Of a stretch of 64,000 nucleotides of DNA, positions 1-64,000 are shown piece after piece. The position numbers were made by a program, and so were the translations under genes. Below the pieces are notes generated by a model that was not told where the DNA came from, did no database searches, and saw only the letters and a program-made list of their open reading frames with translations. Every line of letters begins with the position of its first letter. Position 1 is the first letter of the stretch. The stretch spans positions 3,224,001-3,288,000 of the forward strand of contig NZ_CP163528.1 of NCBI RefSeq assembly GCF_041081105.1, in the 5' to 3' direction. Source of the DNA: Promicromonospora sp. Populi. Its GTDB lineage: Bacteria; Actinomycetota; Actinomycetes; Actinomycetales; Cellulomonadaceae.

Positions 1-200
1 CGTGCGGGCAGTGGAGCGGCCTGCTCACCGAGCGGGAGCTCGACGTCGCGCGGCTCGTGGTGCAGGGCCGGACGAACCGGCAGGTGGCCGCGAACCTCTA
101 CGTGTCGGTCCGCACCGTGGAGGTGCACCTGGGGCGGGTCTTCCGCAAGCTCGGGGTGCGCTCCCGCACGGAGCTGGCGGTGCTGGCGCTGAGGGGCTGA
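1..200 (+). CDS. LuxR-family regulator, C-terminal HTH only (5' end outside window)
   Basis: The window opens inside this gene, so only the last 65 residues are visible, read from base 3 to a TGA at 198-200. They form a complete LuxR/FixJ-type helix-turn-helix: LTERELDVARLVVQGRTN, then QVAANLYVSVRTVEVHLGR and VFRKLGVRSRTEL. This domain binds DNA in NarL-type response regulators and in LuxR regulators with AAA or MalT-like N-termini. The sensory half is not visible, so the signal and the type cannot be told. It converges on dtd, with a perfect inverted repeat between the two stops. Confidence 0.85.
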   Translation, partial: CGQWSGLLTERELDVARLVVQGRTNRQVAANLYVSVRTVEVHLGRVFRKLGVRSRTELAVLALRG

Positions 201-206
201 GCCGCT

Positions 207-231
207 GGCCGGCGCCGGTCCGGCGCCGGCC
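207..231. terminator. Perfect 12-bp inverted repeat between convergent stops
   Basis: Two 12-base arms, GGCCGGCGCCGG and its complement, flank a single T between the stop of the LuxR-type gene and the stop of dtd. There is no U-tract. The position suggests a bidirectional terminator or a barrier to read-through, which is inference. Confidence 0.5.
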
Positions 232-657
232 TCACGCCTCCAGCAGGATGGTCACCGGACCGTCGTTGACAAGCTCGACCTGCATGTCGGCGCCGAACCG
301 CCCCGTCTCGACCGTCAGGCCGCGCTCCCGCAGCGCGGCCACGACGGCGTCGACGAGCGGTTCGGCGACCGGCCCGGGCGCCGCCTGGTTCCACGTGGGG
401 CGGCGCCCCTTGCGAGCGTCGCCGTAGAGCGTGAACTGGCTGACGACGAGTACCGGAGCGCCGACGTCGGCCACGGACTTCTCGTCGTGCAGGATCCGCA
501 GGTCGGCGATCTTGCGGGCGATCGTCTCGACCTGGGCGGCGCCGTCGTCGTGCGTCACGCCGACCAGCGCCAGGATCCCCGGCTTGTCGATGGCGCCGAC
601 CACCTCGCCGTCGACGACCACCGATGCGCGGGTGACCCGCTGGAGCACCGCCCTCAT
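232..657 (-). CDS. dtd: D-aminoacyl-tRNA deacylase
   Basis: This 141-residue protein matches the full usual length of Dtd, which hydrolyses D-amino acids wrongly attached to tRNA and so keeps D-residues out of protein. The N-terminus [17 protein letters not shown], the [15 protein letters not shown] block (the conserved SQFTL active-site motif) and the C-terminal [12 protein letters not shown] (the cross-subunit Pro-containing NxGP-type motif) are all present. The ATG overlaps the TGA of the upstream asparaginase-like gene in an ATGA arrangement, so the two are probably co-translated. Its role is housekeeping and no regulation is evident. Confidence 0.95.
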
Positions 658-1727
658 CGGCGGCTCTCGTACGGGTCGGCGAAGACCGCCCGGACCTCCC
701 CGACCGGTCGCCCGCCACCGAGCACCGGCACACGGCCCAGCCCGTCGAGCCCGCCCGGGTAGACGCCCGGCAGGCTTGCGGCACCCGCCGCACGCAGGGC
801 GGCGGCGAGGATCGCCGGGCGCGACCGGGCGGAGCCGTCGAGCACCTTGAAGGCCAGGGCCGAGCCGTCGGGCAGCCCAGCGGCGTAGACGCCCTCGGCA
901 CCGTCCTTCGCAACCAGGCCCGGCACGGCCTGCATGGCGAGCGTGACGTCCCGGCCCGTCCCACCCATCATGTCGGGGTGCGCAGAGATGGCGCGGCCGA
1001 CGCGCGCCTCGTGCGAGCGGAGGTCGACGGTGGGCGCGGCGCCCAGGGTCGAGAACGCGCGCGCCAGACCCAGCAGGGTGGTGGAGAGCAGGGGCGCACC
1101 GCAGCCGTCGACGGTGGTGTGCATGACAAGCTCGGCGTCGCCGGTCATCTCGAGGATGGTGCCGCGGATGGCCCGCTGGAGCGGGTGCTCGGGCGACAGG
1201 TAGGTCTCGATGTCCCAGCCCTGCGTGAGGCAGGTGGCGAGCATCGCCGCGTGCTTGCCCGAGCAGTTCTGCGCGAGCGACGCCGGACCCGGCCCGCCGT
1301 CGTGCGGCGCCATGTGCCACTCCAGCGCGGCCGGCGGGTACAGCGGCAGGTCAGGGGTGTTCTGCAGCGCGTCGATGCCCAGGCCCACGGAGGCGAGGAT
1401 CTGCAGCACACCCTCCAGGTGGATGAGCTCGCCGTTGTGGCTCGCGGCCGCGAGCGCGAGCAGGCGGTCCGGCAGCTCCAGGCCCGCGCGGAGCATCGCG
1501 ACGAGCTGCAGCGGCTTGAGCGACGAGCGCGGCCAGATCGGCGTGGTCGGGTTGCCCGCCTGGACCACCGGGCGGCCGGACGGGTCGAGCACCACCAGGT
1601 GTCCCAGGTGCACCGACTCCACCATGTCGCCGCGGATCACCTCGGCCAGCGGCGCGGCGCCGTCGAGCGCACTGCCCGACGAACCGGTCGCCCGGGCCAT
1701 CGGGGAGGACATGCGGCCGGTCACCAT
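654..1727 (-). CDS. L-asparaginase II-family protein (PF06089 type)
   Basis: About 357 residues belonging to the asparaginase family common in Actinobacteria and rhizobia, unlike the E. coli AnsA/AnsB fold. Typical segments are [20 protein letters not shown], the SSLKPLQ motif (candidate Ser-x-x-Lys catalytic pair), CSGKHAAML and [10 protein letters not shown]. It is expected to act in the cytoplasm, releasing ammonia from asparagine; the substrate is inferred from the family. The start is uncertain: ATG at 1727 (or the GTG next to it) overlaps the stop of the DUF2516 gene, and another ATG lies at 1712. It runs straight into dtd. Confidence 0.85.
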
Positions 1728-2056
1728 CCGCTCTGGGGACCGCGCGGCTTGTTGCCGGTGCCGTACGGCTGCAGGCGGGGCCGGACGCTCACCCAGTAGA
1801 TGATCGCGGGCGCCACGGCGATGATGTTGAGGAAGGAGCCGAACATGAACCCGCCCTGCAGCCAGCCCTGCGGCAGCCCGAGGAAACCGAGGGCGGCGGC
1901 CAGGCCCAGGATCGCCAGCCAGGCGACCTTCGACAGGCGTCCCTCCGCCCGGAAGCCCTTGTCCGGCCGGCGGACGGCGTCGACGAACGCGACGACCTGG
2001 ACGACAAAGACCACGAGCGCGAGCGCGGCCATCACGAACCACTGCAAGAATCCCAC
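1721..2056 (-). CDS. DUF2516 family membrane protein
   Basis: The product has 111 residues: an N-terminal membrane helix (about 5-28), a basic stretch VRRPDKGFRAEGRLSK, then two more hydrophobic segments with an AIIYW motif near the C-terminus. This matches the actinobacterial DUF2516 family, which has no known function. The stop overlaps the start of the asparaginase-like gene, so it probably leads the small operon running to dtd. The start ATG at 2056 fits the conserved family N-terminus MGFLQ. Confidence 0.85.
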   Translation of the reverse strand: MGFLQWFVMAALALVVFVVQVVAFVDAVRRPDKGFRAEGRLSKVAWLAILGLAAALGFLGLPQGWLQGGFMFGSFLNIIAVAPAIIYWVSVRPRLQPYGTGNKPRGPQSGW

Positions 2057-2109
2057 GGCGCGAGCCTACGGCACGGACCGGGCGTTCCTCTGCGCGGGAC
2101 CGGGACAGC

Positions 2110-3225
2110 TCACAGCTCGGGGAGGGCGTCGCGGGCCTCGCCCGGGGAGGCGCCCGCGGCCTCCAGCGCGTCGACGACGGGCGACCGCAGGAGCATGACC
2201 AGCGACTGCACCTGCCAGTCGCCCTCGCCCACGGTCCGCGGGTCCGCCTGGGCGGCCACGCCGGTCAGCGCCTCGCGTCCGCGAGCGCCGTCGCCCCCGG
2301 AGGCGACGTCGGAGGCGAGCTGCCGCACACCCGTCGCGAAGCCCTCGATCAGGCCGGCCACGGGCTGGACGTCGTGCTCCCCTTCGAGCACCGGGACCAC
2401 GCGGCGGGCCAGGACCCGTACGGAACGCATCGCGCGGTCGACCAGCACCGCCTGCTCCTCCAGCCGGGCGAGCTCGCCGCGGTGTATCCGCCCCACGGAG
2501 ATCCGTGCCAGCTCGCGGGCGTCTCGGGCGGCCTCCTGCCACTCGGCGAGCACCGGTTCGGAGGCCCGGCCGAGCACGAGGGCGGCGCGGACGTCGTCCA
2601 GGTCGCGTGAGCGCATGCCGCGGGCGAGCGTCTCCAGGGTCTCGGCGAGCTCGGTCACTGCCCGCTCGGCAAGCGCGCGCGGGCGGCGCCGGGTGTCACC
2701 CGGGGTGAGCAGCGCGACGAGCAGAGCGATCGCACCGCCGATCAGCGCGTCCGTCCACCGGCCGAGCGGCCCGCCGGAGACCGAGGGCAGGCCCACCACG
2801 ATGATCGCCTGCACACCCGCCTGCGTGACCAGGAGCGCACCCCGGTCGATGAACCGCGCGGCGATCGCGGAGAAGAACAGCACGAGGCTGAGCTGCCACC
2901 AGCCCGACCCGATCAGGTGCACGACCAGGTCGCCCATGGCGACGCCGACGGCCACGCCCACGGCCATCTCGGACACCCGGCGGACGTCCCGCTGCGCGGT
3001 GAAGCCGAGCAGCACCCACGCCGCGACGGGCGCGAAGAAGGGCTGCTCGTGCCCCAGCACGTACCGCGCCACCAGGTATGCGACCCCGGCGGCGAGCGAT
3101 GCCTGCGCGATCGGGATGAGGCTCGCCCTTGCGCGGGTCCAGCCCTGCCGCAGCCGGGTGCGCAGCATGAGGGTGCGCATCGCCTTGCGCCACATCTCGT
3201 CGGCTGGCCCCGGCAAGGAGTTCAC
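2110..3225 (-). CDS. FUSC/aromatic-acid-exporter-like membrane protein
   Basis: About 371 residues. Residues 30-200 hold a cluster of hydrophobic segments, including ASLAAGVAYLVARYVLG and FFAPVAAWVLLGFTAQ. A long helical cytoplasmic half rich in Arg and Glu follows. This is the layout of FUSC/ArAE-like permeases, which are linked to export of aromatic acids or other small organics; the substrate here is unknown. GTG at 3225 is preferred because GAGGATG lies about 8 bases upstream; ATG at 3195 (MWRKAM) is the alternative. Confidence 0.75.
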   Translation of the reverse strand: MNSLPGPADEMWRKAMRTLMLRTRLRQGWTRARASLIPIAQASLAAGVAYLVARYVLGHEQPFFAPVAAWVLLGFTAQRDVRRVSEMAVGVAVGVAMGDLVVHLIGSGWWQLSLVLFFSAIAARFIDRGALLVTQAGVQAIIVVGLPSVSGGPLGRWTDALIGGAIALLVALLTPGDTRRRPRALAERAVTELAETLETLARGMRSRDLDDVRAALVLGRASEPVLAEWQEAARDARELARISVGRIHRGELARLEEQAVLVDRAMRSVRVLARRVVPVLEGEHDVQPVAGLIEGFATGVRQLASDVASGGDGARGREALTGVAAQADPRTVGEGDWQVQSLVMLLRSPVVDALEAAGASPGEARDALPEL

Positions 3226-3256
3226 GAGGGCATCCTCGCATCCCCCGCCCCCGGGG

Positions 3257-4407
3257 TCAGATCAGGCTGGTCGGGCCGCGGAGGCCTCGGGTCAGCGGGC
3301 CGTGCGACTCCGGGCGATCGACGGACATACCGTCGCCCGGGACGACGATCTCCTGCGCCGCCGACACCTCGATGCCCTGGCCCGAGATCTCGCCGGACAC
3401 CATGAGCTCGGCGTCCTCGGGCACGTTGCGCTTGAGCACGGCCAGGCCGATCGGCCCCAGCTCGTGGTGGCGGGCCATGGAGGTGAGCGTCCCGACGACC
3501 TTGCCTTCCCCGCCGTCCGGCGTCGGGAGGCGCACCTCCGCGCCCGCCTCCGGGAGCAGGTGCTGCGACCCGTCGAGGTGCAGCAGGACGAGCCGGCGCG
3601 GCGGCCGGCCGAGGTTGTGCACGCGCGCGACCGTCTCCTGGCCGCGGTAGCAGCCCTTGTTGATGTGGACGGCGGTGCGCAGCCAGTCCAGCTCGTGCGG
3701 GATGGTGCGCTCGTCGACCTCACGCGCGTAGCGGGGGCGCCAGGCCTCGACCCGGAGGGCCTCCGTGGCCCAGGTCCCGGCGAGCGGCCAGCCGGCGGCC
3801 TCGCGGGCGGCGACCTCGGCCTCCAGGTCGGCGCGGGGCACGAGCACCAGCCGCCACGGCCGGGCCGCGCCGGGGTGCTCGGACTCGGGCGGCCCGTAGC
3901 GCGTTCCACCGGCTGCGACGTTCGGCCAGGCGTCGTGCCAGGTCACCGGTTCGCCCTCGGCACCCTCAGCAGCGACGGGCTCGCCGATCGCGGCCCACTC
4001 GTCCGTGGCGTCCGTGACCTCGACGCGGAGCGTGAACTTCATGCGGTCCAGCCAGCCGGCCAGGCCGGGGGCCGACGCGCGCTCGGTGATCAGCCACGTG
4101 GACTCGCCATCGTCGACCACGCCTGCCGCGTGCTCGATGTGGCCCTGCGGCGAGAGGACGAGCAGCTCCGTGCTGGTGCGCGGGGCCAGGCCGTCGAGCT
4201 GCTGCGAGGTGATCGAGTGCAGCCAGCTCAGCCGGTCCGGCCCGGCGACCCGCACCACACCGAGGTGCGACTGGTCGACCACCGCCCCGCCGCGCGACAG
4301 CGCGCGCTGCTCGGCCGTCGGGTCGCCGTAGTGCCAGGCGATGCCGGCGTCGGGCCGGCGGCGGCAACCGCGCCGTGCCGGCTGAACAGGGGGCTCTCGT
4401 AGTCCAT
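3257..4407 (-). pseudogene. Folate-binding YgfZ/GcvT-like protein gene with an apparent frameshift
   Basis: The main reading frame (3257-4282) encodes a tetrahydrofolate-binding YgfZ/IbaG-type protein, including the family signature KGCYRGQETVARVHNLG. YgfZ proteins support repair or assembly of Fe-S clusters. The natural start, ATG at 4407 with GAGGTG upstream, begins the family N-terminus MDYESPLFSRHGAVAAAGP but lies in another frame. The two frames meet near 4350-4367, where one base seems to be missing in a GCC/GGC-rich run; 4407 and 4282 differ by 125 bases, which is not a multiple of three. A GTG at 4282 could give a shortened protein. Sequencing error or a true mutation are both possible. 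Confidence 0.8.
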
Positions 4408-4496
4408 GCTCACCTCAGGTGCAGCGTCGTGGACGGGCGAGGCATTCCCTCACCCGGGATCTCACTGCCGGTGCAGAATTACTGCAGGTCCGTCAA

Positions 4497-5113
4497 TCAC
4501 TTCCGGTCCAGCTCCGCCGAAGCGTACGAGCGCAGCGGCTCGCCGAACGCGGCGAGCTCCTCCACCCACAGCAGGCGGCCCTGCACCAGGCCGTACAGCC
4601 GCTTCGACGCACGCACCTCGGACGCCGTCGACGTGCGCGCTATCGCGTCCGACGCCAGGTCGATCCGCCCGTTGCCGGCGGCGCCGATGTAGACCGTGAC
4701 CCGCCCGGAGGCGTCGGACACGAGTACCTCAAGAGCGTGCTTGTCGTCCTCGAGCCCCTCGGGACGGTCCGTGGAGACGCGCCAGTAGCCGGTCTCGGTG
4801 GACCAGACGGTTCCGGCCGTGGCGACGTCGGGCGCCTCGACGGCGTCCGGGAGCGGGGCCTCGACCGGGTCCGGCACGGGGCCGGCCACTCGCCGTCGTC
4901 GGGCAGCTTGTCCGGGACGGCGGCGTCGAGCACCCGCAGCGTGGACTCGAACCGCAGGTACGGGCCGCCGTCGTGGTCGAAGACCAGGTCCTGGACGAAC
5001 GTCTTCCTGCCGATGCCGGGGTACTCGATCACACCCTCGCCGCGCCACCGGCCGACCAGCCAGGCCAGCGGGTAGACCTCGGGTGAGAGGCCGTCAGGGA
5101 AGGTGAACGTCAT
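4497..5113 (-). pseudogene. Nitrobindin/FABP-like protein gene with an apparent frameshift
   Basis: The first frame from ATG at 5113 encodes a nitrobindin-like start (LAWLVGRWRGEGVIEYPGI, then FVQDLVFDHDGGPYLRFES). This family forms a ten-strand beta barrel that binds heme b through a distal His. The frame fails after about residue 77. Homology resumes in another frame at VPDPVEAP and runs to the stop at 4497, including TVWSTETGYWRVS. The break lies at a GGGG run (4878-4881), and the span of 617 bases is one short of a multiple of three. This is the second such break within 600 bases, which favours a local sequence error. Confidence 0.75.
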
Positions 5114-5226
5114 CAGCGCTGGCCGGTGTACAGCTTGTAGACGACGTAGCCGGCGAACCAGGTGACCGCTATGGCGACGGCGACGATGAGGCCGGTGAAG
5201 ATGAGCTCAAGGGCATGGATCGACAT
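5113..5226 (-). CDS. 37-residue single-pass membrane microprotein
   Basis: A short frame beginning MSIHALELIFTGLIVAVAIA and ending VVYKLYTGQR* encodes one hydrophobic helix with a short basic tail. Its stop overlaps the start codon of the nitrobindin-like gene, as expected for a coupled pair. It starts 39 bases from the divergent DsrE-like gene, so the two share a promoter region. No function is recognised. The clean helix, the overlap and the basic C-terminus argue that it is a real gene. Confidence 0.6.
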   Translation of the reverse strand: MSIHALELIFTGLIVAVAIAVTWFAGYVVYKLYTGQR

Positions 5227-5265
5227 GCCGCCGATCTTAACCGTCGACGGCCTAGAGTCGGCGGC

Positions 5266-5625
5266 ATGCGCCAGCTCGTGATCAAGACCACTGCAGGCCT
5301 GGACCGGCCCGAGGCCACCAACCAGGCGTTCACCGTCGCCGCCGCCGCGGTGGCGTCCGGGGCGGAGGTGAGTCTCTGGCTCACCGGGGAGTCGGCATGG
5401 TTCGCCCTGCCCGGCCGGGGCGCCGACCTCACGCTCGACCACGCGACGCCGCTGCCCGACCTGCTGGAGGTTGTCCTGGCCGCCGGGACCGTCACGCTCT
5501 GCACCCAGTGCGCCGCGCGCCGCGACATCACCGAGGCCGACGTGATCCCGGGCGTCCGCATAGCGGGATCGGCGCTGTTCACCGAGGAGATCCTGCGGGA
5601 CGGCGCCCAGGCGATCGTCTACTGA
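5266..5625 (+). CDS. DsrE-like family protein
   Basis: This 119-residue alpha/beta protein starts MRQLVIKTTAGLDRPEATNQ and contains GAEVSLWLTGESAWF and a CTQCAARRDI segment. It resembles the DsrE/YchN-type fold used in sulfur relay or small-ligand binding. The pair C-x-x-C in LCTQCAAR may be redox active, which is inference. It is transcribed away from the microprotein gene. It lies tail to tail with DUF4395. Confidence 0.7.
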   Translation: MRQLVIKTTAGLDRPEATNQAFTVAAAAVASGAEVSLWLTGESAWFALPGRGADLTLDHATPLPDLLEVVLAAGTVTLCTQCAARRDITEADVIPGVRIAGSALFTEEILRDGAQAIVY

Positions 5626-5651
5626 ACCCGGGCGCCGCGTCGCTCAGGCGC

Positions 5652-6092
5652 TCAGGCGCGGACCAGGCCCGTCCGGCGCAGCAGCAGGTACATCTCGCAC
5701 CCGAGGCACAGTCCGATGACGGCGTTCAGCGCCGCGGCGACGAACGCCACCGCCGCCGCGATCGGCACGGCCGGGAGCACCCCGAACAGGCCGAGGATCA
5801 CGCCCACCGCGGTGACAAAGAGGCCGACGCCCTGCGCGAAACGCGGCGGACGCCGGTCCTCGAGCTCCGCCGGCGGGCTCAGCCGCGGCCGGACGAACTT
5901 CTTGAACAGCAGACCCTGCCAGGAGCCCTCGGCGCCGCGCACCGTGCCAAGCAAGAAGCTCAGCATGATGAAGGCAAGCAGCCACAGCCCCGCGGTGCTC
6001 GCACCGAGCAGTACGACGGCGGCCAGCAGCACCGCCGTGATGCTCGCGCCGACGCGCGGTCCACGCGGGTCGATCCCCTTGTTCTCCGTCAT
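5652..6092 (-). CDS. DUF4395 family membrane protein
   Basis: The protein has 146 residues with four hydrophobic segments and the family's VGASITAVLLAAVVLL start, FVRPRL segment and NAVIGLCLGCEMYLLL end. The CLGCE motif is typical of DUF4395, whose members often sit beside thioredoxin-like proteins and rhodanese genes. The start overlaps the stop of the thioredoxin-like gene by four bases. The pair may form a membrane thiol system, which is inferred from position only. Confidence 0.85.
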   Translation of the reverse strand: MTENKGIDPRGPRVGASITAVLLAAVVLLGASTAGLWLLAFIMLSFLLGTVRGAEGSWQGLLFKKFVRPRLSPPAELEDRRPPRFAQGVGLFVTAVGVILGLFGVLPAVPIAAAVAFVAAALNAVIGLCLGCEMYLLLRRTGLVRA

Positions 6093-6538
6093 GACTGACC
6101 CTCCACGTCCGCTTCGGCCACCACAGTGGGGACCCGGTTCAGAGCTTGCCGTGCCTGGGTGTCGGAGACGACGCCGCTCATGCGAGCGACCTCGCGCCCG
6201 CCGCCGTCGACCACGAGGACCGTGGGGGTGCGGAGCACACCCAGGGTGCGCACGAGGTCAAGATGGTCGTCCACGAGCACCTCGCGGTGCCCGACGCCGG
6301 AGCCGGAACCCGTGAGGCCGCCCAGCACCCGGGACGTCGACCGGCACGCGGCGCACACCTCGGCAGAGAACTGCACGAAGGTCACGCGGTCGGCGAGTGC
6401 GATGCCCGACGAAGCCCAGTCGATCCCGGCGGGCGTCTCCCGGGGCGCGTGCACAGCACCTTGACGTGCTGACCACCACACCCCGAGCGCGGCCGTGCCC
6501 AGTACGAGCACGACCAGTGCTATCACCTGTCCCAGCAT
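6089..6538 (-). CDS. Membrane-anchored thioredoxin-like protein
   Basis: About 149 residues: an N-terminal membrane anchor (residues 3-23), then a thioredoxin fold with FVQFSAEVCAACRS, where the active site is Cys-Ala-Ala-Cys instead of the usual CGPC. The cis-Pro loop LRTPTVLVVDGGGRE follows. The domain should face outside the cytoplasm if the anchor acts as a signal anchor. CAAC sites are seen in thiol oxidoreductases outside the classic thioredoxins. It is co-transcribed with DUF4395. Confidence 0.85.
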   Translation of the reverse strand: MLGQVIALVVLVLGTAALGVWWSARQGAVHAPRETPAGIDWASSGIALADRVTFVQFSAEVCAACRSTSRVLGGLTGSGSGVGHREVLVDDHLDLVRTLGVLRTPTVLVVDGGGREVARMSGVVSDTQARQALNRVPTVVAEADVEGQS

Positions 6539-6592
6539 TTAGCCCACGATGCCGTGAGTTGCTCGTCCAGACAAGTGTTCGGTTGTGGTGTC

Positions 6593-7333
6593 TCAGAGTA
6601 TGACCATCCGGCCGACGACGAACACGAGGATGCCGCACACCGCCACGGGCAGCGCGCTCGCCGAGAGCCCGGCCAGCCGCGCGCCGCGGGACGGCAACCG
6701 CTCCAGCAGCAGGTGCAGCGCCCCCACGACGACACCCGCGACGAGCCCGCACCAGAGACCGCTCACGGTGTCGATGTTCGGCAGCAGCGTCCCGGCCCCG
6801 CCGCCCACCCCGACGGCGGCGATCGCGGAGATCCCCAGCGCGACCCAGCCGCGCACCGGCAGGGCGGACACGGCCGCGGCGACCGCCAGCGCGACCGCGC
6901 TGGTCACCACGAGCGCGGCCCCGGCGTCGGACCGGCCGGCGGCTATCCAGCCGGACGCGGCGACGGCCGCGACGACGCCGGCCACGGTGCCCGACACCGA
7001 CTCGGTCAGCTGGGGCCGCCCGTCCCGGCGCAGCATCTGCGCGATGAAGGCGAGCACCACCGCGCCCGCCAGCACCGTCGGCAGGTGGCGCAGCACCGGC
7101 TCGCCCTGCGTGAAGTAGGTGACGGCCGCGCCGCCGACGCCGCAGAGCGCCACGACCACCCGCGTGCTCCCCGGCGCGGGCAGCCGCAGCAGCGACGGCC
7201 AGCCCAGCGCGACGAGAACCACCAGGACCACTACCGCCGCCACGAGGGACAACGGCTGGGGCTGGACGAAGGACGCAGCGGCGACGACGGCTGCGAGCAC
7301 AGCGGTCAGCACGGCGCGGGTGGATACGGACAC
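6593..7333 (-). CDS. Polytopic membrane protein of unknown function
   Basis: The product is 246 residues, nearly all hydrophobic, with about eight predicted membrane helices rich in Ala, Val and Gly. I recognise no catalytic or transport motif. Helices are joined by short polar turns such as RRDGRPQLTES and LERLPSRGARL. It stands alone, with 54 bases to the thioredoxin-like gene and about 300 bases to glnR. ATG is used at 7333. Confidence 0.65.
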   Translation of the reverse strand: MSVSTRAVLTAVLAAVVAAASFVQPQPLSLVAAVVVLVVLVALGWPSLLRLPAPGSTRVVVALCGVGGAAVTYFTQGEPVLRHLPTVLAGAVVLAFIAQMLRRDGRPQLTESVSGTVAGVVAAVAASGWIAAGRSDAGAALVVTSAVALAVAAAVSALPVRGWVALGISAIAAVGVGGGAGTLLPNIDTVSGLWCGLVAGVVVGALHLLLERLPSRGARLAGLSASALPVAVCGILVFVVGRMVIL

Positions 7334-7502
7334 GCCCCCGAGTTTCCCAGAGACAGGCCTGGTTCCTTCAATCGCAGCACCGCACGGGCCAGATCCCCGC
7401 TAGATCCCGGCCATATCCCGCGCCAGAACGAGACGAGCGCCACTCGCTTCATGTGAGCGTCACGGGTGCTGACCAGCATGGTGGTGCCTAAGAAAAGGGC
7501 GT

Positions 7503-7518
7503 GTAACATGCTCGCAAC
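7503..7518 (+). promoter_or_regulatory. Candidate GlnR box upstream of glnR
   Basis: GTAAC and GCAAC are separated by six bases, about 115 bases before the glnR start, and another GCAAC follows at 7521-7525. The actinobacterial GlnR consensus is gTnAC, six bases, GaAAC. This could mean autoregulation. The rest of the roughly 300-base gap (7334-7631) holds no further feature I can support. Confidence 0.35.
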
Positions 7519-7631
7519 AAGCAACAGGGCAGACTTCCGCAAAGCCAGTTGGACGCGACGGGACGTCTCGCTACCGCGAGACCCGAGCCAGGGACGGTTG
7601 CAAGACGCCGGTTCCGAGAGGAGGTGCGTCA

Positions 7632-8483
7632 ATGGCAGAGCTGTTGATCCTCACACCCGCCACCGGCGGGTCGGCCGATGTACTGCCTGCACTGGGGCTC
7701 CTGTCCCACCGGGTGCGGGTGCTCCCTATGGAGCCATCGGCGCTGGTCGACGCCCCGGATGCGGACGTAGTCCTGCTCGATGCTCGCCGCGACCTGGTCG
7801 CGGCCCGCACCACCTGCCGGCTGCTGCACGCCACCGGCCTTACCGTGCCCCTCGTGCTGATCCTCACCGAGGGCGGCCTCACCGTCGTGACCCACGAGTG
7901 GGGTGCTGACGACCTGCTGCTGGAGACCGCCTCCCCCGCCGAGGTCGAGGCCCGCCTACGCCTCGTGATCGAGCGTTCGGCGCGCGGCCCGGCCGAGGAG
8001 TCGCAGCAGGAGATCTCCGCGGGCGAGCTCGCGATCGACGCCGGCGGGTACACCGCCCGGCTCCGCGGCCGCCCCATCGACCTGACCTACAAGGAGTTCG
8101 AGCTCCTCAAGTACCTGGTCCAGCACCCGGGCCGCGTCTTCACCCGCGCCCAGCTGCTGCAGGAGGTCTGGGGCTACGACTACTACGGGGGCACACGCAC
8201 CGTGGACGTCCACGTGCGGCGCCTGCGCGCCAAGCTCGGCCCGGAGCACGAGCAGCTCATCGGCACCGTGCGCAACGTCGGCTACCGGTTCGACCCGCCC
8301 AAGGAGCAGCGTCCGACCGAGGAGGTTCCCGCGGCGGTCGTCGCCGCGCCCGCGATCAGCTCGGTGAGCGCTCCGGCCGAGATCTCCGCGGCGAGCGTCG
8401 CTCCGGCGCCGGACGACGCCAAGCCCGCCGACGACCCCAGCGCGGGGACCGGCGAGAAGAGCGTCGCGCAAACGGGGCACTGA
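7632..8483 (+). CDS. glnR: Nitrogen-metabolism regulator GlnR (OmpR-type, orphan)
   Basis: The first 120 residues form a receiver-like domain with the GlnR phrases [13 protein letters not shown] [14 protein letters not shown] and [12 protein letters not shown]. The second half is an OmpR winged helix: [40 protein letters not shown] and [11 protein letters not shown]. These match GlnR of Streptomyces and mycobacteria, the global activator or repressor of ammonium uptake and assimilation genes. GGAGGTG lies 7 bases before ATG. An extra tail of about 60 residues rich in Ala, Pro and Ser after the DNA-binding domain is longer than in most GlnR proteins. No sensor kinase gene is adjacent, as usual. 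Confidence 0.92.
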
Positions 8484-8524
8484 GCGCCGCGCAGACCAAC
8501 CGGCGAGCGCGTAGGTTCTTACCC

Positions 8525-9484
8525 GTGACCGCACTCTCGGCCAAACCGGCCGTCCGCACGGCAGCCACCAGCGACTACACCTGTGCCCTCGTCGAGGGGC
8601 CGTGGCAGCACGAGTTCGTCTCGTCGGGCGGTTCGCGGTTCCACGTCGCGGTTGCCGGCCCCGACCACCGTTCCGCGCCGCTGGTGCTGCTGCTGCACGG
8701 CTACCCCGAGTTCTGGTGGGCCTGGCGGGCACAGATCCCCGCGCTGGCCGACGCCGGGTACCGCGTCGCGGCGATGGACGTGCGCGGGGTCGGCGGTTCG
8801 GACAAGCCGCCGTCAGGTTATGCGGTGCCGGCACGGGCGTCGGACGTGGCGGGCGTGGTCCGTTCCCTCGGACGCGAGACCGCCGTGGTGGTAGGGCACG
8901 GCACGGGCGGCACGCTCGCCTGGGCCGTGGCCGCCCTGTATCCCGGCGCGACGACGGCGGTTGCCGCGCTGTCCAGCCCGCACCCGGCCCGGACCCGCCT
9001 GAGCAGCCGCGCGGCCTTCACGACGGCGGCCCTGCGCGAGCTCGCTTACCTGCAGGTCCCGACGCTGCCCGAACGGGCACTCCTCCGGGGCGACCTGGTG
9101 GAACGCACCCTCGCGCTGGGCGCGGCCAGCCCGCTGCCCGCCGACGTGGTGGAGCTGTACAAGACCGTCATGCGCATCCCGTTCGCCGCGCACTCGGCCG
9201 CTGAGGCGCTGCGCTGGGCGGTGCGGTCCACCCCCCGGATGGACGGGCGGCGGTTCGGCACGGCGCTGCGCCACCCGCTCGGCGTCCCTGCCCTGCAGGT
9301 GCACGGCGGCCGCGACGGGATCGTGCGGCCCGATCGCGCCGACCTGGATGCGATGTACCTCGCACCGGACCTGCGCTACGAGCTGATCCCCGGCGCCGGC
9401 CACTACCTGCCCGAGGAAGCCCCGGACGAGGTCAATCGTCTACTGCTGAACTGGCTCGCCCGCGTCGCACCCGCGCCGCGGTAG
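8525..9484 (+). CDS. Alpha/beta hydrolase-fold protein lacking the usual nucleophile
   Basis: A 319-residue alpha/beta hydrolase of the epoxide-hydrolase/haloalkane-dehalogenase shape: oxyanion LLLHGYPEFWWAWR, then MDVRGVGGSDKPP, the elbow VVVGHGTGG, a GGRDGIV acid region and GAGHYLPEE with the catalytic His. In relatives the elbow is GHDWGG or GHSMGG, with Asp or Ser as nucleophile; here that position is Gly. The protein may be a non-catalytic member or use another residue. GTG at 8525 is the start. It converges on nth, with a palindrome covering both stop codons. Confidence 0.85.
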   Translation: MTALSAKPAVRTAATSDYTCALVEGPWQHEFVSSGGSRFHVAVAGPDHRSAPLVLLLHGYPEFWWAWRAQIPALADAGYRVAAMDVRGVGGSDKPPSGYAVPARASDVAGVVRSLGRETAVVVGHGTGGTLAWAVAALYPGATTAVAALSSPHPARTRLSSRAAFTTAALRELAYLQVPTLPERALLRGDLVERTLALGAASPLPADVVELYKTVMRIPFAAHSAAEALRWAVRSTPRMDGRRFGTALRHPLGVPALQVHGGRDGIVRPDRADLDAMYLAPDLRYELIPGAGHYLPEEAPDEVNRLLLNWLARVAPAPR

Positions 9485-9500
9485 CCGGCTACCGCGGCGC
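9473..9500. terminator. 28-bp perfect palindrome spanning two convergent stop codons
   Basis: The 14-base arm GCGCCGCGGTAGCC (9473-9486) is followed at once by its exact complement (9487-9500). Both TAG stops (hydrolase 9482-9484, nth 9491-9489) lie inside, so both proteins end in Ala-Pro-Arg. It probably acts as a bidirectional terminator. Confidence 0.6.
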
Positions 9501-10295
9501 CACGAGGGGCAGGCCGGCCGACGCCGAGCGCTGCGGCGCCGGGCGGACCAGCTTCGCCGCCTTGCCGGGGTCGGTCTCACCCGCGCCGTAGGACGGGCAC
9601 AGGTGCGCGATGCTGCACGCCCCGCACGCCGGGTTGCGGGCGATGCACACCCGCCGGCCGTGCCAGACGAGATGGTGGCTGAGCATGGTCCAGTCCTTCT
9701 TCTGGAAGAGCTCGCCCACCTCGACCTCGACCTTCACCGGGTCCTCCTGGTCGGTGAGGCCCAGGCGACGGGCCAGCCGCCCGAAGTGGGTGTCCACGGT
9801 GATCCCCGGGACGCCGAACGCGTTGCCGAGCACCACGTTCGCTGTCTTGCGCCCGACCCCGGGCAGGGTCACCAGATCCTTCAGCCGCCCCGGAACTTCG
9901 CCGTCGTACCGCTCCACCAGCGCCTGGCCCAGGCCGATCACCGCCCGCGCCTTGGCGCGGAAGAAGCCGAGCGGCCGCAGGATCTCCTCGAGCTCGTCCG
10001 GGTCCGCCTCCGCGTACGCCTGGGCGTCCGGGTACATCACGAACAGCTCCGGCGTGGTCGCGTTGACGCGGACATCGGTGGTCTGCGCGCTGAGCACCGT
10101 CGCGATCAGCAGCTCCAGGGGCGTCGTGAAGTCCAGCTCCGCCCTGGCGTCCGGGTAGGTCGCCGCGAGCTCACGGTTGATGCGCCGCGCCCGGCGCACG
10201 AGCGCCAGCCGGTTCTCCGGCTCATCCTTGGTGTCGTTCTCTGGTTCGCGTTCGCTCACGGTCACCGAAGCAACACTAACGATCCTCACTGACAT
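9489..10295 (-). CDS. nth: Endonuclease III (DNA glycosylase/AP lyase)
   Basis: About 268 residues. The helix-hairpin-helix [18 protein letters not shown] includes the catalytic Lys, [14 protein letters not shown] holds the catalytic Asp, and the 4Fe-4S ligands are [17 protein letters not shown] (C-x6-C-x2-C-x5-C). It removes oxidised pyrimidines from DNA in base excision repair. The start is not certain: ATG at 10295, ATG at 10313 or GTGs at 10265/10259 are all possible, and homology clearly begins near [16 protein letters not shown]. It is divergent from prpD. Confidence 0.93.
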
Positions 10296-10409
10296 CGGGC
10301 TGGTGGGGGCCATCCGGGTTTGGCTCCGTGTACCTGGTACGGCGAGTATGAGAAGGTCGAGGCCGCAAAGGACCCCACGACGGTCCACGTGAATCGAGGA
10401 AGAGTCACC

Positions 10410-11942
10410 ATGCCGTATACGCACCACCTCCGCGTCTACCCCTCCGCCGAGCCGCTGAAGCGCACCGACCAGCTCGCCTGGAAGCTTGCGGAGCTCGCCA
10501 CGGACGCCGTCGAGCCGACTCCCGAGGTCACCGACATGGTGATCAACCGCGTGATCGACAACGCCGCTGTCGCGGCCGCGAGCCTGACCCGCGGGCCCGC
10601 CGTTGCCGCCCGGTCGCAGGCCCAGGCGCACCCGTACACGCCCGGCTCCACGGTCTTCGGCCTGGCCCCGGAGGCGACCAGCAGCCCCGAGTGGGCGGCG
10701 TGGGCCAACGGTGTGGCCGTGCGAGAGCTCGACTTCCACGACACGTTCCTGGCCGCCGAGTACTCCCACCCGGGTGACAACATCCCGCCGATCCTCGCGG
10801 TGGCGCAGCACGCCGGCCGCGCCGGCCGGGACCTGGTGCGGGGCATCGTGACCGGGTACGAGATCCAGGTCGACCTGGTCCGCACCATCAGCCTGCACAA
10901 GCACAAGATCGACCACGTGGCGCACCTCGGCCCGTCGGCCGCGGCCGGGATCGGCACGCTGCTGGGGCTGGACACCGAGACCGTGTTCCAGGCGATCGGC
11001 CAGGCCCTGCACACCACGACGGCCACGCGGCAGAGCCGCAAGGGTCAGATCTCCACGTGGAAGGCGCACGCCCCGGCCTTCGCCGGCAAGCTCGCGATCG
11101 AGGCCGTGGACCGCGCGATGCGCGGCCAGACCTCCCCCGAGCCCATCTACGAGGGTGAGGACGGCGTCGTCGCCTGGCTCCTCGACGGGCCCGACGCCGC
11201 CTACGACGTGACGCTGCCCGAGCTCGGCGAGCCGCGCACCGGCATCCTCGACACGTACACCAAGGAGCACTCCGCGGAGTACCAGGCGCAGGCGATCATC
11301 GACATGGCCCGCGCGCTCGGGAACGAGCGGCCGGACCTGCGGGACCCGGCGAACATCGCCTCGATTGTGCTGCACACCAGCCACCACACGCACTACGTGA
11401 TCGGCTCGGGCGCGAACGACCCGCAGAAGTACGACCCGACTGCGTCGCGCGAGACCCTCGACCACTCGGTCCCCTACATCTTCACGGTCGCGCTGCAGGA
11501 CGGCGGCTGGCACCACGTGGACTCCTACGCCCCGGCGCGCGCCCAGCGCGCCGACACGGTCGAGCTGTGGCGCAAGGTCACCACCGCCGAGGACCCGGAG
11601 TGGACCCGCCGCTACCACTCGACCGACCCGGCCGAGAAGGCGTTCGGCGGCCGCGTCGAGATCACGCTCACCTCGGGTGAGGTGGTCACACGCGAGATCG
11701 CCGTCGCCGACGCCCACCCGCTGGGTGCTCGCCCGTTCGTCCGCGAGAACTACGTGCGCAAGTTCCGCACCCTCGCAACGGGCGTGCTGGAGGACGCCGA
11801 GATCGAGCGCTTCCTCGGCCTGGCCGAACGGCTGCCGGAGCTCACGCCCGCCGAGGTCCGCGAGCTCACGATCGTCGCGGCGCCCGGGGTGCTGGAGGCC
11901 GTTGCGGCGCCGCGCGGCCTGTTCGAGCTGGGGCGTGCCTGA
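10410..11942 (+). CDS. prpD: 2-methylcitrate dehydratase (MmgE/PrpD family)
   Basis: This 510-residue protein matches PrpD, which dehydrates 2-methylcitrate in the methylcitrate cycle for propionyl-CoA. Recognisable parts are [56 protein letters not shown] and the C-terminal [23 protein letters not shown] at 10410 follows a GAGGAAGAG sequence. The stop overlaps the start of prpB (TGATG), so the two are coupled. The operon continues to prpC. No regulator gene of this pathway is in the window. Confidence 0.93.
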
Positions 11943-12847
11943 TGCTCTACTCCCACCTCACCCCGGCTGCGAAGCGCCGCGCCTTCCGCGAGGCCCTCGC
12001 CGGCCCGGACATCCTGCAGCTCCCGGGGGCGTTCAACCCGCTGAGCGCCAAGCTGATCCAGGACAAGGGGTTCGACGGCGTCTACGTCTCCGGCGCAGTG
12101 CTGTCCGCGGACCTCGGCCTGCCCGACATCGGCCTGACCACCCTGACCGAGGTGGCCGGCCGGGCCGGGCAGATCGCCCGGGTCACTGACCTGCCCACGC
12201 TCGCCGACGCCGACACCGGGTTCGGCGAGCCCATGAACGTGGCCCGCACGGTCCAGACCATGGAGGACGCCGGCGTGGCCGGCATCCACATCGAGGACCA
12301 GGTCAACCCCAAGCGCTGCGGTCACCTGGACGGCAAGGAGGTCGTCGAGCTCGGCGACGCCGTCCGCCGCATCCGGGCCGCCGTCGACGGCCGCCGCGAT
12401 CCCGACTTCCTGGTCATGGCACGCACCGACGTGCGCGGTACGGAGCCGGGCGAACGCGGCCTGCGGCTCGCGATCGACCGCGCCAAGGCCCTGGTCGACG
12501 CCGGGGCGGACGCGATCTTCCCCGAGGCGATGAAGGACCTCTCCGAGTTCGAGGCGGTCGCCTCGGCCCTCGACGTGCCGGTCCTCGCCAACATGACGGA
12601 GTTCGGCAAGTCCGAGCTCTTCACCACCAAGCAGCTGCACGACGCCGGAGCGCAGCTCGTGATCTACCCGGTCACCCTGCTGCGCATCGCGATGGGCGCC
12701 GCGGAACGTGCGCTGGAGGAGATCTCGGCGTCGGGCACCCAGGATGCCCTGGTGCCCCAGATGCAGACCCGCGCACGGCTCTACGAGCTCACCGACTACG
12801 CGGCGTACAACCACTTCGACTCAAACGTCTTCACCTACAAGCCCTGA
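11942..12847 (+). CDS. prpB: Methylisocitrate lyase
   Basis: About 301 residues of the isocitrate lyase/PEP mutase barrel. The signature KRCGHLDGK contains the catalytic Cys. The Mg-binding DADTGFG and [10 protein letters not shown] segments and the NMTEFGKSE substrate loop fit 2-methylisocitrate lyase, which yields pyruvate and succinate. It overlaps prpD by one base and is followed after 62 bases by the citrate synthase gene. Confidence 0.95.
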
Positions 12848-12909
12848 CGTAAGAACAAGCCCTGACTCGTACTACCCGGACACGAACACCAGGACACGAA
12901 GGAGTGCCA

Positions 12910-14025
12910 ATGCCCGAGACCACGGAGATCCGTAAGGGTCTGGCTGGCGTCGTCGCCGACACGTCGGCGATCTCGAAGGTCAATCCCGAGACCAACTCGC
13001 TGCTGTACCGGGGCTATCCGGTACAGGAGCTGGCCGCCAAGAAGTCGTTCGAGGAGGTCGCCTACCTGCTGTGGCACGGCGAGCTCCCGACGTCGGCCCA
13101 GCTGGCCGAGCAGACGGCTACCGAGCGGGTGCACCGCGAGCTGCCGGACAACGTCCGCAACGCGATCCTCGAGCTGCCCACCGACTGCCACCCCATGGAC
13201 GTGTGCCGCACAGCGGTCTCGATCCTGGGCGCCCACGACCCGCAGGCCGAGGACTCCTCGGTCGAGGCGGAGCTGGCCAAGGCGCTGCGGCTGTGGGCGG
13301 TCCTGCCCGCCGTCGTCGCCCTGGACCAGCGCCGTCGGCACAACGAGGACCTGGTACACCCGCGCGAGGACCTCGGCTACTCCGCGAACTTCCTGTGGAT
13401 GACGTTCGGCAAGGAGGCGGAGCCCGCCGTCGTGCAGGCCTTCGAAGCCTCGATGGTGCTGTACGCGGAGCACTCGTTCAACGCGTCCACGTTCACCGCG
13501 CGTGTCATCACCTCGACGCTCGCCGACCTGCACTCGGCAGTCACGGGCGCCATCGGCGCGCTGAAGGGCCCGCTGCACGGCGGCGCGAACGAAGCAGTGC
13601 AGGAGACGTTCGAGGAGATCGGCACGGCCGACAAGGCCGAGGCCTGGCTCGAGGACGCGCTGGCGAACAAGAAGAAGATCATGGGCTTCGGCCACCGGGT
13701 CTACAAGAACGGCGACTCGCGGGTACCGACCATGCGGGCAGTGCTCGGCGACCTCGCCGAGCACTACGGCCAGACCGAGGTGCTGGACCTGTACAACACC
13801 CTCGAGAACGCCATGGGCGCGGCCAAGAACATCAAGCCGAACCTCGACTACCCGGCCGGTCCGGCGTACCACCTCATGGGGTTCGACACGAACATCTTCA
13901 CGCCGCTGTTCGTGGCCTCCCGTATCACCGGCTGGACGGCGCACGTCATGGAGCAGCGCGCCGCGAACGCCCTGATCCGACCGGTGTGCGAGTACGTCGG
14001 GCCGGAGCAGCGCGAGGTTCCCTAA
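12910..14025 (+). CDS. prpC: 2-methylcitrate synthase / citrate synthase
   Basis: The 371-residue protein is a short (type II-like) citrate synthase. Catalytic signatures are GPLHGGANE (His), GFGHRVYKNGDSR (His) and the C-terminal FDTNIFTPLFVASRITGW with the Asp region. Position behind prpD and prpB makes 2-methylcitrate synthase the best call, although such enzymes also accept acetyl-CoA. ATG at 12910 is chosen because AAGGAG lies a few bases upstream; an in-frame GTG lies at 12904. Confidence 0.9.
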   Translation: MPETTEIRKGLAGVVADTSAISKVNPETNSLLYRGYPVQELAAKKSFEEVAYLLWHGELPTSAQLAEQTATERVHRELPDNVRNAILELPTDCHPMDVCRTAVSILGAHDPQAEDSSVEAELAKALRLWAVLPAVVALDQRRRHNEDLVHPREDLGYSANFLWMTFGKEAEPAVVQAFEASMVLYAEHSFNASTFTARVITSTLADLHSAVTGAIGALKGPLHGGANEAVQETFEEIGTADKAEAWLEDALANKKKIMGFGHRVYKNGDSRVPTMRAVLGDLAEHYGQTEVLDLYNTLENAMGAAKNIKPNLDYPAGPAYHLMGFDTNIFTPLFVASRITGWTAHVMEQRAANALIRPVCEYVGPEQREVP

Positions 14026-14035
14026 GGCCCGTTCG

Positions 14036-14090
14036 GGACGCCCGTCACGAAATCCCAGGTGACACCCCTAGGATTTACGGACGGGCGTCC
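14036..14090 (+). terminator. Large hairpin downstream of prpC
   Basis: GGACGCCCGTC (14036-14046) pairs with GACGGGCGTCC (14080-14090), and an inner pair AAATCC/GGATTT (14050-14055, 14071-14076) extends it. It lies between the prpC stop and crp and has no T-run. It is a likely terminator or processing site. Confidence 0.5.
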
Positions 14091-14148
14091 TGGCCTCTGA
14101 CCCGGGCAATCTCGTGACATTGAGGCAGACTGAGAGGTGGAAAGACTG

Positions 14149-14862
14149 ATGGACGAAAGTCCCCGACACGTGAGGACACCGCTGGTGGACGACGAAGTCG
14201 TACTCTCTGCCCCCCTCTTCGCGGACATGGAAGGCGAGGAGACGCGCGCGCTCTTCGAGTCCATGGTGCCCGTGGAGCTGGTCCGGGGTGACGTGCTCTT
14301 CCGCGAGGGCGAGCCGGGCGACCGGCTCTATGTCATTGCACAGGGCAAGATCAAGCTGGGTCGCCGGTCGAGCGACGGCCGCGAAAACCTGCTGTCGATC
14401 CTGGGGCCGGGCGAGATGTTCGGGGAGCTCTCCCTGTTCGACCCGGGCCCCCGGACCGCTTCGGCCTCGTCCGTCTCCGACTCCGTGGTCTACGAGCTGC
14501 GGCACGACTCGCTCGTGCGCTGGATCGCCGACCACCCCGGTGTGGCCACCCAGCTCCTCGGCGCGCTCGCGCGCCGCCTTCGGCGCACCAACGAGACGCT
14601 CGCGGACCTCGTGTTCTCCGACGTCCCGGGCCGCGTGGCCAAGGCGCTGCTGGACCTGTCGACCCGGTTCGGCGAGCCCAACGACGACGGCATCCGCGTG
14701 GCGCACGACCTCACTCAGGAAGAGCTGGCGCAGCTCGTCGGCGCCTCGCGCGAGACCGTGAACAAGGCCCTGGCCGACTTCGCGACCCGTGGCTGGGTCC
14801 GCCGCGAGGGCCGGGCAGTGGTGCTGCTGGACCTGGACCGGCTGGAGCGCAGGGCGCGCTGA
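14149..14862 (+). CDS. Crp/Fnr-family regulator (Crp/GlxR-like)
   Basis: The 237-residue protein has a cyclic-nucleotide-binding domain with GDVLFREGEPGDRLYVI and GEMFGELSLFDPGPRTASA. The phosphate-binding cassette is PGEMFGELSLFD...RTAS, as in cAMP receptors. The C-terminal Crp helix-turn-helix is DLTQEELAQLVGASRETVNK. It is close to GlxR of Corynebacterium and Crp of Mycobacterium, global regulators of carbon metabolism. ATG at 14149 follows GAGAGGTGG. It is transcribed alone and converges on the phosphoesterase gene. Confidence 0.9.
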   Translation: MDESPRHVRTPLVDDEVVLSAPLFADMEGEETRALFESMVPVELVRGDVLFREGEPGDRLYVIAQGKIKLGRRSSDGRENLLSILGPGEMFGELSLFDPGPRTASASSVSDSVVYELRHDSLVRWIADHPGVATQLLGALARRLRRTNETLADLVFSDVPGRVAKALLDLSTRFGEPNDDGIRVAHDLTQEELAQLVGASRETVNKALADFATRGWVRREGRAVVLLDLDRLERRAR

Positions 14863-14890
14863 CCCGTTCGCCGGGGTAGAACCGCTGGTC

Positions 14891-15829
14891 CTACCTCGGC
14901 GCCGCCGTCAGCGTCATCAGGGTCGCCTCCGGGCGGCAGGCGAAGCGGACCTGTGCGTAGGGCGACGTGCCCGCCCCCGCCGAGACGTGCAGCCACGTCG
15001 AGTCCTCGCCGCCCTCCCGGTCCGGCCGCGGGCCGGGCCAGCCGTGCAGGCCGGACGCCCGGCCACGGTCCAGGTCGCAGTTCGTCACGAGCGCGCCGTA
15101 GAACGGCAGGCAGAGCTGCCCGCCGTGCGTGTGGCCGGCGATGATGGCGTCGACACCGTCGTCCTTGAGCTGGTTCAGCACCCGCTTGTACGGCGCGTGC
15201 ACAACGCCGAGGCGCAGCACCGCGTCCTCCTCACCGGGCGCCCGGCCCGGCTCGGGCATGACGTCCAGTTCGAGGTGCGGATCGTCCATGCCGACCAGCC
15301 CGACCGTGCGACCGTCGCGCAGCTCGACCAGGCCCCGCTGATTGTCCAGGTCCACCCAGCCGGCGTAGGTGAACGCCTTGGCGAGCGAGTCCGAGGGCAG
15401 CGGCACCTTGTCCTCACGCTCGACGCGAGCGTCCGAGAGCAGGTACCGGGCGGGGTTCTTGAAGGTCGGCGCGTAGTAGTCGTTCGAGCCCATGACAAAC
15501 GCCCCGGGGACGTCCATCAGCTGCCCCAGTACGTCGAGCAGCGGGGCAAGTGCCTCCGGGTGCCCGAAGTTGTCACCGGTGTTGATCACCAGGTCGGGTT
15601 CGAGCGCGGCCAGCGACCGCACCCAGGCCTGCTTGGTGCGCTGGCTCGGCGTGAGGTGCAGGTCGGAGAAGTGCAGCACCCGGATCGGCCGCTGGCCAGG
15701 GGGCAGCAGCGGAACGGTGACCCGCCGCACGCGGAAGAGCTTCGTCTCGACGTGCGCGTAGGCGATCCCGGCGACGGCGACAGCCCCGGCGATCCCGAGG
15801 GCCTTGCCGACGTTACCCAGCGTGCCCAT
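14891..15829 (-). CDS. Membrane-anchored metallophosphoesterase
   Basis: About 312 residues with an N-terminal hydrophobic segment, then calcineurin-type phosphoesterase motifs: VLHFSDLHLTPSQR (Asp/His), VINTGDNFGHPEA (Asp), MGSNDYY (Asn) and AGHTHGGQLCLPFY (His-x-His). These ligands hold two metal ions. The family includes YkuE-like lipid headgroup phosphatases; the substrate is unknown. It begins 5 bases from the PBP stop, so the two are probably one operon, which hints at a cell-envelope role. Confidence 0.87.
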   Translation of the reverse strand: MGTLGNVGKALGIAGAVAVAGIAYAHVETKLFRVRRVTVPLLPPGQRPIRVLHFSDLHLTPSQRTKQAWVRSLAALEPDLVINTGDNFGHPEALAPLLDVLGQLMDVPGAFVMGSNDYYAPTFKNPARYLLSDARVEREDKVPLPSDSLAKAFTYAGWVDLDNQRGLVELRDGRTVGLVGMDDPHLELDVMPEPGRAPGEEDAVLRLGVVHAPYKRVLNQLKDDGVDAIIAGHTHGGQLCLPFYGALVTNCDLDRGRASGLHGWPGPRPDREGGEDSTWLHVSAGAGTSPYAQVRFACRPEATLMTLTAAPR

Positions 15830-15834
15830 GTGGA

Positions 15835-18189
15835 TCAGTTGTTCCCGCCGTTGCCGCCACCATTGCCGCCACCGTTACCGGTGTCGCCGCCCTCGCTGCC
15901 CGGGTCGGTCGCGCCAGTGTCGCCGGTGTCGGTGTCGCCGGTGTCGCCGCCCTCTTCCGTCTCTTCCTCGTCGTCGCTGGGGTCCGGCCTGGGCGAGGCA
16001 GGAACCCTGCCGACGAGGGCGGGGTCGGCTGCGGGGAAGTTCACGACCGGCAGCCCGACCACCGCCTGGTCCATGTACGTCTTCCACGTCGGTGCAGCAA
16101 CGTCACCGCCGTACAGGGTCTCGTAGAACGTACCGTTCACGGTGATGTCGAAGTGTTCGACGTTCCCTTCAGACTCGCCGACCCACACCGACGTGGACAG
16201 GTTCGGGGTGTAGCCGGTGAACCAGCTCTGGTACGCACCGTTCGTCGTGCCGGTCTTGCCGGCCACCGGCCGACCATCGTCCAGACCGCCTCCGAGGCCC
16301 CAGGCGGTTCCCCAGACGGGCCCGGTGTTGAACACCTGCGTCATCGCGTAGGCCACGGTGTTGGCGACATTGGGTTCGACGGTCTGCTGGCAATCCGCTT
16401 CCGGAACCCTTATCTCCGCACCGTCACCGTCCTCTACCGTCAGGATGGCGATCGGCTTGCAGTAGGTCCCGCCGGAAGCGAACGTCGCGTAGGCCGACGC
16501 CATGCCCAGGGGAGAGCTCGACTGCGTGCCGAGCACCATCGAGGGAAGAACCTCGATGTCCCGTGCGGTGGCCTCGCCCTCGATCGGTCCACCACCGTCG
16601 ATACTGGCGTGCTGGGTGGGGCGATACCCGACGTCGTAGGCGGACTGCCTGACGTCGCACAGGTTGAGCTGCTGCGACATGCGCGCATATACCGTGTTCA
16701 CCGACTGGAACGTGGCCTGGAGCACGGTCATCCGGGTGCTCGCGACGGCTTCCGCGTTCCTCACGCTCCAAGGCTCGCCGGCAAGTGACGATCCCTCGCA
16801 TCCCGCGCTGAAAGAGCTCTGCGGAAGCACGACCGAGCCCGAGCTCAGGACATCGTTCAGCTGGTGCCCGCTGCGCAACCATTCGGCCAGCACGAAGGGC
16901 TTGTAGTTCGAGCCGACTTGGAAGCCACGGGAGTTGCCGTGCAGGTAGTCGGCCGAGTAGTTCACTGAGGTATGCCGCGGCTCGGGCTCGCTGCTGGCGT
17001 CGTACGGAACGTTCTGCGCCATGGCGAGGATCTCTCCCGTGCCCGGCTCCACCGAGGTGATCGCCGCCTCGAGCCCGCTGGGGTCGTCGGCGGGCACAGC
17101 TGAGGTGACCGTCTCCTGTGCGGCCGCCTGCATACCCACATCCAGCGTCGTGACGATCCGCAGACCGCCGCGGTACAGGAGGTTGTAGCGGTCATCCCTG
17201 GTCTCCCCGAACTCGGGGTTGGCCATGATGTCCTTGATCACGTAGTCGCAGAAGAAGGCCGCACCGCCGGCGGCGTCGCAGCCGACCTCGATCGGCTGGA
17301 CGTCGAGGGTGCTCTCCAGCGTCGTCGCCATCGCCTCGTCCCGCTCCGGGGTCGAGATGTAGCCGAGCTGCCACATCTTGCCGATCACGAGGTTGCGGCG
17401 GATCAGGGCGTCCTCGGGGTTCTGGACCGGGTCGAACTGGCTCGGGGCCTTGGTGATACCCGCGATCGTCGCGGCCTCGACGATCGACAGGTCGCTGGCG
17501 GACTTGTTGAAATAGTGCTGCGAAGCCGTCTCGACGCCGTACACGCTCACACCGAACTGCGCGATGTTGAGGTAGCCCTGCAGGATGTCGTCCTTCGACA
17601 TCTCCTTCTCGATCGCGATGGCGAGCTTCGCCTCGCGGAGCTTTCGGGTGAGCGAGTCCTCGCGGGCCTCCAGCACACCGAAGGTGTCGCCCTCGCGATC
17701 AGCCTCCTCGATGAGGACGTTTTTCACGTACTGCTGGGTGAGCGTCGAGGCACCCTGCGTGGCACCCCCGCCGAAGTTCTGCAGCGCGGCGCGCGAGATG
17801 CCCTCCGGATCCACGCCGCCGTGCGTGTAGAACCGCTCGTCCTCGATGGCGACGACGGCGTTCTGCATGTTCTCGGACACCCTGTCGAGCGGCACGACGA
17901 TGCGGTTCTGCGCGTAGAACGTGGCCAGCCTCGTCTCGCCGTCGCTCGCGTAGATCTGCGACTGCTCCGACAACGGCCCGGGAACCAGCTCCGCCGGCAC
18001 CTCCTCGAAGACCTCGACCCCGGTGTCGACCGCGGTGTCCAGGCCCGAGGCCAGCGGGATCACGAGTCCGGCAGTTATCAGGCCACCGGCACCTGCGGTC
18101 AGCACGAATGCAAGGAGGAGTCCGATGAGCTGAGCCGCGGGAATGGTTCGGGTGATCCGGCGCGGCTCGCGAGGGTTCGCCATGGCCAT
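15835..18189 (-). CDS. Bifunctional class A penicillin-binding protein
   Basis: A 784-residue envelope enzyme. Residues 18-48 form the signal anchor. The glycosyltransferase-51 domain contains VAIEDERFYTHGGVDPEGIS and GASTLTQQYVKN. The transpeptidase domain has the Ser-x-x-Lys box as GSNYKPF (most relatives have GSTFKPF), SVN for the SxN box and GKTGTTNGAYQSWFTGYTP for the KTG box. It polymerises and cross-links peptidoglycan. The C-terminus is an acidic Asp/Thr/Gly repeat followed by Gly-Asn repeats, a typical extracellular tail. The start is ATG at 18189 or 18183. Confidence 0.95.
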   Translation of the reverse strand: MAMANPREPRRITRTIPAAQLIGLLLAFVLTAGAGGLITAGLVIPLASGLDTAVDTGVEVFEEVPAELVPGPLSEQSQIYASDGETRLATFYAQNRIVVPLDRVSENMQNAVVAIEDERFYTHGGVDPEGISRAALQNFGGGATQGASTLTQQYVKNVLIEEADREGDTFGVLEAREDSLTRKLREAKLAIAIEKEMSKDDILQGYLNIAQFGVSVYGVETASQHYFNKSASDLSIVEAATIAGITKAPSQFDPVQNPEDALIRRNLVIGKMWQLGYISTPERDEAMATTLESTLDVQPIEVGCDAAGGAAFFCDYVIKDIMANPEFGETRDDRYNLLYRGGLRIVTTLDVGMQAAAQETVTSAVPADDPSGLEAAITSVEPGTGEILAMAQNVPYDASSEPEPRHTSVNYSADYLHGNSRGFQVGSNYKPFVLAEWLRSGHQLNDVLSSGSVVLPQSSFSAGCEGSSLAGEPWSVRNAEAVASTRMTVLQATFQSVNTVYARMSQQLNLCDVRQSAYDVGYRPTQHASIDGGGPIEGEATARDIEVLPSMVLGTQSSSPLGMASAYATFASGGTYCKPIAILTVEDGDGAEIRVPEADCQQTVEPNVANTVAYAMTQVFNTGPVWGTAWGLGGGLDDGRPVAGKTGTTNGAYQSWFTGYTPNLSTSVWVGESEGNVEHFDITVNGTFYETLYGGDVAAPTWKTYMDQAVVGLPVVNFPAADPALVGRVPASPRPDPSDDEEETEEGGDTGDTDTGDTGATDPGSEGGDTGNGGGNGGGNGGNN

Positions 18190-18297
18190 GGGCCAAGGTT
18201 ACGGGCTGCCCCTGACAGAGCGCGCCCAAACGAGCCCGACCCGTGTGCAGGTCTCGTGCGGAATCGTCCTCGCCGATCGCGGGCTAGCATCGACGCC

Positions 18298-18465
18298 ATG
18301 GCAACGAAGTGGGAGTACGCGACGATCCCCCTCCTCATTCACAACACCAAGGCGATCCTCGACCAGTGGGGCTCGGACGGCTGGGAGCTCGTCCAGGTGG
18401 TGCCCGGGCCCGACGGCACCGGGCTGGTCGCCTACCTGAAGCGCCCCAACGGCGGTGACGCATGA
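18298..18465 (+). CDS. DUF4177 small protein
   Basis: A 55-residue protein starting MATKWEYATIPLLIHNTK and containing LDQWGSDGWELVQV, the DUF4177 signature (WEY, then GxxGWELV). Its function is unknown. The stop overlaps the start of the RidA-like gene by four bases, a pairing I recall from other actinobacteria. It diverges from the PBP gene over about 108 bases. Confidence 0.88.
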   Translation: MATKWEYATIPLLIHNTKAILDQWGSDGWELVQVVPGPDGTGLVAYLKRPNGGDA

Positions 18466-18929
18466 GCCACGAGCAGCGCCTCGCCGAGCTGGGCATCAAG
18501 CTCCCCGAGGTTGCGGCCCCAGTCGCGGCGTACGTCCCGGCCGTGCAGACCGGCAACTACGTCTACACCTCCGGTCAGCTCCCGTTCATCGAGGGCGCAC
18601 TACCGGCCACGGGCAAGGTCGGTGCGGGCGAGGGCTTCGTCTCGCCCGACGACGCCGCGGGCTACGCCCGCACCTGCGCCCTCAACGCGCTCGCCGCCGT
18701 CCGGTCGGTCACCGGCTCGCTCGACTCGATCGCACGGATCGTGAAGGTCGTCGGCTTCGTGGCCAGCGACCCGTCCTTCACCGGCCAGCCCGGCGTCATC
18801 AACGGGGCGTCCACGGTGCTCGGCGAGATCTTCGGCGACGCCGGCATTCACGCCCGCTCCGCGGTCGGCGTGGCGGTTCTTCCGCTGGACTCGCCGGTCG
18901 AGCTGGAGCTCGTCGTCGAGCTGGTGTAG
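18462..18929 (+). CDS. RidA-family protein (YjgF/YER057c/UK114)
   Basis: About 155 residues. VQTGNYVYTSGQLPFIEG and CALNALAAVRSVTGSLDSI match the RidA family. RidA hydrolyses reactive enamines and imines made by PLP enzymes. The arginine that binds the carboxylate in true RidA usually lies in a C-R-V-type segment; here the matching region reads GIHARSAVGVAVLPLDSPVE, with Arg retained. This longer form belongs to the Rid subgroups often left unassigned. It is coupled to DUF4177. Confidence 0.87.
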   Translation: MSHEQRLAELGIKLPEVAAPVAAYVPAVQTGNYVYTSGQLPFIEGALPATGKVGAGEGFVSPDDAAGYARTCALNALAAVRSVTGSLDSIARIVKVVGFVASDPSFTGQPGVINGASTVLGEIFGDAGIHARSAVGVAVLPLDSPVELELVVELV

Positions 18930-18940
18930 CGCTTCGCACC

Positions 18941-18994
18941 GGCCCGGAACGGGCGTGACGGGTCCCACTCGGGATTCGGTTTCCGTTCCGGGCC
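18941..18994 (+). terminator. Hairpin downstream of the RidA gene
   Basis: GGCCCGGAACGG (18941-18952) pairs perfectly with CCGTTCCGGGCC (18983-18994) across a 30-base loop. It lies between the RidA stop and tRNA-Pro. A TATTCT at 19005-19010 may be the -10 of the tRNA promoter. Confidence 0.5.
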
Positions 18995-19060
18995 ATGCGT
19001 CGGCTATTCTGAGCAGGCTTCCGCGGAAGGGCTTCGTGCCTGTTGTGCGGTGGAATCCAT

Positions 19061-19137
<77 letters not shown>

Positions 19138-19143
19138 TGGAAA

Positions 19144-19182
19144 AGGCCCTCTGACCAGCAGAAACGCTGCGTCAGGGGGCCT
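19144..19182 (+). terminator. Terminator after tRNA-Pro
   Basis: AGGCCCTCTGAC (19144-19155) pairs with GTCAGGGGGCCT (19171-19182), with CAGC/GCTG extending toward a short loop. A pyrimidine-rich CTCTTCT follows. It lies just after the CCA end. Confidence 0.7.
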
Positions 19183-19195
19183 CTCTTCTGCCTGA

Positions 19196-19351
19196 AGCCC
19201 TTCTCCTTCTTGCCCCGCGTCCGTGCCCGTCGAGGTCGGCCGCACGTTTGACTGCGACGTCCAGGTCGACGACGGCCAGACGACCGTCGCCGTCGAGATC
19301 CTGGACGAGCTGGGCGACCTGTCCGCGAGCACCTATGAGTCCACCGAGTGA
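19196..19351 (+). pseudogene. Remnant of a DUF4333-type secreted protein gene
   Basis: An open frame of 51 codons after a TGA reads CPASVPVEVGRTFDCDVQ, then VDDGQTTVAVEILDEL, and ends at TGA 19349-19351. The CP...VGxxFDC...DGQ pattern is that of the DUF4333 domain, usually found at the C-terminus of actinobacterial lipoproteins. No signal peptide, lipobox or convincing start is present, so this looks like a fragment. It fills most of the 384-base gap between tRNA-Pro and the DUF222/HNH gene; nothing else is seen there apart from the tRNA terminator. Confidence 0.5.
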
Positions 19352-19495
19352 CCTGGCCGCGGTGGCCAGCTAGCCGCAGTGACTAGCTAAGAGAGCCTGC
19401 GGCGCCGCAGCCGATCTCCGCTCGGGCCGGCCCCGGTCGACTCAGGTCCTGCCAGTTCTGCCGTCGGCAGATCGCTCCGCTTGAGCGCGCATGTA

Positions 19496-19507
19496 GAACA
19501 GGTGTGC
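19496..19507 (+). promoter_or_regulatory. LexA-like box before the first DUF222/HNH gene
   Basis: TAGAAC, four bases, GTGCGA agrees at 10 of 12 positions with the mycobacterial SOS box TCGAAC-n4-GTTCGA (core coordinates given). It ends 14 bases before the preferred ATG. The same arrangement precedes the second DUF222/HNH gene. Confidence 0.45.
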
Positions 19508-19521
19508 GATATGTTGGTGGC

Positions 19522-21366
19522 ATGAAGCCATCCGGTGACCTAAAGCAGCGAACGGACGACGGCCAAGTGCCGTCGATGCCGTTCGGCGCGGTCACTCGCG
19601 CAACCGAACTCCGGGCGGTGCGTGACCAGTTGGCCGACATGATCCTGCCAGGCGGTACCGACACAACGTCCTCCGTGTCGAGGCAGGTGCAGGCCGAGTG
19701 GGTGGATCTGCTGGGTGAGCTGGAGGCGGTGAAGAATGCTGCGACGGCGACGCAGGCGCGGCTGGCTGTGGCGCTGGAGGTGGCTACGAAGTCTGACGAG
19801 GCTGAGCAGGGTGTTGGGGCGGTGCGGCGTGGTCGTGGTGTGCCGAGCCAGGTGGGTTTGGCGATGCGGTGCAGTCCGCATGCGGGTACCTCGTTCCTGG
19901 GTACCGCCCGGGTCTGGCTGACCGAGATGCCGCACACGTTCGACGCCCTGCGCACCGGGGTGCTGTCCCAGTGGCGCGCGACCCTGCTGGTGCGCGAGAC
20001 CTCGCATCTCTCGACGGAGCACCGGGCGCGGATCGATGAGGAGGTCTGCGGCCCGGCGAACCTGGCCGTGCTGGCCCGGATGGGCACCCGACGGCTGATC
20101 GCCCGGATCAAGGAGCTGGCCGCCCAGCTCGACGTGCACGCGTGCGTGAAGCGCAACGCGCGAGCCGTATCGCAGCGGCGGGTCTCGGTGCGTCCCGCCC
20201 CGGACCTCATGGTGTACCTGACCGCACTGGTGCCCATGCAGCAGGGCATCCAGGCGTACGCCCAGCTCAAGGCACACGCGGATGCGGCCAAGGCCACGGG
20301 TGACGAGCGCGGCACGGGGCAGATCATGGCGGACACCCTGATCGAGCGGGTCACCGGCCGCGAACCCGGACACGCCGACGAGGTCCCGGTCACGATCAAC
20401 CTCCTCGTCTCCGACCAGGCGCTCCTGGCCGGCGAGCACCAGCCCCACAGCAACCAGCCCAACAGGAACCAGCCCGGCAGGAACCAGCCCGGCGGTGACC
20501 AGCCCGGCAGGAACCGGTCCGGCGAGCAACCCGGTGTCATCGTGGAGGGCATGCCCGCCGGGGCAGGTACCGTTCCGGCCCCGGTGGTGCGGAACCTGGT
20601 CGCGCACGCGATCGACGCCGACGCGGCATGGCTGCGCGCGATCTACGTCGACCCGAACGGCCGGCTGCTGGCCACCACATCAACCTCACGGTTCCACCCG
20701 CAAGGCCTGGCCGCGCTGCTGCGCGCCCGCGAACAGGGCATCTGCGCCACCTCCTGGTGCGACGCACCCGTGCGACACATCGACCACGTCATCCCACACA
20801 CCCAGGGCGGCGCAACCAGCCTCGACAACGGGCAAGGCCTGTGCGCCCGCTGCAACCACGCAAAACAAGCACCCGACTGGACGCAGAAAGCGACGGATGT
20901 CGAGGGTCGGCAGGCCGTGGAGACGGTCACGCCAACGGGCCACACCTACACATCGGTCGCGCCCCGACCGCCCGAGCCCGTGCGAGAACCGGCTGCGCCC
21001 GTGCGGGAACCGGCTGCGCCCGTGCGGGAACCGGCCGAGCACCCGCGAGAACCGGTCCAAGACCCGGGCAGGCAACCCGTACCCGAGTGGACCCCGGCCG
21101 TCGGCATGCCCGGCCCACGTGGCGGACGCATCCCACGGAGCCGCTACTCGATCGGCTGCGGCACAGCACATCGCAGCGGGGCGATCGCATACCGACCGAA
21201 GGCGACGAGGAAGATGAAGGCGAACGCGACGCTAGAGGCCAAGCTGAAGGCGAAGCCAATGTCGGCGACGAGCCGTCGAGCGTCCGACCGGCCGCAGCCG
21301 CTGCGGGGGCCGCTGCGGCAACAGCGCCAACGGCGGGCCGATCTCGTCTGGGCGCACATGCCCTGA
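19522..21366 (+). CDS. DUF222 / HNH endonuclease (13E12 repeat family)
   Basis: A 614-residue protein: an N-terminal helical DUF222 domain (residues about 40-330), then an HNH nuclease with CATSWCDAPVRHIDHVIPHT, GGATSLDNGQGLCARCNHAKQ and TGHTYTSVAP. The Cys pairs bind a structural zinc, and His-Asp-His is the metal site. Many actinobacteria carry several such genes, known as 13E12 repeats in Mycobacterium tuberculosis; their role is unclear. Two low-complexity stretches are present: an Asn-Gln-Pro-Gly repeat (near residue 310-335) and PVREPAA repeats (near residue 485-510). The basic C-terminus has no match I recognise. ATG at 19522 or GTG at 19504 is the start. Confidence 0.9.
   Translation: MKPSGDLKQRTDDGQVPSMPFGAVTRATELRAVRDQLADMILPGGTDTTSSVSRQVQAEWVDLLGELEAVKNAATATQARLAVALEVATKSDEAEQGVGAVRRGRGVPSQVGLAMRCSPHAGTSFLGTARVWLTEMPHTFDALRTGVLSQWRATLLVRETSHLSTEHRARIDEEVCGPANLAVLARMGTRRLIARIKELAAQLDVHACVKRNARAVSQRRVSVRPAPDLMVYLTALVPMQQGIQAYAQLKAHADAAKATGDERGTGQIMADTLIERVTGREPGHADEVPVTINLLVSDQALLAGEHQPHSNQPNRNQPGRNQPGGDQPGRNRSGEQPGVIVEGMPAGAGTVPAPVVRNLVAHAIDADAAWLRAIYVDPNGRLLATTSTSRFHPQGLAALLRAREQGICATSWCDAPVRHIDHVIPHTQGGATSLDNGQGLCARCNHAKQAPDWTQKATDVEGRQAVETVTPTGHTYTSVAPRPPEPVREPAAPVREPAAPVREPAEHPREPVQDPGRQPVPEWTPAVGMPGPRGGRIPRSRYSIGCGTAHRSGAIAYRPKATRKMKANATLEAKLKAKPMSATSRRASDRPQPLRGPLRQQRQRRADLVWAHMP
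20444..20525 (+). repeat. In-frame tandem repeat, unit about 15 bp (AACCAGCCCGGCAGG)
   Basis: Imperfect copies of AACCAGCCCGGCAGG encode repeated Asn-Gln-Pro-Gly-Arg within the DUF222/HNH gene. The repeats lie between the DUF222 core and the nuclease region, where length change would be tolerated. Confidence 0.7.
20977..21054 (+). repeat. In-frame tandem repeat, 21-bp unit (PVREPAA)
   Basis: About three and a half copies of a 21-base unit encode PVREPAA after the HNH domain. The copies are nearly identical at the DNA level, so the array looks recent. Confidence 0.75.
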
Positions 21367-21417
21367 CCCGAGACCTGGTGCAAGACTGGACGCCTCACCA
21401 GATTCCGGAGGCGTCCG

Positions 21418-22653
21418 ATGAACCCGTTCGTTCTGGTCGGTGGTGGCCTGACGACCGCACGCGCCGCAGAAGCACTGCGGACAGAGGGGTACGACGGCGA
21501 CCTAGTGGTGGTCACCAGCGAGCCGCACCATCCGTACGAACGGCCGCCCCTGAGCAAGGACTACCTGCGCGGTGAGGCGGAACGCGACGCCGTCTTTCCG
21601 CTCGACGAGGCCTGGTATCGCGAGCACTCGGTCACCGTCCGCACCAACGAGACAGTGGTCGGGCTGGACCCGGCGGCACACACCCTGACGCTGTCCGACG
21701 GCGCCAGGCTGCCCTTCGCGAAGCTCCTCCTCGCGCCCGGCTCCACCCCGCGCCCGCTCGACGTCCCCGGCACCGACCTGGCCGGCGTGCACTACCTGCG
21801 CACCATCGACGACTCTGACCGCATCGCCGGCACGCTGCTCGATGCGTCCATGGAAGGTACCGGGCGGGTCGTGGTCATCGGTGACGGCTGGATCGGGCTC
21901 GAGGTGGCGGCGTCGGCCAGATCCCTGGGGCTGGACGTCACTGTGGTGGGCCGCGCGTCGCACCCACTGGGTCGGGTGCTGGGCCCGGAGATGGGCGATT
22001 TCTACGCGGGCATCCACGCCGAGCACGGCGTGCGGCTGCTCAGCCGCACCTCCGTCACACGGCTGCTGGGCGCAGAGGGCCGGGTCACCGGCGTCGACCT
22101 GTCCGACGGCACCCACCTGGGAGCCGACGTCGTGGTGGTCGGCGTGGGCGCGACGCCGAACGTCGGCCTGGCGGAGGCCGCCGGGCTAGACCTACGCCCC
22201 GCGTCGCTGGGCGGCGGCGTCGCGGTGGACGGGACGCTCGCGACGTCGCACTCGGACGTGTTCGCCGCGGGCGACGTAGCCAGCATCCCCTCGCCGCACT
22301 ACCAGCGGCCGCTCCGGGTGGAGCACTGGGCGACCGCGCAGGAGAGCGGCAAGCACGCCGGTCGGGCGCTGCTCGGCGCCACCGACCCCTACGACAAGCT
22401 GCCCTATTTTTACAGCGACCAGTTCGACGTCGGCATGGAGTACACCGGCTGGGTGGACGTCCCAGCCGGGTACGACGAGGTGGTGGTCTCCGGCGACCCG
22501 GGCAAGCGGGAGCTCGTGGCGTTCTGGCGCGTCGACGGCCAGGTGGTGGCCGGTATGGCCGTGAACGTGTGGCAACAGATGGGGCGGGTGGAGGAACTGA
22601 TCAGGTCTGGGCGCAAAGTGCCGACGGCGGAGCTGGAAGGCTTCGTAGGCTGA
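21418..22653 (+). CDS. FAD-dependent ferredoxin-reductase-like oxidoreductase
   Basis: The 411-residue protein resembles the NADH:ferredoxin/rubredoxin reductases that serve cytochromes P450 and dioxygenases. The FAD site is FVLVGGGLTTARAAEAL, the ERPPLSKDYLRG block follows, the NAD(P) site is VVVIGDGWIGLEVAASA, and the second FAD motif is TSHSDVFAAGDVA. The C-terminal reductase domain includes EHWATAQESGKHAG. No partner ferredoxin or oxygenase is nearby. It converges on the allophanate hydrolase gene with one base between the stops. Confidence 0.9.
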   Translation: MNPFVLVGGGLTTARAAEALRTEGYDGDLVVVTSEPHHPYERPPLSKDYLRGEAERDAVFPLDEAWYREHSVTVRTNETVVGLDPAAHTLTLSDGARLPFAKLLLAPGSTPRPLDVPGTDLAGVHYLRTIDDSDRIAGTLLDASMEGTGRVVVIGDGWIGLEVAASARSLGLDVTVVGRASHPLGRVLGPEMGDFYAGIHAEHGVRLLSRTSVTRLLGAEGRVTGVDLSDGTHLGADVVVVGVGATPNVGLAEAAGLDLRPASLGGGVAVDGTLATSHSDVFAAGDVASIPSPHYQRPLRVEHWATAQESGKHAGRALLGATDPYDKLPYFYSDQFDVGMEYTGWVDVPAGYDEVVVSGDPGKRELVAFWRVDGQVVAGMAVNVWQQMGRVEELIRSGRKVPTAELEGFVG

Positions 22654-22654
22654 C

Positions 22655-24478
22655 TTAGGGAACCCGGGCCTCGGCCGCGAGGTGCGCCAGCCAGCCGCCC
22701 GACGCCGTGATGTCGCGGGCGCCGTCGAGCGCCACGGGCTCGCACAGGAAGCCGGGGATCTCGGAGCCGTCGTCGAGCAGCACCTTGCCGATAGTCATGG
22801 GTGCCGGGACCGACGCGACGAATTCGCCGAACGCGGCGAGCGTCAGCTCCCACACCTCGGCCTCGATCGACGCGCCGTCGGCGGGCACGCGGACCAGGCC
22901 CGGCTTGGCCGGGTCGGTGTCGAGAGCGAAGAGCCGGTAGACGGGCGCGGTGGTGGTCGTCGCGACCAGGCGGCCGCCGCGGTCGAGGATCTGATGGTTG
23001 AGGGGCTGGCCGCTGAGGTGCGCCCCGACCACGGCTAGCGGGATCGAGGGCTCGCGCCCGGCGAGCGGGATCGATACGTCGCCCCCGGCGGGCGGGATCG
23101 ACACATCAACCTCGACAGACGGGACGGACACGTCGCCCGCGAGCATGGCCGCGACCCCAGCAAGCAGACCATCGCTGAACGCGGGGCCCACCAGCTGCAC
23201 CCCGAACGGCAGACCGCCGGCTGGCCCGGCCGCCCCGGCCACTCCCCCAGGCACCGCCACTGCGGCCATGTCCAGGAGGTTGGCAAAGTTGGTGAACCGG
23301 CCCAGGTCGGAGTTCACGCCCACCGGGTCCGCCTCGACCTCAGCGATCGTGGGGTGCTGTGTCGTCGTAGGAAGCAGCAGCGCGTCCGTGCCCGCGAGCG
23401 CAGTGCGCGCGGCCAGGCTCAGCTCGTCGAGCCGCTCCAGGTCCGCGAAGAGCTCGTGCGCCCGGGGTTGAGCCGCATGGCTGATGATCGCCCCGACCAC
23501 CGGGTCGACGTCGTCCGGGTGGCTCGCGACGAACTCGCCGACGGCGGCATACCGCTCGGCGACAAACGCCCCCTCGTACAACAACCGTGCGGCCGCCAGC
23601 AGGGGCCCGACGTCGACCCGGCGCACCCGGGCACCCGCCCGGGCCAACCGGTCGACCGCTGCCTCGAAGGCTTCTGCCCAGCCGGGCGCGAGCGGACCCA
23701 GCGCCTCGGGTTCCGGGACGGCCACGACGGGCGGGCCGCCGTCGGACCCGGAGGTCTGGACCGAGTCCCAGCCCGGGGGCAGGTCGCGCGCCAGCGGGTC
23801 GACGCCGTCCGGGCCGGCCAGGCTCAGCAGGGTCCGGCGCGCCGCGGCGAGGTCGCGGGCAAGCACGGTCACACAGTCCAGCGAGCGGCACGCGGGCACG
23901 ACGCCGGTCGCAGGCACCACACCACGCGTCGCCTTGATCCCGACGAGCCCGTGCAGCGCGGCGGGCACCCGGCCCGACCCGGCGGTGTCGGTGCCGAGCG
24001 CGATGTCGACGATGCCCAGTGCCACCGCGACGGCGGAGCCGCTGGAGGACCCGCCCGAGATCCGCTCCGGCGCCGTCGCGTGCCGCACCGCGCCGTACGG
24101 ACTGCGTGTACCCACGAGGCCGGTCGCGAACTGGTCGAGGTTCGTGGTGCCGAGCACCAGCGCCCCCGCCGCGCGCAGGCGGGCCACCGCCGTCGCGTCG
24201 CGGTCGGGCGAGTAGGCGAACGCCGGGCATCCCGCCGTCGTCGGCAGCCCGGCGACGTCGATGTTGCCCTTGACCGCGGCGAGCAGGCCGGCCAGCGGCA
24301 GGTCCTCCCCTGCCTCGATCCGTCGGGCGACGGCGACGGCGTCGGCCAGGACGTCGGCGCGCGGGCGCAGGTCGATCCACACCTCCGGGCGGTCCACCTC
24401 GGCGACCCGGGCATACGCAACCTCGACGCGCTCGCGGAGCGCGGACCAGTCCAGCCCGCCCCCATCCAGCCCAGTCAT
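22655..24478 (-). CDS. atzF: Allophanate hydrolase
   Basis: About 607 residues. The amidase-signature domain holds the catalytic Lys in LLAAVKGNIDVAG and the serine cluster GGSSSGSAVAVALG with GTDTAGSGRVPAA. A C-terminal allophanate hydrolase domain (VGAHLSGQPLNHQILDRGG and on) follows. It converts allophanate to ammonium and CO2. The linker carries tandem Val-Ser-Ile-Pro repeats (near residues 445-480), unusual for the family. It is the last gene of a four-gene operon; its ATG overlaps the carboxylase TGA. Confidence 0.93.
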   Translation of the reverse strand: MTGLDGGGLDWSALRERVEVAYARVAEVDRPEVWIDLRPRADVLADAVAVARRIEAGEDLPLAGLLAAVKGNIDVAGLPTTAGCPAFAYSPDRDATAVARLRAAGALVLGTTNLDQFATGLVGTRSPYGAVRHATAPERISGGSSSGSAVAVALGIVDIALGTDTAGSGRVPAALHGLVGIKATRGVVPATGVVPACRSLDCVTVLARDLAAARRTLLSLAGPDGVDPLARDLPPGWDSVQTSGSDGGPPVVAVPEPEALGPLAPGWAEAFEAAVDRLARAGARVRRVDVGPLLAAARLLYEGAFVAERYAAVGEFVASHPDDVDPVVGAIISHAAQPRAHELFADLERLDELSLAARTALAGTDALLLPTTTQHPTIAEVEADPVGVNSDLGRFTNFANLLDMAAVAVPGGVAGAAGPAGGLPFGVQLVGPAFSDGLLAGVAAMLAGDVSVPSVEVDVSIPPAGGDVSIPLAGREPSIPLAVVGAHLSGQPLNHQILDRGGRLVATTTTAPVYRLFALDTDPAKPGLVRVPADGASIEAEVWELTLAAFGEFVASVPAPMTIGKVLLDDGSEIPGFLCEPVALDGARDITASGGWLAHLAAEARVP

Positions 24479-27400
24479 GCCGCCTCCTCCTGCGCCACGA
24501 CCACCAGTACCCGCCCCGGCCCCACCTGCTCGCCGGTTGTCACGTGCACGGAGCTGACCACGCCGCGGGCGGTCGCGGTGACCGGGGCTTCCATCTTCAT
24601 GGCCTCCAGGGTGATCAGGGTGTCGCCGGGCGCCACTGCGTCGCCCGGTTCGACGTCGACCCGGAACACGGTGCCGACAAACGGCGCCTCGACGCCGTGC
24701 GCGCCGGGCGGTACCGGCACACCAGCCGAGGCAGGCGCGGCCACCGGCTCCGGCCGGGGCTCGAACTCCCCCGCCGCCGCCCAGGCGTCGCGCTCGGCCT
24801 GGAACGCGGCGCCCTGACGTTCGCGGAACGCGGCGATCGGGTCGGCGTTCTTCTCGAGGAACCGCTGGTACTCGGCGAGGGCGAACTCGCCGTCCTCCAC
24901 GCGCAGCTCCAGGCGGCCGGCGGCGGCCTGGTCGCGCAGCTCCGCGAGCTCGTCGGGAGACACCGGGTACCAGCGGATCCGGTCGAAGAACCGCAGCAGC
25001 CAGGGGGTTCCCGGCCGGAACGAGCCGCGCTGGGCATGTGTGGACCACACCTGCGTGGTGCGCCCGACGAACTGGTAGCCGCCCGGCCCCTCCATCCCGT
25101 AGATGCACAGGTAGGCGCCGCCGATGCCCACGGCGTTCTGGGGCGTCCAGGTGCGCGCCGGGTTGTACTTGGTGGTCACGAGGCGGTGGCGCGGGTCCAG
25201 CGGGGTCGCCACGGGCGCGCCGAGGTACACGTCGCCAAGTCCCAGCACCAGGTACTCGGCGTCGAAGACCGTCCGGTAGACGTCCTCGACCGTGTCGAGA
25301 CCGTTGATCCGCCGGATGAACTCGATGTTCCACGGGCACCACGGGGCGTCGTCGCGCACGCCTGCCATGTACCGGCGGATGGCCTCGCGCGTGGCCGGGT
25401 CGTCCCACGACAGCGGCAGCCACACGGTCCGCGAGGGCACCACGAGCTCGGCGGTGGGCGGGAGCGCGGCGTCGACGTCGCGGACCAGGTCCAGCGCCTG
25501 CCGCAGGGTGAGCACTGCCGGGTCAAGATGCACCTGCAGGGACCGGATGCCGGGGGTCAGGTCGAGGATGCCCGCGGCCCGCAGCACACGGGTCACTGCC
25601 GGGTCGTACGTGCTGGCGGCGTCGCGGGGTACGCCGAGCCGGTTGTACAGCCCCTCGGCGAGCGCGTGCACGCGCATGCGCGTGGCGACGTCGAGCTGCA
25701 TCGGCCCGTACTCGACGAGCAGGTTGTCGTCGCCGCTGCGCCGGTAGGTGACCTCGGGCGACACCTGCGTACCACCCCGGATCACGGAGGGGATGCGCGC
25801 GAGCACACCGCCGTCGGACACCGCGTCGCGGTCCGCGGCGGCCGGCAACAGCGGCGCGGCCCGCAGGACGTCCGCCTGCGCCTCGCTCACGGGGACGAAC
25901 CGGACCGTGTCGCCCGGCCGCAGCTGGCCGAGCTTCCACAGGTGGCCCACCGCGACGGTCGCCGGGCACGTGAAGCCGCCCAGGCTGGGCCCGTCGGGGC
26001 CTAGCAGGATCGGGAGGTCCCCTGTGTAGTCGACGGCGCCCACGGCGTACGGCGTGTCATGGATGTTCGACGGGTGCAGGCCGGCCTCGCCGCCGTCGGG
26101 CCGCGCCCACGTGGGCCTGGGGCCCACGAGCCGCACGCCGGTGCGCGCCGAGTTGAAGTGCACCGCCCAGTCGGTGGCGTAGAACTCGGCCATGTCGGCG
26201 TCGGTGAAGAACTCGGGCGCCGCGTGCGGCCCCTCCAGGGCCGCGATCTCCCACCGGCCGGGATAGTCCGGCCGGTCCTCGGGCGGCACGGGCGTCGGCT
26301 GCCCGACGGCGGAGGGGTCGCCCAGGTGCACCACGTCACCCGTGCGCAGGGGCGCCCCGGTGGTGCCGCCGATCTCGCCCAGGTCGAAGGTCGCCGCCGA
26401 GCCGAGGACCTGCGGGGCGTCGAGCCCGCCCGCCACCAGCACGTAGGTGCGCATGCCGCGGGCGGGGGCGCCGACGTCGAGCACGGCGCCCGGCCCGAGG
26501 GCGAGCGGCTCCCACTGGGCAACCGGGACGCCGTCGACGGTCACCGGCGCGGGCGCACCGGTGACCATGACCTTCGCCGCGGTGCGGAACCGCAGCGCCG
26601 GGCCCTGGAGCGTGCACTCCAGGCCGGGCGCACCCTCCGGGTTGCCCAAGGCCCGGTTGCCGAGGCGGAACGACAGGTCGTCCATCGGCCCCGACGGCGG
26701 GATGCCCACGTGCCACAGCCCGGTGCGGCCGGGCCAGTCCTGGACGGTGGTCAGCAGACCGGGCCGCACCACCTCGAACCGCGGCGAGACGTCCGCTACG
26801 CCGGCCAGCGTCCCCGTGTCGTGGCGCGCGGCGACGACGTCGGGGTGGGCGGGCAGCGCGGCCAGCAGACCGAGGTTGGTGGCCACGCCGTCGATCCGGG
26901 AGCTGCCGAGGGCGCCCGCGAGCCCGGCCCAGGCCTGCTCGCGGTCCTCGCCCCGGGTGATCACCTTGGCGAGCAGCGGGTCGTAGTGGGCCGAGACGAC
27001 GGTGCCTGCCTCGACCCAGGTGTCGACTCGGACGTCCGCCGGGAAGGCGGCGTGCGTGATCGTCCCAGCGCTGGGGGTGTTGTCCCGGTCCGGGTTCTCC
27101 GCGTACACGCGGGCCTCGACGGCTGCACCGCGGGGAGCGCGCGGGGCGGCGAGCCACTCGCGCACCATGGTGGCGTCGCCACCGGCGAGCCGCAGCATCC
27201 AGGCCACGAGGTCGACGTCGTAGACGGCCTCGGTGACGGGGTGCTCCACCTGGAGCCGGGTGTTGACCTCGAGGAACGAGGCCTCCTCGCGCTCGGCGTC
27301 GTAGACGTACTCCACGGTGCCGGCCGAGCGGTAGCCCACGGACGCGGCCAGGTCGCGCGCGGCGTCGGCGATCCGGGTGCGGACTGCGTCCGGGAGGTGC

Positions 27401-28143
27401 GGCGCGGGCGCCTCCTCGACGACCTTCTGGTTCCGGCGCTGCAGGGAGCAGTCCCGGTCGCCCAGCGTCACGACGCCGCCCGCGCCGTCGCCGAACACCT
27501 GGACCTCGATATGGCGCGCGCGCTCGACGAGCCGCTCCAGGAAGACGTCAGCCGTGCCGAACCCCGCCGCCGCGGTGCGCCGCACGGCGTCCCAGGCGGA
27601 CGCGAGCGCGTCGGCGTCCCGGCAGGCGCGCATCCCGATCCCGCCGCCGCCAGCGGTGGCCTTCAGCATCACCGGGAACCCGATCCGCTCGGCCTCCGCC
27701 ACCGCCTGGTCGACGTCGGCGAGCAGACCGGTCCCCGCGAGCAGGGGCACGCCGGCCGCGTCGGCGGCCGCACGGGCAGTGTGCTTGGCGCCGAACAGCT
27801 CCAGCTGGTCCGGCGTCGGCCCGACGAACGCGAGCCCGGCCGCCTCGACCTCGCGGGCGAAGCCCGCGTTCTCCGACAGGAAGCCGTAGCCCGGGTGGAT
27901 CGCGCCCGCGCCGGTCCGCAGCGCGGCAGCCACCACCAGGTCGCCGCGCAGGTAGCTCTGGGCGGCCGGAGCCGGACCCAGCGGCACTGCCTCGTCGGCG
28001 AGGTGCACGTGCAGCGCCCCGGCGTCGGCCGCCGAGTGCACCGCCACGGTGCGCAGGCCGAGGGCGCGCGCCGTCCGGATGATCCGTACCGCGATCTCGC
28101 CGCGGTTCGCGACGAGCAGCGTGTCGTAGGGCAGGCCGGTCAT
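24475..28143 (-). CDS. Biotin-dependent urea/guanidine carboxylase
   Basis: The 1222-residue enzyme begins with a biotin carboxylase domain ([46 protein letters not shown]). A KipA-like and a KipI-like carboxyltransferase part follow ([40 protein letters not shown]). It ends in a biotinyl domain with EAMKMEAP. It makes allophanate from urea, or carboxyguanidine from guanidine. The partner DUF1989 genes fit the guanidine route, in which the DUF1989 pair acts as carboxyguanidine deiminase. Substrate choice cannot be fixed by eye. Both ends overlap neighbours by ATGA. Confidence 0.92.
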   Translation of the reverse strand: [1222 protein letters not shown]

Positions 28144-28823
28144 GCGCGGCTTTCCGAACGGGTGACGACCACCCGGACGGGCGTCGGGTCGAACCCGTTG
28201 CACGGGTTGTTGATCTGCGGGCAGTTGGAGATCAGCACGAGCACGTCACGCTCCGCGCGCACGGAGACGGCCAGGCCGGGGGCGGAGATGCCGTCCACGA
28301 TGCCGAGCGCGCCGTCGGGGTCCACCGGCACGTTCATGAACCAGTTGATGTTCGAGACCAGGTCGCGCTTGCCCAGGCCGTGCCGGCCGCCGCCCAGCAG
28401 GAAGTTCTCCACGCAGGCGTGCTGCGCCCGCGTGTGGTGGCCGTAGCGCAGGGTGTTGGACTCCTTGGAGCAGGCGCCGCCCAGGGTGTCGTGCCGGCCG
28501 CAGGTGTCGGCGACCACGGTCATGAGCGCGCCGTGCTCGGCGTCGCGGAGCACGCTCCCGGTCGTGAGGTAGATCGTGTCCTGGCCCTGCAGGGTGTCGG
28601 GGGCGCTGTAGCTCAGCTCGGTGTTGTGCGCGTCGTAGGCCAGGAAGTCGACGGCCTGGTTGCCGCCCACGTCCACGAGCGTGAGCGTGTCGCCGGCGGT
28701 GATCACCCGGGTCCACGGGTTGCGGGCGGCCACTGTCTCGTCGTGGATGACGACGGCGTCCGCCGCGACCTCGGGCGGGACCACCGCGAGCGGGGCGGCG
28801 GCGGCTGGGCTGGCGGCGGTCAT
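28140..28823 (-). CDS. DUF1989 protein, urea-amidolyase-associated type 2 (carboxyguanidine deiminase subunit)
   Basis: About 227 residues of DUF1989. Conserved pieces are VDVGGNQAVDFLAYDAHNTE, a CGRHDTLGGACSKESNT segment and LVSNINWFMNVPVDPDG. The ending NCPQINNPCNGFDPTPVRV is the usual C-terminus of urea-amidolyase-associated protein 2. DUF1989 pairs beside such carboxylases have been shown in other bacteria to form carboxyguanidine deiminase. The Cys and His residues in the middle could be metal ligands. It is translationally coupled on both sides. Confidence 0.85.
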   Translation of the reverse strand: MTAASPAAAAPLAVVPPEVAADAVVIHDETVAARNPWTRVITAGDTLTLVDVGGNQAVDFLAYDAHNTELSYSAPDTLQGQDTIYLTTGSVLRDAEHGALMTVVADTCGRHDTLGGACSKESNTLRYGHHTRAQHACVENFLLGGGRHGLGKRDLVSNINWFMNVPVDPDGALGIVDGISAPGLAVSVRAERDVLVLISNCPQINNPCNGFDPTPVRVVVTRSESRA

Positions 28824-29677
28824 CGGGCGGCTCCTCGGGTGCGGCGGTGGGCTGTCGAGTTCTCGTACGCGCGCCGCCCCTCGGGCGTCGCGGCCCACCT
28901 GGGGTCGCCGGGCTGGGTCGGCGCCCCGGGCCAGGCCACGACGTCGAGCGGGCCCGCGACGAACTCCCGCCGGGAGTCCAGCGGGTGGGCGGTGCTCGCG
29001 AGGAGCACGATCAGCGGCAGCTCGGCCACCAGAGTGAGGCTCGCGGGGCCAGGCGAGCCCACGAAGGCGGCGCGGCCGGCGTCCGACACCGACACACCCT
29101 CGAAGAAGGTGACGCTCGGCGGGATGTCGCGCCGTGCCAGCCCGTGCTTGGCGGCCGCGAGCGCGAAGAGCTCGCGGCCGGCGGGGCTGGGGCCGAAAGC
29201 GTCGCCGCTGCCGTAGCGCTCCGTGTTGCGGGCCAGCGTGGACGTGCCGAACAGGGCGTCGTGGCGCGGGGCGTCGGCGCGGTTGCCCGCCGTGTCCTCG
29301 ACGATGGTCGCGAGCGCGCGGCCCTGGTCGGACAGGAGCAGGTGGCCGGTGGTGAGGAAGGCCTGCCACTGGACCTTGACCGTGTCCGCGACGTTGAGGC
29401 GCTCGGTGGGCTGGTCGGCGTGGAACGCCAGCAGGTGCGCGCAGGCATCGCCGGTGGTGTCCCGCACCCGCACACGCGTGCCGGCAGCGACGACCAGGCT
29501 TGTGTACCCGCCGGGCGGCACGGTCTCCGCCCAGACGAGGTCGTCCGCGGTGACGCCCTGGGGCAGGTCGCCCGGGTAGGCGGACGCGGGGTGGAGCACC
29601 CGGGGCAGCCCCGGGGCGGCTGCCCCTTCCTGCTCGCGGGCGTGGGCCTTCGCGCCCGTGGTGGTCGCGGTGGTCAT
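28820..29677 (-). CDS. DUF1989 protein, urea-amidolyase-associated type 1 (carboxyguanidine deiminase subunit)
   Basis: The 285-residue protein is the first gene of the operon. It shows the type 1 pattern: ETVPPGGYTSLVVAAGTRVR, DTTGDACAHLLAFHADQPTE and RLNVADTVKVQWQAFLT, then DIPPSVTFFEGVSV. It is the likely partner of the following DUF1989 protein. GGAGGT lies 6 bases before the ATG. The 109 bases to the divergent TetR gene contain a CTGTC/GACAG operator. No guanidine riboswitch pattern is visible in this leader. Confidence 0.87.
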   Translation of the reverse strand: MTTATTTGAKAHAREQEGAAAPGLPRVLHPASAYPGDLPQGVTADDLVWAETVPPGGYTSLVVAAGTRVRVRDTTGDACAHLLAFHADQPTERLNVADTVKVQWQAFLTTGHLLLSDQGRALATIVEDTAGNRADAPRHDALFGTSTLARNTERYGSGDAFGPSPAGRELFALAAAKHGLARRDIPPSVTFFEGVSVSDAGRAAFVGSPGPASLTLVAELPLIVLLASTAHPLDSRREFVAGPLDVVAWPGAPTQPGDPRWAATPEGRRAYENSTAHRRTRGAAR

Positions 29678-29694
29678 GGCACCTCCAAGAGTTT

Positions 29695-29708
29695 CTGTCG
29701 GGTGACAG
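29695..29708. promoter_or_regulatory. TetR-type operator before the DUF1989/carboxylase operon
   Basis: CTGTCGGGTGACAG is an inverted repeat with five-base arms CTGTC/GACAG (the second arm reads GACAG). It lies 18 bases before the DUF1989 start and in the region shared with the TetR gene. A closely matching perfect palindrome lies at the end of the TetR gene. Confidence 0.6.
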
Positions 29709-29786
29709 GAATAGGTTTTCGCCCGTGTGTTTCCCCCGGGCGCACGGCGAGGTAAATCCTGAGTTACACCAGGTAGCGTCAGGCGA

Positions 29787-30509
29787 GTGACCACTTCGAT
29801 CGTCGGCCAGGGCGCCACACCCGCGCCCCGACGCCCCGGCCGCCCCCGCGCGGACGGTGCGTCGCCCACCGGCCGCGGCACCGAGTCGGACCTCCTGTCC
29901 GCGGCCGCCCGCCTCTTCTGCACCGTGGGCTACACGGCCACCTCGACCCGCGCGATCGCCGACGCCGCAGGGGTGCGCCAGGCCTCGATGTACCACTGGT
30001 TCGGCACCAAGGCGGCGATCCTCCAGCGGCTGCTGCTCGACTCGGTCGAGCCCTCGCTCGAGTCCGCGCGCCTGCTGCTCGCCCGGCCCGAGGAGCCCGC
30101 GGTGCGGCTCTGGGCGCTCGCCCGGCTCGACGTCGAGCTGCTCTGCTCGGGCGAGCTCAACATCGGCGCGCTCTACCTGCTGCCCGAGGTGGCCGGGGAC
30201 GGGTTCGCGACCTTCCGCGAGCACCGCGAGCAGCTGCGCGCCGCCTACGGCGAGCTGGTCGCCGGGGCGGTCCGGCCCGACGCCGGGCACGACGACGCGG
30301 CCGCCGTGGTCCTGACCTTCGTGGAGAGTGTGATCCTGCGGCGCCGCGACGAGCCCGAGCTTGACGCCGCGAAGGCCGGGCAGCGCTACGCGGACCTGGT
30401 GCTACGGCTGCTGGGGCTGGACGACGACGACGTCGCCCGGGCTCGCGAGGCGGGCTCGGCACTGGCGGACGAAGCCCGCCCGCCGAAACCTGTCGGCCGA
30501 CAGAATTAA
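29787..30509 (+). CDS. TetR-family repressor of the DUF1989/carboxylase module
   Basis: The 240-residue protein starts with a disordered Pro/Arg-rich arm, then a TetR helix-turn-helix: AARLFCTVGYTATSTRAIAD and GVRQASMYHWFGTKAAILQR. The C-terminal ligand domain is helical with no recognisable motif. It is divergent from the four-gene operon and co-oriented with the transporter. The operator copies before both flanking units make it their likely regulator. GTG at 29787 is the start. Urea, guanidine or an intermediate could be the ligand, which is inference. Confidence 0.85.
   Translation: MTTSIVGQGATPAPRRPGRPRADGASPTGRGTESDLLSAAARLFCTVGYTATSTRAIADAAGVRQASMYHWFGTKAAILQRLLLDSVEPSLESARLLLARPEEPAVRLWALARLDVELLCSGELNIGALYLLPEVAGDGFATFREHREQLRAAYGELVAGAVRPDAGHDDAAAVVLTFVESVILRRRDEPELDAAKAGQRYADLVLRLLGLDDDDVARAREAGSALADEARPPKPVGRQN
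30490..30503. promoter_or_regulatory. TetR-type operator before the SSS transporter
   Basis: CTGTCGGCCGACAG is a perfect 14-base palindrome lying in the last codons of the TetR gene, 121 bases before the transporter start. It differs from the copy at 29695-29708 only in the central bases. The two sites bracket the regulator gene. Confidence 0.6.
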
Positions 30510-30624
30510 CTCACTCGTTCCACACACGCGACACGGGTGTGACGCGCGGCGAGATGAATAGGTCCTGCTACCGGACCCCATCCATCCGCCGCGCGCCACG
30601 CGGTCCTCCTTCGAGGAGCCACCC

Positions 30625-32112
30625 ATGATCATTGCAGGTATCGGCGTGACGGTGCTCGCCGTCGTCGTCATCGGAATAGTCGTCGCCCGAAAGGTCGACG
30701 GCGACTCAACCAACTACCTCGTCGCCGGGCGCCGCCTGGGCGTGCCGCTCGTGGGCGCGTCGCTCATGGCGGCCGCCGTCGACTCCAACGCCACCGTCGG
30801 CAACACCGACCTGACATCGCTGTTCGGCTTCTGGTCGGGGGCGTCGCTGGCCCTCGGCCTGGCCATCTGCCTGCTGCTGACGGGCCTGTTCCTGGCCAGG
30901 CGGCTGAACGGCATGGGCCTGTACACGCTCGCCGACTACTACCGGAACCGCTACGGACGCGGCGTCGAGGTGGCGGCCTCGGTACTGATGATCTTCGCGT
31001 TCGCGATCCTCATGGCCGGCAACCTCGTCGCGTGCGGGTTCCTCCTGGAGCACTTCGCCGGGCTGCCGTACTGGGCAGGCGTCGTGATCGCCGTGACCCT
31101 CGTGCTGATCTACACAGTGGGCGGCGGCATGTTCTCCGACGCCTACACCGCGGCCGTCCAGATCAGCATCACGTTGGTCGCCACGGCCGCGCTCGTGATC
31201 TGGTTCGGCACGACCATCGGCTTCCAGGTGCCCGAGGGGATGGGGCCGTTCGACCTGGAACAGCTCACGTCCACCGACTCCGGCGCGCCGATCAACTGGG
31301 CCACGCTGATCTCGCTCGGCATCGGCGACATCGTCGCCATCGACTTCATGCAGCGCGTCTTTTCCGCCCGGACGCCGCAGATCGCGCGGCGCGCCTGCTT
31401 CACCGCCGCCGCCGGCACCGCCGCGATCGGCGTCGCGTTCGCGATGGTGGCACTGGGCTCGGCGGCGATCGGCATCGACGCCGCCGACGGGCCGATGCTC
31501 TTCACGCTGCTCTCGGACCACGCGCCCGTGTGGCTGGCCGTCCTGGTGCTCTCGGGCATCGTCGCGGCGTCCTTCTCGACCGCCTCCGGCGCGATCCTGG
31601 CCACGTCCGCGGTAGCGGTGCGCAACATCATCGGCGTCCGCCGCGTCGCCCCGGCGGACGGCTCGTACGACCCCCTGCTGCGCTGGACCCGCGTCGCGAT
31701 GCTCCCGATCGTCGTGGTGGGGACCGTGATCGCCCTGACCGTGGCGCAGACCGGCATCCTGCTCACTCTCGCGTTCGACCTGATGCTGGCCTGCCTGGCC
31801 GTCCCGTTCCTGCTCGGTGTGTTCTGGAAGCGCGGCGGCACCGCGGCGGCGATCGCCGCGATGACCACCGGCCTCGTGGTGCGGTTCGGCCTGTTCGTGC
31901 TCACCCCCACCATCTACGGGGTGCCGAACGACATCGCGTACATCCCCAACGACCTGGTCCCGGCCACGTTCGACGGCTGGCCCACGATCTACGGGGCGAT
32001 CGTGTCCGTGGTGGCGTACGTGGTGGTGGCGCTGGTGCGCCCGGCCTCCGCGTCGATCGAGCCCGAGCCTGAGCCCGAGCCTGAGGCGGAGCTGGAGCCG
32101 GCGGTGGCCTGA
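30625..32112 (+). CDS. Sodium:solute symporter (SSS) family transporter
   Basis: About 495 residues with roughly 13 membrane helices. Family features are YLVAGRRLGVPLVGASLMAAA, LYTLADYYRNRYGRGVE and YTVGGGMFSDAYTAAVQISI. The C-terminus is an acidic Glu-Pro repeat. SSS members carry urea, proline, pantothenate and other solutes with sodium. Position behind the TetR gene and a shared operator suggest uptake of the substrate of the carboxylase operon (urea or guanidine). GAGGAG lies near the ATG. Confidence 0.85.
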   Translation: MIIAGIGVTVLAVVVIGIVVARKVDGDSTNYLVAGRRLGVPLVGASLMAAAVDSNATVGNTDLTSLFGFWSGASLALGLAICLLLTGLFLARRLNGMGLYTLADYYRNRYGRGVEVAASVLMIFAFAILMAGNLVACGFLLEHFAGLPYWAGVVIAVTLVLIYTVGGGMFSDAYTAAVQISITLVATAALVIWFGTTIGFQVPEGMGPFDLEQLTSTDSGAPINWATLISLGIGDIVAIDFMQRVFSARTPQIARRACFTAAAGTAAIGVAFAMVALGSAAIGIDAADGPMLFTLLSDHAPVWLAVLVLSGIVAASFSTASGAILATSAVAVRNIIGVRRVAPADGSYDPLLRWTRVAMLPIVVVGTVIALTVAQTGILLTLAFDLMLACLAVPFLLGVFWKRGGTAAAIAAMTTGLVVRFGLFVLTPTIYGVPNDIAYIPNDLVPATFDGWPTIYGAIVSVVAYVVVALVRPASASIEPEPEPEPEAELEPAVA

Positions 32113-32118
32113 GCCGTA

Positions 32119-32156
32119 CTCCGGGTCAGCCGCGCCGGCGGAGCGCTGACCCGGAG
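32119..32156 (+). terminator. Terminator after the SSS transporter
   Basis: CTCCGGGTCAGC (32119-32130) pairs perfectly with GCTGACCCGGAG (32145-32156) over a 14-base loop. A second, smaller hairpin CCGTCC/GGACGG follows at 32169-32186 and may serve the opposite strand. Confidence 0.65.
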
Positions 32157-32213
32157 GCTCAGCCCCGACCGTCCACGAAAGGACGGGGTGAAACAGAGAC
32201 GGGCCGGGTCGCG

Positions 32214-33323
32214 TCAGCCGCGGCGCTCGCGCACGGCCTTCGCCAGCTCGCGCAGGAGGTCCTCGGTCGTGTCCCAGTCCATGCACTTGTCGGTGACCGA
32301 CTGGCCGTAGGTGAGCTCGGACAGCGGGCCCGGCTGCTGCGCGCCGGCCTCGATGAAGCTCTCCATCATCAGGCCCGTGATCCCGCGCTCGCCGTCCGCG
32401 AGGCGGTTGGCGATCTCGTGCACCACGCCGGCCTGGCGCACGTGGTCCTTGCCCGAGTTGCCGTGGCTCGCGTCCACGATCACGCCGTTCACGACGGCGC
32501 CGCTCAGCCCGGAGTTGCGGGCCACGCGCAGCGCGGCGGCGACGTCCTCGGCCGAGTAGTTGGGACCGGAGCGTCCGCCGCGCAGGATCACGTGGCAGTC
32601 GGGGTTACCGGTGGTCTCGACGGCGGCGGCCCGCCCCTGACCGTCGGCTCCGAAGAAGGTGTGCTCGCTCGCGGCGGTGATGCAGCCGTCGACGGCGGTC
32701 TGGACGTCACCGTCGGTCGCGTTCTTGAACCCGACGGGCATCGAGAGGCCGGAGGCGAGCTGCCGGTGCACCTGCGACTCCACGTTGCGGGCCCCGATGG
32801 CACCCCAGGTCACGGCGTCGGCGATGTACTGCGGGCTGGTCGGCTCCAGGAACTCGGCCGCGGCGGGCACGCCGGCGTCGAGCACCCCGAGCAGCACCTC
32901 GCGGGCCAGGTTCAGGCCGTGCCGCACGTCGTGCGAACCGTCCAGGTGCGGGTCGTTGATCAGACCCTTCCAACCCACGGTGGTGCGCGGCTTCTCGAAG
33001 TACACGCGCATGACGACGACGAGGTCGTCGGACAGCTCACGCCGGAGCGTGGCGAGCCGTGCGGCGTAGTCGAGCGCGGCCGCCGGGTCGTGCACCGAGC
33101 ACGGGCCGACAATCGTCAGCAGGCGGTCGTCCTCGCCGGTCAGGACGTCACGCACCTCGCGGCGGGACGTGGTGACGAGGTCGCTGCGCGCGGTGCCGAG
33201 CGGCATCGCCTCAAGCAGGCTGTTGGGGGCCGGCAGCGGGTCGAGGGCGCGAATGCGCAGGTCGGAGGTGCGAGTACCGAGGTCGGAGGCCTCGGTGCTG
33301 GGTTCCGCGGGGGTGATGCTCAT
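32214..33323 (-). CDS. aroG: 3-deoxy-7-phosphoheptulonate (DAHP) synthase, class I
   Basis: The 369-residue enzyme makes DAHP from phosphoenolpyruvate and erythrose 4-phosphate, the first step of aromatic amino-acid synthesis. Motifs are TIVGPCSVHDPAAALDYA, VYFEKPRTTVGWKGLINDP, FKNATDGDVQ and VDASHGNSGKDH. ATG at 33323 (MSITPAEPSTE) is preferred; an upstream in-frame extension lacks homology. Its 5' leader holds a small aromatic peptide frame and a terminator-like hairpin, so expression is probably set by attenuation. Confidence 0.95.
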   Translation of the reverse strand: MSITPAEPSTEASDLGTRTSDLRIRALDPLPAPNSLLEAMPLGTARSDLVTTSRREVRDVLTGEDDRLLTIVGPCSVHDPAAALDYAARLATLRRELSDDLVVVMRVYFEKPRTTVGWKGLINDPHLDGSHDVRHGLNLAREVLLGVLDAGVPAAAEFLEPTSPQYIADAVTWGAIGARNVESQVHRQLASGLSMPVGFKNATDGDVQTAVDGCITAASEHTFFGADGQGRAAAVETTGNPDCHVILRGGRSGPNYSAEDVAAALRVARNSGLSGAVVNGVIVDASHGNSGKDHVRQAGVVHEIANRLADGERGITGLMMESFIEAGAQQPGPLSELTYGQSVTDKCMDWDTTEDLLRELAKAVRERRG

Positions 33324-33410
33324 CGGGATCGGGGCTCCTGGTAGGCGGATCTGGTTCGAGGAACCGGACGGCCCGCCACCGACTCCTGGTCCGGAGCGGC
33401 CCGTCTCGGT

Positions 33411-33449
33411 CAAGACGAAGGGCCTGGACGCGATCTGCGTCCCAGGCCC
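33411..33449 (-). terminator. Attenuator hairpin in the DAHP synthase leader
   Basis: On the minus strand GGGCCTGGGACGC pairs with GCGTCCAGGCCC (one bulged G, 5-base loop) and is followed by TTCGTCTT. It lies 22 bases after the leader-peptide stop and 88 bases before the DAHP synthase start. An alternative antiterminator is not clear by eye. Confidence 0.65.
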
Positions 33450-33470
33450 TGGCTCCGGGTGGAAGGTTGG

Positions 33471-33536
33471 TCAGGCGTGCGCCCGCCGGGCTCCACCAGG
33501 AGCCGACGTAAAGCGCCAATACCAACGAATGTCCAC
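33471..33536 (-). CDS. Aromatic leader peptide (21 residues) of DAHP synthase
   Basis: A GTG frame reads MDIRWYWRFTSAPGG and ends six residues later at TGA 33473-33471. Trp, Tyr, Trp and Phe occur within five codons, in a short frame ahead of a terminator-like hairpin and the DAHP synthase gene. This is the layout of transcription attenuation, where ribosome stalling at scarce Trp, Tyr or Phe would favour read-through. The GTG lies exactly 6 bases after a -10-like TACCTT, so the mRNA may be leaderless. An overlapping ATG at 33539 reads another frame with far fewer aromatic residues. Confidence 0.75.
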   Translation of the reverse strand: MDIRWYWRFTSAPGGARRAHA

Positions 33537-33542
33537 ATGAAA

Positions 33543-33571
33543 AAGGTAGCCCCCGCCCCGCGGGCTGTCCA
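33543..33571 (-). promoter_or_regulatory. Promoter of the aromatic leader / DAHP synthase gene
   Basis: TGGACA (33571-33566) and TACCTT (33548-33543) are separated by exactly 17 bases on the minus strand. The expected transcription start falls on the GTG of the leader peptide. Confidence 0.6.
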
Positions 33572-33593
33572 CCGGATCCCGGGATGCGGTTGG

Positions 33594-34328
33594 TCACTCT
33601 CTTGCGTAGCGCACCACGAACGCCCGCAGGATGCGCATGGGCTCGACGATCGGCACGGCGACGCAGCGCTCCCGCACCAGCTCCGCCTCCTCTGGCGGAA
33701 AGTAGCCGTAGTCCCGGTAGACGGCGATCCGCTGCACGATGCCCTCGACGTCCAGCTCGGGGTGGAACTGGGTGGCGTACAGGTTCTGCTTGATCCGGAA
33801 CATCTGCACCGGGCACTCGGCCGACGAGGCGAGCAGCACTGCGCCGTCGGGCAGCTTGCGTACCGCCTCCTTGTGCCCCACGTAGGCCGCGAAGGTCTGC
33901 GGCAGGCCCGCGAGCAGCGGGTCCGCCGCCGCGTCCGGCGTGAGCTCGACCTCGATGGGTCCCACCGGCTCCCCGAACGTCCCGTCGATCACCGCGCCCT
34001 GGTGCGCGCCCAATGTGCCGACGCCGTAGCAGGCGCCGAGGAACGGGAAGTCGCGGGCGACTATCTGATCGAGCAGCCCCGCGAGCTCCGACTCGACGCG
34101 TCGCTGCACCGGGCTCTTCTGCTCCGCGGGGTCGGAGGAGTTGAACGGGCCCCCGCCCACGAGCACACCCGAGTAGTCGTCGAGGTCAACCGCCGGCAGG
34201 GGGCCTTGCTCCAGGCGCACCCGGTGGAGCTGCTCCGGTTCCAGGCCCCCGTACCGGCAGAACGCCGCGTACTCGGCGTCCGCAGCGACGTCCTCGGCGC
34301 GCGTCGCCACCAGGAGAAACGGCTTCAT
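33594..34328 (-). CDS. Class I glutamine amidotransferase-like protein
   Basis: The 244-residue protein has the class I GATase triad: Cys in FLGACYGVGTLG, then His and Glu in TQFHPELDVEG. It resembles the stand-alone GMP-synthase-type amidotransferase domains common in actinobacteria. Without a synthase partner the acceptor is unknown. It starts 19 bases after the permease stop, so it may be the last gene of the GntR-led operon. The DAHP synthase promoter lies just downstream. Confidence 0.85.
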   Translation of the reverse strand: MKPFLLVATRAEDVAADAEYAAFCRYGGLEPEQLHRVRLEQGPLPAVDLDDYSGVLVGGGPFNSSDPAEQKSPVQRRVESELAGLLDQIVARDFPFLGACYGVGTLGAHQGAVIDGTFGEPVGPIEVELTPDAAADPLLAGLPQTFAAYVGHKEAVRKLPDGAVLLASSAECPVQMFRIKQNLYATQFHPELDVEGIVQRIAVYRDYGYFPPEEAELVRERCVAVPIVEPMRILRAFVVRYARE

Positions 34329-34347
34329 GACAAGAGGGTAGGTGAGA

Positions 34348-35112
34348 TCAGGTCCAGCGGAAGAGCCGTACGCCGAGGGGGAACAGAACGGCGGTCCACG
34401 CGACCAGCACGAGCACCTGCGCGAGCGGAAAACCTTCGTTGCCGAACCAGCCGATCGTCAGCCCCTGGGCCGCCGCACCGAGCGGCAGGTAGAGGCCGAT
34501 CTGCTCCATCCAGTCGGGCATGATCGGCAGCGGCACCCACACCCCGGAGAACATCAGGGACGGGAAGTAGATCAGCATGCCCAGGCCCGACGCCGTAGTC
34601 CCCTTCTCGGCGCGCGCGGCAACGAGCAGCCCGAGGGAGAACATGGCGGTGGTCGAGAGCACGAGGACGAGCAGGACGATCAGCGGGTCGGCCGCGAACG
34701 GGACGCCCAGGATCAGCATGCCGCCCACCACCGCTGCGCTGGCCGACACGATCAGCGCCAGCACGTTGATCACCATGTGCGCGCCGATCAGGTTCTGCGG
34801 CGGCATCGGCGTGGTCGCAAGCCGCTTCAGGATGCCCTTCTCCCGGAACGTGGCGAACTGCACGGGCATGGTGGTCAGCGCGATCGTCCCGACGGCCAGG
34901 GCGATGACCGTGGGCAGGTAGCTGGTGATGCCCGGAGCCTCGTTCCACGGCGGCGGGGCGTCGATCATCGGCTCCTGGAAGCCGGGGATGGCGAGCCCGA
35001 GGCCGAGCAGCAGCACGCTCGGGAAGATCAGCGCGAAGAACACGGCGCTCGGCTCCCGCAGCCACACCTTGAGCTCGGTGCCAAGCAGCGTGCCGAATCC
35101 ACGGGACCTCAT
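34348..35112 (-). CDS. ABC-2 type transporter permease
   Basis: About 254 residues with six membrane helices, typical of ABC-2 exporters. It begins LLGTELKVWLREPSAVFFALIFP, followed by an extracellular loop with PPPWNEAPGITSYLP and the FREKGILKRLATTPM cytoplasmic stretch. The ATG overlaps the stop of the partner ATPase gene (ATGA). The pair probably exports a drug, lipid or peptide, as for similar exporters; the substrate is unknown. Confidence 0.88.
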   Translation of the reverse strand: MRSRGFGTLLGTELKVWLREPSAVFFALIFPSVLLLGLGLAIPGFQEPMIDAPPPWNEAPGITSYLPTVIALAVGTIALTTMPVQFATFREKGILKRLATTPMPPQNLIGAHMVINVLALIVSASAAVVGGMLILGVPFAADPLIVLLVLVLSTTAMFSLGLLVAARAEKGTTASGLGMLIYFPSLMFSGVWVPLPIMPDWMEQIGLYLPLGAAAQGLTIGWFGNEGFPLAQVLVLVAWTAVLFPLGVRLFRWT

Positions 35113-36092
35113 GCCGCCACCTCCTCGTTCTCCGTTGCGCGGTACTGGCGGCCGGTAACCTGCACGAACACGTCTTCCAGGGTCCGTTCGACGGTGCGTA
35201 CGTCGTCTGGCACGAGGTCGGCGGCGGCGAGCGCCTGCACAACGGCGAACAGGACCTTGGCCGTGCCCGTCACCTCGATCTCGTCCCCTGCCTGCACGAC
35301 GGCGGTGACGTTGTCGTCGGTGGCGGCGAGGGCGGTGAGCAGCTGGGTGGCCCGCCCGCGGGCGCCGGCGTCGGCGAACCGGAGACGGACGCCGCGGTCG
35401 TCGTCGAGCCCCGCGATCAGGGCGGACGGCGTTCCCTCGGCGACCACGTAGCCGCCGTCGATCACGACGAGCCGGTCGCAGAGCCGTTCGGCCTCGTCCA
35501 TGAAGTGGGTGACCAGCAGCACGGTGACCCCGGAGTCCCGGACCCGCTCCACGAGGTCCCAGGTCGCACGCCGGGCGGCCGGGTCGAGGCCCGTGGTCAG
35601 CTCGTCGAGGATCGCGACCTGCGGTTTGCCGACCAGCGCGAGCGCGATGGACAGCCGCTGCTTCTGCCCGCCGGACAGCTTGCCGAACTGCTGGTTGCGG
35701 TGCGGGGTCAGGTCGAGCAGGTCCAGGAGCTCTTTCGCGTCCGCGCGGCGGGCGTAGAACGAGCCGAAGACGTCGAGCGCCTCGGCGACGGTGATCCTGT
35801 CGTGCAGCGCGGCTTCCTGGAGCTGCACGCCGATGTCCTCGCGGACGGAGGTGGGGTCGGCCTGCGGGTCGTGTCCGAGGACGCGGACCGAGCCGCCGTC
35901 GGCGTGCCGCAGCCCCGCGAGGCACTCGACGGTGGTGGTCTTGCCGGCCCCGTTGGGGCCGAGGATCCCGAAGATCTCACCGGCCGCGATCTGGAAGGAC
36001 ACGTCGGCTACCGCGTTCTTGGGGGGTGCGCCGCGACCGGCGCCGGGGTAGGTCTTGCGGAGGTGGCTCACCTCCACGACTGGGGAAGTCAT
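35109..36092 (-). CDS. ABC transporter ATP-binding protein
   Basis: The 327-residue protein has Walker A GPNGAGKTT, signature LSGGQKQRLS, Walker B VAILDELTTGLD and the switch His in LLVTHFMDEAERL. A C-terminal domain of about 100 residues, found in DrrA/CcmA-type exporters, follows. It drives the ABC-2 permease encoded directly downstream. It is the fifth gene of the GntR-led operon. Confidence 0.92.
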   Translation of the reverse strand: MTSPVVEVSHLRKTYPGAGRGAPPKNAVADVSFQIAAGEIFGILGPNGAGKTTTVECLAGLRHADGGSVRVLGHDPQADPTSVREDIGVQLQEAALHDRITVAEALDVFGSFYARRADAKELLDLLDLTPHRNQQFGKLSGGQKQRLSIALALVGKPQVAILDELTTGLDPAARRATWDLVERVRDSGVTVLLVTHFMDEAERLCDRLVVIDGGYVVAEGTPSALIAGLDDDRGVRLRFADAGARGRATQLLTALAATDDNVTAVVQAGDEIEVTGTAKVLFAVVQALAAADLVPDDVRTVERTLEDVFVQVTGRQYRATENEEVAA

Positions 36093-36119
36093 GGGTGCTC
36101 CTTCTGGGGGTAGGTCGGG

Positions 36120-36896
36120 TCAGGTGGGACGCACGGGGGCGTTGCGCAGCAGGGCATGAAGCACTACGGCGGCCAGGAGGACGGCAAGCGCCGCTCCGCC
36201 GACGCCGAGGAGTGTGGTCATGAGCCCCTCGGACGGGGGCACTTCCGCGTGGTCGATGTCGGGGCGGAGCTCGACGTTGGCGAGGGCGCCCAGCACGCCG
36301 GTACGGGTAGCGACGTCGACGAGCGCGGCGGGCAGCAGGAGCGGGATCATCAGGAGCGTGCCCCAGGCCCTGGTTCGCAGGTACCCGGCGGCGACACATG
36401 CCCCGACCAGGATGTACGTGGTGATCACGAGGGACTCGGCGACCGCCGTGCCGAGCACGGCCACGGGCGAGTCGAACGGGAGGGCGCCCAGCCTGCGCCA
36501 GGTCATCCCGAGCGCCGTGCTCAGCTCGCGCTCGCCCAGCAGGGCGAGCGTGGTCACGACGCCGAAACCCGCGCCGACGACGAGCGAGCCGCGCAGCGTC
36601 CCCTCGAACAGGGAGCGGCGGCTGCCGCCGGCCGCCACATGGAGCGCCAGGATCGCGACCGACGCGGCGACGCCGAGCCAGATCACGGGCCAGCGCGACG
36701 AGCCGATGGTGGCGTCGAAGGCGCTGATCTCCAGGTCGTTGCCCGTGGCGGCGTTCCCGACGGTGATCGCGACGGCGTACACCGCGTAGACGGCCCAGAA
36801 CCAGACCCCGACGACGACGCCGGCCCGGCGCAGCCTCCGGTCCACGGCGGCGACGCCGCGCAGGTGTCTGGTCCGGACGTGCTCGGCGCGGCTCAT
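36120..36896 (-). CDS. Membrane protein of the GntR-ABC operon (first of two paralogues)
   Basis: About 258 residues with six hydrophobic segments, a VWFWAVYAVYAVAIT helix near the N-terminus and an LHVAAGGSRRSLFEGTLRGSLV segment. The next gene (36938-37729) encodes a clear paralogue (LHVAAGGTRRAFAIGTVRGALV), so the pair arose by duplication. It may form the membrane part for the ATPase at 37726-38673. ATG at 36896 has AGGAG 7 bases upstream; ATG at 36935 is the alternative. Confidence 0.7.
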   Translation of the reverse strand: MSRAEHVRTRHLRGVAAVDRRLRRAGVVVGVWFWAVYAVYAVAITVGNAATGNDLEISAFDATIGSSRWPVIWLGVAASVAILALHVAAGGSRRSLFEGTLRGSLVVGAGFGVVTTLALLGERELSTALGMTWRRLGALPFDSPVAVLGTAVAESLVITTYILVGACVAAGYLRTRAWGTLLMIPLLLPAALVDVATRTGVLGALANVELRPDIDHAEVPPSEGLMTTLLGVGGAALAVLLAAVVLHALLRNAPVRPT

Positions 36897-36937
36897 CGCT
36901 GTCTCCTCGACGGTCGGTGTTGTCATCGTCATCACCC

Positions 36938-37729
36938 TCAGACCGCCGGCCGCAGCGGGATCGAGCGCAGCGGCGTGCCGAACAGCCAGCCCGCCAGCGC
37001 TACCGTCGCGAGCCCGCCGGCCAGGCCCAGCACGATGCCCAGGGCGCCGCCGGGCAGGTTCTCAGGCCCTACGACCGCGGCCGTGACGCCGGAGTGCATC
37101 ACCAGGTCGACCAGCGCCGCCGGGACCAGCGCGACGACGACGTACGCCGTGCCCCGCAGCGTGCCGAGGCGGTAGTAGCCGGCCGCGATCGCAGCGCCCA
37201 CCAGGTAGTAGGTGGCCACGACCAGCGTGTCGGTCACGACCCCCAGCGCGATACCCGCGAAGCCGTCCACCGGCAGCCCGAAAGCACGCGACCAGGACAG
37301 GCCGAGCGCACCGAACAGGGCACGCTCACCGACCAGGTAGACCGCGGACACCAGGGCCATCAGCACGCCACCAACCAGGGCGCCGCGCACCGTGCCGATC
37401 GCGAACGCCCTGCGTGTGCCGCCCGCGGCGACGTGCAGCCGCAGGTACGTGGCCGGGACGACGATGCCCAGCACCAGCACGAACCAGCGTGAGCTTCCGC
37501 CCATCTGCGCGTCGAGCACACCCTCGTCCATCCCGGAGCCGAACCGCACCTGGGCCAGGATGATCGTCACGGCCACGACCGTGAAGATCACCCAGTACCA
37601 GACGCCGATCGTGCGGACGACCCGGATCGTGACCCCGGCCGCCCGCCGGACGGCACGCGCATCGGCCTCACGGACCAGGTTCTCCCGGCCGGCGACCGCG
37701 GCGACCGCACTGGTGGTCGTGGCACTCAT
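36938..37729 (-). CDS. Membrane protein of the GntR-ABC operon (second paralogue)
   Basis: The product has 263 residues with six membrane segments. WYWVIFTVVAVTIILAQVRF is the first helix, and RLHVAAGGTRRAFAIGTVRG is shared with the neighbouring paralogue. Its start overlaps the stop of the upstream ATPase gene by ATGA. No permease motif is recognisable. Coupling to a YtrB-like ATPase suggests the membrane subunit of an exporter. Confidence 0.72.
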   Translation of the reverse strand: MSATTTSAVAAVAGRENLVREADARAVRRAAGVTIRVVRTIGVWYWVIFTVVAVTIILAQVRFGSGMDEGVLDAQMGGSSRWFVLVLGIVVPATYLRLHVAAGGTRRAFAIGTVRGALVGGVLMALVSAVYLVGERALFGALGLSWSRAFGLPVDGFAGIALGVVTDTLVVATYYLVGAAIAAGYYRLGTLRGTAYVVVALVPAALVDLVMHSGVTAAVVGPENLPGGALGIVLGLAGGLATVALAGWLFGTPLRSIPLRPAV

Positions 37730-38673
37730 GACTGCACGCTCCGCGGGCCGGTCAGTCGAACGAAGAGGTCCTGTACCGGCACGGAGCCCACCTCGACGCC
37801 GGCCCCTCGAGCCGCGGCCAGCTCGTCGTCGTCGAGCGCGCCCTCCAGCGTGACCTGGACGGTCGCGCCGAGCTGCTGGCGGTGCAGCACCCGGCGGCCG
37901 GCCGCGATCTGCTCCACGGCGTCCTTCGGCCCGGTGAGGCTGAAACCGCGGGCCCGCATCTCGTCGGCGGGCTCCGCCAGGAGCACCCGGCCGCGGTCGA
38001 TGACGATGACGTCCTCGAAGAGCCGCTCGACCTCCTCGACCAGGTGGCTGGAGAGCAGGATCGTGCGCGGGTGCTCGGCGTAGTCGGCGAGAAGCTCGTC
38101 GTAGAACGCGTACCGCGTGGGTGCGTCCATGCCGAGGTACACCTCGTCGAAGATGGTCAGCGGCGCACGCGTGGCCAGGCCGATGGTGGCCCCGACCGCT
38201 GACCGCTTGCCGCGCGACAGCGCCGACGGGTTCTTGCGGACGTCGACCTCGAACAGGTCCAGCAGGCGCTCCGCCGTCTCGGCGCTCCAGTCGGGCCGCA
38301 TGTCGGCGTAGTACTTGAGCGAGGTGGAGACCTTCTCGTCGTTCATCAGGTCGCCGCTCTCCCGCACGAGCTGGGTGCCCGAGGTGATCCACGGGTTCTC
38401 CCACGGATCCTCCTGCGCGCCCTCCGGCCCGACGACGACGGTTCCGCTCGTTGGGCGCGTGAACGCCGCGAGCAGCGAGAGCATCGTCGTCTTGCCCGCG
38501 CCGTTGCGGCCGAGCACCCCGGTGATGGCTCCGGGCCGGATAGCGACCGTGGCACCGTCGAGCGCGGTGCTGGCGTCGTCCTTGACCAGGGTGCCGTTGG
38601 GCAGCATCCTGCGGCCCTTGCCGAAGCGGACTACGACGTCGTCCAGCCGGGCTCCGAATGGTGCGGTCGTCAT
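37726..38673 (-). CDS. ABC transporter ATP-binding protein (YtrB-like)
   Basis: About 315 residues. Walker A is GRNGAGKTTML and Walker B is LTIFDEVYLGMD. The signature is LSRGKRSAVG in place of LSGGQ, as in YtrB-type and other exporter ATPases encoded beside GntR/YtrA regulators. The C-terminal part (residues 210-315) has no ATPase motif. It overlaps both the GntR gene and the membrane-protein gene by four bases. Confidence 0.88.
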   Translation of the reverse strand: MTTAPFGARLDDVVVRFGKGRRMLPNGTLVKDDASTALDGATVAIRPGAITGVLGRNGAGKTTMLSLLAAFTRPTSGTVVVGPEGAQEDPWENPWITSGTQLVRESGDLMNDEKVSTSLKYYADMRPDWSAETAERLLDLFEVDVRKNPSALSRGKRSAVGATIGLATRAPLTIFDEVYLGMDAPTRYAFYDELLADYAEHPRTILLSSHLVEEVERLFEDVIVIDRGRVLLAEPADEMRARGFSLTGPKDAVEQIAAGRRVLHRQQLGATVQVTLEGALDDDELAAARGAGVEVGSVPVQDLFVRLTGPRSVQS

Positions 38674-39038
38674 GACTCCTCCTCGGTTCTCGTGCCCACG
38701 ACGTAGGCGATGACCTCGTCGGTGGAGATGCCGAGGATGTCCGCCTGCTGCAGAGCCGGGGCCAGGACCTCCTCGAAGTAGCTCTTGCGGTGTTCGTCCA
38801 GGAGACGTTCCCTGGCGCCCGGTGCCACGAACATCCCCAGACCGCGGCGCTTGTAGAGCACGCCCTCGTCGACCAGCCCCGCGAACGCCTTCTGCGCGGT
38901 GGCCGGGTTGATGCGGAACGTCGTCGCGAACTGCGTGGTGGACATGACCTGCTCCTCCTCCTTCAGCTCACCGGCGAGCACCTGCGCGCGGATCATCTGC
39001 GCGATCTGGAGGTAGATCGGCTCGGGTCCGTCGAACAC
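38670..39038 (-). CDS. GntR-family regulator, YtrA subfamily
   Basis: The 122-residue protein consists of a winged helix (PIYLQIAQMIRAQVLAGELK, QFATTFRINPATAQKAFAGL, GVLYKRRGLGMFVAPGAR) and a short helical tail of about 45 residues. That length is typical of the YtrA subfamily, which represses linked ABC transporter operons. An inverted repeat lies just upstream of the start. It is the first gene of a six- or seven-gene minus-strand operon. Confidence 0.9.
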   Translation of the reverse strand: MFDGPEPIYLQIAQMIRAQVLAGELKEEEQVMSTTQFATTFRINPATAQKAFAGLVDEGVLYKRRGLGMFVAPGARERLLDEHRKSYFEEVLAPALQQADILGISTDEVIAYVVGTRTEEES

Positions 39039-39056
39039 AGGCTCACCCCCTTCGTT

Positions 39057-39080
39057 GGTTCGTTACTTGACTAATGAACC
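39057..39080. promoter_or_regulatory. Inverted-repeat operator before the GntR gene
   Basis: GGTTCGTTA, six bases, TAATGAACC: eight of nine positions match as an inverted repeat. It starts 19 bases upstream of the GntR start codon and is the likely autoregulatory site. Confidence 0.6.
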
Positions 39081-39120
39081 ATACCAAGGACCGGATGCGC
39101 AAGCACTTTGTCGAGACAGA

Positions 39121-39169
39121 ACGAGGGGCGGGGCAGCGTGCGTGATGCGCACACTCCCCCGCCCCTCGT
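39121..39169 (-). terminator. Strong terminator after asd
   Basis: ACGAGGGGCGGGG (39121-39133) pairs with CCCCGCCCCTCGT (39157-39169), with an inner GTGCG/CGCAC stem. On the minus strand TTCTGTC follows. It lies between the asd stop and the GntR promoter. Confidence 0.75.
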
Positions 39170-39183
39170 GGCGGACGGCCAGG

Positions 39184-41563
<2,380 letters not shown>

Positions 41564-41687
41564 GCGCCTGCCTTCCGTTGCCGGCCTCCGTCTGTCTCAA
41601 CGGCCCGCCGGATGGTTGGGTTTGCGGCTCGATCGTACGCCGGGGCCTGGCCGCTCCCCAGGGCGTTCCGCGGAGTGAGAGTGAGGG

Positions 41688-42461
41688 TCAGGCGAAGAAC
41701 ACGTCCCAGGCCAGGCGGGCGATCAGGGCGCCGACCACGATCACGAAGACCACGCGGACGAACTTCGAGCCCTTGGCCACCGCCATCCGTGCGCCGATGT
41801 AGGCGCCGATCAGGTTGGCGACGCCCAGACCGAGGCCGAGCGTCCAGATGACGGCGCCGCTCGGGACGAAGAAGATGAGCGCGCCCAGGTTGGTCGCGAA
41901 GTTGACGATCTTCGCTATGGCCGACGCCGGGAGGAACGAGTACCCGAGGGCGCTCACCAGGCTGATCACCAGGAACGTGCCCGTGCCGGGGCCGAGCAGC
42001 CCGTCGTACGCGCCGATGAGCAGGCCGATCACGGCGGCGATCCGCTTGTGCCCGTTGCCGACCCAGCGCAGGTTGTCGTGGCTGCCGACGTTGGGCTTGA
42101 GCAGCGTCCAGGTCAGCACACCGACGAGCACCAGAAGGATGATCGGCCTGAAAAGCTGGTCCGGAATGTGTGATGCGCCTATCGCGCCGCCGAACGCGCC
42201 GCCCAGGGCGGCGAGCGCCATCCAGCCCGCGGTGCGCAGGTCCGGCTGGACCCGCCGGTAGTAGGTGATGGCGCTGGTGGAGGTGCCCATGATGCTGCCG
42301 AGCTTGTTCGTGGCCAGGGCCTGCACGGGGCTGATCCCGGGGACGAGCAGCAGTGCGGGCAGCTGGATCAGGCCTCCGCCGCCGACGACGGCGTCGACCC
42401 ACCCTGCCGCGAGACCGGCGAGCAGGAGCAGAACGATGGTGAGCAGATCAAGTTCGGGCAC
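41688..42461 (-). CDS. TauE/SafE family membrane protein
   Basis: About 257 residues with eight membrane helices. The N-terminal repeat WVDAVVGGGGLIQLPALLL and the second-half GAYDGLLGPGTGTFLVISLV are the two inverted repeats of the family. Members are proposed to export sulfite, sulfonates or other anions; the substrate here is unknown. It stands 124 bases upstream of lysC and is divergent from recR. Confidence 0.88.
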   Translation of the reverse strand: MPELDLLTIVLLLLAGLAAGWVDAVVGGGGLIQLPALLLVPGISPVQALATNKLGSIMGTSTSAITYYRRVQPDLRTAGWMALAALGGAFGGAIGASHIPDQLFRPIILLVLVGVLTWTLLKPNVGSHDNLRWVGNGHKRIAAVIGLLIGAYDGLLGPGTGTFLVISLVSALGYSFLPASAIAKIVNFATNLGALIFFVPSGAVIWTLGLGLGVANLIGAYIGARMAVAKGSKFVRVVFVIVVGALIARLAWDVFFA

Positions 42462-42538
42462 TGGTGCATTGTGCTTGAACCGCGCGAGCGTGCTGGCGCC
42501 CGCCCGGATGTCGGTGTCGACCCGTAGGGTGATCTCTT

Positions 42539-43162
42539 GTGTACGAAGGCGCTGTCCAAGACCTGATCGACGAGCTCGGCCGGCTTCCCGGCGTCGGGCC
42601 CAAGAGCGCGCAACGCATCGCGTTCCACCTGCTCGCGACCGACAACCATGAGGTCAAGCGGCTGGTCGACGCGCTCACCGAGGTGAAGCTGCGCGTGCGG
42701 TTCTGCGACCTCTGCGGCAACGTGGCCGAGGCCGAGCGCTGCCGCATCTGCCTCGACCCGCGGCGTAGCGACGACGTGATCTGTGTGGTGGAGGAGCCCA
42801 AGGACGTGGTCGCCATCGAGCGCACCCGGGAGTTCCGCGGTCGGTATCACGTGCTCGGCGGGGCCATCAATCCCATCGAGAACATCGGCCCGGACGACCT
42901 GCGCATCAGCGAGCTCCTGGCCCGCCTCGCGGACGGGAGGGTGCAGGAGGTCATCCTCGCTACCGACCCCAACGTCGAGGGAGAGGCCACGGCGACCTAT
43001 CTTTCCCGACTGATGGGTCACATGGAAATTACTGTCTCGCGGCTGGCCTCGGGTCTCCCCGTTGGGGGAGACTTGGAGTACGCGGACGAGGTGACGCTCG
43101 GTCGCGCGTTCGAAGGCCGCCGCGTCGTCGCCAACAACAAGAGCCTCGGCAACAACAAGTAG
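42539..43162 (+). CDS. recR: Recombination protein RecR
   Basis: The 207-residue protein has a helix-hairpin-helix ([20 protein letters not shown]), a zinc finger with [16 protein letters not shown], and a Toprim domain ([14 protein letters not shown]). The C-terminal [19 protein letters not shown] is typical. RecR loads RecA with RecF and RecO at gaps. GTG at 42539 is used. In most actinobacteria dnaX and ybaB come just before it; here dnaX is about 11 kb away on the other strand and no ybaB is seen. Confidence 0.96.
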
Positions 43163-43173
43163 GTGGGATCACG

Positions 43174-43743
43174 ATGAGTGAGATAGCCCCCGGTTCGGAC
43201 CTCAGCGAGGTCGCAGACCAGGTGTCCGCACAGGCACGGACGTTCCTGTCGACGGTGACCCAGGTGGCGTCCGGAGGGATGCCGGGAGCGGAGCTGTCGC
43301 TGCTGGTCCTCGCGTCGTCCGACCTGCTCGCCGCGGGGGCGCGGCTCGCCGCGATCGTGGATGTGGTGCCGAAGGAGCGCTACGAGCCCGACGCCGGCCC
43401 CGACACCGACCTGGACCCGCTGCGCGAGGCCCTGTCCAAGATGTTCGACGGGTTCGACGACTACACCGAGGTAGTGGACCCGGTGCTGGGCGAGGATGTG
43501 GGCTCGGCGTCGCTGTCGGGTGACCTCGCGTGTGTCGCCGAAGCGCTGGCCAAGGGCCTGCAGCACTACGACAGCGGCCACGAGGTCGAGGCCCTGTGGT
43601 GGTGGCAGTTCTCCTACTTCTCGCTGTGGGGCGAGCGCGCGGCGTCGGCCCTGCGCGTGCTGCAGGTGCTGCTGGCGCACGTACGCCTGGACGTGGAGGA
43701 CGACGTCGCCGCCGAGGCGGAGTACGACGCCCTCCACTCCTGA
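43174..43743 (+). CDS. DUF5063 family protein
   Basis: The 189-residue, largely helical and acidic protein follows recR after 11 bases, the usual position for DUF5063 in actinobacteria. Typical segments are LSLLVLASSDLLAAGARLA, ALAKGLQHYDSGHEVEALWW and WQFSYFSLWGERAASALR. Its function is unknown. The link to recR suggests a DNA-repair or housekeeping role, which is inference. It converges on an ABC permease gene. Confidence 0.88.
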   Translation: MSEIAPGSDLSEVADQVSAQARTFLSTVTQVASGGMPGAELSLLVLASSDLLAAGARLAAIVDVVPKERYEPDAGPDTDLDPLREALSKMFDGFDDYTEVVDPVLGEDVGSASLSGDLACVAEALAKGLQHYDSGHEVEALWWWQFSYFSLWGERAASALRVLQVLLAHVRLDVEDDVAAEAEYDALHS

Positions 43744-43751
43744 CCGGACCG

Positions 43752-43773
43752 ACCCGGGTCAGGCGACCCGGGT
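43752..43773. terminator. Hairpin between convergent DUF5063 and ABC permease genes
   Basis: ACCCGGGT occurs at 43752-43759 and again at 43766-43773. The sequence is its own complement, so the copies can pair across a six-base loop. It overlaps the stop of the permease gene. Confidence 0.45.
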
Positions 43774-44907
43774 GCCCTGCGCGAGGTCCCGGGTCGGGAC
43801 CCGCAGGCGGTTCACCGCGATGACCACGCCGGCCGCACCGAGCAGCAGGTCGAACCCGAGGCCCCAGGGCCACACGAGCTGGTCGGTGACGACCACGGGT
43901 TCCACCGGGGACTCGGCGGCGGCGCTGCCGTCACCCATGACGTACCCGCTGCACCAGTCCTGCGGACCGGTGTCGCCCGTCCGGGCGTACCGGACGCCGT
44001 ACTGCAGCATCGCGAGCATGTTGCCGTCGTCGGCGAGCAGCTCCGGGTCCCCGGTGAGCGGCTGGGCATCAGCCACCACCACGAACGGGTTCGGGGCCAG
44101 GAGCCACCAGGTGCGCTCGCTATGCCAGACCTCGATCTCCTGGGTCTGCCACTCGCACTCGGGCGCCGTCGTCTCCTCCCAGGTGTACCCCGGCTCGACG
44201 TCCCAGACCCGCACGCTCTCCAGCGTGGAGGTGACCGGCACGAGGAGGCCGAACAGGATCGGCAGCACCGCGGTGATCCCGCCGATGGTGAGGTAGGTCA
44301 GCACTGCCGACCCCGACGTCTTGCCCACCAGAGCCGAGAAGCCGAGCCCGATGGCGCAGACGACGCCGAGCACCAGGGCCAGCATGAGCACGGTGGTGAG
44401 CAGCGCCAGCCAGTGCACACCGCCGCCGACCAGCGCCCGTGCGAGGAACGGGATGCTCACCACGAGGAATCCGAGCGCCGCGATCCAGGCCGCGGCAAGC
44501 TTGCCGAGCACTATCTCCGCGGGCGAGAGCAGCGTGACCTGCAGCGTCGCGAGCGTGCCTGCGTTCCGGTCACCGTTGATGGCCCCCGAGGACAGGGTGG
44601 GCGCCACCAGCAGCCCGAGGAATAGCACAAAGCCGACGACGATGCTGTAGACGGTCCCGCCGAACGACGTGTCGGGGCTGCTGCCCGCCAGAAGGCTGAA
44701 CGCCCCGGTCGTCAGCAGGGTGATCAGGCCGACCATCAGGAACCACACGATCAGCGCGGTCTTCCACCGCGTGGACCGGACCCGCTGCCGCAGCTCCAGC
44801 ACCGCTACCGTGCGCAGGCCGTGCCAGGACAGGGACCACGCGCCGCGCTCGGCGGGCACACTGCCGGCGGACGGCGCGGGCTCGACGACTTCCACGTCCA
44901 TGCTCAT
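43759..44907 (-). CDS. ABC-2 type permease with a large extracellular loop
   Basis: The 382-residue protein has membrane helices at about 45-65, 85-115, 130-190 and 200-230. A long outside segment follows (RVWDVEPGYTWEETTAPECE to the last helix near 345-365), containing several Cys and Trp. It begins with an acidic cytoplasmic stretch and a VLELRQRVRSTRWK segment typical of ABC-2 permeases. Its start overlaps the ATPase stop (ATGA). The substrate is unknown. Confidence 0.82.
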   Translation of the reverse strand: MSMDVEVVEPAPSAGSVPAERGAWSLSWHGLRTVAVLELRQRVRSTRWKTALIVWFLMVGLITLLTTGAFSLLAGSSPDTSFGGTVYSIVVGFVLFLGLLVAPTLSSGAINGDRNAGTLATLQVTLLSPAEIVLGKLAAAWIAALGFLVVSIPFLARALVGGGVHWLALLTTVLMLALVLGVVCAIGLGFSALVGKTSGSAVLTYLTIGGITAVLPILFGLLVPVTSTLESVRVWDVEPGYTWEETTAPECEWQTQEIEVWHSERTWWLLAPNPFVVVADAQPLTGDPELLADDGNMLAMLQYGVRYARTGDTGPQDWCSGYVMGDGSAAAESPVEPVVVTDQLVWPWGLGFDLLLGAAGVVIAVNRLRVPTRDLAQGTRVA

Positions 44908-45824
44908 CGTCGCTCCTCCTCAAGGGCCAGGTAGGCCTGCTCCAGCACTCCGCCCGCGGGGGCGAGGCTGGAGACGTCGATGCCCGCCTCGATCGCGGAC
45001 CTCAGCAGCGCCGCTGCTGCGGTGTCACCGGTCAGCTCGACAAGCACGCCGGAGCCCTCGGCCTCCTTGCGGTAGGCAGAGCCGTTGTTGTCCAGCCAGG
45101 CGGCGAGCGCCTCGGGGTCCAGGCCGGTCAGGCGCCACTCGCGCGGCCGGTCGGCGTCGAGGACCGACTGCGTGGCGACCGTGCGCCCGCGCGAGATGAA
45201 CACCGCGTCGTCGGCCATCTCGTCGAGCTCGGTGAGCACGTGCGAGGAGACCAGGACGGTCTTGCCCTCGGCCGCGAGCCGACGGACGAGCACCCGCAGG
45301 TCCACCCGGGAGCGCGGGTCCAGGCCGGAGGCGGGCTCGTCGAGGAGCAGGACGTCGGGGTCGTGCACCAGGGCGCGGGCCAGCCCGAGGCGCTGCTTCT
45401 GACCGCGGGACAGGACGTGCGCAGGCTGGTCGGCGAGCTCGGAGAGGTGCACGAGCTCAAGCAGCTCGCCCGCGCGGGCGGCGCCGGCCGCGGCATCGAG
45501 CCGGTACGCGGCCGCGACCGTGGTCAAGACCTCGCGCGCCGTCAGCGAGTCCCACGTGCCGAAGACGTCGGGCATCCAGCCGGTCCGGGAGCGCGTCACG
45601 TAGTTCTGGGTCACCGGGTCGGCCCCGGCGATGCGGATCGTGCCCGCGTCGGGCGCCAGCAGCCCCGCAAGCATGAGCAGGAGGGTCGTCTTGCCGGACC
45701 CGTTGGGGCCGATGAGGGCGGTGACCCGGCCTGGCGCGGCGACCAGGTCGACGTCGGCCACGGCGTGCACCGGACCGAACGAACGCCGCACGCCCTGGGC
45801 GTGAATACCACCGTCTGGTGTCAT
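44904..45824 (-). CDS. ABC transporter ATP-binding protein
   Basis: About 306 residues. Walker A is GPNGSGKTTLLLM, the signature LSRGQKQRLGLARAL and Walker B VLLLDEPASGLD, with the switch His in VLVSSHVLTELDE. The C-terminal domain (residues 215-305) is of the exporter type. It pairs with the permease encoded downstream. It starts 58 bases from the stop of the kinase-like gene and may be its own transcription unit. Confidence 0.92.
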   Translation of the reverse strand: MTPDGGIHAQGVRRSFGPVHAVADVDLVAAPGRVTALIGPNGSGKTTLLLMLAGLLAPDAGTIRIAGADPVTQNYVTRSRTGWMPDVFGTWDSLTAREVLTTVAAAYRLDAAAGAARAGELLELVHLSELADQPAHVLSRGQKQRLGLARALVHDPDVLLLDEPASGLDPRSRVDLRVLVRRLAAEGKTVLVSSHVLTELDEMADDAVFISRGRTVATQSVLDADRPREWRLTGLDPEALAAWLDNNGSAYRKEAEGSGVLVELTGDTAAAALLRSAIEAGIDVSSLAPAGGVLEQAYLALEEERR

Positions 45825-45882
45825 GCGGGGACAGTAGCGTGCCGCGCGGGCCTGCGCCGTCGCCCCCCGGGATGACGTTTGC

Positions 45883-47013
45883 TCAGTCCAGCAGCCAGGT
45901 CGGGTTGCGGAGGTACGCCTGGGCCACGGCGATCGTCCCGGGCACCTGCGCCGACCAGAGGTCGGGCGGCAGGGCGTCTGCGCGGTGGGTGGTGGTCCAG
46001 CCGAGCATCTGCAGGCGGCGCACCATGGACAGGGCGCACCCGAGCTCGACGGCGTCCCGCGCCAGCGGCCGCACCGACGTGTACCCGGCCAGCCACTCCA
46101 GGGCCATCGTGGGCGCCTCCGGCGTGTGCTCCAGGAAGGTCAGCGCGGCCGCGAAGTCGTACTGGAACCAGGTGTGGCCGCAGTCGTCGAAGTCGATGAC
46201 GGTGAGCTGGTCCCCATTGATCATGATGTTCGACGGCCGCAGGTCCGCGTGCACCAGCCCCCAGGCTGCATCGTCGCGCGGGGCCTGGCCGACAACCGCG
46301 AGGGCCGCCGCCTGAGCCTCCTCCAGCAGTCCGCGCTCCGCGCCGTCGACCGCGTCCTCCCAGCGTCCCCAGCGCGCCGTCGGCCCGAGCATGTCCGGGA
46401 CGTCCCAGGAGTGGCGGGCGAACCCTGCCGGCGGGGTCCAGCTCAGGGCGTGCTCGTGCAGCCGGGCGTTGATGGCGCCGATCTCGCGGTAGTACGACGT
46501 CGGGTCGACGGCGTCGCCAGCGTCTGCCTCGCTGAAGATGTCCTCCAGGATGCGCCCGGCGACGAAACCGTAGGCCACGCACCACCAGACCGTGCCCGCC
46601 TCGTCGGTCAACGCCGCGCAGAACGTGTCTGACCTGGTCCGTAGTGCGTCGGGCACCTGGCAGACGCCGTCCGCGGCGAGCGCCGCCACCCAGGCGACCT
46701 CGGACTCGAACGCGTCCGCCCCGGCCAGATACCCAGGGCGAGCGACCCGCACGACGGCGACCGGGACGCCGTCGGCCGTCACCAGGAACGTCGCGTTCTC
46801 CGAGACGGTGATGAGGCGCATCGCGACGTCGCCGGTGGCTGATTGTGTGGCCGCCTGTGTGACCGAGCCGAGCGGCCAGGACGCGGCGACGCCGTCGCGG
46901 AGCCAGCCGGGCGCCTGGTCCCCGGGGACGAGCGCGTCGAAGGCCGCGAGCGACGCCGACGAGGTGGGCGGCTGCGGACCGGACGCGGACTGCGCTGCGG
47001 CAGTGACGGGCAT
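45883..47013 (-). CDS. Phosphotransferase (APH/choline-kinase fold), putative ethanolamine or hydroxylysine kinase
   Basis: The 376-residue protein has the aminoglycoside-phosphotransferase fold. WGLVHADLRPSNIMINGDQL (Brenner motif, catalytic Asp) and VIDFDDCGHTWFQYDFA (metal-binding Asp) are intact. It is divergent from a class-III aminotransferase-like gene and an amine/amino-acid permease. In other organisms the same kinase family phosphorylates hydroxylysine or ethanolamine for a PLP phospho-lyase. ATG at 47013 has AGGAG 7 bases upstream; ATG at 47028 is less likely. Confidence 0.75.
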   Translation of the reverse strand: MPVTAAAQSASGPQPPTSSASLAAFDALVPGDQAPGWLRDGVAASWPLGSVTQAATQSATGDVAMRLITVSENATFLVTADGVPVAVVRVARPGYLAGADAFESEVAWVAALAADGVCQVPDALRTRSDTFCAALTDEAGTVWWCVAYGFVAGRILEDIFSEADAGDAVDPTSYYREIGAINARLHEHALSWTPPAGFARHSWDVPDMLGPTARWGRWEDAVDGAERGLLEEAQAAALAVVGQAPRDDAAWGLVHADLRPSNIMINGDQLTVIDFDDCGHTWFQYDFAAALTFLEHTPEAPTMALEWLAGYTSVRPLARDAVELGCALSMVRRLQMLGWTTTHRADALPPDLWSAQVPGTIAVAQAYLRNPTWLLD

Positions 47014-47112
47014 GTCGATGCTCCTCATGACTGGGAGTCAGGGCTGGGAGCGGAGGCGGGCGGCCGCTGCCATGGTGCGTCGCACGTCAGGGGCACACAA
47101 GGGGCGCAACGG

Positions 47113-47141
47113 GAAATTCACGCAAGTCACCGGACGGAAAT
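47113..47141 (+). promoter_or_regulatory. Candidate GlnR-type site between kinase and aminotransferase genes
   Basis: GTCAC, six bases, GAAAT fits the gTnAC-n6-GaAAC pattern with one mismatch; a further GAAAT lies eight bases before it. It lies in the divergent promoter region 47014-47302, which holds no other clear feature. Support is weak. Confidence 0.3.
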
Positions 47142-47302
47142 AACCCGAGCCCGCAGCGCACCGAACGGTTACCCGACCGTCATCGCCAGGCTGCTCCAGG
47201 GGATACACGCCGCCTCCACTATGGGACCGTCCTGCGGACGGCCGGGCGGCCGTGGATCCCTCCCGGGACGCAAGGTGGACGCGAGCGTGAGGAGCACTGC
47301 CC

Positions 47303-48649
47303 ATGGTTACCCGGTCGACGATCATGGACACCAACGCCTTCCGGCCCGGTGACCCCACCGGCGGCCTGCCACCCCGGACCGCGGAGCTGGTGGACCGCCG
47401 GTCGGGCGTCCTGGGCTCCGCCTACCGGCTCTTCTACCGCGAGCCCGTGCACCTGGTGCGCGGTAGCGGCGCCCACGTCTTCGACGCCGACGGCAACGAC
47501 TACCTCGACGTGTACAACAACGTGGCCTCGGTGGGCCACGCTCACCCGCGCGTGGTGGCGGCGATCGCCGAGCAGGCAGCCGCCCTCAACACGCACACCC
47601 GGTACCTGCACGAGCGGATCGTCGACTACTCCGAGGCGCTGCTGCGCACCATGCCGGACGAGATCGACCGCGTCATGTACCTGTGCACCGGGTCGGAAGC
47701 CAACGACCTGGCCGTCCGCGTCGCCCGCGCGCACACGGGCGGCACCGGCGTCATCGTCAGCGCCGAGGCCTACCACGGCAACACCGAGCTGACGTCGGCG
47801 CTGTCGCCCGCCCTCGGCTCCGCGCAAGACCTGGCGCTCGACGTACGCACGGTCGCGGCCCCGGACCCGTACCGGGCGCCCGTTCCCGCCGAGGACCTGG
47901 GCCGCTGGTTCGCCGACCAGGTCGCCCGTCAGGTGGCCGACCTGGAGCGGCACGGCGTGCGCCTGGCCGCGTTCCTCGCCGACTCGATCTTCTCGTCCGA
48001 CGGCGTCTACCCCGACCCGGCAGGCTTTCTCGCGCCCGCGATCGAGGTGGTGCGGCGGGCCGGCGGTGTGTTCATCGCCGACGAGGTGCAGCCGGGCTTC
48101 GGCCGCACGGGCGACGCGATGTGGGGGTTCGCCCGCCACGGCGTCGTGCCCGAGCTCGTCACCCTGGGCAAGCCGATGGCCGCCGGCATCCCGGTCAGCG
48201 CGGTGGCCGCCCAGGCGGACGTGCTGGCCGCGTTCGGCGACCACATCCCGTACTTCAACACCTACGGCGGCAACCCTGTGTCGATGGCGGCCGCGCAGGC
48301 CGTGCTCGACATCCTCCAGGAGGACAGGCTCCAGGAGCAGGCCGCCGACGTCGGGGCGCGAATGCTCGCCGCGCTGCGCGACGTCGCCGCCGACCACCCA
48401 CGGGTGGGCGACGTGCGCGGCGCCGGGCTCTATGTCGGCGTCGACATGGTGGCCGACCCCAAGACCAAGGCGCCCGACGTCGCCGCGGCCCTCGACGTCG
48501 TCGAGGCGCTGCGCGAGCGCCGGATCCTCACCTCGGTGTGCGGGCCCGGAAACGTGCTCAAGCTGCGCCCGCCCCTCGTGTTCGACGACCAGGACCTCGA
48601 CCGCCTGATCGACGGCTTCACCGACGCGCTCACGGCGCTCGGCCACTGA
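47303..48649 (+). CDS. Class-III aminotransferase-fold PLP enzyme, probable phospho-lyase
   Basis: About 448 residues of the class-III aminotransferase fold. The PLP Lys is in LVTLGKPMAAGIPVSAV, the conserved Asp in FIADEVQPGFGRTGDAMWG, and the phosphate loop in CTGSEANDLAVRVAR. NNVASVGHAHPRVVAAI and HTRYLHERIVDYSEALL resemble AGXT2L-type phospho-lyases, which eliminate phosphate and ammonia from phosphoethanolamine or phosphohydroxylysine. Adjacent kinase and permease genes support this. A true aminotransferase remains possible. Confidence 0.8.
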   Translation: MVTRSTIMDTNAFRPGDPTGGLPPRTAELVDRRSGVLGSAYRLFYREPVHLVRGSGAHVFDADGNDYLDVYNNVASVGHAHPRVVAAIAEQAAALNTHTRYLHERIVDYSEALLRTMPDEIDRVMYLCTGSEANDLAVRVARAHTGGTGVIVSAEAYHGNTELTSALSPALGSAQDLALDVRTVAAPDPYRAPVPAEDLGRWFADQVARQVADLERHGVRLAAFLADSIFSSDGVYPDPAGFLAPAIEVVRRAGGVFIADEVQPGFGRTGDAMWGFARHGVVPELVTLGKPMAAGIPVSAVAAQADVLAAFGDHIPYFNTYGGNPVSMAAAQAVLDILQEDRLQEQAADVGARMLAALRDVAADHPRVGDVRGAGLYVGVDMVADPKTKAPDVAAALDVVEALRERRILTSVCGPGNVLKLRPPLVFDDQDLDRLIDGFTDALTALGH

Positions 48650-48681
48650 CTCATCGGCCACTGACTTACTTGGAGGACGGT

Positions 48682-50238
48682 ATGGCAACTACCGAAACGG
48701 CGTCCGGCACGGCGCCCGGCACGCCGCCCGGCACCGCGGGCGTCACCTACACGCAGGCCGACGGCCAGTACTTCGAGAAGCGACAGCTGCGGCGGAGCGC
48801 CGGTTTCTGGGGCCTGTGGGGCATCGGGATCGCCGCGGTGATCTCCGGCCAGTTCTCCGGCTGGAACGTTGGCCTGGGCACCACGGGCTGGGTCCCGATG
48901 CTGATCGCCATGGTCTTCGTCACGATCATGTACTTCACGATGATCTTCTCGATCGGCGAGATGTCCGCGGCCATGCCGCACACCGGCGGCGCCTACTCGT
49001 TCGCGCGAGCCTCGATGGGGCCGTGGGGCGGGTTCGTCACCGGGCTCGCCGAGACCATCGAGTACGTGGTGACCACCGCCGTCATCGTCTGGTTCTCCGG
49101 CGTCTACGCGGACTCCGCGCTGGGTGCGTTCACCGGGCAGTCGCTGCCGCAGTGGGTGTGGTGGATCGTGCTGTACGTGGCCTTCGTGGCGATCAACACG
49201 CTCGGGGCGCACGTGGGCTTCCGCCTGGCCCTGGTGGTTGCGGTGATCTCGCTCGTGGTGCTGGCGTTCTTCGCGGTGGCCGCCGTCGCGTTCGGGGCCG
49301 TCGACTTCTCGCGCCTCAACGACATCGTGCCCGCCGACGGCGGTACCGAGCTCATGCCGTTCGGGCCGGTCGGCATCCTCTACGCCCTGCCGTTCGCGAT
49401 CTGGTTCTTCCTCGGCATCGAGGAGCTGCCGCTCGCCGCCGAGGAGGCGCACAACCCCGCCCGCGACATCCCCCGGGCCGCGGTGTGGGGCGTCGTCACG
49501 CTCGCGATCTTCGGGCTGGCCGTGCTGTTCCTCAACCCCGCGGTGACGGGCACCGCCGCCATCACCGTGTCGCCCGGCGACGGCGACGAGCCGCTGCTGG
49601 CCGGGTTCCGCGCGTTCCTCCCCGAGGAAGCGGCCGGTGTGCTGGCCCTGCTCGCCCTCGTGGCGCTGCTCGCCTCGCTCCAGGGCATCCTGTTCGCCGC
49701 CGGCCGCAACATGTACTCGCTCTCCCGGGCGGGCTACTACCCCACGTTCCTGTCACTCACCGGCGCCAAGCACAAGACGCCGTGGGTGGCGCTGGTCGCG
49801 ACCGCGGTGCTCGGGCTCGTGATCCTCACCCTCGTGCTCCTCGTGGTCCCGGCGGTCAGCCCGGACGCGGCGGGGGCGGCGGCGGGCGTGATCCTCTTCA
49901 TCGCGGTGTTCGGCGCGGTGATCTCGTACGTGATGCAGATGGTGTCGTTCGTGCTGTTGCGCCGAAAGTTCCCCGACGCCGTGCGGCCCTATCGGAGCCC
50001 GACCGGCGTCTGGGGCGCGGTGGTGGCCGGCGTGATCTCCGTAGCGGCCTTCCTCGGGATCGTCCTGAACACCGCGTTCCAGGTGGCGGTGGTGACGTTC
50101 CTGGTCGTCTTCGTGGTGGGGCTGGCGCTGTTCGCCCTGATTGGCCGCAACCGCCTGGTGATGTCCCCGGAGGAGGAGTACGCCCAGTCGGGCGGCCTCT
50201 CAACCGAGGCGGGCGCCGACGCCGACGCCGACGCATGA
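48682..50238 (+). CDS. APC-superfamily permease, ethanolamine-permease-like
   Basis: The 518-residue protein has about 12 membrane helices. GFWGLWGIGIAAVISGQFSGWNVGLG at the first helices resembles ethanolamine permeases. IEELPLAAEEAHNPARDIPRA is a typical APC loop. The N-terminus is Thr/Gly/Pro rich and the C-terminus ends in Ala-Asp repeats. GGAGGACGGT precedes the ATG. It is 32 bases downstream of the phospho-lyase candidate, so the two are one operon. Ethanolamine is the favoured substrate; amino acids are possible. Confidence 0.8.
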   Translation: MATTETASGTAPGTPPGTAGVTYTQADGQYFEKRQLRRSAGFWGLWGIGIAAVISGQFSGWNVGLGTTGWVPMLIAMVFVTIMYFTMIFSIGEMSAAMPHTGGAYSFARASMGPWGGFVTGLAETIEYVVTTAVIVWFSGVYADSALGAFTGQSLPQWVWWIVLYVAFVAINTLGAHVGFRLALVVAVISLVVLAFFAVAAVAFGAVDFSRLNDIVPADGGTELMPFGPVGILYALPFAIWFFLGIEELPLAAEEAHNPARDIPRAAVWGVVTLAIFGLAVLFLNPAVTGTAAITVSPGDGDEPLLAGFRAFLPEEAAGVLALLALVALLASLQGILFAAGRNMYSLSRAGYYPTFLSLTGAKHKTPWVALVATAVLGLVILTLVLLVVPAVSPDAAGAAAGVILFIAVFGAVISYVMQMVSFVLLRRKFPDAVRPYRSPTGVWGAVVAGVISVAAFLGIVLNTAFQVAVVTFLVVFVVGLALFALIGRNRLVMSPEEEYAQSGGLSTEAGADADADA

Positions 50239-50269
50239 GATGACCACTCTCGCGTGCCAGACTCCTGGC

Positions 50270-51235
50270 ATGCCCCGCGACCTGCGCGCGCTGCCCAAGG
50301 CCAACCTGCACCTGCACCTGACGGGATCGATGCGGCCGTCGACCGCGGCCGAGCTCGCCGCGCACTACGACCTGCCGCCGCTCCCCGCCGTACCGATCGA
50401 GCCCGGCGTCGTCCACGGCTGGGACGCGTTCCAGGCGCGGTACGACACGGCCCGCGCGGCGGTGCGTTCTTCCGACGACATCGCGCGGGTGGTCCGGGAG
50501 GCAGTGGAACAGGACGGCGCCGACGGCGTCGGCTGGACCGAGCTGCAGGTGGACCCGACGGCGTACGCGGGGTGGCTCGGGTCGCTCGAAGCCGTGGTCG
50601 AGGCGCTGCTCGACGCCGCACGCGACCTGCCGGTGGGAGTGATCCTCGCGGCGAGCTGGGGCGCCGACCCGGAGCACGCGGAGCGGATCGCCCGGATCGC
50701 GGTGAAGTACGCGCCGGAGGGTGTGCTGGGGTTCGGGCTGTCCAACGACGAGCGGCGCGGGCAGGTCCGCGCCTTCGTCCCGGCTTTCCGGCTCGTGGCC
50801 GAAGCCGGGCTGGCGCGGGTACCGCACGCCGGGTTCTACGCGGGCGCCTGGCACGTCCGCGAGTGCGTCGAGCTGCTGGGCGCCACACGCATCGGGCATG
50901 GGCTGACGGCGATCCAGGACCCGTCGGTGGTGGCGCTCCTGGCGGAGCGCCAGGTAGCGCTCGAGGTATGCCCGACGTCGTACCCGCCGTTCGGCGTCAC
51001 GCCCGCTCCGGAGGTGCTGCCGGCGCTGCTGGCCGACGGTGTGCCCGTGGCCCTCGCGACCGACGATCCGCTGCTGTTCGGCGTCGGGATGGTGGGGCAG
51101 TACGAGGTCGCGCGGCAGGTCTGCTCTGACGCTGGGCTTGCCGCGATCGCGGCGACGTCGGTCCGGGCTTCGAACGCGCCGGACCTGCTGAAACGGCGGC
51201 TGCTCGATGGGATCCAGAGCTGGCTGGGTGAGTAG
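50270..51235 (+). CDS. Adenosine deaminase family protein with altered active site
   Basis: About 321 residues in the adenosine deaminase barrel. LPKANLHLHLTGSMRP has the His-x-His metal ligands, RIGHGLTAIQDP follows and ATDDPLLFGVG has the catalytic Asp pair. Two usual residues differ: the HAGE motif with the proton-donating Glu reads HAGF, and CPTSN reads CPTSY. It may act on a different substrate or be inactive. It is encoded directly behind the permease. ATG at 50270 matches the family start; ATG at 50240 is possible. Confidence 0.82.
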   Translation: MPRDLRALPKANLHLHLTGSMRPSTAAELAAHYDLPPLPAVPIEPGVVHGWDAFQARYDTARAAVRSSDDIARVVREAVEQDGADGVGWTELQVDPTAYAGWLGSLEAVVEALLDAARDLPVGVILAASWGADPEHAERIARIAVKYAPEGVLGFGLSNDERRGQVRAFVPAFRLVAEAGLARVPHAGFYAGAWHVRECVELLGATRIGHGLTAIQDPSVVALLAERQVALEVCPTSYPPFGVTPAPEVLPALLADGVPVALATDDPLLFGVGMVGQYEVARQVCSDAGLAAIAATSVRASNAPDLLKRRLLDGIQSWLGE

Positions 51236-51262
51236 CTCACTCGCCCCTCGACCGGCCTCGCG

Positions 51263-51712
51263 TCACAGGAGCAGCTCGCCCACCAACTCGTCGAACAGTA
51301 GATTCCCCGTCTTGCGGAAGCCGCAGCGCAGGTAGAACTCCTCGGGTCCATCAGGTCCGGGGACCCACAGGGCCGTGATGCGGTCGACCCCGCGCCGCCG
51401 GGCCTCCTCGGCCGCCTGCTCCACGGCGAACCGGCCGATCCCGCGCCTACGCACATCGCGGGCCACGTTGAGGCGCCAGATCCCGGCGCGGAACTCCGGG
51501 ATCTCCTCGTCCGGGTCCCAGTTCGCCATGACGAAGCCGACCACCTCATCGCCGTCGAGAACCACTCGTGGCCACGCGGTGGGATTGACGTAGGCCTCAG
51601 CGATCGACCAGGCGACCGGGGCTACCGGTTCCTTGTCGTCTGCCTGCGGGGGCAGGCGGAGGGCCCCGAAGAGATTGTCCGTGGTGAGCTCTGCCAGCTG
51701 CAGGTTGGCCAT
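51263..51712 (-). CDS. GNAT-family N-acetyltransferase
   Basis: The 149-residue protein has the GNAT core. VVLDGDEVVGFVMANWD is the central strand, LNVARDVRRRGIGRFAVEQA the acetyl-CoA loop (RRRGIG), and WVPGPDGPEEFYLRCGFRKTG the last motif. The start MANLQLAELTTDN resembles acetyltransferases such as spermidine or aminoglycoside types, but the substrate is unknown. It lies convergent with the deaminase-like gene. Confidence 0.88.
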   Translation of the reverse strand: MANLQLAELTTDNLFGALRLPPQADDKEPVAPVAWSIAEAYVNPTAWPRVVLDGDEVVGFVMANWDPDEEIPEFRAGIWRLNVARDVRRRGIGRFAVEQAAEEARRRGVDRITALWVPGPDGPEEFYLRCGFRKTGNLLFDELVGELLL

Positions 51713-51797
51713 GGACCCGACTCTTCCACGAGGCACTGACATCTGCCGCCGAGCGCTCAATCCGGGGAAGACGCCAGCAGCCACCGACCAACGCCCA

Positions 51798-52190
51798 TCA
51801 GTCTGCGATGACCTCGGTCTCGTAGCCGTCCTCGTTCTCCAGGTAGGCCGCGTAGTGGTCGGGCCCGCCCGCGTGCGGGTGCTTGTCGGGGAAGAGAAGC
51901 GCCCAGCCGTGCGCAGGTGCGGCCTCGACGAGCCGATCCACCTCGTCGCTCGTGCCACCGTGGAACGCCAGGTGGTTGAGCCCGGGCGCAAGGCGGTCGT
52001 GGGCGCCGTCGGCCAGCGCTGGGCTCTGCTCGACGACGACGTAGGTGCCGTCGAGGATCCAGCTCACCCCGGCGCTCCAGCGCTGGTGCTCGGTGTAACC
52101 GAGCGTGGTGAGGAGCCAGCCCCACGACTCTTCGGCGCGATCGAGGGCCGGGACCCACAGCTCGACGTGGTGGAGGCGCCCGCGGGTCAC
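51798..52190 (-). CDS. VOC (glyoxalase/bleomycin-resistance) family protein
   Basis: The 130-residue protein has one vicinal-oxygen-chelate repeat pair. LHHVELWVPALDRAEESWGW holds the first metal ligand (His), GLNHLAFHGGTSDEVDRLV the second, and YAAYLENEDGYETEVIAD the C-terminal Glu. The GTG start overlaps the MarR gene stop, so the MarR regulator probably controls it. The reaction is unknown. Confidence 0.85.
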   Translation of the reverse strand: MTRGRLHHVELWVPALDRAEESWGWLLTTLGYTEHQRWSAGVSWILDGTYVVVEQSPALADGAHDRLAPGLNHLAFHGGTSDEVDRLVEAAPAHGWALLFPDKHPHAGGPDHYAAYLENEDGYETEVIAD

Positions 52191-52666
52191 GGGGCGGCCG
52201 CCGCGATGACGCGGGTGAGGCTGCGATGGAGCACTTCGAGCTCCTCGACGGACATACCCAGGCGCTCCATGATGGCGGGCGGAACCCGCAGCGCCTGCTC
52301 GCGCAGCGCGCGGCCGTCCTTGGTGAGCTCGACGGCGAGGGCCCGCTCGTCGCGCGGGTCGCGGCGCCGCGTCACGTACCCGATCGCCTCCAGCCGCTTG
52401 AGCAGCGGGGACAGCGTGCCGGGGTCGAGCTGCAGCAGCCCGCTGAGCTGCTTGACCGAGAGCGGCGACTGCTCCCACAGGGCGAGCAGCACGAGGTACT
52501 GCGGGTGCGTGATGCCCATTGCGTCGAGCAGCGGCCGGTACAGCGCGATGACGCTGCGCGAGGCGACGGCCAGGGCGAAGCACACCTGACGGTCGAGGGC
52601 CAGGAGGTCCTCGGGGTCGGTAACGACGGGGTCGGGCGCGGCGCCGTCGCGCGAAGTGGCAGTCAT
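52187..52666 (-). CDS. MarR-family regulator, OhrR-like
   Basis: About 159 residues. The winged helix is ITHPQYLVLLALWEQSPLSV, KQLSGLLQLDPGTLSPLLKR and YVTRRRDPRDERALAVELT. LLALDRQVCFALAVASRSV carries the Cys that senses organic peroxides in OhrR proteins at the same position. No ohr gene is near; the likely targets are the coupled VOC gene and the divergent 58-residue gene. An inverted repeat lies in the shared promoter. Confidence 0.88.
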   Translation of the reverse strand: MTATSRDGAAPDPVVTDPEDLLALDRQVCFALAVASRSVIALYRPLLDAMGITHPQYLVLLALWEQSPLSVKQLSGLLQLDPGTLSPLLKRLEAIGYVTRRRDPRDERALAVELTKDGRALREQALRVPPAIMERLGMSVEELEVLHRSLTRVIAAAAP

Positions 52667-52697
52667 GCGACTCCTCTCGGATCTTGACCAGACTAAC

Positions 52698-52728
52698 AGT
52701 TGGTGTGCAAACTATTGGTACACCAACT
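52698..52728. promoter_or_regulatory. Inverted-repeat operator between MarR and the small divergent gene
   Basis: AGTTGGTGTGC (52698-52708), nine bases, GTACACCAACT (52718-52728): ten of eleven positions match as an inverted repeat. It lies 32 bases from the MarR start and 16 bases from the small gene. Confidence 0.65.
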
Positions 52729-52743
52729 AAATGGAGGTAGGGC

Positions 52744-52920
52744 ATGCGAAACCGCGACGGCCTGACCTTGGGCTACCGCATCCTGTGGCGGCTCAACTGG
52801 CTGCTCCTGCACGTGGCCGGACCCGCCGAGCAGTCGGACGACCGGGACCCGCGCCGCCGGATGGAGCGCGAGCGCGCCGAACGGGTAGCGCGGTACCGGG
52901 CGGAGCACGCCGAGCACTAA
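52744..52920 (+). CDS. 58-residue basic protein divergent from the MarR gene
   Basis: The frame begins MRNRDGLTLGYRILWRLNWL and ends with Arg/Glu-rich sequence RVARYRAEHAEH. Residues 8-25 form an amphipathic or hydrophobic helix, and the rest is a charged helix rich in Arg and Glu. GGAGGTAGGGC precedes the ATG, a strong ribosome-binding site. It shares an operator region with the MarR gene. I do not recognise the family. It may be a small membrane-associated stress protein, which is a guess. Confidence 0.65.
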   Translation: MRNRDGLTLGYRILWRLNWLLLHVAGPAEQSDDRDPRRRMERERAERVARYRAEHAEH

Positions 52921-52942
52921 CGCCTTCAATGCCCGGCCGCGC

Positions 52943-53368
52943 TCAGTGCCCGGCCGCGACCAGCAGGTCCCGGGACAACGGAGCGAGCGGGTAGTTCGCG
53001 ACCGGGTCCGCCGGGTCGATCCACACGAGCTCCTCCAGCTCGGCACGAACCGCGATGTCCGTGCCGGGCCGCAACCGCACCCGGTAGGCGTGCGCATCGA
53101 CGATGTGGTCGGGCTCGTTCGCGGCGGGCGCCCCGAACCGGCCAAGGCTCTCGACGTCGGACGGGTCGAGCCGCACCCCGATCTCCTCTTCGAACTCGCG
53201 CAGGAGTGCCGCCAGCGGCTCCTCGCCGGGCTCGATCTTGCCGCCGACCTGCATGAACGACCTTGTGCCTCGCTTGCGGACAAGCAGGTGCCGGCCGTCC
53301 GCACGCTCCACGACGGCAGCGACGATCCGCAGTGTCGTGATCGGGCCGATGGCGCCGTCCGCGCTCAT
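52943..53368 (-). CDS. Nudix hydrolase
   Basis: The 141-residue protein has a full Nudix box: GKIEPGE, then REFEEEIGV at the required spacing, with the catalytic Glu residues. It is similar to MutT-like enzymes that hydrolyse nucleoside diphosphate derivatives. RKRGTRSFMQVGG is the usual lead-in. The start overlaps the dnaX stop by four bases (ATGA), so it is translated from the same mRNA. Its substrate is unknown. Confidence 0.9.
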   Translation of the reverse strand: MSADGAIGPITTLRIVAAVVERADGRHLLVRKRGTRSFMQVGGKIEPGEEPLAALLREFEEEIGVRLDPSDVESLGRFGAPAANEPDHIVDAHAYRVRLRPGTDIAVRAELEELVWIDPADPVANYPLAPLSRDLLVAAGH

Positions 53369-55962
53369 GACTGCTCCACGATCTCGTCGATCACCGTGCC
53401 GCCCAGCACCTGCACCACGAGCTGCACCCCGACCAGCCCGGCCGCCGCGATGTCCGGGTCGTCGGCGGACTGCTCGTCGTAGAACTCGGTCCCGTCGCCC
53501 GACGGCGCCGCCCCGGGGGCCCGGGCCGCCGAGGCCGCTGCCCGCGGCTCGTCGGAGGCGGCGGCCGCCTTTGCGCGGCGCTCGTTCGCCTGCCGCAGTG
53601 CCTCGCGAGCGCCGACGGCCCCCGACATCGGGGGCGTTGCCGGGGCGGCGGCCTCCTCCTCGTAGACGGGCTCGGGCTCAGGCAGGTCGTAGTCCGACGG
53701 CGGCTCGCTCGCGCTGGCGCCCGACAGCCAGGCCTCGTCCGCCGCGCTCGCGACTGACGGTGGCCGGGCGGTGGACCTCGACGGGTCCGGGCGGCCGACC
53801 TCGGGGCCGGTCGGTTCGGGACGTGATGGTTCGGGGCGCTCGGCGACCGCCACGCTCCCCTGGGCCACCACGCCCAGCCTGGCGGCATCCGCGGTGGACG
53901 CCGTGGCCGCTGTGCCCACCGCGGATGCCGTAGCCACGGGAACCGACGGCGCGGACACCGTGGCGCCGCCACCCGGCGGAGCCACGTCAGGCCAGTCCGG
54001 CTCGGGAGCGTCGGCGGGTGCAGGTGCCTCATGCCGTGGCTCGCCCGCAGACGCCGCCGGCCCGGCGCCGCCACCCAACGGGCCGCCACCCGGGGCGCCA
54101 CCGCCGCCGGACGGGCCCTCGTCGAGGGTTGCCTCGACCCGTACGCGGATGCCGAGCGTCTGGTAGACCGCCTCTTCAACAGCGCTCGTGTGCCGCGCGT
54201 TCGAGAACGCACGGGCCAGGCCAGGGGCCGCGAAGCCGAGCTTCAGCGTGCCCCCCTCGAGTGCTGAGACCTGTGCGTTCGGGCTGACGAGCGACCACGT
54301 CACACGAGCGGCGGCGAGGGCCCCGAGCACCTCCGGCCAGCGCCGTCGGACGGTCTCGGTGGTGATCTCGGCCTCGGCGCCCTGCGCGGCGACCGGGACG
54401 GCCGGAGCGGATGCCTCGGTCGCGGATGATGCAGCAGCCGCGTCGGGCCCTGACGGGGCGGCCGCTGATTTCGGCTCGACGGGCGCAGACTCGACCCGCG
54501 CGGCCGGCGCGGGTTCGCTCCGTACGGCAGGCGCAGCTCCAGCCGACGCGCCGGGAGCTGGCTCGTCGGCCGGCGCCTCGACCTCGGGTCCGCCCGGCGC
54601 CTCGGCCGCGGCAGACTCAGGAGCAACCTCCGCCGTCGGCCCGGACTCCCCGGCTGTCTTTCGCGCGCCGAGCGCCGCGCGCGCCGCGGCAGCCCCGGCG
54701 CGGCCACCCGTAGCCGACTCCTGAGCCGGCGCACGGCTCGGCGCACCGCCGCCGCCGCCCGCCCCGGACGCCACCGGCGCTCCGGACGCGACGATGCCGC
54801 CCCGTTCGAGGCGGTCGATACGCGCGGCGAAGCCAGCGACGCCGTCGTCGGCCCCGGGCAGGAGCAGGCGGGCACAGAGCAGCTCCAGGTGCAGGCGCGG
54901 TGACGTGGCGCCGGTCATCTCGGTGAGGGCCGCGTTCACGAGGTCCGCCGCACGGGACAGCTCCGCCACCCCGAGCCGCCCGGCCTGGGCGCGCATGCGT
55001 TCGAGCTGGTCGGTGGGTATGCCCCGCAGCACGGCGCTGGCGGCATCACCCGAGACGCCGATGACGATGAGGTCGCGCAACCGCTCCAGGACGTCCTCGA
55101 CGAACCGGCGCGGCTCGTGGCCCGTCGCGATGATCTGGTCGACCACCCGGAAGATCGAGCCGCCGTCGCGCGCGGCGAGCGCGTCCACGACGTCGTCCAG
55201 CAGGGTCGCGTGGGTGAAGCCGAGCAGACCCACGGAGAGGTCGTAGTCCACGACGCCGCCCGTGGCGCCGGCGATGAGCTGGTCCAGCACGGACAGGGAA
55301 TCGCGCACCGAACCGCCGCCCGCGCGCGTGACCAGCGGGAGCACACCCCCGCCCACCTCGATCCCCTCGGCGCTGGAGAGCTGCTCGAGGTAGGGCGACA
55401 GCACGTCCGGCGGCACGAGCCGGAACGGGTAGTGGTGCGTCCGGGACCGGATGGTGCCGATCACCTTCTCCGGCTCCGTCGTCGCGAAGATGAACTTGAT
55501 GTGCGGCGGCGGCTCCTCGACGATCTTCAGCAGCGCGTTGAAGCCCTGCGGCGTCACCATGTGCGCCTCGTCGAGGATGAAGATCTTGTACCGGTCGCGG
55601 GCCGGGGCGAACGTGGCGCGTTCGCGCAGGTCACGCGCGTCGTCGACACCGTTGTGCGACGCCGCGTCGATCTCCACCACGTCGAGCGACCCGCTACCCC
55701 CGCGGGCCAGCTCGACGCACGAGTGGCACTCGCCGCACGGGGTGTCGATCGGCGACTCGGGTGTGTTCTTCGCGCAGTTCAACGTCCGCGCGAGGATGCG
55801 CGCCGACGTCGTCTTGCCACAGCCCCTAGGACCGCTGAAGAGATAGGCGTGATTCACCCGCCCGCTGCGCAGGGCCTGCATGAGGGGGCCCGTGACGTGG
55901 TCTTGGCCGATCACCTCGGCGAACGTCTCGGGCCGGTAGCGGCGGTACAGGGCGGTGGTCAC
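53365..55962 (-). CDS. dnaX: DNA polymerase III subunit gamma/tau
   Basis: About 865 residues. TALYRRYRPETFAEVIGQDH starts the clamp-loader ATPase domain. SGPRGCGKTTSARILARTL is Walker A, CAKNTPESPIDTPCGECHSC binds zinc and FILDEAHMVTPQGFNALLK is Walker B. Domain III runs to about residue 370, then a long Ala/Pro/Glu-rich linker and a C-terminal tau-like region. GTG at 55962 starts the conserved N-terminus. The low-complexity linker is longer than in most bacteria, as is usual in actinobacteria. No frameshift motif for a short gamma is evident. Confidence 0.95.
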   Translation of the reverse strand: MTTALYRRYRPETFAEVIGQDHVTGPLMQALRSGRVNHAYLFSGPRGCGKTTSARILARTLNCAKNTPESPIDTPCGECHSCVELARGGSGSLDVVEIDAASHNGVDDARDLRERATFAPARDRYKIFILDEAHMVTPQGFNALLKIVEEPPPHIKFIFATTEPEKVIGTIRSRTHHYPFRLVPPDVLSPYLEQLSSAEGIEVGGGVLPLVTRAGGGSVRDSLSVLDQLIAGATGGVVDYDLSVGLLGFTHATLLDDVVDALAARDGGSIFRVVDQIIATGHEPRRFVEDVLERLRDLIVIGVSGDAASAVLRGIPTDQLERMRAQAGRLGVAELSRAADLVNAALTEMTGATSPRLHLELLCARLLLPGADDGVAGFAARIDRLERGGIVASGAPVASGAGGGGGAPSRAPAQESATGGRAGAAAARAALGARKTAGESGPTAEVAPESAAAEAPGGPEVEAPADEPAPGASAGAAPAVRSEPAPAARVESAPVEPKSAAAPSGPDAAAASSATEASAPAVPVAAQGAEAEITTETVRRRWPEVLGALAAARVTWSLVSPNAQVSALEGGTLKLGFAAPGLARAFSNARHTSAVEEAVYQTLGIRVRVEATLDEGPSGGGGAPGGGPLGGGAGPAASAGEPRHEAPAPADAPEPDWPDVAPPGGGATVSAPSVPVATASAVGTAATASTADAARLGVVAQGSVAVAERPEPSRPEPTGPEVGRPDPSRSTARPPSVASAADEAWLSGASASEPPSDYDLPEPEPVYEEEAAAPATPPMSGAVGAREALRQANERRAKAAAASDEPRAAASAARAPGAAPSGDGTEFYDEQSADDPDIAAAGLVGVQLVVQVLGGTVIDEIVEQS

Positions 55963-56035
55963 GCCAGCAACGATAGACGGCCTCACCGACACTCGGGAGA
56001 CGACCATCCACAGGTTAGGATTCGACTCGCAAATA

Positions 56036-56047
56036 GAACACATGTGC
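56036..56047 (+). promoter_or_regulatory. LexA-like box before the second DUF222/HNH gene
   Basis: TAGAAC, four bases, GTGCCA matches the mycobacterial SOS consensus TCGAAC-n4-GTTCGA at 9 of 12 positions (core coordinates given). Flanking bases are shared with the copy at 19496-19507, including ATA after the second half-site. Confidence 0.4.
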
Positions 56048-56092
56048 CATACGATGGATGCAGATCCCGAACCGAAGGAGAGGCGGCCAGAC

Positions 56093-57559
56093 ATGCAGAA
56101 CAGCAACCTTGCCCTGCGCTCCGTGCCGAGCCTGCCACCCGCCACCGACACCACCCACGACGACTCGGCATTGGCCCTCGGGGACGTCAGCGCGGAGCGG
56201 ATCGCAGCCCTGCACGGCTGGCTCCTCGCAGCGGCGAAGCCAGGGGACAACGCGGCTCGGGTCGACGCTCTGCGCGCCCTGGAAGAGGTCAAGGCCGCCT
56301 GCGTGGCGGTGCAGGCCCAGGTCCTGATCGAGCTGCAAGACGACGCCCTGCGAGCCGCGCGCGAGCACGCCGCGGACCCGTCAGGGCATCACGACTCGGC
56401 CGGGCGGCAGATCCCGGTCACTGTCAGGTCCGCCGAACGTGAGGCCACTGCCAGTGCGGCACAGCAGGCAGCCCGCGCACTGCGCCTGTCACCCAATCGC
56501 ACCCGAACCTTGCTCGGTGCAGCCCGCGTCTGGCACGAGGAGATGCCGCACACGCTGGCGGCACTGCGGGCGGGCCGGCTTTCCGAAGAGCGGGCGTTGC
56601 TGCTGGTCAAGGAGACTGCGTGCCTCACCCTGGAGGACCGCAGGCAGATCGACGCCGACCTGTGCGCAGACCCGGACACCCTGCGAGGGGTGGGCACTCG
56701 GCGGCTGGTTGGCCTGATCACCGACCGCGCCAACCAGATCGACCCTGCGGCACTGGTCAAGCGGGCCGCGAAGGCCACCAGCGAACGTTGCGTGACGATC
56801 CGGCCCGCCCCGGACACCATGTCGTACGTGACGGCGCTACTGCCCGTCGCACAAGGGGTGCAGGTCTACGCGGCGCTGAAGCTCGTCGCAGAGTCCGCTC
56901 GGTACACGGGCGGCGACGAACGGTCCACCGGCCAGATCATGGCCGACACCCTTGTCGAACGGGTCACGGGCCAAGAACACGCCGCGGACGTGCCGGTCAC
57001 GGTGAACCTCGTCGTGTCCGACGCGGCCCTGCTGGGCGGCGGGCACGAGCCCGCACTCATCCTGGACGCGACCGGCGCCGGACACGGCACAATTCCCGCA
57101 GCCATCGCACGCAACCTCACCGCCGGCGCCCTGGACCTCGGCGCCGCCTGGCTGCGAACCGTCTACGCGACCACTCAGGGCGACCTGATCGGCGCGACCA
57201 GCAAACGCCGGCTCTTCGCCGACGGGCTGGCCGACCTGCTGCGGATCAGGGACCAGGGCATCTGCCGCACCTCCTGGTGCGACGCCCCGATCCGCCACCT
57301 CGACCACATCCAGCCAGCAGCCAACGGCGGCGACACCAGCCTGGCCAACGGGCAAGGCCTCTGCGCTGCCTGCAACCAGGCCAAGGAGGCCCCAGGCTGG
57401 CGATCGGCCCCCGGAACCGACCCCGCCACCAGGCGGCACGTCGTCGTCACCACCACACCAACCGGGCACACGTACCGGTCGGTCGCTCCGCAACCCCCGA
57501 CGCCGGCCCACCCGAAATACAGCAACAGGGTCGCCTGGTTCGACCAGTACGCCGCGTGA
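56093..57559 (+). CDS. DUF222 / HNH endonuclease (13E12 repeat family), second copy
   Basis: About 488 residues. DUF222 occupies roughly residues 40-370, with VWHEEMPHTLAALRAGRLSE and STGQIMADTLVERVTGQE shared with the first copy. The HNH domain is CRTSWCDAPIRHLDHIQPAA, GGDTSLANGQGLCAACNQAKE and TGHTYRSVAP. The protein ends soon after the nuclease, without the repeats and basic tail of the first copy. Possible starts are ATG at 56042, 56054 and 56093; AAGGAG at 56075-56080 favours 56093. It appears to have displaced the end of the neighbouring membrane-protein gene. Confidence 0.9.
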   Translation: MQNSNLALRSVPSLPPATDTTHDDSALALGDVSAERIAALHGWLLAAAKPGDNAARVDALRALEEVKAACVAVQAQVLIELQDDALRAAREHAADPSGHHDSAGRQIPVTVRSAEREATASAAQQAARALRLSPNRTRTLLGAARVWHEEMPHTLAALRAGRLSEERALLLVKETACLTLEDRRQIDADLCADPDTLRGVGTRRLVGLITDRANQIDPAALVKRAAKATSERCVTIRPAPDTMSYVTALLPVAQGVQVYAALKLVAESARYTGGDERSTGQIMADTLVERVTGQEHAADVPVTVNLVVSDAALLGGGHEPALILDATGAGHGTIPAAIARNLTAGALDLGAAWLRTVYATTQGDLIGATSKRRLFADGLADLLRIRDQGICRTSWCDAPIRHLDHIQPAANGGDTSLANGQGLCAACNQAKEAPGWRSAPGTDPATRRHVVVTTTPTGHTYRSVAPQPPTPAHPKYSNRVAWFDQYAA

Positions 57560-57943
57560 CCGCGACGACCTCGCCTCGGTACCGCCACCGAACGCCTGAG
57601 CCTGCCGCTGCTGCAGCCGCACGCGCTGCTTCATGACAAGACCGGGGATGCCCACGGCGAGCAGGACCGGGATCGCCGCGACGATCCCGAACCAGATGAA
57701 GATTGCGAGGTAGCCGAGGGCACCGCTGCCTCCGCTACCTCCGCCCGCGTCCGCCTGCGCGAGGAGGACAAGGCTCGCCACGAACCCGACCACCACGAGG
57801 ACAGCGATGGCCGCCGCGACCCAGACGAGGATGTTTGCCCATCGCCGGTATCCGGCGCCGACCGCGAGGGCCTGCGGCGGCACGTACGCCTGGGGCGCAC
57901 CGAGCGGCTGGACGGGGTACTGGGTTGGCTGCTGGTCCGTCAT
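57560..57943 (-). pseudogene. Small membrane protein gene cut off by the DUF222/HNH gene
   Basis: From ATG at 57943 the frame reads MTDQQPTQYPVQPLGAPQAY, a Pro/Gln-rich arm, then two membrane helices (ANILVWVAAAIAVLVVVGF and YLAIFIWFGIVAAIPVLLAV). A basic, Gln-rich tail (RLQQRQAQAFGG) follows. There is no stop here: the frame continues antisense into the DUF222/HNH gene, to 56837, with sequence of coding-shadow character. The natural end seems to be lost at the junction near 57560-57600. It is separated from metI by 18 bases. Confidence 0.6.
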
Positions 57944-57961
57944 GCGACCCACCCTTGCACC

Positions 57962-58618
57962 TCATCGCCGCAGCGCCCGCCTCGCCAAGCCGTTGCCCAG
58001 CCACTGCACCGCCTGGACGATCACCACGATCAGCACCACGACGACGGCGGTAACCGCCCAGTCGTACTGCCGGTAGCCCTGCACGATCGCGAAGTCACCC
58101 AGCCCGCCCGCGCCCAGGTACCCGCCGATCGCGGACATGTCGAGCACACCGACGAACAGGAACGTGTAGCCCAGGATCAGGGGCGCGAGCGCCTCGGGAA
58201 CCAGCACGGTGCGCACGATCCGGAACGGTGACGCACCCATGGCTCGGGCCGCCTCGACCACACCGGGGTCGATCGAGACGAGGTTCTGCTCCACGAGCCG
58301 CGCGAAGACGAACGTCGCCATGAAGCACATCGCGAACGTGAACGCCTCGATGCCGATCGTCGAGCCGATGACGGCACGGGTCAGCGGGCCGAGCGCCACC
58401 AGGAAGATGATGAACGGTATGGGCCGCACCACGTTCACGGCGAGGTTCAGCACGGCGAACACAACCCGGTTCGCCAGCAGGTTTCCCGGCCGCGCCAGGT
58501 AGAGCCCGAGCCCGAGCGCGAGGCCCAGGAAGCCGCCCACCAGCAGGGTGATCAGCACCATGTACGCCGTCTGGCCCGCGGCTTCCCAGAGCAGCGGCGT
58601 CAGCAGGTCCCAGCTCAT
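57962..58618 (-). CDS. metI: Methionine ABC transporter permease
   Basis: The 218-residue permease has five membrane helices and the family EAA loop in VEAARAMGASPFRIVRTVLVPEALAPL. GYLGAGGLGDFAIVQGYRQYDW near the C-terminus is typical of MetI. It forms the membrane channel for MetN and MetQ. Its ATG overlaps the metN stop (ATGA). Some relatives carry other amino acids or D-methionine. Confidence 0.93.
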   Translation of the reverse strand: MSWDLLTPLLWEAAGQTAYMVLITLLVGGFLGLALGLGLYLARPGNLLANRVVFAVLNLAVNVVRPIPFIIFLVALGPLTRAVIGSTIGIEAFTFAMCFMATFVFARLVEQNLVSIDPGVVEAARAMGASPFRIVRTVLVPEALAPLILGYTFLFVGVLDMSAIGGYLGAGGLGDFAIVQGYRQYDWAVTAVVVVLIVVIVQAVQWLGNGLARRALRR

Positions 58619-59742
58619 AGCTCGTTCCCTTCCGTGTATCCGGTCGGTCCGCCGAACAGTCCCCCACCCAGCCGGAGGCTCACCTCGCGCGGGCGGGCTG
58701 CAGTCCCGTGGTCGTCCACCGCCGTGACGTCACGCAGTGCCGCCACCGCCGCCTCGACCGCAGCCGGATCGCCGACCAGCTCGACGGTCAGCGACCCGTA
58801 CGGCCGCTCGGCGACCTCGGTGATCCCGCCGAAGACGACGGTCCCGTCGACGCCGTGCTCGCGCAGGGTGCGCGTCAGCACCGCTGACGATCCGGCCACC
58901 TCGTCCACGCCCACCGTCACGATGTGCCCGGCGTGCCGGGCCCGCAGTCGCTTCAGCACCTCGGGCGAGGGACGGTCGCGCAGCGCGGTGGCGACGAACC
59001 GCCGGGTGATGTCGTGCGCTGGCGCGCTGAACACCTGATACGCCTCGCCCACCTCGACGACGCGCCCCCGGTCCATCACGGCGACCCGATGACAGATCGA
59101 GCGCACCACGTCCATCTCGTGCGTGATCACTACGACGGTGACGCCGAGCTCCCGGTTGACCCGCTGCAGCAGGTTCAGCACGTCGCGCGTGGTCTCGGGA
59201 TCAAGGGCCGACGTCGCCTCGTCCGCCAGCAGGATGCGCGGGTTCGTAGCAAGCGCCCGGGCGATGCCGACGCGCTGCTTCTGCCCGCCGGACAGCGCGG
59301 AGGGATGCACGCCCGCCTTGTCCGCGAGCCCGACGAAGTCGAGCAGCTCCGCTACCCGCGCCTCACGACGCGCACGGGTCCAGCCCGCGACTTCGAGCGG
59401 GTAGGCGACGTTCCCGGTCACGGTCCGGGAGGCAAGCAGGTTGAACTGCTGGAACACCATCCCGATCCCGGCTCGGACCGGCCGCAGCCGCGCCTCGGTC
59501 AGGGCGCCGAGGGCGACGCCGTCGACCACCACGTCGCCGCCAGTGGTGCGCTCGAGCGCGTTGATCAGGCGCACCAGGGTGGACTTGCCGGCACCCGACT
59601 GCCCGATCACGCCAAAGATCTCGCCCTCGCGGATGTCGAGGGTGACGTTGTCGACGGCGCGCACCTCGGCGCCTTTCCCGCGGCTCGGGAAGACCTTCGA
59701 GGCGCCGTCGAACCGGATGATGCTGCTGGTCGCCGCAGACAT
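58615..59742 (-). CDS. metN: Methionine ABC transporter ATP-binding protein
   Basis: About 375 residues. The ATPase domain has Walker A GQSGAGKSTLVR, LSGGQKQRVGIARAL and ILLADEATSALD. A C-terminal NIL domain (residues about 270-350), which binds methionine and limits transport, follows and ends in a short extra tail. It overlaps metQ by one base and metI by four, so the three form one operon. Confidence 0.95.
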   Translation of the reverse strand: MSAATSSIIRFDGASKVFPSRGKGAEVRAVDNVTLDIREGEIFGVIGQSGAGKSTLVRLINALERTTGGDVVVDGVALGALTEARLRPVRAGIGMVFQQFNLLASRTVTGNVAYPLEVAGWTRARREARVAELLDFVGLADKAGVHPSALSGGQKQRVGIARALATNPRILLADEATSALDPETTRDVLNLLQRVNRELGVTVVVITHEMDVVRSICHRVAVMDRGRVVEVGEAYQVFSAPAHDITRRFVATALRDRPSPEVLKRLRARHAGHIVTVGVDEVAGSSAVLTRTLREHGVDGTVVFGGITEVAERPYGSLTVELVGDPAAVEAAVAALRDVTAVDDHGTAARPREVSLRLGGGLFGGPTGYTEGNEL

Positions 59743-60626
59743 CAGGAGGCGTCCTCCTGGATGCCCGCCAGGATCTCCTGCAGCTCGGCAGCCGAGTTGT
59801 CCTTGATGACGCCGGTGCCGCCTGAGGCCTCGATCACGCCCTCCTCGACCTCCGGGGTGTGGTAGATCTCGACGAGCTGCTGAAACACCTCGTTGTCCGC
59901 ATCGGCCGCACGGGCGACCCACACGTTGATGTACGGCGCGGCGGCATCGGAGTCCGGGTCGTCCGAGAAGATCGCGTCCTCGGAGGTCAGGCCGGCGTCG
60001 CCCACGAAGTCGTTGTTGATGATCGAGGCGTCGACGTCCTGCAGGGCCAGTGCCGTCTGGGTGGCGTCGACCGGGGTAACGGTCACGCGAGACTCGTCCT
60101 CGAGCACGTCGGCGAGCGTCGAGAACGCGCTGCCGCCGTCGCGCAGCGTGACCAGACCGGCGTCCTGCAGCACGAGCAGCGCGCGGGCCTGGTTGGTGTC
60201 GTCGTTGGGGATGGCGATCTCGCCGCCGTCGGGGATGTCCTCGACGCTGTCGTGCGTCTGGGAGTAGAGGCCCAGCGGGTAGACGGCGGTGGCCGCGATC
60301 GGGGTGAGGTCCGACTCCGTGGCCGTGTTGTAGTTCGCGAGGAACTGCAGGTGCTGGAACTGGTTCAGGTCGAGGTCGCCGTCGGTCAGGCCCTGGTTGG
60401 GCAGCTGGTAGTCGCTGAAGTTCACCAGCTCGACCGTGATGCCCTCCTCCTCGGCCAGGTCGCTGAACGTGGTCCAGTAGTCGTCGCCGGAGTTGACGAC
60501 GCCGATGCGTACCGGGTCCTCGGCGGAACCGGTGGCCGGCGTGATCTCCTCGGCGCCGCAGGCGCTCAGGGCGAGCGTGGTGACGATCGCGAGGCCAGTG
60601 GCCAGGACAGGGGAGAAACGAGACAT
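59742..60626 (-). CDS. metQ: Methionine-binding lipoprotein
   Basis: The 294-residue protein has a lipoprotein signal (MSRFSPVLATGLAIVTTLAL, then SAC with the lipidated Cys). NFSDYQLPNQGLTDGDLDLNQFQHLQFL is the NlpA/MetQ signature. It captures methionine outside the membrane. The 253 bases to the SRP RNA hold a TATACC at about 60659-60664 (minus strand) that may be a -10; no SAM riboswitch is recognisable. Confidence 0.94.
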   Translation of the reverse strand: MSRFSPVLATGLAIVTTLALSACGAEEITPATGSAEDPVRIGVVNSGDDYWTTFSDLAEEEGITVELVNFSDYQLPNQGLTDGDLDLNQFQHLQFLANYNTATESDLTPIAATAVYPLGLYSQTHDSVEDIPDGGEIAIPNDDTNQARALLVLQDAGLVTLRDGGSAFSTLADVLEDESRVTVTPVDATQTALALQDVDASIINNDFVGDAGLTSEDAIFSDDPDSDAAAPYINVWVARAADADNEVFQQLVEIYHTPEVEEGVIEASGGTGVIKDNSAAELQEILAGIQEDAS

Positions 60627-60879
60627 GGGTGGTCCTCTCAGGGGCGCACGGGCGCGGGTATACCTGTGCTCAGGATGCGGGGAGCCGGCGTCTGGCGCAG
60701 GCCGGAGTACAACGGCTACAACGGCGGCGGGCCACGGCCATCAGCAACGTGGCGAGCTCGGGACTTCCGACATCGTGCGGCACTGCACGGCGTCGAGGCC
60801 AATCCCTTCGGGGAAATCCCACGATGCGGACGAAAATCCGTCCACATGGTGGCGGACCCGCGGAATCCCGGGAACTAAA

Positions 60880-60968
60880 GGACCCCTCGCACACCCACCA
60901 GAGCTCACTTACCCTTGCTGCCTTCCGGCCCTGGGGGAGTTCGGCGAGGTGGTGCCGCACGAGGGGTC
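60880..60968 (-). ncRNA. ffs: Signal recognition particle RNA, bacterial small type
   Basis: On the minus strand GACCCCTCG at the 5' end pairs with GAGGGGTCC at the 3' end, and the apical region GGCCGGAAGGCAGCAAGGGT has the conserved SRP GGAA loop and the A/C internal loop. The RNA binds Ffh to target membrane proteins. It lies next to tRNA-Ser, as is common in actinobacteria. TAGGCT upstream (near 60975-60980, minus strand) is a fair -10. Confidence 0.9.
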
Positions 60969-61145
60969 TGCCTTCAGCCTAACCGATCTCGGCGGCCCGG
61001 CCGAACCGCGTGGCGCCCGCTGTACGCGACCTCACAGCCCAGCCTCGGATTCCGATTCGTTGTCCGAGCACGGCGTCCGGTATCCTCGTCAGGCCGCGCC
61101 AGACTCCGGTCCGTGGTCGCGCGCCTGCCCTGTTGCAGGGCGCGA

Positions 61146-61230
61146 GGAGGATTCGCCTAGTGGCCTATGGCGCACGCTTGGAAAGCGTGTTGGGTTAACG
61201 CCCTCGGGGGTTCGAATCCCCCATCCTCCG
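61146..61230 (+). tRNA. tRNA-Ser (anticodon GGA)
   Basis: Acceptor GGAGGAT pairs with ATCCTCC. The anticodon stem CACGC/GCGTG encloses TTGGAAA with anticodon GGA (codons TCC/TCT). A long variable arm (TTGGGTTAACGCCCTC) and T-arm GGGGGTTCGAATCCCCC are present. The discriminator is G; CCA is not encoded. Confidence 0.96.
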
Positions 61231-61236
61231 CAGTGT

Positions 61237-61275
61237 GATGACGCGGGACATCGTTGATAGATTTCCCGCGTCATC
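61237..61275 (+). terminator. Terminator after tRNA-Ser
   Basis: GATGACGCGGGA (61237-61248) pairs perfectly with TCCCGCGTCATC (61264-61275), followed by GTTTAC. A second hairpin, GAGCCCGGCC/GGCCGGGTTC (61288-61310), lies just downstream and may stop the minus-strand operon. Confidence 0.75.
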
Positions 61276-61334
61276 GTTTACATCTGGGAGCCCGGCCATC
61301 GGCCGGGTTCTCGTTCGGCAGCTCAACGACTTCG

Positions 61335-61826
61335 TCAGCCGGACAGCCTCTCCACGCGTGCGTTCAGAGCGGCGCCGTGCCGGGAGTACTGCTTGCTGAG
61401 CTGGCCGAGTATCGGAATGAGTTCGGCAGCAGCAGCGCCGAAGAACTCCTCGGAGTCGGTGAGCTCGGTGGTGCCGTCCGGCTGAGGGGTGAGCACGAAC
61501 GAGTGCCTGCCGAGGATCGCGTCAAGCGATCCGCCTTCCCAGACCAGCCGACGGGGAGCCTGCACATCGACGATCCTCATCGTGACGTCCTGCCCGGCGG
61601 CGTCGTCGCCCGAGATGTGGCCCGGAACTTCCGCCCCGACCACGACCTGCTCGGGTTTCGCGTCGAGGGACAGAACCGGGTGCCACTGCGCGTACTGGTC
61701 GAACGCAACGAGCACGCGCCACACGTCTTGCGCCGGAGCGGAGATCCTGGTCACCGCGGTGACGACAGGGGCCTCGTTCATGATCGGCTCGTTTGTGGTG
61801 CCCTCGGTGCCGGTCTCGACGTTCAC
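61335..61826 (-). CDS. SRPBCC (polyketide-cyclase-like) family protein
   Basis: About 163 residues of the START/SRPBCC fold. VTAVTRISAPAQDVWRVLVA and FDQYAQWHPVLSLDAKPEQV are typical of the family's first strands, and RHSFVLTPQPDGTTELTDSE lies in the later sheet. These proteins bind hydrophobic ligands; many are of unknown role. A GTG start overlaps the quinone oxidoreductase stop, so it belongs to the HxlR-controlled operon. Confidence 0.82.
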   Translation of the reverse strand: MNVETGTEGTTNEPIMNEAPVVTAVTRISAPAQDVWRVLVAFDQYAQWHPVLSLDAKPEQVVVGAEVPGHISGDDAAGQDVTMRIVDVQAPRRLVWEGGSLDAILGRHSFVLTPQPDGTTELTDSEEFFGAAAAELIPILGQLSKQYSRHGAALNARVERLSG

Positions 61827-62746
61827 GGCACAAGTACGATCCGGCCGCGTTGGCCGCCTCGGGCAAGCTGGGCGTGGGCTTCAGCTGCCTGCGACAGGTG
61901 GTAGATCTGAGCAACCCGCGGGGTCAGTACGCCAACCTCGGCGAGCGCTGAGAGATACGACAGACGGGTCGCTTCGGGACCGGCAGTGGTGAGCCGCACC
62001 ACCACGCCTCGCTGCGACGGCGGCAGGATGTCACCCCGCACGCTCACGAAGATCCCGCCGTCGCGGACAGCCGCCAGCGAAGGGGCGCCCAGCGCCGCCG
62101 CGTCGAGGACGCCGTCCACGCCCTGCGGCACGAACCGGCGCACCGCCTCGCTCAGTTCCTCGTCACGTGACACGAACCAGGTGGCGCCCAGACTGCGGAG
62201 AAACTCCTCGTCCTCAGGCCGTCCCTGCGCGACGATCCGCACCCCGCGTGTCCGGGCCAACTCGACGGCGTAACCGCCAACGGCCCCGGCGGCGCCCGTA
62301 ACAAGCAAGCTGTCGCGGGGGCGTAGCGGGAGGTGGTCCAGGGCCAGCGAGGCGGTCATCGCGTTGAGCGGGATCGTCGCCGCGAGCGTCAGATCCATCC
62401 CCTCCGGCGCGGGGGCTATGGAGTTGAGGTTGGTCACAAGGTATTCGGCCTGGGCCTTCGTCGGACGGAACACGGGGGCATCGAACGCGATCACCGGTGT
62501 TCCGACCGTCAGGTCGACACCAGGGCCGACCGCGTCGATCGTCCCCGCAGCGTCCAGGCCGAGACCGGTGTAGTCGACCTCCTCCAAGGGTGTGAAGGCC
62601 CCCGTCCACACCGCGGCGTCGGCGGGATTGAGCGCGGAGGCCGCGACCTTGATGCGGACCTCGAAGGGACCCGGTTGCGGGAGGGGAACCTCCACGACCT
62701 CGACGGCCTCGGGTCCACCGATCTTCCTCACGACTGCTGCGCGCAT
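61823..62746 (-). CDS. NADP-dependent quinone oxidoreductase (MDR family)
   Basis: The 307-residue medium-chain dehydrogenase/reductase starts MRAAVVRKIGGPEAVEVVEV and has the SALNPADAAVWTGAF segment and the nucleotide loop LLVTGAAGAVGGYAVELAR. It lacks zinc-binding cysteines, as in quinone reductases. It probably reduces quinones or enals with NADPH, for detoxification. The HxlR-type gene upstream and shared upstream elements suggest induction by quinones or thiol stress, as for qor2 of Corynebacterium glutamicum. Confidence 0.88.
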   Translation of the reverse strand: MRAAVVRKIGGPEAVEVVEVPLPQPGPFEVRIKVAASALNPADAAVWTGAFTPLEEVDYTGLGLDAAGTIDAVGPGVDLTVGTPVIAFDAPVFRPTKAQAEYLVTNLNSIAPAPEGMDLTLAATIPLNAMTASLALDHLPLRPRDSLLVTGAAGAVGGYAVELARTRGVRIVAQGRPEDEEFLRSLGATWFVSRDEELSEAVRRFVPQGVDGVLDAAALGAPSLAAVRDGGIFVSVRGDILPPSQRGVVVRLTTAGPEATRLSYLSALAEVGVLTPRVAQIYHLSQAAEAHAQLARGGQRGRIVLVP

Positions 62747-62795
62747 GATTTTCACTCTTCCCGTTGCGTACTTGAACGATACGAACGCTAGGAGA

Positions 62796-62834
62796 GTTAC
62801 GATCGATTCGTAAGTAGGCACTTTGAAGTGCGTT
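62796..62834 (-). promoter_or_regulatory. 39-bp element before the quinone oxidoreductase gene (inverted copy at 63338-63376)
   Basis: On the minus strand the element contains CCTACTTACGAATCGATCG followed by TAAC. It matches the copy before the HxlR gene at 34 of 39 positions, 22 of 23 in its core, in the opposite orientation. The core includes TACGA-n5-TCGTA, a likely HxlR half-site pair. Confidence 0.65.
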
Positions 62835-62904
62835 ACACCCTGATCGGCGGCGGTCGTCCTGGTCGAGCGAAGGCAGGCAGCCCGCGCGGGCACTTCCGTT
62901 GTCG

Positions 62905-63315
62905 TTACCGGTCGGTCGCCCCGGTGTCGTAACGTGCACGCGCCTCGTCGACCTCATCGGTCTTGTCGACGGCCCAGTCGCGTACTTGGGACAGCAGGCC
63001 GTACAAGCCTTGCCCGAGCTGGGTCAGCTCGTAGTCGACACGCAAGGGCACAGTCGGCGTGACCGTACGTCTTACGATGCCGTCGCGCTCGAGCATGCGC
63101 AGGGTTTGGGTGAGCATCTTCTGGCTGACACCGGGGATCTCTCGGCTGATGTGGCTGTATCGCATCACATCGCCGTGTGACCCGAGGGTGCACATCGTCA
63201 GGCTGACCCACCGATTGCTGATCGTCGAGAGCAACGCCACCGCGGGACAGTCACGCATGTACGCCTCGTAGGTGCCGGGCTCGATCTGACGTGCCTGCTT
63301 CGCTGTGGTGGCCAT
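62905..63315 (-). CDS. HxlR-family redox regulator (QorR/YodB-like)
   Basis: The 136-residue protein is a winged helix of the HxlR/DUF24 family: CPAVALLSTISNRWVSLTMC, YSHISREIPGVSQKMLTQTL and TLRMLERDGIVRRTV. The Cys at YMRDCPAVALL matches the redox-sensing Cys of YodB, HypR and QorR. It probably represses the quinone oxidoreductase gene downstream and itself through the two 39-bp elements. ATG at 63315 is used. Confidence 0.9.
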   Translation of the reverse strand: MATTAKQARQIEPGTYEAYMRDCPAVALLSTISNRWVSLTMCTLGSHGDVMRYSHISREIPGVSQKMLTQTLRMLERDGIVRRTVTPTVPLRVDYELTQLGQGLYGLLSQVRDWAVDKTDEVDEARARYDTGATDR

Positions 63316-63337
63316 CCGTCCATCCCGTCGGGAGTGC

Positions 63338-63376
63338 AACGCACTAGAGAGTACCTACTTCCGAATCGATCGTAAC
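63338..63376 (+). promoter_or_regulatory. 39-bp element before the HxlR gene (inverted copy of 62796-62834)
   Basis: Read on the plus strand it contains CCTACTTCCGAATCGATCG followed by TAAC, starting 23 bases upstream of the HxlR start. The pair flanks the HxlR gene as a 34-of-39 inverted repeat. Confidence 0.65.
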
Positions 63377-63414
63377 CCACCTGTGGTTCGCGGCTCTGCT
63401 GAAGATCTGACGAC

Positions 63415-63449
63415 GAGCGGGTCTCGACCGAACCGGTCAAGACCCGCTC
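63415..63449 (-). terminator. Hairpin downstream of the YcnI-like gene
   Basis: GAGCGGGTCT and GACCG pair with CGGTC and AGACCCGCTC across a three-base loop, with single mismatches between. It lies between the YcnI-like stop and the HxlR promoter. Confidence 0.65.
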
Positions 63450-63481
63450 TGGATCAGCCTGACGGCAGGGCTAGCGGAACG

Positions 63482-64000
63482 TCACGCCTTGCGACGAGTG
63501 ACGAACACCGCGCCGAGCGCCGCGGCCCCGAGCACCAGCCCGGCGCCCCCGAGCCAGCGGCCCACGGTGTCGACGGCGGGTCCGTCGTCGGCCACCGCAC
63601 CCTCCTCGGCTGCCGCCTCCGCAGGTGCGGCGCCGTGCGCGCCCTCGGCCGAGGCCGCGGTCGTCGTGAACGCGGGCGCGGGAGCCTCCGGCTCCCCGCC
63701 GTCGTCCGTGGCGAGGTCGTCCCAGTCGACGACGGCTCCGTCGCTGTACGTCTGGTGGGCGGGGAGCACCACCTCGGTGCCTTCCTCGGGCAGCGCGCCG
63801 GCATAGATGGTGAAGTCCTGGTACTCGTCCGGCGGGACCTCGTAGCCCTCCTGGGCCGTCCAGGTCACCCGCGCGGGCGCCTCGTCGACCGTCGCGCCCT
63901 CGACCTCGAACGGCTCGTCGAGGTCCTCGATCTCGACCTCGACGTCCCAGCCGGGCAGGCTGCGCGGCATCACGAAGAGGAGCGGGGTGTCGGTGGGCAG
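63482..64000 (-). CDS. YcnI/DUF1775-like protein, C-terminal part (5' end outside window)
   Basis: About 172 residues are visible to TGA at 63484-63482. PLLFVMPRSLPGWDVEVEIE, VTWTAQEGYEVPPDEYQDFT and EVVLPAHQTYSDGAVVDWDD match the DUF1775/YcnI domain, a periplasmic copper-associated fold. An Ala/Glu/Pro-rich linker and a C-terminal membrane helix (GGAGLVLGAAALGAVFVTRR) anchor it outside the membrane. The metal-binding N-terminal His lies beyond the window. It is often next to copper transport genes. Confidence 0.85.
   Translation of the reverse strand: MPTDTPLLFVMPRSLPGWDVEVEIEDLDEPFEVEGATVDEAPARVTWTAQEGYEVPPDEYQDFTIYAGALPEEGTEVVLPAHQTYSDGAVVDWDDLATDDGGEPEAPAPAFTTTAASAEGAHGAAPAEAAAEEGAVADDGPAVDTVGRWLGGAGLVLGAAALGAVFVTRRKA

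Follow-up and report, generated by a model that had tools for sequence, protein, structure and literature searches.

An aromatic-codon leader and its conserved RNA fold ahead of type I DAHP synthase in many Actinomycetes, a probable ribosome-mediated attenuator

The aroR attenuator of Corynebacterium glutamicum was reportedly characterized by Neshat et al. in 2014, and its transcript is said to be leaderless. Later accounts, as excerpted, place this aromatic-codon leader, like the one studied here, before a DAHP synthase gene (aroF) and call it a transcription attenuator; it carries a Phe-Tyr-Phe motif (a concordant account is given in PMC4046766) and is derepressed on Phe limitation, with Tyr having no effect (PMC11802643). 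The DAHP-synthase leaders described below differ in combining Trp, Tyr, and Phe, and the lack of a Tyr effect on aroR counts against the three-amino-acid attenuator that we propose. Among other systems, Seliverstov et al. 2005 (PMC1262725), in the part cited, limit their conserved elements to trp, cys, leu, and ileS, finding none for any further amino-acid pathway; their LEU element before leuA resembles the present leader in its end-product codons, possible pseudoknot, and alternative folds. The section of the Streptomyces study on which we draw (PMC8079986) describes trpL1, trpL2, leuL, ilvL, and others as leaderless transcripts with short regulatory frames, as here, and assigns none of its eight named leader peptides to DAHP synthase. 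The excerpted account of C. glutamicum ilvBNC, also actinobacterial, gives a three-hairpin attenuator with terminator, antiterminator, and anti-antiterminator (PMC11857589). In the literature covered, mostly without subscription papers, Corynebacterium was the only source of such a leader before DAHP synthase, and none was reported before chorismate mutase. The idea of attenuation and an aromatic leader before DAHP synthase are thus already known from aroR, and less is novel than the preliminary description of this locus had claimed; a wider spread, three amino acids, and a conserved RNA fold are new, and they extend a single-species report to a family of RNAs whose sequence signature can be tested.

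The window (the whole 64,000-nucleotide stretch of Promicromonospora sp. Populi that was analysed) contains the features listed below. Helices were judged by a swap test, in which true partner pairs are compared with partners exchanged between species, the sequences being treated without correction for kinship, and by covariation in an alignment of 36 leaders.

33594-34328, on the other flank of the leader region: glutamine amidotransferase gene (PRK07567)
33566..33571, minus strand: -35-like hexamer TGGACA, read directly (T(G/A)GACA in 13 same-genus sequences)
33543..33548, minus strand: -10 hexamer TACCTT (TANNNT), with a 17-nt spacer from TGGACA, ending 6 nt before the GTG
33471..33536, minus strand: leader peptide frame of 21 codons/residues, GTG start at 33536, TGA stop at 33471, MDIRWYWRFTSAPGGARRAHA
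33510..33524, minus strand: putative regulatory codons Trp5-Tyr6-Trp7-Arg8-Phe9 (TGG TAT TGG CGC TTT), read directly
33521..33526, minus strand: P5, GUUGGU, over the Arg-Trp-Tyr codons; partner P3 (swap test p 1e-7; covariation, 77% of cells paired)
33493..33504, minus strand: segment A, GGCUCCUGGUGG, right after the aromatic codons; partner B or C (swap tests and covariation)
33489..33494, minus strand: segment B, GGAGCC, local hairpin with A (94% of cells paired, 36 sequences)
33466..33471, minus strand: P3, ACCAAC, beginning on the last base of the stop codon; partner P5 (swap test, covariation)
33451..33462, minus strand: segment C, CCACCCGGAGCC; partner A, or D after readthrough (A:C swap tests p 1e-8 and p 3e-13; covariation)
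33419..33450, minus strand: terminator-like hairpin T (T1:T2 swap test p 8e-18; covariation)
33412..33419, minus strand: tail TTCGTCTT of hairpin T, its first T being also the last paired base of the hairpin
33401..33405, minus strand: segment E, GACGG; partner F (E:F swap test p 6e-7, better in 42 of 53)
33391..33397, minus strand: segment D, GCUCCGG, complement of C (swap tests of C with the region after T, p 1e-4 and p 4e-8)
33367..33371, minus strand: segment F, CCGUC; partner E (E:F swap test)
33335..33339, minus strand: Shine-Dalgarno sequence AGGAG of DAHP synthase, read directly
32214..33323, minus strand: DAHP synthase, type I aroFGH kind, ATG at 33323 (TIGR00034, PRK12755)

The 21-residue GTG frame with Trp-Tyr-Trp-Arg-Phe ahead of DAHP synthase is present as first described, and it is kept in relatives. 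So is the hairpin, which is conserved and whose tail lies about 88 nt from the DAHP synthase ATG, as had been stated; the gap from TGA to hairpin T, given earlier as 22 nt, is 20 nt as drawn. Some 150 nt lie between the leader stop codon and the DAHP synthase gene, which is the single PF00793 match in the genome (profile search, E up to 0.001). Its start was placed at ATG 33323, where the protein match begins in 13 of 13 genus genomes; a longer TTG frame in the ORF table is disfavoured by the same match. Folding of 33400-33538 beats 200 of 200 shuffles (z -4.08), and 33411-33536 reaches 106 bits (E 5.9e-29) under a covariance model, the sequence itself being among the 36 on which the model was trained. 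A weak match to the same model (15.3 bits, E 0.0085) occurs on the plus strand of the window at 18910-19027.

The promoter-like elements fit a leaderless transcript, as the preliminary description had supposed from the -10 TACCTT and its 17-nt spacer to TGGACA, which are where it placed them, 6 nt from the GTG. In 136 of 152 leaders, a TANNNT motif ends 6–8 nt upstream of the leader start (39, 87, and 10 leaders at 6, 7, and 8 nt, respectively), and 39 other offsets together gave 23 matches in the same leaders. Such spacing fits a transcription start on the leader start codon itself and supports a putative leaderless leader transcript, which in the window would begin on or next to the GTG. An ATG at 33538 that overlaps the GTG is not kept in the 12 other genus genomes; the GTG is kept in all.

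The preliminary description had made its case depend on close relatives keeping the aromatic codons and the hairpin. Both were present in all 13 genus genomes (the window's own and 12 others), where the element is almost unchanged, GTG included, and both were found beyond the genus. One exact 24-letter pattern occurs at at least 80 named loci, which are conserved in the matched letters by construction; DAHP synthase is the next gene in 75, and the other 5 end too soon. These loci include Promicromonospora, Isoptericola, Cellulosimicrobium, Myceligenerans, Oerskovia, Sanguibacter, and Luteimicrobium and, far outside those genera, Hamadaea, Catellatospora, Phytoactinopolyspora, Trebonia, and Streptosporangiaceae metagenome bins, which together we take to represent several orders. 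With a 16-nt pattern and 2 mismatches allowed, a looser order-wide search found matches in 63 of 297 genomes; many resembled those in a reversed control, and the search was set aside. For strain engineering, the spread means that genera such as Cellulosimicrobium, Isoptericola, and Promicromonospora carry a candidate control element at the entrance to the shikimate pathway.

Searches that started from the enzyme found DAHP synthase in 67 of 345 class genomes and in 101 of 121 genomes of one family. Combined with the first search, they gave 171 upstream regions (three genes, G366, G459, and G605, being counted twice), 135 of which had an aromatic leader, a -10 box, and an APGGA-like motif under strict criteria. 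Any leader candidate at all was present in 143, including at least 4 (L163, L167, L187, and L210) that look unrelated. Of the 58 matches that the covariance model gave over the 345 class genomes (up to E 1.3e-5), 42 precede type I DAHP synthase, 15 precede chorismate mutase, and 1 is false. Only 4 of 246 genomes drawn from the whole phylum were matched, all of the class Actinomycetes. Judged by these comparisons, many Actinomycetes keep the leader ahead of their type I DAHP synthase. The strict filter found no leader in several genomes of family f35 that have the enzyme, genus g139 among them; the type I DAHP synthases concerned in f35 include L148, L149, L152, L154, L158, and L173-L176, and several such f35 loci come after the end of a different protein gene (EYWEEDFPGLK or EFWEEDLPGLK). 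One genome (G025) has three type I DAHP synthase genes, with a leader at L020 and none at L207 or L208.

Among the 135 DAHP-synthase leaders, whose candidates were preselected for aromatic clusters, Tyr and Phe are each present in all and Trp in 123. Trp is absent from the remaining 12; it is often missing from the leaders of the f38 group (RRYPYF), which are the main counter-example to the idea that Trp tracks the pathway. The choice of synonyms is lopsided: the 135 strict leaders use TAT 148 times vs. TAC 5 times and TTT 137 times vs. TTC 23 times, whereas DAHP synthase genes, taken from the subset of these loci that were fetched with the whole gene, show the reverse (TAT 11 vs. TAC 435; TTT 14 vs. 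TTC 620). In 32 long frames of the window, the counts are TAT 20 vs. TAC 238 and TTT 12 vs. TTC 310. By these counts, the putative sensing positions are filled with rare, wobble-read Tyr and Phe synonyms. We read the preference for TAT and TTT as tuning for stalling, another possible cause being RNA pairing or low local structure.

The aromatic codons also stand at a nearly fixed distance from segment A. In 124 of 133 leaders, the last starts exactly 8 nt ahead of A; for the first, the distance is 17 or 20 nt in 130 of the 133. The edge of a ribosome reaches about 13 nt beyond its A site, so that a ribosome stalled at the first aromatic codon would leave segment A free, and one stalled at the last would cover part of it. 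Two pairs of leaders (L063 and L356, L119 and L354) have a frame without a nearby stop codon; that of L063 continues in frame into DAHP synthase, and leader and enzyme could be one protein.

The same leader occurs before a second enzyme of the pathway. Scanning family f35 with the model matched 58 of 120 genomes, 10 before DAHP synthase and 48 before chorismate mutase, and the addition of 3 from the 345-genome class scan brought the mutase leaders to 51. Their downstream proteins were identified as mutases by Pfam in 14, by tblastn in 36, and by likeness for L344, and for one leader (L374) the translation was made by eye. The mutase supplies Phe and Tyr but not Trp, and Phe is present in all 51 leaders, Tyr in 32, and Trp in 1 (L359, a single Trp after the last Phe); the DAHP-synthase leaders inside the same family have Trp in 9 of 10. 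Because the mutase feeds only Phe and Tyr and its leaders have nearly lost Trp, codon content, counted here without correction for kinship among the genomes, is read as tracking the pathway branch. Leader codons would thus follow a metabolic branch point in nature, with a Trp codon present where the gene feeds three amino acids and nearly absent where it feeds two. The earlier suggestion that all three aromatic amino acids are sensed thereby gains indirect support (Trp in 1 of 51 mutase leaders vs. 123 of 135). All 14 mutase proteins scanned passed the Pfam cut-off for CM_2; 13 are fusions and one (L341) is a mutase alone. Twelve of the 13 scanned fusions also passed the cut-off for DAHP_synth_1, and the GPC motif is missing in 14 of 14 fusions (the 13 scanned and L344). 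In these loci (L318-L322, L324-L327, L332, L340, and L342-L344), the putative attenuator, with leaders lacking Trp, precedes a fusion of chorismate mutase (PF01817) with a degraded DAHP-synthase-like domain.

The same counts bear on whether the leader RNA could bind a ligand or a protein, the short frame being there by accident. The strong conservation at the RNA level would agree with this, and helix P together with A:C could be a pseudoknot; however, the reading frame, the spacing from the start codon, and the choice of codons are all kept, the mutase leaders have nearly lost Trp, in line with the pathway, and no Rfam 15 family (T-box included) matched window positions 31000-36000 up to E 5. 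We regard such an RNA as a long shot. Two genomes of genus g219 (2.2–2.9 Mb) have Arg-Phe-Tyr-Phe leaders in which A, C, and T were discerned by eye only; these leaders suggest that aroR belongs to the same family as the element described here.

For the helices, 6 of 74 non-redundant leaders were dropped for want of a start codon, leaving 68; 60 of these entered the first swap test, 53 the tests of D:F and F:S (S being the Shine-Dalgarno region), and 99 of 103 leaders a third, which demanded at least 3 T in 8 of the T tail (range in the set, 3–7) and so favours T. Five helices are supported by these tests: P, A:C, T, C:D, and E:F. Helix P joins the Arg-Trp-Tyr codons to bases after the stop codon, and A:C joins bases past the aromatic codons to a post-stop segment; C:D and E:F are mutually exclusive, with D lying past T and E:F before the ribosome site. 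The control pairs aromatic:C, B:P3, and B:C were null with 60 leaders, as was P5:S. Helix P did worse than swaps in three single-sequence clades (StreptospA, StreptospB, and f22b), and C:D did no better than swaps in StreptospA, StreptospB, and f53. P, A:C, and T also covary, with 102 cells of two-sided change vs. 31.8 in shuffles and 0 of 500 shuffles reaching the score, in an alignment of 36 leaders hand-picked from 46, so that the counts lean towards structure; of the 10 left out, several had a wrong automatic call of T and others were omitted by choice. The alternative helix A:B is kept without covariation beyond chance in the 36 sequences, and its swap test was null with 60 leaders and supportive with 99. 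In L360, A is changed to GACUCC, and both B and C are changed to GGAGUC. P and A:C interleave, both covary, and could form a pseudoknot.

We thus conclude that the short aromatic-codon leader most likely lets a ribosome gauge aromatic amino acids, and we consider a ribosome-mediated attenuator of the aroR kind to be the probable explanation of the locus. Transcription would start on or beside the GTG, and a ribosome would begin on the bare 5′ end and translate the 21 codons. If charged tRNA-Trp, tRNA-Tyr, or tRNA-Phe were in short supply, it would stall on Trp5-Tyr6-Trp7 (or Phe9), breaking helix P and leaving segment A, just ahead, free for C; with ample charging it would reach the stop codon and hold A and C apart, so that A falls back on B. 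Hairpin T would be the terminator, A:C the ON state, and A:B with P the OFF state. The sequence data behind this proposal are conservation, leaderless promoter spacing, codon content, the helices P, A:C, T, and C:D, and the 8-nt ruler, from which we infer stalling, the assignment of the ON fold, and T as the output. The derepression of aroR on Phe limitation also speaks for the proposal. Against A:C as the ON state for phenylalanine is that a ribosome stalled at Phe9 would cover part of A. We give almost no credence to a leader gene that merely boosts translation by supplying ribosomes downstream through reinitiation: this has been put forward for leader genes in general (PMC4833913, as excerpted), but it leaves the aromatic codons, T, and the conserved A:C unexplained, and the leader stop lies about 150 nt upstream of the gene.

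How the ribosome would act on T is less straightforward. The preliminary description had called the region classic leader-peptide attenuation, which, as in E. coli trp, would have a stalled ribosome let a leader segment pair with the 5′ arm of T. A leader peptide, regulatory codons, and a terminator-like hairpin are all there, but several observations make this highly improbable. In the 99-leader swap test, the pairs Arom:T1, B:T1, and P3:T1 were null, and A:T1 and upstream:T1 fell behind, beating their swapped counterparts in just 25 and 33 of 99, respectively, so that pairing of upstream segments with T1 is not conserved and looks avoided; T1 was found by an ungapped hairpin search and may take in only a portion of the arm where a stem contains a mismatch. 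A conserved antiterminator on T1 is rejected on this basis, in keeping with the earlier remark that no clear antiterminator was seen. In the ilvBNC excerpt, terminator and antiterminator overlap (PMC11857589), and the corresponding overlap with T1 is not conserved here. In 61 of 65 sequences, moving the ribosome changes the computed probability of T by no more than 0.15; this near-invariance also speaks against the classic scheme, although an equilibrium result alone would not rule out kinetic antiterminators. The probability varies by more than 0.15 in L020, L063, L204, and L206 and is 0 throughout in L082 and L088, some of the odd rows stemming from a wrong hairpin call. When the nascent RNA was cut before the 3′ arm of T, stalling freed T1 in most rows rather than pairing it, and in truncated nascent RNA with the ribosome at the first aromatic codon, A:C was at least 0.75 in every row except L204.

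Base pairing does not explain how A:C would lower termination, an effect that would have to be steric, kinetic, or exerted after readthrough. We tentatively picture a device lacking an antiterminator, in which the position of the leader ribosome sets A:C (perhaps in a pseudoknot with P) beside a hairpin T with which it shares no pairs, and termination is controlled sterically or kinetically; one such device would serve several orders of Actinomycetes and be tuned by codons, with Trp, Tyr, and Phe before DAHP synthase and Phe, with or without Tyr, before chorismate mutase. This poses the mechanistic question of how a ribosome-set helix could govern a terminator with no shared bases. Hairpin T is conserved and covarying, has a moderately U-rich tail, and lies between leader and gene. 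The window copy has a tail poor in U, and it is missing from a consensus terminator scan of the window that needs at least 5 T in 8.

The helices past T raise a further explanation, in which the output is translational: the leader ribosome would set a chain of A:C, C:D, E:F, and F:Shine-Dalgarno pairings, starvation would open the DAHP synthase site, and T would be a partial block only. The excerpted text of PMC7356990 describes aroR as a translational regulatory leader, C:D and E:F are supported by swap tests, and F:S is weakly so (better in 33 of 53, p 8e-3). In the window, the computed accessibility of the Shine-Dalgarno sequence is 0.12 with no ribosome and 0.08 with one at the stop codon, rising to 0.39–0.51 when it is stalled. 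Across leaders, however, the best stall raised accessibility by more than 0.1 over the stop state in 22 of 67 and the worst lowered it in 7, with at least 38 doing neither, so that uniform opening of the Shine-Dalgarno sequence on stalling is rejected. Nor is pairing of the Shine-Dalgarno region with the aromatic codons, with A, or with D conserved. We therefore consider translational control unlikely, and retain attenuation at T as the preferred reading. Pairing of segment A with the Shine-Dalgarno sequence is 9 of 9 in the window and was rejected as not conserved across leaders. In the excerpted account of the LEU element, the leucine codons pair with the Shine-Dalgarno box (PMC1262725); a LEU-like pairing of aromatic codons is not conserved here, cognate pairs being better than swaps in just 21 of 60.

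Some minor observations concern the hairpins themselves. In an f22 subgroup (L198-L200 and L206), the leaders carry Tyr-Phe-Trp-Phe, and T was not found or C:D itself stands in its place. The tail GGCCCTTCGTC was considered as a common terminator signature of the window's genome and rejected, with 6 matches vs. 6 in a reversed control. Five weak model hits (L328-L331 and L333) coincide with ordinary hairpins that carry CCCTTCGTC tails and lie close to tRNA genes or the ends of protein genes, suggesting that a CCCTTCGTC tail may mark a type of intrinsic terminator in other genera.
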